DNA of 21,319 nucleotides from a virus. A program made the position numbers and the translations under genes. Shown here one piece after another: positions 1 through 21,319 of the stretch. Each line of letters opens with the position of its first letter. Position 1 is the first letter of the stretch. The notes under the pieces were generated by a model. That model saw only the letters and a list, made by a program, of their open reading frames with translations, did not search any database and was not told the origin of the DNA. The stretch spans positions 1 to 21,319 of the IMG/VR virus record IMGVR_UViG_3300043775_001215. One strand, given 5' to 3'.

Positions 1-43
1 CAGCTAAAAAACTGAGGATCTTTCCGTTTGATTAGAGAAAATA

Positions 44-241
44 TCAAAACATAAGTCCCATAAAGAATGCAATAAATAACATTACAGTCAAAGTTAGGTT
101 AGCATATTTCTTTCCTTCTGGGTCTTCTTCCCAGACATTATGTATCTTATTATATAAGGGTTTACTCATAGCATTGTTTACTAAGAATAAAAAACCAAGG
201 ACTAATACACCAAATATAAACATGATTCCTTTCAGTATCAT
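44..241 (-). CDS. Small two-TM membrane protein
   Basis: Sixty-five residues with two hydrophobic stretches, about residues 5-22 and 50-65. A polar, charged linker (WEEDPEGKKYAN region) lies between them. This predicts a two-pass inner-membrane protein or helical hairpin. The ATG overlaps the stop of the upstream DUF3310 gene in an ATGA arrangement at 238-241, so it is probably translationally coupled and is the last visible gene of the leftward operon. I do not recognise a family. The size and topology would fit a superinfection-exclusion or holin-like protein, but nothing in the sequence shows this. Confidence 0.75.
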   Translation of the reverse strand: MILKGIMFIFGVLVLGFLFLVNNAMSKPLYNKIHNVWEEDPEGKKYANLTLTVMLFIAFFMGLMF

Positions 242-603
242 AACGAGTCAATTCTTTTTTGTAAATATACTAAAGCTTTTTGAAGATCCTCCTTTTCAGT
301 AAATTTATTTTTCTTACCAGCCCGGGCAACATACTTAATTACATTACCAAGATAAAAGTCTTTATCCAATCCCCAAGCTTCTAATACTTGAAATACTTCA
401 TAAGTATTATCTTTACCACCATAGTAATCTGGTCTTGGTGGTTCACCCAGGTTCAGAACTCTTTTACTCCAATCTATTTCTTCTGCTGTAGGGCAGGATG
501 GTTTATAAAGGTTAGTGTCCTTTCCATAAACTCCATCTACCATATCTTTATATGGAGATTGTTTATCACTACGAGTGCATGCTTTATATAAATTATTTTT
601 CAT
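238..603 (-). CDS. DUF3310 family phage protein
   Basis: 121 aa. The C-terminal half carries the DUF3310 signature: Y60-Y61-G-G, then E69 V F Q V, W77-G-L near 79, GNVIKYVARAGKK at 86-98, and EDLQKALVYLQKRI at 105-118. The family is common in tailed phages and is sometimes annotated as nucleotide kinase-like, but its reaction is not established and I see no Walker A motif. The first 55 residues are poorly conserved-looking. It sits 3 nt after the GroES-like gene and overlaps the next gene by ATGA, so it belongs to the leftward 44-1400 operon. Family assignment is confident; function is unknown. Confidence 0.9.
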   Translation of the reverse strand: MKNNLYKACTRSDKQSPYKDMVDGVYGKDTNLYKPSCPTAEEIDWSKRVLNLGEPPRPDYYGGKDNTYEVFQVLEAWGLDKDFYLGNVIKYVARAGKKNKFTEKEDLQKALVYLQKRIDSL

Positions 604-606
604 AAC

Positions 607-900
607 TTACCATACTATAATTACATCACCTTCATTAAGAACAAGTTTAATCTGCCCATCTATTTCTATACGTTCCATATGTTCCATATTTAGGGCCCCT
701 GTTCTTACGTAAACTACATCACCTTCATTAACTTCTTCTACTTTATCTCCTATGGCATAAACTGTAAGTCTACTCCATAGTTTAGCAGCCTCTTGCATCA
801 TTGCCTCTTCATCTTTTGCAGACAACTCAAGTCCTGATTTCTTTCTTTCAGGTACACTAAGTAGAATAGTTCTACCTCTTAGTTTTTGAAATGGTTTCAT
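607..900 (-). CDS. GroES-like co-chaperonin (Cpn10 fold)
   Basis: 97 aa, the usual GroES length. The order of elements matches GroES: an N-terminal strand (PFQKLRGRTILLSV), a mobile-loop-like stretch with SGLEL at 22-26 where GroES has GGIVL, then VYAIGDKV (47-54), VNEGDVVYV (57-65) and a C-terminal NEGDVIIVW strand. By analogy with T4 gp31 it would cap the host GroEL ring during folding of phage proteins. Unusual is an extra acidic/helical segment (residues 28-42) right after the loop. The hydrophobic GroEL-contact tripeptide reads LEL instead of IVL, so binding may be altered. Its start overlaps the upstream stop as TAATG. Confidence 0.72.
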   Translation of the reverse strand: MKPFQKLRGRTILLSVPERKKSGLELSAKDEEAMMQEAAKLWSRLTVYAIGDKVEEVNEGDVVYVRTGALNMEHMERIEIDGQIKLVLNEGDVIIVW

Positions 901-1187
901 TATTTATTTTTTAGAGTTAATACTTTTACTACGGACATGGATGCATTTAATATCTCACCTAATGCATGATCAAAGAGTAGGCTTTTTAATGGACCTCTTT
1001 CATTTTCATAGTCTGTCTTTAAAATCTCAGCCATCTCAGCAGCTAGTAACTTTACTTTAGTTACTGTAGTATCATCTAAGTTATCTGGATCTAATCCCAT
1101 TAACTGATGTCCAAATGGGATGATCTTATGCTCAAGCATTTCTGGAGCTTGATCTGGTACATTGTACACTGATTTGTTTTCACTCAT
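900..1187 (-). CDS. Helical-hairpin protein, possible Acb2/Tad1-like nucleotide sponge
   Basis: 95 aa. After a polar N-terminus there is EHKI (19-22), a short linker, a first long helix (V42 to about L56, KVKLLAAEMAEIL), a turn containing NERGP, and a second helix (about 68-92, HALGEILNASMSVVKVL). This layout resembles the Acb2/Tad1 hairpin domain: x-H-(R/K)-K-I, then an I-K-x-x-A-E-x-L helix, then a helix with A-x-x-x-L-x-x-G-x-M-x-L-V-(R/K)-A. Those proteins bind cyclic nucleotides made by CBASS or Thoeris immunity. The resemblance is by eye and several key positions differ; for example the expected Gly before the Met is N81/A82/S83. It lies directly upstream of the GroES-like gene with a 1-nt overlap. 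Treat the function as a hypothesis. Confidence 0.6.
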   Translation of the reverse strand: MSENKSVYNVPDQAPEMLEHKIIPFGHQLMGLDPDNLDDTTVTKVKLLAAEMAEILKTDYENERGPLKSLLFDHALGEILNASMSVVKVLTLKNK

Positions 1188-1205
1188 ATTGTTGGTTTTA
1201 AAAAT

Positions 1206-1400
1206 TTACGCATCATACTTTTGACTAGTATTACCAGTCTGTATTTTTTCTATTTCAGGAGGATCTTGAGAAAGAAGGGTAAACTTAATTCTTTCTAAGA
1301 TACCAATGATATGTGCATTACCATAAGCACCCTCATTAACTCTTACTTCTAACCCATCTTCTTTTTCTGTAATAGAAATAATCACTGTGTCTTTTTCCAT
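1206..1400 (-). CDS. Hypothetical protein, 64 aa
   Basis: A small soluble protein beginning with beta-like segments (TVIISITEKEDGLEVRV), then a helix (HIIGILERIKFTLLSQ) and a polar tail. I do not recognise a family. It is the first gene of the leftward operon that continues through the sponge-like, GroES-like and DUF3310 genes. A hairpin terminator at 1434-1459 separates it from the upstream ATE unit, so it should have its own promoter. The sequence just upstream on the minus strand (1412-1405) reads TATATTTG, matching the Bacteroidota -7 box TAnnTTTG, but it is only a few bases from the ATG. That would require a leaderless or very short 5' end. Confidence 0.7.
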   Translation of the reverse strand: MEKDTVIISITEKEDGLEVRVNEGAYGNAHIIGILERIKFTLLSQDPPEIEKIQTGNTSQKYDA

Positions 1401-1433
1401 GTGACAAATATATAAATTTTTTTTGTTTAAACT

Positions 1434-1459
1434 AAAAACCCCAGAAAATTTCCAGGGTT
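1434..1459 (-). terminator. Rho-independent terminator of the ATE unit
   Basis: AACCC (1437-1441) pairs with GGGTT (1455-1459), and an inner GAA/TTC pairs at 1444-1452. Read on the minus strand the hairpin is followed by a run of five T. It lies between the leftward 1513-2389 unit and the leftward 1206-1400 gene. The same AACCC...AGGGTT arms recur at 2408-2433. Confidence 0.65.
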
Positions 1460-1512
1460 CTTAGCAAATAATAAACTAAATGAAAGTAATCGAAAACAGT
1501 ACAAATATAAAA

Positions 1513-1725
1513 CTATTTTCCAATACTTGGATCTATTTTTCTTCTAAATGTCAAATTATTTTTTGCCCTTATATCTTTATGTGTATACTGCCAGAACTCT
1601 CCAGTCTCATTAATAATCACTGTATAAATAGTATCTGTTTCATGACCATAGTCAGTAACCAACCAAATTACCCCCGGTCCTTTTGGTGTATTCACTTCTA
1701 CTCTATTAGTTGGTTCAAATATCAT
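1513..1725 (-). CDS. Small beta-rich (SH3-like) conserved phage protein
   Basis: 70 aa. A valine/tyrosine-rich set of strands (VEVNTPKGPGVIWLVTD, TIYTVIINETGEFWQYTH) is followed by DIRAKNNL. This is typical of small SH3-barrel phage proteins that begin with a 'turn the genome/sequence-specific GpG' loop; no enzymatic motif is present. It overlaps the end of the upstream ATE-like gene by 11 nt, so the two are probably co-translated. I cannot assign a function. The terminator at 1434-1459 ends this two-gene unit. Confidence 0.72.
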   Translation of the reverse strand: MIFEPTNRVEVNTPKGPGVIWLVTDYGHETDTIYTVIINETGEFWQYTHKDIRAKNNLTFRRKIDPSIGK

Positions 1726-2389
1726 ATCCTATAATTTTAATTTTTTCATCTCTTTCAACTAGTGTCTTATATAACTCTACATCAGTTGACCATTCTTTAC
1801 CAGTCCAAAATTCAAAACCAGAATAGTTACTTTTGTAGAGGCAGCATAACTCATACCCTCCTAACAAATATACATACTCACAACCTAAGACTTTAGCAGT
1901 TTCACATTCATAATACTGAGCAACTGTACCCAGGGAAAGTTTTGGATCCTGATAATCCCATATAAACTGGTATGCCACAAACTGTGTTTCAAACTGTCTA
2001 TATAAACTAATCCCAACTAGTCTATCTGTATGGTATTCTATAACTTGACAATCCTTAAAAGACTCTAGTTTAATATCTCTTTTAAACCCATGGTGATTAC
2101 AATACTTTTCATAGAGCTCTTCATAAATTTCCTGGTTTGCTAATACATCTCCTATAGCAATAGTAACTTTTTTAGATAATTTCTTTGTAGTCTTAGTGGG
2201 TCTATAAACTTTAAGATTTAACCGGGTGCTTCTTTCATTATACCACTTACCCTCCCATGGTATCCATCCTTGGTGTAATGCATCTGTAGTAGATTCATCA
2301 GGATCAAGTATACCATAAGCTCCATTAACTATAACCTCCAGGTCACTAACCTTACCAAACCCAGAGACATGATCAAAGAATACTTTCAT
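1715..2389 (-). CDS. Aminoacyl-tRNA-protein transferase-like (ATE/Bpt) enzyme
   Basis: 224 aa. It matches the arginyl/leucyl-tRNA-protein transferase family in order. T34-x-LHQGWIPWEGKWY (about 36-50) corresponds to the 'LxxxGWRRSGxxxY' segment, and YRPTKTTKKL (62-71) to the 'FxPSRSxRR' segment. EELYEKYCNHH (90-100) corresponds to the 'EYELYxRYxxxRH' helix. The GNAT-like C-terminal half has DRLVGISL (122-129), a YQFIWD strand (140-145), P149-x-LSLGT (151-155), YVYLLGGYEL (172-181), Y185-K and W200. The family transfers Arg or Leu from tRNA to protein N-termini, marking them for degradation. The CxxCxxC cluster seen near the N-terminus of Bpt/ATE is missing here. A hairpin lies in the leader at 2404-2436. 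A ClpS homologue is encoded at 13779-14033. Confidence 0.78.
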   Translation of the reverse strand: MKVFFDHVSGFGKVSDLEVIVNGAYGILDPDESTTDALHQGWIPWEGKWYNERSTRLNLKVYRPTKTTKKLSKKVTIAIGDVLANQEIYEELYEKYCNHHGFKRDIKLESFKDCQVIEYHTDRLVGISLYRQFETQFVAYQFIWDYQDPKLSLGTVAQYYECETAKVLGCEYVYLLGGYELCCLYKSNYSGFEFWTGKEWSTDVELYKTLVERDEKIKIIGYDI

Positions 2390-2403
2390 AAAGTAAAGGT
2401 AAT

Positions 2404-2436
2404 AAAAAACCCCGGGCTTTCAACTCCAGGGTTTTT
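2404..2436. terminator. Bidirectional hairpin terminator or leader attenuator
   Basis: AACCC (2408-2412) pairs with GGGTT (2429-2433). A C/A mismatch follows, then GG (2414-2415) pairs with CC (2426-2427). Six A precede it and five T follow it, so it could work on either strand. It sits only about 15 nt upstream of the ATG of the ATE-like gene (minus strand). If that gene's promoter is further upstream, this is a leader attenuator. Confidence 0.6.
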
Positions 2437-2548
2437 AAACAATAAATCTCTAAGTCATGATACTTAAAAAATCTATACAAACATACAACCTTTTTTTAAA
2501 ATAAAAAATTTTCCTATAGTATTTTTATAGTATATAAGAGATAGTGAT

Positions 2549-2599
2549 GGCCCCCTGCAGCCTGACCCCCCGACCCACTGGCCAGACCTGGTACCCCCC
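2549..2599. other. C-rich GC island
   Basis: 39 of 51 bases are G or C, against a roughly one-third GC background. C-runs are at 2551-2555 (5), 2566-2571 (6), 2574-2576 (3) and 2594-2599 (6). The complementary strand therefore carries four G-runs, though with one loop of about 17 nt, so it is not a canonical G-quadruplex. It also contains the palindrome CTGGCCAG (2578-2585) and CTGCAG. Function unknown: it could be a structured RNA, an origin element or a protein-binding site. Confidence 0.7.
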
Positions 2600-2641
2600 T
2601 ACAAAATCCAACACACATGCCAAGAGTAAAAAAAATAAAAC

Positions 2642-2675
2642 ATTTTCCTTGGGGAAAATCTTTGATTTTTTTTTA
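2642..2675 (+). terminator. Rho-independent terminator before the first cassette
   Basis: ATTTTCC (2642-2648) pairs with GGAAAAT (2653-2659) across a TTGG loop. A T-rich run (2661-2674) follows. It would end any rightward transcript from the GC-island region, just before the promoter motif at 2678. Confidence 0.55.
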
Positions 2676-2677
2676 TG

Positions 2678-2697
2678 TACAACCCTGGACCTAGTAC
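2678..2697 (+). promoter_or_regulatory. TACAACCC-type phage promoter, copy 1
   Basis: TACAACCC (2678-2685) is preceded by a T-tract and followed by TGG and ACCT, a variant of the shared ACTT. It lies 23 nt before the ATG at 2709. It is one of five copies in 2.6-4.3 kb, each placed after a terminator and before a gene. Confidence 0.6.
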
Positions 2698-2708
2698 AAA
2701 TATGTACT
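2693..2708 (+). promoter_or_regulatory. Palindrome abutting the start codon
   Basis: AGTACA (2693-2698) and TGTACT (2703-2708) are perfect inverted repeats around AATA. They end at the base before the ATG at 2709. It could be a repressor operator or a small RNA hairpin limiting initiation. The tetramer GTAC occurs three times in the 33 nt before the gene. Confidence 0.4.
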
Positions 2709-3020
2709 ATGAAAAAATATGAAAATTATGCAACAGTTATTATTAAACTGTTCCAAAAGAAAGACAGTGATTATGTCTTTCTAAAAGATGAAATTAATGA
2801 TGCTATCATATGTAGCAAGCATATTAATTACATCAAACAGATTGGTCTAGAATTCAATGTTCCTTATGTGGCGGAACTTGGATTCTATACCAACAAAGCA
2901 GGTTATAGGGATGCAGATTTTCTGAAAGGAAAAATCTACAGCCATAACCAGCTCCAACCTGTTCCAGTTCCTGATGTTAAGAAGAAGACATCAGGATCTA
3001 AACCAGCTTGGATGAAATAA
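2709..3020 (+). CDS. Hypothetical protein, 103 aa
   Basis: I place the start at the ATG at 2709, not at the GTG/ATG near 2544. The upstream in-frame part crosses a terminator and the promoter motif and is proline-rich from the GC island. The 103-aa product begins MKKYENYATVIIKLFQ and has a mixed alpha/beta look. It ends with a basic tail (VKKKTSGSKPAWMK). I do not recognise a family. It is the first of the single-gene cassettes, bounded by a TACAACCC promoter upstream and a strong terminator immediately after the stop. It is probably expressed early and may be a DNA- or RNA-binding takeover protein, but that is a guess. Confidence 0.7.
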   Translation: MKKYENYATVIIKLFQKKDSDYVFLKDEINDAIICSKHINYIKQIGLEFNVPYVAELGFYTNKAGYRDADFLKGKIYSHNQLQPVPVPDVKKKTSGSKPAWMK

Positions 3021-3056
3021 TGGGGGCCCTTCCCCATTATTTCTTTTTGTTTTTTT
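3019..3056 (+). terminator. Rho-independent terminator
   Basis: AATGGGG (3019-3025) pairs with CCCCATT (3032-3038) across a 6-nt loop. A long T-rich run (3039-3056) follows. The stem starts inside the stop codon of the 2709-3020 gene. The T-run merges into the next promoter motif at 3057. Confidence 0.85.
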
Positions 3057-3076
3057 TACAACCCTTTACTGAACAG
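3057..3076 (+). promoter_or_regulatory. TACAACCC-type phage promoter, copy 2
   Basis: T-tract, TACAACCC (3057-3064), TTT, then ACTG. The ATG of a 23-codon ORF follows 25 nt later. Confidence 0.65.
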
Positions 3077-3089
3077 AAAATTGATTGAT

Positions 3090-3161
3090 ATGAAAAATGA
3101 ATTAGTGTTATCTAATGGAGTTGTTACTATATTATCATGGATTAGAAATCCTAATGCATAA
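3090..3161 (+). CDS. 23-aa micro-ORF in its own cassette
   Basis: A short ORF beginning MKNELVLSNGVV and ending RNPNA. It sits exactly where a gene is expected, 25 nt after a TACAACCC promoter and just before a strong terminator (3186-3222). The neighbouring cassettes with the same promoter carry proteins of 103, 120 and 166 aa. The peptide has no clear membrane helix or motif. The transcript could instead be a small RNA whose function does not need translation. The case for a gene rests on the cassette position, since 23 codons can occur by chance. Confidence 0.4.
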   Translation: MKNELVLSNGVVTILSWIRNPNA

Positions 3162-3185
3162 TTAATAGTTTCATAGTACATATGT

Positions 3186-3222
3186 AAAAGAACTTATGGT
3201 TAAGTTCTTTTATTTTTTTTTT
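3186..3222 (+). terminator. Rho-independent terminator
   Basis: An 11-bp perfect stem, 3186-3196 with 3201-3211 (arms beginning AAAAGAACTT), closes on the loop TGGT. A T-run to 3222 follows. It ends the micro-ORF transcript. Confidence 0.85.
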
Positions 3223-3232
3223 ACCTTCTTTT

Positions 3233-3252
3233 TACAACCCTTGACTTAACTA
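3233..3252 (+). promoter_or_regulatory. TACAACCC-type phage promoter, copy 3
   Basis: CTTTT then TACAACCC (3233-3240), TTG, ACTTAA. The ATG of the 120-aa gene is 24 nt downstream, at 3265. Confidence 0.65.
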
Positions 3253-3264
3253 AAATAAATAATT

Positions 3265-3627
3265 ATGGAAAATAGAATTGAGATTAATGGTAAACAAGTA
3301 ATAGATTTTACACCTGATAATGCAAGAGAAATAGCTCTTGTAGATTTAAAAGTCTTGAAGAGATTGACTGAACAATTTAAAACTAGTAGTTTTGATAGAA
3401 TCAGACATTCTCTGAGAGAAACAATAATGGCCACAACTGATTTAGATTCTTTGGTAGAGAAGTGTGAAGACTTTGCAGCATTCCATAGATCAGTTAACTT
3501 GATTCAGAAATTTAGTTTTGAGTTAACGTCTGATATGGAATCATGCAATGAATCTGGAGTTAGAGTTGTTGGTCGAATTGATCTGGATGATTTGGATACA
3601 TGTGCCAGAGATCATACAGAGTATTAA
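3265..3627 (+). CDS. Hypothetical protein, 120 aa
   Basis: A soluble, mostly helical acidic protein (MENRIEINGKQVIDFTPDNA...). It has a central helix pair rich in R/K/E and a C-terminal acidic stretch (RIDLDDLDTCARDHTEY). I do not recognise a family, and there is no signal peptide or membrane segment. It is a single-gene transcription unit with promoter copy 3 at 3233 and a terminator at 3641-3677. The A-rich leader ATAAATAATT before the ATG is typical of this phage and supports the start. Confidence 0.75.
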   Translation: MENRIEINGKQVIDFTPDNAREIALVDLKVLKRLTEQFKTSSFDRIRHSLRETIMATTDLDSLVEKCEDFAAFHRSVNLIQKFSFELTSDMESCNESGVRVVGRIDLDDLDTCARDHTEY

Positions 3628-3640
3628 CTAATAAAGAATG

Positions 3641-3677
3641 GAAAGAGACTTATATGTTAGTCTCTTTCTGTTTTTTT
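3641..3677 (+). terminator. Rho-independent terminator
   Basis: GAAAGAGACT (3641-3650) pairs with AGTCTCTTTC (3659-3668) across an 8-nt loop. A T7 run (3671-3677) follows. It ends the 3265-3627 gene. Confidence 0.85.
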
Positions 3678-3690
3678 AAAACCTTTTTTT

Positions 3691-3710
3691 TACAACCCTT
3701 AACTTGATAA
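3691..3710 (+). promoter_or_regulatory. TACAACCC-type phage promoter, copy 4
   Basis: T8 tract, TACAACCC (3691-3698), TTA, ACTTGA. The ATG at 3740 is 41 nt downstream, the longest leader of the set. Confidence 0.65.
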
Positions 3711-3739
3711 AAATTAATTATTAACTAAAAAAGTAAATT

Positions 3740-4240
3740 ATGAAACAAACAGTGATGAAACAAGAGAGTAAAGCTAAATCAACAAAGATTATGGCAACCT
3801 ATGCTGGACTAGGAAAGAATAAACAAGAAGGTCATAAGAATTTCGGGAAGAAGTTCTATAAATATGATTTGTCTGGACCAGCTGATGAGATAAAAGAATT
3901 TATAGACCATCCATCTAATAAAGATTATGAAGTAAAATATAATAGAGATGGTCAGGTTCAGTTCTGGTGTAATTGGAAAGATCTGTTCGGTACTATTGGT
4001 TCTAGATATAATGTGTATGTAACATATTATGGAACTTATAATATAGATAAGGCTGAGTCAGAAGATTTATTAGATACTCTAGAACAGTTTGAAGAACGTG
4101 GTATGAGTAATGCTAGTAGAGTGTTTACTGAACATGTTATGGCAACAAGGATGGGTTTAGGTCTGAAGAATACTAGTAGAATTGCTGAACTAGCAAATAT
4201 GTCTAGTGGGGGTGATGCTGATTTAGGAAAGTCTGAATAA
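3740..4240 (+). CDS. Hypothetical protein, 166 aa
   Basis: The protein has a lysine-rich N-terminus and a glycine/lysine patch (GLGKNKQEGHKNFGKK). A central beta-like region is rich in aromatic residues (YEVKYNRDGQVQFWCNW, YNVYVTYYGTYN). The C-terminus is helical and acidic. A second ATG occurs at codon 6, so the exact start could be 15 nt later. I do not recognise a family. It has its own promoter (3691) and a very long terminator hairpin (4247-4298). The basic front and aromatic core would suit a nucleic-acid-binding or inhibitor protein, but this is only a description. Confidence 0.75.
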   Translation: MKQTVMKQESKAKSTKIMATYAGLGKNKQEGHKNFGKKFYKYDLSGPADEIKEFIDHPSNKDYEVKYNRDGQVQFWCNWKDLFGTIGSRYNVYVTYYGTYNIDKAESEDLLDTLEQFEERGMSNASRVFTEHVMATRMGLGLKNTSRIAELANMSSGGDADLGKSE

Positions 4241-4246
4241 GACATC

Positions 4247-4305
4247 AAAAGAGATTGTAATAGAATTCTGTAATAGGAATTCTGTTGCAGTCTCTTTTGT
4301 TTTTA
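4247..4305 (+). terminator. Long-stem terminator (22 bp)
   Basis: Positions 4247-4268 pair along their whole length with 4277-4298 if three G-U pairs are allowed. The outer part is AAAAGAGA/TCTCTTTT and the inner part AGAATTC/GAATTCT. The 8-nt loop is TGTAATAG, and a short T-run follows. It is much longer than the other cassette terminators and may also be a processing site. Confidence 0.8.
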
Positions 4306-4315
4306 CCTTTATTTG

Positions 4316-4335
4316 TACAACCCGCCACTTGGCAA
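4316..4335 (+). promoter_or_regulatory. TACAACCC-type phage promoter, copy 5
   Basis: TACAACCC (4316-4323), GCC, ACTTGG. No sizeable gene follows directly. The next clear ATG with a gene is at 4630, so the transcript would have a leader of about 300 nt or be a separate small RNA. GCC and GGC around ACTT form a short inverted repeat. Confidence 0.55.
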
Positions 4336-4629
4336 AAAAGATGTTTGTAGTTATATCTTGTATACTTAGGTATTATATTTTATATTCTTAAAGGATATAT
4401 AATAGTACAGAAGGATAAGTTATTTAATACTTAATATACTATACTTAACCTATAGAAGTTTCTATATCTTAAGTAGTAAATATACTTTATTGTAAGTATT
4501 TGTGTATTAGTATGTTAGTGATACTTAACCTATACCACTTATTTCTACTTAAGTATACTCAATATAATTACTCTATATTATATATACTTATATAATATTT
4601 TATATAGCTAACTATTTAAATAAACATAT
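4324..4629. other. AT-rich TACTTA repeat array, candidate origin or operator region
   Basis: About 300 nt without a gene and almost entirely A/T. The hexamer TACTTA occurs at 4363, 4428, 4442, 4522, 4546 and 4585. Its complement TAAGTA occurs at 4470, 4493 and 4550, with 4546-4555 forming the palindrome TACTTAAGTA. The 14-mer ATACTTAACCTATA occurs twice, at 4441 and 4521, exactly 80 bp apart. Repeated short sites in a DNA-unwinding-prone stretch suggest a replication origin or a cluster of operators for a phage regulator. Confidence 0.55.
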
Positions 4630-4911
4630 ATGAAAACAAGGATTTATGATTCTTTTGTGATAGGCATTATAGTAGGTGCATTATCCTTTTGTGTAATACA
4701 AGTTATACTTGGTTATACTTATACTAGTTCAGTAACAAAGACTCCGGAAAATGTGTCAAAAGACTGGACAGATGTCGGTGGTAACATCGACATAGAATAC
4801 TATCTTGAAGTAAGTGAAGATAGTATTTGGGTTGAGAATGTAGAAAGCCATAGAGTATATGGTGGTACTTATACTCAATTAGATTCATTAATAACAATAG
4901 ATAACTTATAA
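4630..4911 (+). CDS. Single-pass membrane protein, 93 aa
   Basis: Residues about 8-29 (SFVIGIIVGALSFCVIQVIL) form one transmembrane helix after a short basic start (MKTRIYD). A polar C-terminal domain of about 60 residues follows. There is no signal-peptidase motif, so it is probably an N-terminally anchored protein; orientation is not certain. I do not recognise a family. It follows the TACTTA repeat array, with the leader TTTAAATAAACATAT before the ATG, and is followed 21 nt later by a 77-aa gene. A role at the host envelope is plausible but unsupported. Confidence 0.72.
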   Translation: MKTRIYDSFVIGIIVGALSFCVIQVILGYTYTSSVTKTPENVSKDWTDVGGNIDIEYYLEVSEDSIWVENVESHRVYGGTYTQLDSLITIDNL

Positions 4912-4932
4912 ATCAATTTAAAAACAAATAAT

Positions 4933-5166
4933 ATGAATGCAACTATGATTAACAACAGAGAGTATGTAGAAACTATGCATGCAATAGAGTCTAATATTAA
5001 TTTAAGACTTCTTGTTCATGCCGTAAAATTTTATGGAACTAGTTTAAATGACAAAACTAAACAAGAACTATTTGCTCTTTCATTAGATGATAAAGAGTGG
5101 TTGTTGAAACAATATGAAGAAGAAGTCAAGTTTAATAAACAACCTGATTTATCTGATTTGTATTAA
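4933..5166 (+). CDS. Hypothetical protein, 77 aa
   Basis: A small, helical, charged protein (RLLVHAVKFYG, DKTKQELFALSLDDKEWLLKQYEEEVKF) without membrane segments or recognisable motifs. A second in-frame ATG at codon 5 leaves the exact start slightly open. The A-rich leader AAAAACAAATAAT favours 4933. It is co-oriented with the membrane-protein gene 21 nt upstream and is followed by a long structured untranslated region (5167-5441). No function can be assigned. Confidence 0.72.
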   Translation: MNATMINNREYVETMHAIESNINLRLLVHAVKFYGTSLNDKTKQELFALSLDDKEWLLKQYEEEVKFNKQPDLSDLY

Positions 5167-5441
5167 TGACCTTTCCTGAGCATGAATTAAAACTGCTCAT
5201 TTATCAAACGTAACGTGGAACAACTCATGAAAGCATAATGAGCCACATCTACAGGAGTTAGGCATTTGGAATCTACGGTATTTATACCTGGGGATTTTAT
5301 GACTTTATACTGTAGTTATAATGCACCATTCTCACTTCCCAAGGGTGAGCAGTTATTGAAATGTTGCCATATCAATAAGTCTAAAACAGTAACTGAGTGC
5401 AGAGGGTATTTAACTTAAATATAAATTCAAAAAATAAACTT
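5167..5441 (+). ncRNA. Structured untranslated region, candidate ncRNA or leader
   Basis: 275 nt without a plausible ORF but with many complementary arms. TGAGCA (5177) pairs with TGCTCA (5194). GTGG plus CTCAT (5215, 5224) pairs with ATGAG plus CCAC (5238, 5243). CTACGGTAT (5273) pairs with ATACTGTAG (5307), and CTCAC (5331) with GTGAG (5345). ATTGA (5355) pairs with TCAAT (5372). In addition AACTGCTC (5191-5198) is perfectly complementary to GAGCAGTT (5347-5354), which competes with two of the local hairpins. It may be a regulatory leader of the 5442 gene or a free RNA. Confidence 0.4.
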
Positions 5442-5795
5442 ATGACAAGAGATGATTTATTTAAACTTGTTCTTGAAACTTCTTATGAACTTGAACAAGC
5501 AGAGTATGATTTATATAATACTCCTAATGTTTCTGCAACAATTGCTGACTGTGAAGATTTAACAGACAAACATCAAGAAGCACTTGAGTACAGATGGTGG
5601 AGAGAAGAACAAATAGAATTAATAGAGTCACTTAAAGCAGAACTACAAGGATATAAAGATCAGTTAAGTGATCTTGATGATCAAGAAGATGCTGCCCGTG
5701 ATGAGTTCTACAGTAGAGAAGAATCTTATGGTGATTTCTATGAAAGAACTAACTATACTCTTAGAGGGGAAGATGATCCTAGTCTAATAGATTAG
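5442..5795 (+). CDS. Hypothetical coiled-coil protein, 117 aa
   Basis: Start chosen at the ATG at 5442, preceded by the phage's usual A-rich leader (AAAAAATAAACTT). The in-frame extension to 5397 lacks this and runs into the structured region. The product is acidic and strongly helical. Heptad-like stretches run from about residue 5 to 25 and from 45 to 85 (EEQIELIESLKAELQGYKDQ), ending in an acidic tail (GEDDPSLID). No family recognised. It is followed by a copy of the CCTGAG...CTGCTCA hairpin (5812-5838). Confidence 0.72.
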   Translation: MTRDDLFKLVLETSYELEQAEYDLYNTPNVSATIADCEDLTDKHQEALEYRWWREEQIELIESLKAELQGYKDQLSDLDDQEDAARDEFYSREESYGDFYERTNYTLRGEDDPSLID

Positions 5796-5811
5796 TATTG
5801 AAATATTATCC

Positions 5812-5838
5812 TGAGTATGATATAAAACTGCTCACTTA
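5812..5838 (+). repeat. Second copy of the CCTGAG...CTGCTCA hairpin element
   Basis: The sequence here (CCTGAGTATGA, then TAAAACTGCTCAC) closely repeats 5175-5200 (CCTGAGCATGA, then TAAAACTGCTCAT). Both lie shortly after a stop codon. TGAGTA can still pair with TGCTCA through a G-U pair, so the hairpin is kept despite the change. Confidence 0.55.
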
Positions 5839-5880
5839 ACTTATAGAAACTTAATTAATAACTTATAAATAAACTTAAAA

Positions 5881-6675
5881 ATGGATCGTAAAATTCAACT
5901 TAAAGACATTGCTGTATTACATAATATTATCAGCAGAACACAACCTAGAAACATTAGGGAGATTATTCAACAAAATTATGAAAAGGACAATATTGATAGA
6001 TCATGCCGTAATGAGTATAGACCAGGTAGTGAAGAGTGGCAAAAGATTGAAGATAGAAGAGCAATAATACTTGCATATCCTGATCATGATATTAAATACT
6101 CAGATGAAATAACTATCAAATCAGATAAGTGGAATGAAACTGTAGTTAGACTTACTCTTGGTGTATATACTGTTGATGAGCATCATCATGATTATGATGG
6201 ATCTAGCTACATGGAGACAGTAAAATACTTCTTTCTAGTAGAGAATCCATATTGGTTAAAAAGTGTTTATACTCAATTCTCCGACTTATTTACTGAATAT
6301 AATAGTTTAGTTGGTCCTATGGTAGATGATTATAATTATAGAATGTTCTATGACTTAATTAAAAACTACAATAAGGAATATCAAAAGTATCTCTATTTAT
6401 TTGAGAAAGATATCACAACAGCATTATCCTATGGATATGAAGTAGATATTACTCAAGATAGAAATCGTTATGGAGTAGGTAAACCATATCTTAAGATAGA
6501 TGGTCTAAATGGTACTACAAAATATTATCTAGAAACATTGGATGAAATTTTTAAGATAAAGTATTACTGGTATAATAACCGTAAAACTGAGTTTGGTAAG
6601 AGTTATCATTTCAACTCTGTTATGGAAGAGTATGAGTATGCCAAAGATAATATCTGTGTAGAAGAAAATTCCTAA
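5881..6675 (+). CDS. Hypothetical protein, 264 aa
   Basis: A soluble protein rich in Tyr, Asp and Asn, with a histidine cluster (DEHHHDYDG at about 99-107). It has long helical stretches in the second half (MFYDLIKNYNKEYQKYLYLFEKD). I see no membrane segment, Walker motif or nuclease signature and do not recognise a family. The His/Asp cluster could bind metal, but no partner residues make this convincing. It is preceded by the leader ATAAATAAACTTAAAA and followed by a TAATAA double stop and a pseudoknot-like 3' element (6685-6716). Confidence 0.75.
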   Translation: MDRKIQLKDIAVLHNIISRTQPRNIREIIQQNYEKDNIDRSCRNEYRPGSEEWQKIEDRRAIILAYPDHDIKYSDEITIKSDKWNETVVRLTLGVYTVDEHHHDYDGSSYMETVKYFFLVENPYWLKSVYTQFSDLFTEYNSLVGPMVDDYNYRMFYDLIKNYNKEYQKYLYLFEKDITTALSYGYEVDITQDRNRYGVGKPYLKIDGLNGTTKYYLETLDEIFKIKYYWYNNRKTEFGKSYHFNSVMEEYEYAKDNICVEENS

Positions 6676-6684
6676 TAAAAAGGT

Positions 6685-6716
6685 CTGTCCGGAGCTGTGA
6701 ATGACAGTAAAGCTCC
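6685..6716 (+). other. Possible H-type RNA pseudoknot in a 3' UTR
   Basis: CTGTC (6685-6689) pairs with GACAG (6703-6707), and GGAGCT (6691-6696) pairs with AGCTCC (6711-6716). The two stems interleave: the 5' arms are 1 nt apart and the final loop is 3 nt. This is H-type pseudoknot geometry, apart from a rather long 6-nt middle loop. It starts 9 nt after the stop codon. Alternatively the GGAGCT hairpin alone is a weak terminator. Confidence 0.4.
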
Positions 6717-6774
6717 ATTTTAAACTTAAAAAGAAACTTAATTATTTATTTATTCATCTCTAAAAAAGAAAATT

Positions 6775-7686
6775 ATGAGAAATTTAGCAAGCAAAGGATT
6801 GTCAATGAGTCAAGCACAATCAATTAGTAACCTGTGTAATCAAAATGCACAAGAGATTCAAAGAGAGTTAGACTCTTACAATAACTGTAGTAGATCCATT
6901 AATATTGATGGACAAGTCTATGAAACACAAGAAGGTATTCCTGTACCTGGTGATATACTTGAAAAACTTAAGAATAAGGGTGACTTGCATGCATGTCAAG
7001 CTTTTCTTATGGAAGCTATCAAGGGTAAGGATAATGAAATAGAGAGGATTAAGGATACAAGACCTGATTTCTCTCATCTTATTGCACCTGAGAGACCAAC
7101 AGTACCAGATTATGATATTCTTCATGATGTATCAGAGTCATGGGGTTGGACTCAGTTAAAAGATTCTGAGTATTCTGAGTATTTACAAGCAGAAGCAATG
7201 GCTTCTCATTTGGGTCAGTTCATTCATAAGAATGGTAAACTAACTCAATTGAGAAAGGAATTGCCTACTATTCCTAGTATTGAGTGGTTTGAGGTAGAAG
7301 CAGGAAAGAAATCTCCTGTTAAAATTACCAAACACCATGTATCTGCAGGTTTATTAGGTATTCATGAAAGTATTGCAGATGAACACCGTAAGTATGAGCA
7401 ACGTGTAAACTATTACAAAGCTAAGGTTAAGAACTTAGTTAGTGATGAGAATGCACGTATTCAGAAAGTGAATGCAGATAAAGCAGCTGAGTTCTTAAAA
7501 CTTGAGAAAGAGTTAATGGAACAGTACAAAGCTGAGTATGAAGCATATCAAGGTGAGTTACTGAGACTTACTATGGAATTTAATAGTCAACGTGAGTTGA
7601 AGATTAAAGAAGCTGCAGCACTAAGAATTAGTGTTGATCCTAGATTTCAGCATGTAATTGACATGTTCATTACATCAGAGAACTAG
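6775..7686 (+). CDS. Hypothetical protein with long C-terminal coiled coil, 303 aa
   Basis: The N-terminal part (1-60) is Gln/Asn/Ser-rich and resembles small helical bundles. A middle proline-containing linker (APERPTVPDYD, about 103-113) leads to a globular section with aromatic residues (ESWGWTQL, IEWFEVEAGKK). Residues about 205-285 form a long charged helix with heptads (HRKYEQRVNYYKAKVKNL to EYEAYQGELLRLTMEFN). I do not recognise a family. It is followed by a strong hairpin terminator at 7704-7740. The architecture suggests an oligomerising structural or scaffold role in the infected cell, but nothing is specific. Confidence 0.75.
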   Translation: MRNLASKGLSMSQAQSISNLCNQNAQEIQRELDSYNNCSRSINIDGQVYETQEGIPVPGDILEKLKNKGDLHACQAFLMEAIKGKDNEIERIKDTRPDFSHLIAPERPTVPDYDILHDVSESWGWTQLKDSEYSEYLQAEAMASHLGQFIHKNGKLTQLRKELPTIPSIEWFEVEAGKKSPVKITKHHVSAGLLGIHESIADEHRKYEQRVNYYKAKVKNLVSDENARIQKVNADKAAEFLKLEKELMEQYKAEYEAYQGELLRLTMEFNSQRELKIKEAAALRISVDPRFQHVIDMFITSEN

Positions 7687-7703
7687 GAATCTCTATATTA
7701 GGT

Positions 7704-7742
7704 GAGTAAGAGGTAAGCACAAGCTGATCCTCTTACTCTTTA
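7704..7742 (+). terminator. Hairpin terminator
   Basis: GAGTAAGAGG (7704-7713) pairs perfectly with CCTCTTACTC (7729-7738) around a 15-nt loop, and TTTATA follows. It ends the 6775-7686 gene. The T-run is short, so termination may be partial. Confidence 0.65.
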
Positions 7743-8033
7743 TACCTTGTGACAGGAATTTAGAACAACTAAAATTCAATGGTTGATTACCATTATACAA
7801 TGAATACTTGATAGTATAAACCGCTTCTCTTCAAAATTATAAAACTGAGATAGAACTCATCATCAGACAGGTTATGCATAAAAACAAAATATGCAATTGG
7901 CTGATAACATTGAGACTTAGTATTTGTATTTGTCTTTGTAGAAGAGAAGGTCTTTGACTTAGTATTTGTTTTTGATTTTAGCTATATATTCCTGTTACTT
8001 GGTGACTATATTATTTATTTTAATAAAAATATT
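7743..8033 (+). ncRNA. Gene-free region with nested inverted repeats, candidate ncRNA
   Basis: No plausible ORF. CTTCTCTTC (7824-7832) is perfectly complementary to GAAGAGAAG (7941-7949), closing a domain of about 125 nt. Inside it, ATCAG (7862) pairs with CTGAT (7901) and TGCATA (7875) pairs with TATGCA (7890). TGAG/CTCA also flank ATAGAA near 7846. The tail holds two direct repeats of GACTTAGTATTTGT (7914 and 7956). It also holds TTAGCTATATATTCCT (7978-7993), which recurs before the 9685 gene. Confidence 0.35.
7978..7993 (+). promoter_or_regulatory. Shared upstream element TTAGCTATATATTCCT, copy 1
   Basis: This 16-mer occurs identically at 9608-9623. Here it ends 40 nt before the ATG at 8034, and in the second case 61 nt before the ATG at 9685. 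It is a candidate promoter or operator of a class different from the TACAACCC motif. Confidence 0.45.
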
Positions 8034-8288
8034 ATGAACAGACTAGAAGAACTAGAACAAGAAAGAGCAAGGTGCCAACAAGAATTAGAAGAGCTTCATA
8101 TTTATGAACCTAGTGAAGAGTGGTACAAAACAAAAAGACATGAGCTAGAGTATACTATAGCTTGTATTGAGGATTGTATTGAAGATGAGAAAGACTCAAT
8201 AAGAGAAAATAACAATGTTAGTACTGCATTTCTTGTAGTACTATATGCAATGATTATAATAGGATTAGGAATTTTAATATTTACGTAA
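8034..8288 (+). CDS. Tail-anchored coiled-coil membrane protein, 84 aa
   Basis: Residues 1-60 form charged helices with coiled-coil character (LEELEQERARCQQELEEL and ECIEDE-like repeats). A C-terminal transmembrane helix (about 64-83, TAFLVVLYAMIIIGLGILIF) is followed by a single Thr. This predicts a tail-anchored protein facing the cytoplasm. Its stop overlaps the start of the exported protein downstream as TAATG (8286-8290), so the two are coupled. The pairing of a membrane protein with an exported protein points to an envelope function, such as exclusion or inhibition of a surface process. This is inference. Confidence 0.75.
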   Translation: MNRLEELEQERARCQQELEELHIYEPSEEWYKTKRHELEYTIACIEDCIEDEKDSIRENNNVSTAFLVVLYAMIIIGLGILIFT

Positions 8289-8557
8289 TGAAAAAATTAA
8301 TTATGACAGTGGCACTTATGATTGCCGGAGTTGGTTACTCACAAAACTTACCAAAGAATCTTTCTAAATCAGAAAAAAGATTTGTCAATAATGTGATTGA
8401 GATCACAAATGATGTTATAGTAGATGTAACTAAAAGAAATGATGGTGTAATAGTATTAGAATTTTGGAATACTATGTATACTTTAAAAGATGGTTATATT
8501 GATGAGGTATGGATTTTAGAAGACGAAGACTGGTTGTCTTTAGGAAAAGAATATTAA
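8288..8557 (+). CDS. Small exported protein with signal peptide, 89 aa
   Basis: The N-terminus is a classic Sec signal peptide: a KK n-region, a hydrophobic core (LIMTVALMIAGVG) and a probable cleavage near YSQ-NL at about residue 19/20. The Flavobacteriia-like 'SQ' junction supports the host inference. The mature part (about 70 aa) is beta-rich (VIVLEFWNTMYTLKDGYIDEVWILEDEDW) with no cysteine. No family recognised. It is translated from a TAATG overlap with the tail-anchored protein gene. It would act in the periplasm. Confidence 0.78.
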   Translation: MKKLIMTVALMIAGVGYSQNLPKNLSKSEKRFVNNVIEITNDVIVDVTKRNDGVIVLEFWNTMYTLKDGYIDEVWILEDEDWLSLGKEY

Positions 8558-8573
8558 TTAAAATCTATGTAAA

Positions 8574-8903
8574 ATGAAGTGGTTAAAAAAACTATTTAAG
8601 AAAAAACAAAAGAGTTACAACACTGATGGTAAGTATAAACTACTTATCATTGATGATGAGGCTGAGCTAATTCATAAGAATCTGGGTATTACAGATAAGA
8701 GAGCAGAAGTAATATTAAATACTTGTTTAGAAGCATTTGATAGTAGTCAACGTGTGCATGTTGCAATGGAAAAGGTTGTTAACATATGCACTCATACTAA
8801 TGAGATAGTCTTTGCTACTCTTATGATGGCTAAAGTTATTGAGAAGAATGATTCACATGAAAGGATTCATAATATGCTTAAAAACATGTTTGGCCGTGGA
8901 TAA
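8574..8903 (+). CDS. Hypothetical protein with basic amphipathic N-terminus, 109 aa
   Basis: It begins with a strongly basic, amphipathic helix (MKWLKKLFKKKQK), which could bind membrane or nucleic acid. A short beta segment (YKLLIIDDE) follows, then helices to the end (HERIHNMLKNMFGRG). The LLIIDDE stretch resembles a receiver-domain strand, but the rest of such a domain is not there. No family recognised. It lies 16 nt after the exported-protein gene and overlaps the following gene slightly at its 3' end. Confidence 0.72.
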   Translation: MKWLKKLFKKKQKSYNTDGKYKLLIIDDEAELIHKNLGITDKRAEVILNTCLEAFDSSQRVHVAMEKVVNICTHTNEIVFATLMMAKVIEKNDSHERIHNMLKNMFGRG

Positions 8904-9114
8904 GACATTAATCACCTCTGTATTAGGATTTGATCTTAAGGCAGAGATAGTTGACCATAATGGTGAGCTTATTAGATCTGGTGTTAAATCAACATATGTG
9001 TATGCAGTTACTGATGTAGAACCAGAACCTCGGATACTAGACAAAAATTTCTTTACACATTACAATGAATCTCTCTTATCTAAAATAAGAGAGTACAGAA
9101 GATTAAATGACTGA
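8896..9114 (+). CDS. Hypothetical protein, about 72 aa (start uncertain)
   Basis: The conserved-looking part starts at DKTLITSVLGFDLKAEIVDH. The likely start is the GTG at 8896, which overlaps the upstream gene by only 8 nt. An in-frame TTG at 8890 and ATGs at 8857 and 8848 are alternatives that would overlap more. The product is a small alpha/beta protein (AEIVDHNGELIRSGVKSTYVYAVTDV, then SLLSKIREYRRLND). No family recognised. The next gene begins 2 nt after its stop, so it sits in a compact run from 8034 to 9536. Confidence 0.6.
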   Translation: MDKTLITSVLGFDLKAEIVDHNGELIRSGVKSTYVYAVTDVEPEPRILDKNFFTHYNESLLSKIREYRRLND

Positions 9115-9116
9115 GT

Positions 9117-9536
9117 ATGAAGATATCTGTTAACTATGATGATACTGATGTAGCAAAAGCACTCAGTAAGATCATCAAAGATTCTAATTCTGAGGAGTTT
9201 GTTAAGTTACTTACTCCTATGATATGTAGTAGTTCTCAAGCATGTGATCATTTCTTTAAGCTTATGCTTGGTAATAAGTTACCGGAAATAATACCAAATG
9301 GTACTTTATGTAAAATGTATTATGGTAATCTTGGTTATGGTGTGGATAAAGAAGCTACTAAAGAAAAGTTTGCTGATCAAGATGAGAATGTTACAGTAAC
9401 TGTAAAAGAATTTAGAGGTTATCATGAGTATAGTCCTTATACTATTGAATGCATGGTAATTACAACAGCTGGTTTAACTAGACTAGATACTACTTATGTA
9501 CAAACAAAAGATTTAGAAATTATAGAAGAGTTTTAA
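9117..9536 (+). CDS. Hypothetical protein, 139 aa
   Basis: The first half is helical (VAKALSKIIKDSNSEEFVKLLTPMI). The second half is beta-rich with Tyr and Thr (VTVTVKEFRGYHEYSPYTIECMVITT), ending in an acidic tail. There is no signal peptide, membrane helix or recognised motif. It is the last gene of the 8034-9536 run and is followed by a GAAA-tetraloop terminator (9581-9602). No function assigned. Confidence 0.75.
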   Translation: MKISVNYDDTDVAKALSKIIKDSNSEEFVKLLTPMICSSSQACDHFFKLMLGNKLPEIIPNGTLCKMYYGNLGYGVDKEATKEKFADQDENVTVTVKEFRGYHEYSPYTIECMVITTAGLTRLDTTYVQTKDLEIIEEF

Positions 9537-9580
9537 AATAGTATATCTGTTGATATGCTTTTCCTGACCTAATGATATAG

Positions 9581-9602
9581 GGGGATAGAAATATCCCCTT
9601 TT
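9581..9602 (+). terminator. GAAA-tetraloop terminator
   Basis: GGGGATA (9581-9587) pairs with TATCCCC (9592-9598), closed by a GAAA tetraloop, followed by TTTTC. It ends the 8034-9536 unit. Confidence 0.8.
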
Positions 9603-9607
9603 CATTG

Positions 9608-9623
9608 TTAGCTATATATTCCT
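9608..9623 (+). promoter_or_regulatory. Shared upstream element TTAGCTATATATTCCT, copy 2
   Basis: Identical to 7978-7993. It sits just after the terminator of the previous unit and 61 nt before the ATG at 9685, where a promoter would be expected. Confidence 0.45.
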
Positions 9624-9684
9624 AAATATTATTAGTTTAAACCAACAAGGTCTTAATAAATGATATATATTTATCTGCATATTT

Positions 9685-9966
9685 ATGCCGGTAATGCAAT
9701 ATCAACTCCCTAATGGGAAAGTAATTCACCTTTCTGTAGAGGAATTTCTTGATCTTACAGATGAAGATATACAGTACCTCATGTCAATTGACTATGGTGA
9801 ACACATTAGGGATCCATTTACAGGTTCTGCTGTTGAGAATAACACCAGAGACAAGTATTATGACTTTGACTTCCTATCACAGGATGATGAAGATTTAAAT
9901 GATGTTATATCAGATGATCAACCATTTGATGATATCATTGACTTATCTGACAATTTGGATATGTAG
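9685..9966 (+). CDS. Acidic hypothetical protein, 93 aa
   Basis: Begins MPVMQYQLPNGKVIHLSVEE, then DLTDEDIQYLMSIDYGEHI. Its second half is very acidic (SQDDEDLNDVISDDQPFDD). The codon-4 ATG (9694) is an alternative start. Proteins with this 'QLPNGKxIxL...LTDxDIQYL' opening occur in Bacteroidota phages as far as I recall, but without known function. The acidic tail could mimic DNA or contact a basic partner. It has its own upstream element (9608) and is followed by GTAGTTT-T-AAACTAC (9963-9977), a perfect inverted repeat overlapping the stop. Confidence 0.72.
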   Translation: MPVMQYQLPNGKVIHLSVEEFLDLTDEDIQYLMSIDYGEHIRDPFTGSAVENNTRDKYYDFDFLSQDDEDLNDVISDDQPFDDIIDLSDNLDM

Positions 9967-10060
9967 TTTTAAACTACCAACTACCCTTAAAATGAGTAAT
10001 TAAGGACTTAGTATCTACTCACAAATCAATTTATTTATTAATTTTTTAAAACCTTTAAAG

Positions 10061-10543
10061 ATGAACTCTAAAGTAATCGTATTGTCTGATGACACAACAA
10101 ATGCAGTAATTGAAGTATCTAAAAATAACCCTGATTATGGTTATATTCGTGTACAACAAGTAAGAACAATGATTGATGACAATGGTTTCTTGAGAAGAAA
10201 ACCAGTTAGTGCATTAATCCCAGGTACAATATCTGAATTACAAGATTCAGCATTCTTTGCTGGACAACAATTAGATGGTAAAATTGTAGTTGAAGAATCA
10301 TTTGAACCATTCAATGAAAAAACACCAGAACGTGATTTAAAAATTGCAGGTGAAACAGGTATAGTATGTACATTAGGTGGATTACCTATCTACAGAAGAA
10401 CTAAATTTTCTTTTGATGCAAGTGCAACTGATACTCTTATCAAACATGATAATGTTGCAGAATTAAAAGCAGCATATGCTAAAAGTAAATCTTCTGCAAT
10501 AGAAAATGCTCGTCCATCAGATGATTTCTCAATTGGTGGATAG
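10061..10543 (+). CDS. Conserved phage protein, possible ssDNA-binding protein
   Basis: 160 aa. The first 120 residues are rich in beta-like segments (VIVLSDDTTNAVIEVS, YGYIRVQQV, SALIPGTISELQ, LDGKIVVEESFEPF, GIVCTLGGLPIYRRT). A lysine/alanine helix follows, then an acidic, glycine-ending tail (SDDFSIGG). An OB-fold-like core with a flexible acidic tail is the plan of SSB proteins. It is monocistronic with a strong terminator (10562-10590), as expected for an abundant protein, and precedes the replication/transcription operon. There is no decisive motif, so the SSB role is only a suggestion. Confidence 0.72.
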   Translation: MNSKVIVLSDDTTNAVIEVSKNNPDYGYIRVQQVRTMIDDNGFLRRKPVSALIPGTISELQDSAFFAGQQLDGKIVVEESFEPFNEKTPERDLKIAGETGIVCTLGGLPIYRRTKFSFDASATDTLIKHDNVAELKAAYAKSKSSAIENARPSDDFSIGG

Positions 10544-10561
10544 TATTTGATTAGTTAGTAT

Positions 10562-10590
10562 GAGGGGGACATCAGTGTCCCTCTCTTTTT
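10562..10590 (+). terminator. Strong rho-independent terminator
   Basis: GAGGGGGACA (10562-10571) pairs with TGTCCCTCTC (10576-10585), including one G-U, around a TCAG loop. T5 follows. It separates the possible SSB gene from the long operon starting at 10607. Confidence 0.88.
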
Positions 10591-10606
10591 ATGAATGTAA
10601 AATTGT

Positions 10607-11095
10607 ATGATTAAAATGGAAAAGTTAAAACAACAGGTAAGAAATTACCAATTACATGCAGGTAAAACCTACATGCAGTATGAACAAGACAAGTATTCTG
10701 TATATCAGAATTATTTGTATAAAAGAGCATTATATGGTCTAGATGCTCTTAATCAACAAGAACTGGCTACAATGTGTAGCAAGAAAAAACAAAGAATTAC
10801 AAATGTATTTAAAAGATCACAAAGTGTTCTTAATACATTTAAACAGAAAGTTACTATTGAGTATACTAATGGTATTTTCAAATCTTTGTTTCCAAATGCT
10901 AAATTAACAAAAGAACTTGTGACTTTGAATGATGTTGATGAGAAGTTTAAAAACACTCTAACTTTTAAAGATTTAAATATTGGTAAAGATCAAATTATTA
11001 CTATCTTTATAACCGAAGGTATACTACCTAAAAACTTTTTAAGTTTAAAAGAAGCACCGGTTAGTCTACCTCAGCTTAAAAATCAAAGAGTATGA
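10607..11095 (+). CDS. Hypothetical basic helical protein, 162 aa
   Basis: Lys/Gln/Tyr-rich and helical in the first 90 residues (KLKQQVRNYQLHAGKTYMQYEQDKY..., MCSKKKQRITNVFKRSQSVLNTFKQK). A smaller mixed region (IITIFITEGILPKNFLSL) follows. ATG at 10607 or codon 4 (10616) could be used. No family recognised. It opens the long rightward operon, and its stop overlaps the next start as ATGA (11092-11095). The strong positive charge suggests nucleic-acid or nucleoprotein contact. Confidence 0.72.
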   Translation: MIKMEKLKQQVRNYQLHAGKTYMQYEQDKYSVYQNYLYKRALYGLDALNQQELATMCSKKKQRITNVFKRSQSVLNTFKQKVTIEYTNGIFKSLFPNAKLTKELVTLNDVDEKFKNTLTFKDLNIGKDQIITIFITEGILPKNFLSLKEAPVSLPQLKNQRV

Positions 11096-11373
11096 AAACA
11101 TTTTATGACATCAGAGAGTTGTCTCCAGCTAGAGAAAGATGGAGACCACTTGAAGTAAAAGTTTTATTAAGTAGTAAAAAAAGATACTTAATCAAAGTTA
11201 TTACAACAGACCATCCAAGATGTACTGATCTAATAGATAAGTATATTATTTGTCCAAAAGATAATTTTCTTGATAAGGATCTTCATATTACTAAGAGTTT
11301 TTGGAGTGCTCTAGGGAATTTTCTTTTTAAGAAAGCACCTAAGTCTCCAGAGTTTCCTGAAGAACTACTATGA
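11092..11373 (+). CDS. Hypothetical protein, 93 aa
   Basis: A small basic protein (MKTFYDIRELSPARERWRP, VLLSSKKRYLIKVITTDHP). It has a beta-like front half and a helical, lysine-rich tail. Two cysteines (RCTD, ICPK) are present but no metal-binding pattern. No family recognised. It overlaps both neighbours by ATGA junctions (11092-11095 and 11370-11373), so it is translationally coupled to the HNH nuclease gene. Confidence 0.72.
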   Translation: MKTFYDIRELSPARERWRPLEVKVLLSSKKRYLIKVITTDHPRCTDLIDKYIICPKDNFLDKDLHITKSFWSALGNFLFKKAPKSPEFPEELL

Positions 11374-11774
11374 AACTTAAAATCTGTGATGGCTGTCAGA
11401 AAGAGACAGTCATCTGGAAGAACCATGAGGGATTCAAATACTGTAAATATTGTTGGAGTTGCCAAAAAGCCATTAATAGTGACAGTTCACAGAAACCAAC
11501 TGATTATAAAATCCCTCAGGTTTCTTCTAAAAGAAAGAAAAAAGATCAAGAGTATCTTAAACTAAGAGAAAAACATTTATTAGTTAACAATCTCTGCCAG
11601 GTAAAGGTGGATGGATGTAGTCATATGGCTACAGACATTCATCATACCTATGCAGGGTCTAATAGAGAAGCATTCTACTTAATTCAAAGTACGTGGTTAG
11701 CAGTTTGTAGGAATTGTCATGATTGGATTCATGCAAATCCTGCAGAAGCTAGAATTATGGGATGGTTAAAATAA
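11370..11774 (+). CDS. HNH endonuclease-like protein with N-terminal zinc ribbon
   Basis: 134 aa. The N-terminus has five cysteines (C6, C9, C25, C28, C31) in a zinc-ribbon pattern. A lysine-rich linker (SSKRKKKDQ) follows. The C-terminal half is an HNH/beta-beta-alpha-metal domain: C76 and C83, H91-H92 in DIHHTYAGS, then C113-x-x-C116-H117 and WIHANP. HH-x(n)-C-x-x-C-H-x-x-I-H is the typical phage HNH layout, in which the first His activates water and the last His binds metal. It could process recombination or replication intermediates, or cut host DNA. It overlaps the upstream gene by ATGA and lies 4 nt before the transcription-factor gene, so it is an operon member and not a free-standing homing endonuclease. 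Confidence 0.82.
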   Translation: MKLKICDGCQKETVIWKNHEGFKYCKYCWSCQKAINSDSSQKPTDYKIPQVSSKRKKKDQEYLKLREKHLLVNNLCQVKVDGCSHMATDIHHTYAGSNREAFYLIQSTWLAVCRNCHDWIHANPAEARIMGWLK

Positions 11775-11778
11775 ACTT

Positions 11779-12675
11779 ATGACAGAAGAATTAAAAATAT
11801 TACATGAAAAAATACCTGAGTCAGATCCTAGAACTTTAAAACAAATACTTACAAATAAGAAACTTTGTAAAGAAATAATTAAAAGAGATGTTATTTCTGA
11901 AAGACAGCTTATTACTGAGTATAATATTCCTTTAAATTATCTTAAAGGATTGAAGTCTAGAAAAGTTATCAGTTATTTTAGTACAAGAGGGCAACTTAAT
12001 GTCCCTAAAAAAGGATCTAAGTATTATTATTTCTTAGATGAGGTACAAAATTTAATGGGCTATAATATAAAATATAGTTCAAGTTTTGTGTTCCGGTATA
12101 ATTTAATGAATAGAGTTATTTTAGAATTATCTAAAGAACTTAATGCTGAAAAACATACAAGGATGCTTTATAGATTTCTTAAAGATAATAAATCAATAGA
12201 AGAGATTTCTGATATGTTTGATATGAGCCGTGAAAGAGTTATTCAGATATTAACTAAAAGTGCCAATAGAGTTATTTATTTTACAGCAAGATATTTTAGA
12301 ACAGAGGAGCTTGATAGAGAGAGAATATCTCTTTTAAGTGAAAATGAATTACTAAAGTGTCAGAATACACAACTGTATAATAAATTCTTGAGAGATAAAG
12401 AAAATCAAATAACCAAAGAATTTAATTCTAAAGAACATGTTCAATATTTTATTAAGCATGGATATGATATTAATGATTTAAAGATGAGTTGTATGGATTT
12501 TGCATTATCTGTAAGAACAATAAACTGTTTGAATGCTGCAGATATACTTACTCTTGAAGATCTGTTAGTATCCAGAAAGTCTGACTTAATGAGATACAGA
12601 AACTTTGGTAAGAAATCACTAGATGAACTTTGTGATTGGTTGGAAGATAATTATAATTGGCAATTAATTCATTAA
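11779..12675 (+). CDS. Sigma region 4 / RNAP alpha-CTD fusion transcription factor
   Basis: 298 aa with three DNA/RNA polymerase-linked parts. Residues about 38-92 resemble an excisionase-type winged HTH (ERQLITEYNI, KGLKSRKVISYF, KYYYFLDEV). Residues about 125-168 match sigma-70 region 4 (SIEEISDMFDMSRERVIQIL, then SANRV), including the S-R-E-R-V-x-Q-I recognition helix. Residues about 236-292 match the RNA polymerase alpha C-terminal domain: D239-FALSVRTINCLNAADI, then LTLEDLL, then RNFGKKSLDEL. The last two are separate domains of the transcription machinery, here joined in one protein. The likely role is redirecting host RNA polymerase to phage promoters. Regions 2 and 3 of a normal sigma are absent, so it may act as an activator or partial sigma. 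Confidence 0.82.
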   Translation: MTEELKILHEKIPESDPRTLKQILTNKKLCKEIIKRDVISERQLITEYNIPLNYLKGLKSRKVISYFSTRGQLNVPKKGSKYYYFLDEVQNLMGYNIKYSSSFVFRYNLMNRVILELSKELNAEKHTRMLYRFLKDNKSIEEISDMFDMSRERVIQILTKSANRVIYFTARYFRTEELDRERISLLSENELLKCQNTQLYNKFLRDKENQITKEFNSKEHVQYFIKHGYDINDLKMSCMDFALSVRTINCLNAADILTLEDLLVSRKSDLMRYRNFGKKSLDELCDWLEDNYNWQLIH

Positions 12676-12679
12676 AATT

Positions 12680-13774
12680 ATGACAAAAGATGAAGTTCAA
12701 TTAGAAGCATTAAAAGCAACTGAAGGAAAAAGAAAGTGTAGTGTAGTCTTAGGTACTGGTGTAGGAAAGACTCTTGTGGGTTTGAGTCACATAGAACTTA
12801 ATACTACTGCATTGATGAAAGTACTTATTGTTGCTCCAAAAAAGTCAATCTTTCAGTCATGGAAAGATGATGCTGTAAAGTTTGATAAAGAAGATTTATT
12901 AGGTAGAATGACTTTTACAACTTATCTAAGTTTGAATAAACATAACCCTAATGACTATCATGCTGTCTATTTGGATGAGATGCATAGTTTATTAGATAGT
13001 CACCGGGGATTTCTTCAGTTGTATACTGGTAAAATCTTAGGTTTGACTGGTACTCCACCAAAAAGAGATTATTCAGAGAAAGGTAAGTTAGTAAATGAGT
13101 TTTGTCCTGTAGTATATACATTCAAAGCAGATGATGCTGTAGAGAATGGAATACTAAATGATTATCAGATAGTAGTACATCAGCTTAAATTATCTACAGA
13201 AAAAAATTATGTAGTAAATCAAGGTGGTAGAAAATGGGTAACTGATGAAGAATCTAATTATACTTACTGGTCTAGAAGAATTGATGTAGGTTCTGGTAAT
13301 ATGCATATGCTCAGAGTGATGAGGATGAAAGCTATGATGGAGTATCCTAGTAAAGAAAAGTATACTAAACTTCTTATGCAAAGTATTAATACTAAATGTA
13401 TTGTATTTGCTAATACTCAAGCACAAGCTGATTTACTATGTGAATATAGTTATCACAGTAATAACAAAGAGTCTGAAGATAATTTACTTATGTTTAAAGA
13501 AGGAAAGATAGACAAACTATCTACTGTTATGCAGTTGAATGAGGGTGTTAATATTTCTAATCTTAAACAGGGTATTATTATGCATGCATATGGTAATGAA
13601 AGAAAATCTGCACAAAGAATTGGTAGGTTACTGAGACTTAATCCAGATGATAAAGCTATTGTGCACATACTATGTTACATGGATACAATAGATGAAAAAT
13701 GGGTCACTGAAGCATTAGAAAACTTTGATCAAACTAAAATTGTTTGGAAAGATTTTAATATTTCATTATATTAG
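12680..13774 (+). CDS. Superfamily 2 DNA helicase/ATPase
   Basis: 364 aa. Motifs run in order: a Q-motif-like VQLEAL (6-11), Walker A GTGVGKT (25-31), VLIVAPKKS (motif Ia, 48-56), the DEMH box (99-102), LTGTPP (motif III, 122-127), IVFANTQAQADLL (motif IV, 241-253), LNEGVNIS (motif V, 286-293) and QRIGRLLR (motif VI, 312-319). This is a compact helicase of the UvsW / type III restriction-like branch, with no extra nuclease or accessory domain. Phage members act in replication-fork rescue, recombination or origin unwinding. It starts 4 nt after the transcription-factor gene and ends 4 nt before the ClpS gene. Confidence 0.9.
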   Translation: MTKDEVQLEALKATEGKRKCSVVLGTGVGKTLVGLSHIELNTTALMKVLIVAPKKSIFQSWKDDAVKFDKEDLLGRMTFTTYLSLNKHNPNDYHAVYLDEMHSLLDSHRGFLQLYTGKILGLTGTPPKRDYSEKGKLVNEFCPVVYTFKADDAVENGILNDYQIVVHQLKLSTEKNYVVNQGGRKWVTDEESNYTYWSRRIDVGSGNMHMLRVMRMKAMMEYPSKEKYTKLLMQSINTKCIVFANTQAQADLLCEYSYHSNNKESEDNLLMFKEGKIDKLSTVMQLNEGVNISNLKQGIIMHAYGNERKSAQRIGRLLRLNPDDKAIVHILCYMDTIDEKWVTEALENFDQTKIVWKDFNISLY

Positions 13775-13778
13775 TAGT

Positions 13779-14033
13779 ATGGAGGATGTTAAAACACATA
13801 AATTAGTTATTTATAATGATGACATAAATTCCTATGATTATATAACAGCATGCTTGATTAGATTTTGTAATCATGATCCTTTACAAGCTGAACAGTGTGC
13901 TGTTGTAGCCCATAATACGGGTAGATGTTCAGTAAAAAGTGGTGATTATATGGAAATGTTTGAAATTAAAGGTAACTTTGATGACTTAGATATAAAATCA
14001 GAAATTAAGGATTATGCAGGTAATATGTATTGA
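13779..14033 (+). CDS. clpS: ClpS-like N-degron adaptor
   Basis: 84 aa from the ATG at 13779; the longer in-frame extension lies inside the helicase gene. It matches the ClpS core in order. HKLVIYNDD (7-15) corresponds to 'YKVxLxNDDYTP', ITACLIRFCNHDPLQAEQCAV (22-42) to the helix ending in 'ATxIM', and VAHNTGRC (43-50) to 'VHxxGKA'. The family-defining N13-D14-D15 and H45 that hold the substrate alpha-amino group are present. The E. coli M40 gatekeeper position is Tyr (Y19). The C-terminal strand/helix is short, and the N-terminal extension that engages ClpA is only a few residues. ClpS delivers proteins with N-terminal Leu, Phe, Trp or Tyr to ClpAP. Confidence 0.85.
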   Translation: MEDVKTHKLVIYNDDINSYDYITACLIRFCNHDPLQAEQCAVVAHNTGRCSVKSGDYMEMFEIKGNFDDLDIKSEIKDYAGNMY

Positions 14034-14289
14034 TAGCAGTGATAAACCAAAGAGAATCTCACCCTATGAATGGATAACTGAAGGTACTGTATATACAGTA
14101 GTGGAAATTGCTAAAATGGGTATACAAGCAGGTAAGTTTGGTTATAAACTAAAAGAAGTACAGTTATCTGAACAATCTTTTCCTTATGAGTATTATAATG
14201 CAGAAAGGTTTCTTCCAGTTGAATTCTTAGCAAAAGCATTAAAAGAAGAAAAGGTAGAAGAAATCTCTGCAGACTTAGAATTAATTTAA
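14014..14289 (+). CDS. Small conserved phage protein, 91 aa
   Basis: MQVICIDSSDKPKRISPYEWITEG is followed by TVYTVVEIAKMG, GYKLKEVQLSEQ and FPYEYYNAERFLP. This layout (VICID..., EWI..G..YTV, 'KL.EV.L....PYEYY...RF.P') is a beta-barrel-like small protein seen widely in Bacteroidota phages, to my recollection without known function. Its start overlaps the end of clpS by 20 nt, so translation of the two is linked. No enzymatic residues stand out. Confidence 0.75.
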   Translation: MQVICIDSSDKPKRISPYEWITEGTVYTVVEIAKMGIQAGKFGYKLKEVQLSEQSFPYEYYNAERFLPVEFLAKALKEEKVEEISADLELI

Positions 14290-14291
14290 GT

Positions 14292-14726
14292 ATGGATGAT
14301 TACACAAAAGATGATGTAATCAGTTCTCTATTAAAAATTAAAAAGAATTCCCGTAAAAGAGTACTGGTTGATCAGAGAAGTTATTTAATTGGATTACTAG
14401 TATATAGATTTATGTTACCAGAACATACTATAGCAAAATTAACAGGTTATAATAGAAATACCATTCATCATAACAAAAATATTGCTATTCAATTTTGTAA
14501 AGATAAATCTTATATACAGAATGTATATGTATATGCTCAGATGTTTCCATTTAACTTTAGTGTGATAGATACAGTAAGAGCTAAGAGAAAGATAAGAATA
14601 GAATTAGATGTTGATCAGTTACTGCATAATAAACTAAAAGCAGTAGGTTCTATACTTGGTCATGATGACATAAGAACTACAGTTACTTTATTACTTAATA
14701 AAAGTTTAAAACTATGGGAAGAATGA
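14292..14726 (+). CDS. DnaA domain IV-like HTH DNA-binding protein
   Basis: 144 aa. Residues about 27-67 (RSYLIGLLVYRFMLPEHTIA, KLTGYNRNTIHHNKNIA) resemble the DNA-binding domain IV of DnaA, where 'R-x-x-x-x-YLxRxL...IGxxFGxRDHTTVxHAxxKI' forms a helix-turn-helix. The C-terminal part (IRIELDVDQLLHNKLKAVGS, then DIRTTVTLLLNKSL) has a strand followed by two helices, like a ribbon-helix-helix domain. It is probably a sequence-specific DNA-binding protein, perhaps for a phage origin or promoter. There is no AAA+ ATPase domain, so it is not a full initiator. It lies 2 nt after the previous gene and shares an ATGA with the next. Confidence 0.68.
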   Translation: MDDYTKDDVISSLLKIKKNSRKRVLVDQRSYLIGLLVYRFMLPEHTIAKLTGYNRNTIHHNKNIAIQFCKDKSYIQNVYVYAQMFPFNFSVIDTVRAKRKIRIELDVDQLLHNKLKAVGSILGHDDIRTTVTLLLNKSLKLWEE

Positions 14727-14974
14727 AGGAAGTATGTATACAAATCATGGAAGAAAATGGAGGAATACCAGAAGGTATGACACTTGGAGATGTAGTTAGA
14801 ATGAAAGAGTTAGAAATTTATAACTGGCAAGAATATGAAAGAAAGAAGAATAGAGTTAGATTACAATCTATTGAACAAGAAAATTCAAGAGAGATTGGAA
14901 AAGTACAACAAGCAAACAAAAAATTCTCCAGCCACTACGGTGAAGCAAGAGAAGAAAAAAACAGTGAACAATGA
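14723..14974 (+). CDS. Hypothetical protein, 83 aa
   Basis: Start taken at 14723, where ATG and the upstream TGA form ATGA. An in-frame ATG nine bases earlier is the alternative. The product has an N-terminal helix (KEVCIQIMEENGGIPEGMTLGDVVRMKELE) and then a long charged Gln/Lys/Glu-rich helix to the end, probably extended or coiled-coil. No family recognised. It is coupled to the exported-protein gene downstream by another ATGA at 14971-14974. Confidence 0.7.
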   Translation: MKEVCIQIMEENGGIPEGMTLGDVVRMKELEIYNWQEYERKKNRVRLQSIEQENSREIGKVQQANKKFSSHYGEAREEKNSEQ

Positions 14975-15423
14975 AGAAGGTGATTAATTTATTAGGAGCA
15001 ATACTAATTACAGGAAGTGTTAGTGCTCAGTGGACTTATAAAACTTTTAATAATGGATTTGATGATCCATATAAAATGGCATATGTAAGTAATAGTGAAA
15101 ATGCTTTAGCAAAATTAGAAAATGTAGATAATGCTATTGTATTTTATGTACAAGATAGTTATTTCTGTGATGAATCACCAGTTGTAGATATTGTATTTAC
15201 TGTAAATGGTATTGATAAAAAACATCATTTAATTGGAGATAAATCAAATGATAATACAACAGTATTTTTTACATGGAATTTTGAAACTTTACCTGAAGTA
15301 TTAGCAGATTTTAAAACAGCTTCAGTAATGAAAGTTAGAATTAATGAAACTCATTGTACATCAGAAATTTACAAGTTTACTATGACTAATAGTAAAGCTG
15401 CATATGATTTCATGATAAAGTAA
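14971..15423 (+). CDS. Exported protein with signal peptide, 150 aa
   Basis: A Sec signal peptide is clear: MKK, hydrophobic core VINLLGAILITG, cleavage after SVSA at about residue 19, and mature start QWTYKTF. The mature domain (about 130 aa) is beta-rich. One cysteine lies mid-protein in a SYFCDESP segment and another near the end in ETHCTSE, which could form a disulfide in the periplasm. No family recognised with confidence. It overlaps the upstream gene by ATGA and the downstream membrane-protein gene by TAATG. This places a secreted and a membrane protein in one coupled unit. Confidence 0.78.
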   Translation: MKKVINLLGAILITGSVSAQWTYKTFNNGFDDPYKMAYVSNSENALAKLENVDNAIVFYVQDSYFCDESPVVDIVFTVNGIDKKHHLIGDKSNDNTTVFFTWNFETLPEVLADFKTASVMKVRINETHCTSEIYKFTMTNSKAAYDFMIK

Positions 15424-15617
15424 TGTTACATTTTCTAAAATATCTAGTGGTATGGATAAGCCAAAACTTGTCCATACCATTTTGGATGGTTGGTCATGTA
15501 CATTTGATGTCCACTATATATGAGGACATTCATGAAATAATAGCATCCTGTGGTATGAATATACTAGTTGCTATTGGTTTTATTATTGATTATTTAGAAC
15601 AGAAAAAAAAGAAATAG
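15423..15617 (+). CDS. Small membrane protein, 64 aa
   Basis: Two hydrophobic stretches (LHFLKYLVVWISQNLSIPFW and NILVAIGFIIDYL), with a short acidic/histidine linker and a C-terminal lysine run (EQKKKK). The basic tail predicts a cytoplasmic C-terminus. It begins inside the stop of the exported protein (TAATG). It is followed one base after its stop by a 26-aa transmembrane micro-ORF. No family recognised. A holin, exclusion or anchor role for the exported partner is possible but not shown. Confidence 0.7.
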   Translation: MLHFLKYLVVWISQNLSIPFWMVGHVHLMSTIYEDIHEIIASCGMNILVAIGFIIDYLEQKKKK

Positions 15618-15618
15618 T

Positions 15619-15699
15619 ATGACTTGGATATTAATCATATCACACATAGGATTTGTTTTATGGTTCTATGTAGGTTATCAAATTGGAAAAAGAAAGTAG
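15619..15699 (+). CDS. 26-aa transmembrane micro-protein
   Basis: An ORF of 26 codons (MTWILIISHIGFVLWFYVGY, then QIGKRK) sits between two genes with 1-nt gaps on both sides (TAG-T-ATG). One transmembrane helix spans almost the whole peptide, with a basic cytoplasmic end. The exact fit in the gap and the coherent hydrophobic composition support a real gene. The pattern resembles small phage membrane peptides that modulate host transporters or proteases, but nothing specific can be said. Confidence 0.6.
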   Translation: MTWILIISHIGFVLWFYVGYQIGKRK

Positions 15700-15700
15700 T

Positions 15701-15958
15701 ATGAAGAATGATGTATTTAATACAGCTAAGAAATTAAAAGATGAATATGATAAACTTTATGAGTACAAAAGAAAGTTACAACATGCTAAAGGTTGTGGTT
15801 TAAATAGAGTAAAATTAGAAGTTTATGTTGGTATTTCTAATAGTCCATTGGAATTATATTTTAAGAATATGGATTTAATGAGAGAAGCTATTGAAAAAGA
15901 AATAGAGTTAGTAACTGTTGAGTTAGATCAGTTACAAGAGCAATTTGATAACCTTTAA
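15701..15958 (+). CDS. Hypothetical helical protein, 85 aa
   Basis: Start chosen at the ATG at 15701, one base after the stop of the micro-ORF; the in-frame extension from 15683 overlaps it. The product is nearly all helical with charged repeats at both ends (NTAKKLKDEYDKLYEYKRKL, and EIELVTVELDQLQEQFDNL). A short beta/loop section (RVKLEVYVGISNSP) lies between them. This suggests an antiparallel coiled-coil hairpin. No family recognised. The next gene starts 11 nt after its stop. Confidence 0.72.
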   Translation: MKNDVFNTAKKLKDEYDKLYEYKRKLQHAKGCGLNRVKLEVYVGISNSPLELYFKNMDLMREAIEKEIELVTVELDQLQEQFDNL

Positions 15959-15969
15959 ATCAGAATAGA

Positions 15970-16191
15970 ATGAAAGTAATAATTGAATTTACAGATGAAG
16001 ATGCTGCATCTGATGCTCAGGTAGCATTAGATGGGTGGAAGTATAGAGCTGCTATATGGGAAATAGATCAATATCTTAGAAATGAAGTTAAGTATAATGA
16101 GAAACTTCCTTCTGAAGTAGCTGAAGCTTATGAAAAGTTAAGAGATAAGATCCGGGAGATTTTATCTGATAGCAACCTAACAATGGAATAG
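15970..16191 (+). CDS. Small conserved phage protein, 73 aa
   Basis: MKVIIEFTDEDAASDAQVALDGWKYRAAIWEIDQYLRNEVKY... resembles a family of short phage proteins, seen in many tailed phages as I recall it. The pattern is 'I.I.F....EA..ALDGWKW...LWE.DQ.LR...KY' followed by an acidic helix. The function is unknown. Start is supported by the A-rich AGAATAGA leader. A 21-codon ORF follows 2 nt after its stop. Confidence 0.78.
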   Translation: MKVIIEFTDEDAASDAQVALDGWKYRAAIWEIDQYLRNEVKYNEKLPSEVAEAYEKLRDKIREILSDSNLTME

Positions 16192-16193
16192 TC

Positions 16194-16259
16194 ATGAGAA
16201 TACTATTTGAATTAATATATGTAGCACTAATCAGCTGTATATATAAAAATCTAGAATAA
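16194..16259 (+). CDS. 21-aa hydrophobic micro-ORF
   Basis: Codes for MRILFELIYVALISCIYKNL and a final Glu. It fits between the 15970 gene (2-nt gap) and the radical SAM gene (1-nt gap). The peptide is mostly hydrophobic with a basic residue at each end, compatible with one short membrane helix. At 21 codons, chance cannot be excluded. The tight fit and the similar micro-protein at 15619 are the reasons for listing it. Confidence 0.42.
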   Translation: MRILFELIYVALISCIYKNLE

Positions 16260-16260
16260 T

Positions 16261-17130
16261 ATGTCTGTAGTAGAAAAAGTTACCAGAAAGTCTATGGTTA
16301 TTAGACCTTCTGGTAGATCTACAGATTTTATCAGCCCAAGTTTTGGACATGGTTGTCTTTATAACTGTACATACTGTTATATGAAAAGACACAAACCGGA
16401 AGGACTTTCTATAGCTACTAATACTATGGATATCCTGACAGAGATTAATTCACATGCTTATTTTTCTACAGTAGAGAAACCTAATCAAACTGGAGAGTAT
16501 ATTACTTATGATATTTCTTGTAATGAAGACTTTGCTCTACATGCAAAATATCATGACTGGAAAACAATCTTTGCATTCTTCAGAGATCATCCACTTGCTA
16601 TGGGTTCATTTGCTACTAAATATGCAAATAAGGATCTTTTAGAATTTAATCCAGAAGGTAAGATTAGAATAAGATTTAGTCTTATGCCAGAGAAATGGAG
16701 AAAAGTTCTTGAACCTAATACAAGTTCTCTTGATGAAAGATTAAATGCTGTATACTTGTTTTTAAGAGCCGGATATGAAGTTCACTTAAATTTTAGTCCA
16801 GTAATAGTTCATGATAATTGGCTTATAGAGTATGAGTTTTTGTTTCATATAATCAACAGACATTCTACTTTTAATAAATGGAATACTGATAATGTAAAAG
16901 CTGAAGTAATATTTCTTACTCATAATGAAGAAAAGCACTTTTATAATCTACAGCATAAACTTCCAGGAGAAGAATTACTTTGGGTACCTAAAATACAAGA
17001 AAGCAAAACTTCTGAATATGGTGGAGCAAATCTTAGATATGAACACAAAAGAAAAGCTGATTATATTAAAAAATGGACTAAATTACATGATGAACATATT
17101 CCTTGGAATACAATCCGTTATATATTTTAA
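16261..17130 (+). CDS. Spore photoproduct lyase-like radical SAM protein
   Basis: 289 aa. FGHGCLYNCTYCYMKRH holds the radical-SAM cluster as C32-x3-C36-x2-C39. Downstream the order follows spore photoproduct lyase (SPL): DISCNED (84-90), whose C87 matches the position of the catalytic hydrogen-donor Cys (B. subtilis C141), then ATKYANKDLL, then IRIRFSLMP. Next come LEPNTSSLDERLNAV and GYEVHLNFSPVIVHDNW, matching the SPL 'FEPxTSSxxERIxAAxxxxxAGYPLGFxxAPI' stretch. SPL reverses the thymine photoproduct made by UV in spores. A phage and a non-sporing host suggest repair or editing of another nucleic-acid lesion or modification. It lies in the operon 2 nt before the next gene. Confidence 0.87.
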   Translation: MSVVEKVTRKSMVIRPSGRSTDFISPSFGHGCLYNCTYCYMKRHKPEGLSIATNTMDILTEINSHAYFSTVEKPNQTGEYITYDISCNEDFALHAKYHDWKTIFAFFRDHPLAMGSFATKYANKDLLEFNPEGKIRIRFSLMPEKWRKVLEPNTSSLDERLNAVYLFLRAGYEVHLNFSPVIVHDNWLIEYEFLFHIINRHSTFNKWNTDNVKAEVIFLTHNEEKHFYNLQHKLPGEELLWVPKIQESKTSEYGGANLRYEHKRKADYIKKWTKLHDEHIPWNTIRYIF

Positions 17131-17132
17131 TT

Positions 17133-17534
17133 ATGATAAAAATATTTAGAGACAAGAAGATCACAAGTTTGATTGAAAATATATGCCATGAACATCATAT
17201 GGTATGTAAAGTAGAAGATAGTAATATGGGGTATCTATGGTATATGTATACCCATGGTACTAAAAAAGGAGAATTTAGACCATTTATATTTTTATCCGAA
17301 GTAAACTTATTAGTAAAGACAGGATATCTTACGGAAGAAGAGAAAAATAATCTTATTAATATGTTAAATAGTAATGATGATGACAATGCTCATCTTACTG
17401 CATATTCTATAATTACTTTAAGAAATCAGAGGATAAAAGATATGGGACTATGGACCCTTGAGAATGAAAACTATAAGGATATTAACTACACTAAAGATGT
17501 AATTAGTCCTGAAACATTTATGAATAAACCTTAA
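17133..17534 (+). CDS. Hypothetical protein, 133 aa
   Basis: Start at the ATG at 17133, two bases after the SPL-like stop; the in-frame extension from 17103 overlaps that gene. The product has a basic start (MIKIFRDKKITSLIENICHEH). A middle region with aromatic residues (MGYLWYMYTHGTKKGEFRPF) and helical EEEKNNLINMLNS follow. No family recognised. It is placed between the radical SAM gene and a small HTH gene (3-nt gap), so it is expressed with them. Confidence 0.72.
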   Translation: MIKIFRDKKITSLIENICHEHHMVCKVEDSNMGYLWYMYTHGTKKGEFRPFIFLSEVNLLVKTGYLTEEEKNNLINMLNSNDDDNAHLTAYSIITLRNQRIKDMGLWTLENENYKDINYTKDVISPETFMNKP

Positions 17535-17537
17535 AAC

Positions 17538-17765
17538 ATGGAAGAAAAAGTTATAACTGTTACCTTAAAAGAGGGTCAAACAATTAGTGATTGGCTTAGG
17601 GAAACATTAAAAAGCAGACTATCTAAAAGATACAAGATACTTCACATAGCAGAAGATGCCGGTATAGACAAATTTCAAGTGTACAGGTTTATGTATGGGA
17701 AAGAAGTTACAGGTAAATTTTATGATAAGATTTTTAAATACTTAACAGAAACAAAAAATGAGTGA
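17538..17765 (+). CDS. Small HTH (Cro/repressor-like) protein
   Basis: 75 aa. After a short strand (KVITVTLKEGQT) there is a helical bundle. LHIAEDAGIDKFQVYRFMYGK fits a helix-turn-helix, with AEDAGID as helix 2 and turn and KFQVYRF as the recognition helix, and FYDKIFKYL follows. It resembles a small Cro/C1-type DNA-binding protein. It could autoregulate the operon or one of the upstream operators. It overlaps the next gene by 8 nt (17758-17765). Confidence 0.68.
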   Translation: MEEKVITVTLKEGQTISDWLRETLKSRLSKRYKILHIAEDAGIDKFQVYRFMYGKEVTGKFYDKIFKYLTETKNE

Positions 17766-18009
17766 ACAAGAATTAATTGATCTTAATTTTGATAAAGTTA
17801 CTATAACTCATAGTGAAAGTAACAATGGTTATGATTATTATTACTATCAAAAAGAACTCTGCAGTGGTCTAGTCCTACACAGTACAGATAGCATTGATGT
17901 GAAAGATGATCATTGGCTATTAAAATCATTTGAGATACCTGCTGTAGAGATAAAAACCAAAGATCACTACATGCAGTTTTTAGAAGTAATGAACAATATA
18001 ATTTGCTAA
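17758..18009 (+). CDS. Small conserved phage protein, 83 aa
   Basis: MSEQELIDLNFDKVTITHSE..., a tyrosine run (YDYYYYQKEL) and strands to EIPAVEIKTKDHYMQFLEVM. The 'EQELIDLGFxK...YYY..L....GL.L' layout is common in small proteins of Bacteroidota phages and prophages, as I recall; no function is known. It overlaps the HTH gene by 8 nt. The next gene starts 2 nt after its stop. Confidence 0.75.
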   Translation: MSEQELIDLNFDKVTITHSESNNGYDYYYYQKELCSGLVLHSTDSIDVKDDHWLLKSFEIPAVEIKTKDHYMQFLEVMNNIIC

Positions 18010-18011
18010 TT

Positions 18012-18389
18012 ATGTTTAGTGGTAAGTTTATTAAAAAAGATGGCAAACTGATATTTGCTCATCCTCAAGACAAACTGGCATATGAAATCTTTCTACAGAA
18101 GATTCCAGATGGTCAGAAAGTGGATATGTATTTAGATCTAATTGGAATAGATCACAGTAAAGCACAACTTGCAAAAGTTCATGCTTGTATTAGAGAAATG
18201 GCAAAAGAATCTGGATATACTTTTGATGAAATGAAATGTCTTGTAAAAGATCATGCAGGTCTATCTTATAAAGATGGAGCCATGATAAATTACAAATCCT
18301 TTGGAGATTGTAGTAAAGATGAACTTATGTTAGCTATAGAAGCTTGTATACAAATAGGAAGAGAACAGTTTAATTTGAATCTGGGATAG
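18012..18389 (+). CDS. Conserved phage protein, NinB-like candidate
   Basis: 125 aa from the ATG at 18012; a TTG at 18003 lies inside the previous gene. The second half (KAQLAKVHACIREMAKESGY, then TFDEMKCLVKDHAGL, then KSFGDCSKDELMLAIEACIQIG) has the helical spacing of NinB/Orf-type recombination-mediator proteins ('QNxxxWxxLxxIA...WK...LSxxEMSxLIExxxxFA'). In that family the proteins bind ssDNA and help annealing. The match is by pattern only. It is the last gene of the rightward operon. Its end overlaps the convergent minus-strand gene by 20 nt. Confidence 0.68.
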   Translation: MFSGKFIKKDGKLIFAHPQDKLAYEIFLQKIPDGQKVDMYLDLIGIDHSKAQLAKVHACIREMAKESGYTFDEMKCLVKDHAGLSYKDGAMINYKSFGDCSKDELMLAIEACIQIGREQFNLNLG

Positions 18390-18690
18390 GTTCAACATAA
18401 CCTTCATCTCCTGGTTCTAATATTTCTTTCTCGTCATATAAATTATCAAGTTTAGCTTTTCTTTCTATTTCAGCAAGAAGAAGAATTATAGTATAAAATG
18501 CTTTTTGATTTGCATCTAAATCTTGATATTTTTTAGATAAAATATCTTTAAAATATTCTTCTCCTTTTTCTTGTATATTTAGAGATTGAAGAATAGTAAA
18601 AGATGTAGCTTTAGCCATTAAATAATAGCTTTTATTTACTTGAATGTTTATGAGAGCATCATCTTTTAGTTCTTTTGCTTTAATAGCCAT
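18370..18690 (-). CDS. Conserved phage protein on the opposite strand, 106 aa
   Basis: MAIKAKELKDDALINIQVNK, then SYYLMAKATSFTILQSL and helices ending in DEKEILEPGDEGYVEPIPD. I recall related proteins ('VNKSFYLMxK...FYTxxLLLAEIE...EILxPGDEGY') in flavobacterial phages, without a known function. It is the only leftward gene in the right-hand 16 kb. It is convergent with 18012-18389 (20-nt overlap of the 3' ends) and divergent from the UDG gene. The 32-nt gap to UDG is AT-rich and must hold its promoter. Confidence 0.78.
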   Translation of the reverse strand: MAIKAKELKDDALINIQVNKSYYLMAKATSFTILQSLNIQEKGEEYFKDILSKKYQDLDANQKAFYTIILLLAEIERKAKLDNLYDEKEILEPGDEGYVEPIPDSN

Positions 18691-18722
18691 AGTATTTAAT
18701 TTTAAACAAAAATAGAAAAAAA

Positions 18723-19421
18723 ATGGAATTACAAGAAATTAAACAAAAAATGTTTGATAAACTTGAACCTAGTGGTTGGTATAGAGTTTTTAAATCTTTT
18801 ATATTTAGTAGTGAGTTTGATGACATACTTACTAAGTTGTATACACTAAGTCAAGAAGATAAAAGATTTACTCCACCACTTAAACAAGTGTTCAGAGCCT
18901 TTGAAGAATGTCCTTATGATAAGCTACAAGTAGTTATAGTAGGTCAGGATCCATATCCACAGTTAGGAGTTGCAGATGGTATTGCATTTAGTTGTGGTAA
19001 CACTAATAAACTGCAACCAAGTCTTAGATATATCTTAGAAGAAGTAAATAGAACTGTTTATAATGGTCATAATGTAACTCATGAAGTTGATCTTACAAGA
19101 TGGTCTAATCAAGGTATACTAATGCTTAATACAGCTCTTACTGTTGAAGTAGGTAAAATTGGTAGTCATTATGATATATGGAAACCTTTTACTGCTTATT
19201 TATTAGATTGGTTAAATAATTATAATCCGGGATTGATTTATGTATACATGGGTAAAAAAGCTGAAGAATGGTCTGAACTTACTACTAACACTGAGTATAA
19301 GTTTACTGTTAAACATCCTGCTTCTGCTGCTTATAACGGCTCTAAATGGGATAGTAATGATATATTTACTAAAATATCTTCTATAGTAAATAATACAAGT
19401 AATAATATAATAACATGGTAA
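18723..19421 (+). CDS. ung: Uracil-DNA glycosylase, family 1 (UNG)
   Basis: 232 aa, the usual UNG length. The water-activating loop GQDPYP (74-79) is present, with D76 and Y78 where E. coli has D64 and Y66. GIAFS (86-90) supplies the uracil-stacking Phe. LNTALTVE (135-142) includes the uracil-reading Asn (N136). H198-P199 is the catalytic His, in a KHPASAA segment instead of HPSPLS, so the minor-groove loop is altered. The enzyme removes uracil from DNA. In a phage it limits deamination damage or dUTP misincorporation. It is divergent from the minus-strand gene, 2 nt before the replication-protein gene. Confidence 0.92.
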   Translation: MELQEIKQKMFDKLEPSGWYRVFKSFIFSSEFDDILTKLYTLSQEDKRFTPPLKQVFRAFEECPYDKLQVVIVGQDPYPQLGVADGIAFSCGNTNKLQPSLRYILEEVNRTVYNGHNVTHEVDLTRWSNQGILMLNTALTVEVGKIGSHYDIWKPFTAYLLDWLNNYNPGLIYVYMGKKAEEWSELTTNTEYKFTVKHPASAAYNGSKWDSNDIFTKISSIVNNTSNNIITW

Positions 19422-19422
19422 A

Positions 19423-20010
19423 ATGATAGAAATTTTCAACAAACTAATTCAAAATGATTTGACACCAAATTCATTTTATGTTTTATACTGTATTAAAGAA
19501 AAAATAGTACCTCACGACTCAGTTAATAAAGCAATTGAGTGCAAAAGACTGCAACGTGATGCATGGGTATCAGAATCCTTGGAATTGACAGATAAAAGTA
19601 TTATCTTTATGGCAGAAATTGATGGATATTTTAAGAAATCCAAAAAGAAAACTTCTAAAGATTTAATGGGGCAGAATTTTATGCAAAACATAGAGGCATA
19701 TGTAAAAATATTTCCTAATAAGAAACTATCCTCTGGAAAATATGCAAGAGTTCCAGCTAAAAATCTTGAGAATGCATTCAGATGGTTCTTTGATAACTTC
19801 AATTATGATTGGGAAACTATATTTTTAGCAACACAAAAGTATGTACTAGAATATGAATCTAAAAACTATGACTATATGAGAAACTCTCAATACTTTTTGA
19901 GAAAGCAAAATGTAGACAAAAGTTGGGATTCTGACTTAGCAACTTATTGTGAATATCTAAATGATAATCCTGATGAAGATAACAATGTATTTAGTGAGTT
20001 AATTGTATAA
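19423..20010 (+). CDS. Possible replication/helicase-loading protein, 195 aa
   Basis: A mostly helical protein. The most characteristic part is FPNKKLSSGKYARVPAKNLE, then FRWFFDNFNYDWETIFLATQ, then KYVLEYESKNYDYMRNSQYF. This block is, to my recollection, conserved in Bacteroidota phage genes next to DnaB-type helicases. It lies 18 nt before the helicase here and 1 nt after UDG. The position and the helical, aromatic block suggest a helicase loader or replication initiator. There is no AAA+ motif, so the assignment rests on context. Confidence 0.7.
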   Translation: MIEIFNKLIQNDLTPNSFYVLYCIKEKIVPHDSVNKAIECKRLQRDAWVSESLELTDKSIIFMAEIDGYFKKSKKKTSKDLMGQNFMQNIEAYVKIFPNKKLSSGKYARVPAKNLENAFRWFFDNFNYDWETIFLATQKYVLEYESKNYDYMRNSQYFLRKQNVDKSWDSDLATYCEYLNDNPDEDNNVFSELIV

Positions 20011-20028
20011 TTTAAATTTTTAAAGTTT

Positions 20029-21036
20029 ATGGGAAAACTATTTAATGGTGCACGACACCTGTTACCAGTTAGTGAAAGAAACAGTCTTGAAAAAGGTCTT
20101 GTTAAAATGAAGGCAAAGAGAGAAGGTAAAATACCTGCATTAATAACTGCATGGCCTAAATTTAATGATGCTTTTTGTGATGGACTTGAGTGGAGAACTA
20201 TAACAGTTGTAGGTGCACGACCTGGTACAGGTAAGACCCTATTTATGGAACAGGTGGTTTCTGATATTATAGAAAAGAATCCAGATCAGAAATTTAGAGT
20301 GCTTAAATTTCAAATGGAAATGGTTGATGAAACCAGTGCAATTAGAAAGTTTGGTCTGATTACAGGTGCTGATTACAATACATTAATGAGTAAGGATGGA
20401 AAGTTAGTTGACAAAAAATTATTTGAGAAGTGTGTAGAATACTACAAATCAACTATAAATAATGATTTGATTAATGTCATCTACGATACATGTACTGTCA
20501 ATGAAATGTGTGCTACAATTCATTATGAGTTGGAAAGATACAAGAATGAAGATGGTACTTATCCAAACATGCTTGTTACAATAGATCACTCTGCTCTATT
20601 TAAAAATGATATAGGACAGAAAGACAAATTTGAAATGTTGGGTGCATTAGGTGAAGCCTTGACCTATATGAAGAAAAACTACCCTGTAGCATTTGTTGTC
20701 CTAAGTCAGTTGAATAGAAACATAGATGATACTAAAAGACAAGTAGAAGCCAATTACGGTAATTATGTATTAGATTCTGACATTTATGGTTCTGATGCTT
20801 TATTACAACATGCTGATGTAGTTATTGGTATTAATAAACCTTCTATAAGAAAAATAAAGAAATATGGTCCTGAGAAGTTCCTAATTGAAGATCCGGATAC
20901 TTTAGTATTCCACTTCCTGAAGTCACGTAATGGTATGACTAGAATCAGTTTCTTTAAATTAGATAGAACTACTATGAGAATAGTAGAAATACCAACACCT
21001 GCTAGGGAAACCACAGCAAAAATCCAAGTAAATTAA
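20029..21036 (+). CDS. DnaB-type replicative helicase (RecA-fold core)
   Basis: 335 aa. Walker A is GARPGTGKT (62-70). KFQMEM (93-98) corresponds to the DnaB 'FSLEM' block. LVTIDH (182-187) is Walker B, and VVLSQLNR (223-230) is the DnaB H3 motif. The next segment (SDALLQHADVVIGI) matches the 'SGxIEQDADVVxxL' block. The N-terminal collar/primase-binding domain of DnaB is reduced to about 40 residues, so ring loading may need a partner such as the upstream protein. It is 18 nt after that gene and 5 nt before a truncated gene. Confidence 0.9.
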   Translation: MGKLFNGARHLLPVSERNSLEKGLVKMKAKREGKIPALITAWPKFNDAFCDGLEWRTITVVGARPGTGKTLFMEQVVSDIIEKNPDQKFRVLKFQMEMVDETSAIRKFGLITGADYNTLMSKDGKLVDKKLFEKCVEYYKSTINNDLINVIYDTCTVNEMCATIHYELERYKNEDGTYPNMLVTIDHSALFKNDIGQKDKFEMLGALGEALTYMKKNYPVAFVVLSQLNRNIDDTKRQVEANYGNYVLDSDIYGSDALLQHADVVIGINKPSIRKIKKYGPEKFLIEDPDTLVFHFLKSRNGMTRISFFKLDRTTMRIVEIPTPARETTAKIQVN

Positions 21037-21041
21037 TTAAC

Positions 21042-21319
21042 ATGAATAACAACAATTTAAGAAAAGAAAAAGAAAGAGAGTTCTATATGCAGCATATGGA
21101 TGCTTTCAAAGCAATTGGATTAGTAGATCCATTTTTTACTATTAAAACTGCTTTCTTTAAGAAAGGTAAGTTTGGAAAACAATGTCAGTTCTTTGAATGG
21201 GAATTGAAAAAAGGAGAAGACATCTATATTGAGTTCTATGAGAATGTATATGATGGATCAGGAAAAAATACAGATATTGTTCCTGGAATAGAAGACAGGC
21301 AGTTGTTTAAACTTAAGTT
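21042..21319 (+). CDS. Hypothetical protein, truncated at the window end
   Basis: It starts with MNNNNLRKEKEREFYMQHMD and continues for 92 codons to the last base of the window with no stop. There are two helical parts and a basic stretch (FFKKGKFGKQ) followed by acidic beta-like segments (GEDIYIEFYENV). No family recognised from the part visible. It begins 5 nt after the helicase stop, so it belongs to the replication operon. Confidence 0.7.
   Translation, partial: MNNNNLRKEKEREFYMQHMDAFKAIGLVDPFFTIKTAFFKKGKFGKQCQFFEWELKKGEDIYIEFYENVYDGSGKNTDIVPGIEDRQLFKLK

Follow-up and report, generated by a model that had tools for sequence, protein, structure and literature searches.

Variant motifs at the start of the early arm in an uncultured crAss-like phage lineage: probable promoters for a virion RNA polymerase

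Virion polymerases of described phages and the lineage under study

Particles of the crAss-like phages, an abundant group, contain an RNA polymerase that works independently of sigma factors. The polymerase of phage N4 is T7-like and requires a hairpin promoter. N4 possesses early promoters for this injected enzyme, the virion RNA polymerase (PMC4496689). In crAss-like phages, the virion polymerase transcribes the early and middle genes, and the host polymerase probably transcribes the late ones (reviewed in PMC10136315; RNA-seq of crAss001, PMC8375218). Early transcription of phage phi14:2 is reported to be rifampicin resistant (Drobysheva et al. 2021, cited in PMC10136315). In the Thermus phage P23-45, a two-barrel virion polymerase has been named as the reader of a conserved AT-rich motif upstream of the pre-early genes, in part on the grounds that the motif is missing from relatives without this enzyme (PMC10770324). 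The promoter consensus and start-site choice of crAss-like polymerases are the subject of no statement that we found in the literature covered, to which the primary phi14:2 paper does not belong, so that the novelty of the motif described here is provisional.

The DNA analyzed here (the window, 21,319 nucleotides) is a 21-kb fragment from a virus record, the contig of which does not reach the polymerase, terminase, or portal genes. The DnaB protein of the window is nearest to those of crAss-like phages (∼29%). Two long relatives, G003 (102.7 kb) and G012 (122.8 kb), have many proteins in common with the window, for example, the helicase at 12680 (67% and 86%, respectively) and the leftward protein at 1715 (79% and 92%). 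Both encode a crAss-type terminase (E = 4e-36) and portal protein (E = 2e-23 or better), each compared with cr52_1. The major capsid protein (MCP) of the relatives matches phi14:2 gp102 (E = 6e-9), and its best match among annotated phages is that of Leptolyngbya phage Lbo-JY46 (28%). Giant open reading frames (ORFs) of 3480 to 4028 amino acids in G003 and G012 align with the phi14:2 polymerase (PDB 6VR4; GenBank Phi14:2_gp077) through the catalytic GADFDIDK segment, which contains the DFDxD motif, and a homolog of this virion polymerase is present in all 21 long relatives examined. The name “DNA-dependent RNA polymerase” comes from a profile search in which gp077 matched PDB 6VR4; the profile includes the sequence of gp077 itself, so that the match identifies gp077 and is not an independent match for G003, whose polymerase ORF alone found no match in PDB.

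In G003, G012, and other relatives, the structural and polymerase genes lie on one strand and the early and replication genes on the other, so that, as in phi14:2, the early/middle arm is opposite the structural/polymerase arm. By position, the motif cluster described below marks, in the window and its relatives, the start of the early/replication arm, which runs away from the structural genes. These protein comparisons place the window in an uncultured crAss-like lineage. Its phage would carry the same polymerase as the relatives, encoded beyond the end of the contig and predicted to be nearest to that of G003. The host labels obtained through relatives of the capsid protein in metagenome-assembled genomes disagree (Campylobacteraceae, Bacteroidales, Chitinophagaceae, and Pseudomonadales) and do not serve to assign a host.

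Five motif copies and the surrounding early region

The window contains five exact copies of the octamer TACAACCC, at 2678, 3057, 3233, 3691, and 4316, always on the + strand and confined to positions 2678 to 4323. When extended to TACAACCC-N3-ACTT with at most one mismatch, the pattern returned the same five sites, within 1.65 kb, and no site on the opposite strand; the reversed control pattern had no match in the window. The expectation from dinucleotide shuffles is far lower, with a mean of 0.34 and a maximum of 3 exact octamers in 500 shuffles, and a mean of 0.065 and a maximum of 1 for the extended pattern in 200 shuffles. The count and the shuffles agree with the first-pass annotation of this DNA, which had reported five copies at these positions. 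The T-tract that it had described ahead of the octamer is real, being CC-T(6-9) at most sites, and its statement that four of the five sites lie 23 to 41 nt before a start codon is borne out by distances of 23, 25, 24, and 41 nt between the end of the octamer and the ATG at sites 1 to 4.

Site 1 (2678..2692, +) reads TACAACCC-TGG-ACCT and is followed by a palindrome, AGTAC..GTACT, and then by the ATG at 2709 of early gene 1 (2709..3020, +; 103 amino acids, no assigned function). Orthologs of this site are present in G003, L013, L017, L071 to L073, and L083, and homologs of the gene product, 36 to 51% identical, are encoded behind the orthologous site in relatives. Site 2 (3057..3071, +; TACAACCC-TTT-ACTG) is upstream of a conserved micro-ORF of 23 codons with the ATG at 3090 (3090..3161, +; MKNELVLSNGVVTILSWIRNPNA), and similar peptides are encoded in the equivalent place in L013, L017, and L071. 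Site 3 (3233..3247, +; TACAACCC-TTG-ACTT) precedes early gene 2 with the ATG at 3265 (3265..3627, +; 120 amino acids; homologs in L013, L017, and G032), and site 4 (3691..3705, +; TACAACCC-TTA-ACTT) precedes early gene 3 with the ATG at 3740 (3740..4240, +; 166 amino acids; homologs in G003, L008, L013, and L017). Neither of these two genes has an assigned function, and the three early proteins had no significant match in Pfam or PHROGs. The last copy, site 5 (4316..4330, +; TACAACCC-GCC-ACTT), has no start codon nearby and is followed by ∼300 nt of AT-rich noncoding DNA (4331..4629, +), a layout common to the relatives, that ends near TATATAGCTAA. At this site, the complementarity within N3-ACTT-N3 is kept in 10 of the 10 lineages listed; it is not common to sites 1 to 4. 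Direct DNA matches of the early region among annotated phages were not found, and Rfam and tRNA scans gave nothing above threshold.

Each site had also been said to lie after a terminator, which is slightly overstated because the support from the terminator scan is uneven. The scan finds a terminator-like stem with a T run before site 2 (3014..3043, +) and site 5 (4249..4296, +). The stem before site 4 (3641..3668) is listed by the scan on the − strand only, with a T run following on the + strand, and no stem is detected by the scan before site 1. Upstream of site 3, a low-GC stem was seen by eye only.

Motif variants, polymerase types, and host-type boxes among relatives

The TACAACCC motif is present in 2 to 5 copies at the same place in about 10 diverged lineages (the window, G003, L008, L013, L017, L069, L071, L072, L073, and L083), for a total of about 38 distinct sites. 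In G003, for example, the three copies with at most one mismatch, at 91350 to 92432, are the only ones in 102.7 kb and lie where the arm opposite the polymerase begins. Isolated inverted repeats occur among the 38 class A sites, at a few sites and the last site; by inspection, an N4-like hairpin promoter was rejected, and the sites differ from the N4 promoters in having no general inverted repeat. Single matches to the motif in L010, L015, L016, L070, L074 to L082, and L084 are mostly isolated and were judged to be due to chance. The type A consensus was not found in bacterial genomes.

Other relatives possess an altered octamer in the same setting. Depending on the relative, one short cluster at the start of the early arm carries TACAACCC, TCTAGCCC, GCTAACCC, or ATCAACCC, followed by approximately TTAACTT, or a variant of another type, AGCAACTTTTATTGT or TACAGCTTTTAACTA; the variants TACAGCTT and AGCAACTT, like TCTAGCCC, GCTAACCC, and ATCAACCC, are at the equivalent position in other relatives. 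By genome, the variants are TCTAGCCCTTAACTT in G012, G024, G027, and L090; GCTAACCCTTAACTT in G021 and G032; ATCAACCCTTAATTT in G023; TACAGCTTTTAACTA in G028; and AGCAACTTTTATTGT in L019, G015, G017, and others. Also named beside TACAACCC, TCTAGCCC, and GCTAACCC is the variant site sequence AGCAACTTTTATTG. The altered clusters consist of 3 to 10 copies on one strand within 1 to 4 kb. The more distant relative G034 has TATAACCTATTACT, and G030 and G033, read by eye only, possibly have CCTTTCTTTTTTAAAA. When aligned, the sites of the CCCTT type have in common a T tract started by C, YARCCC, TTAACTT, and an A-rich stretch.

De novo clustering of 9-mers found the variants with many copies (G015, G017, and G028) and missed those with three, which were read instead from the upstream sequences. 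Variants other than TACAACCC were thus partly found by eye before testing, so that the evidence for them is not their discovery but the leave-one-variant-out test. In this test, a matrix built with one variant left out was run over a sequence that carries this variant. For all 8 sequences (21 to 122 kb) the best-ranked site lay on the early arm, and in 7 of the 8 early-arm sites took both top positions, the exception being G003, with the first only; below the true sites, the ranks were mixed. No comparable motif was recognized in the early region of phi14:2, by repeat search and by eye, or in that of crAss001, by eye, and the motif family is therefore not extended to all crAss-like phages. The phi14:2 polymerase is only 21 to 24% identical to those of the relatives.

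The two main motif types, CCCTT and CTTTTA, correspond to two types of polymerase. The polymerases of the genomes with the CCCTT motif are 55 to 76% identical to one another, whereas those of the clade of G015, G017, and G028 are 34 to 43% identical to the CCCTT set, even though the terminase, portal, and MCP taken together are 80 to 85% identical between the two sets. In the polymerase tree, each motif type forms one clade (support of 100/99 for CCCTT and 100/100 for CTTTTA). Conversely, the motif types are not monophyletic in the terminase/portal/MCP tree, where G023 (CCCTT) groups with G015 and G017 (CTTTTA; 92/96) and G028 (CTTTTA) joins the remaining CCCTT phages (94/97), nor in the replication-gene tree, where G028 is again among the CCCTT phages (aLRT of 99.8, with a weak bootstrap of 59) and the genes of the window group with those of G021 and G032. 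L019, with downstream proteins 53 to 87% identical to those of the window, has the CTTTTA motif. By these comparisons, the type of motif goes with the polymerase rather than with the remainder of the genome, through few independent events; the tree test covers about one or two independent swaps. The early genes travel with the motif, so that the link between motif and polymerase is a correlation. Two giant virion proteins that adjoin the polymerase cosegregate with it and, for that reason, may take part in recognition.

The primary-sigma promoter of Bacteroidota consists of TTTG at −33 and TAnnTTTG at −7. These genomes show an enrichment of the −7 box on the late arm, with TAnnTTTG upstream in 45 of 208 gaps where 12.8 would be expected; the excess is seen in 10 of 10 genomes, of both motif types. 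On the early/middle arm, in contrast, 15 of 236 gaps contain the box against 15.3 expected. In the window, host-type boxes are found on the leftward arm at 2478..2485 (−; TATGTTTG), whose adjoining sequence recurs almost unchanged in L017 and G012, and, as TATATTTG, at 1502..1509 (−) and 1405..1412 (−), the last directly ahead of the leftward gene 1400-1206. The early clusters show no enrichment of TAnnTTTG, and the box is absent from the sequences of the motif sites; the motif is thus unlike the Bacteroidota promoter, as had been maintained from the outset.

Promoter function, competing readings, and implications

The sites are very likely promoters of some kind. The versions of the motif change together with the virion polymerase, so that the motif is probably what this enzyme recognizes as its promoter when infection begins. 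There is accordingly a good chance that the five sites are early promoters for the giant two-barrel virion RNA polymerase, which would read them either alone or together with coejected virion proteins. The case resembles that of P23-45 but concerns a different phage group and a different sequence; moreover, in P23-45 the start sites were mapped and ChIP was performed, whereas the assignment here is made from sequence. In the proposed scheme, the injected polymerase would recognize CC-T(6-9)-TACAACCC-NNN-ACTT, and transcription would start at the sites, with the first RNA nucleotide a little farther downstream and probably located in the A-rich stretch 15 to 25 nt after the beginning of the octamer. 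The products would be transcripts of short early cassettes, most of which end in a terminator; site 5 would be the origin of a long rightward middle transcript covering the replication genes; and the leftward, late arm would be left to the host RNA polymerase acting at the TAnnTTTG boxes. Such a division fits the published account of crAss-like phages, with the virion polymerase responsible for early and middle genes and the host enzyme for late ones (PMC10136315, PMC8375218).

The first-pass annotation had left two options, a transcription system dedicated to the phage and a host factor of a kind not commonly described. The former gains from the presence of the polymerase in the relatives, the association of the motif with it, and the location of the host boxes on the other arm, and the latter becomes less likely. 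Host polymerases do often read phage early genes, and TTGACTT at some sites bears a loose likeness to a −35 hexamer. Nevertheless, recognition by a host RNA polymerase that uses an alternative sigma factor, or one modified by the phage, appears unlikely: a second conserved element at the −10 distance is missing, the early arm is not enriched in Bacteroidota-type boxes, and the motif type tracks the polymerase even between phages with the same host-type late boxes and very similar capsid and replication genes. Escherichia coli-type sigma-70 promoters (TTGACA-N16-18-TATAAT) are no more frequent in the region than in shuffled sequence (17 sites versus 22.6), and none coincides with the five sites.

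Less probable still are promoters or operators read by an accessory factor of the phage. The obvious candidate, a protein encoded at 11779..12675 (+) that fuses a sigma-70 region 4-like segment to an RNA polymerase alpha-CTD, looks like a transcription factor (alpha-CTD, E = 5e-15; weak sigma region 4). This protein, however, does not cosegregate with the motif: it is absent from the motif carriers G003, L013, and L017, where the flanking genes abut, and from G021, G032, G028, G015, and G027, and it is present in L019 and G017, which have the other motif type, as well as in G012 and G023. It is excluded as the reader because motif-bearing relatives do without it. A factor from a different family, either injected or made early, would fall within the same explanation and keeps a low probability.

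A function of the sites at the RNA level, as conserved elements of the 5′ leader in translation or processing with the promoter elsewhere, is very unlikely. The short distance of the sites from start codons and the complementarity conserved at site 5 would suit such a role, but the spacing to the ATG varies, site 5 has no ORF, and sites 1 to 4 do not share the complementarity. Furthermore, several sites directly follow a terminator-like stem, which leaves 40 to 70 nt for a promoter, and the motif is the conserved element there. Replication-origin repeats or a partition or packaging signal, suggested by the proximity of the sites to the point where the two arms diverge, are hardly compatible with the arrangement of the copies, which occur once per gene on a single strand, at an approximately constant distance from the start codons, and are spread over 1.6 to 4 kb and not in a compact array. 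Finally, chance or a simple-repeat artifact, for which only the low number of copies speaks, is dismissed by the shuffles, the conservation in many independent lineages, and the leave-one-variant-out prediction.

If the sites are indeed promoters for the virion polymerase, a broader interpretation is conceivable, though we hold it tentatively and at slightly less than even chances: the motif family may be the cognate promoter set of crAss-like virion polymerases, with polymerase and early promoters forming a matched, exchangeable pair in genomes that are otherwise collinear and whose structural proteins are 80 to 85% identical; the two would lie ∼40 kb apart if the genomes are circular. Replacement of the polymerase module would then go along with replacement of the early promoter cassette, and a sigma-free two-barrel polymerase would recognize a compact, sequence-specific promoter, either itself or via coejected virion proteins. 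A promoter family with natural variants paired to variants of the enzyme would make promoter recognition directly testable, and, in sequence data, the motif marks where the early region of these genomes lies.

Complementary bases around the first and last sites

The last copy of the proposed early promoter motif and its orthologues (4324-4333 in the window) carry complementary bases on both sides of ACTT. The three bases on one side pair with the three on the other in all 10 of the lineages listed, in four different versions (GCC/GGC, ACC/GGT, GTC/GAC, and TTC/GAA). Such complementarity is not general at sites 1 to 4.

A separate palindrome (2692-2711) lies between the first site and its ATG and has counterparts at the orthologous first sites. 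Its letters vary while the pairing is kept, as AGTAC/GTACT, AGTAT/ATACT, or AGTC/GACT (loci L008, L071, L072, and L083 of related phages, among others). This palindrome could be read as an operator or an RNA hairpin.

Noncoding stretches and a possible middle-arm signal

The last site is followed by ∼300 nt of AT-rich noncoding DNA (4331-4629), a layout common to the relatives; this stretch, which has no Rfam match, may serve as a long leader or encode a noncoding RNA. A second noncoding block (5167-5400) is >90% identical to its counterpart in the related locus L017, whereas the early genes that flank it are 36 to 66% identical. It includes ...ACTGAGTGCAGAGGG, present also in relatives G034 and G027, and looks like a conserved RNA, again with no match in Rfam. 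Farther along, in the rightward replication arm, TAGCTATATATTCCT occurs twice between genes (7979-7993 and 9609-9623), and its core is found reversed (TATATAGCTAA) at 4601-4611, immediately upstream of the gene at 4630, and also in relatives. Together, these copies represent a possible middle-arm signal.

Other predicted proteins

The protein encoded at 11779-12675 combines a weak sigma-70 region 4 with an RNA polymerase alpha-CTD domain and is possibly a phage transcription factor acting at a later stage. Its gene is patchily distributed among relatives as a clean insertion, with an HNH gene on one side and a helicase gene on the other. A radical-SAM protein (16261-17130; Pfam SPL, spore photoproduct lyase family; E = 2e-23) is widespread among them. 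For the capsid protein of G003, a 102.7-kb relative (L058:8693-10306, minus strand), the top annotated-phage match is Lbo-JY46 (28% over 99%), a phage of the cyanobacterium Leptolyngbya that is nearer than every Bacteroidota phage in the annotated collection.

Very small early genes

Immediately behind the second site lies a conserved ORF of 23 to 24 codons (3090-3161; consensus near MKNQ-V-NGVVTILSWI-NPN), a candidate early microprotein. Relatives with the CTTTTA-type motif carry ∼10 very small genes in series, every one of which has a motif copy and a T-run to itself (L019, 940-3910; G015, 65.4 to 69.2 kb; G017, 97.6 to 100.7 kb). The early arsenal of these three phages exceeds that of the window.
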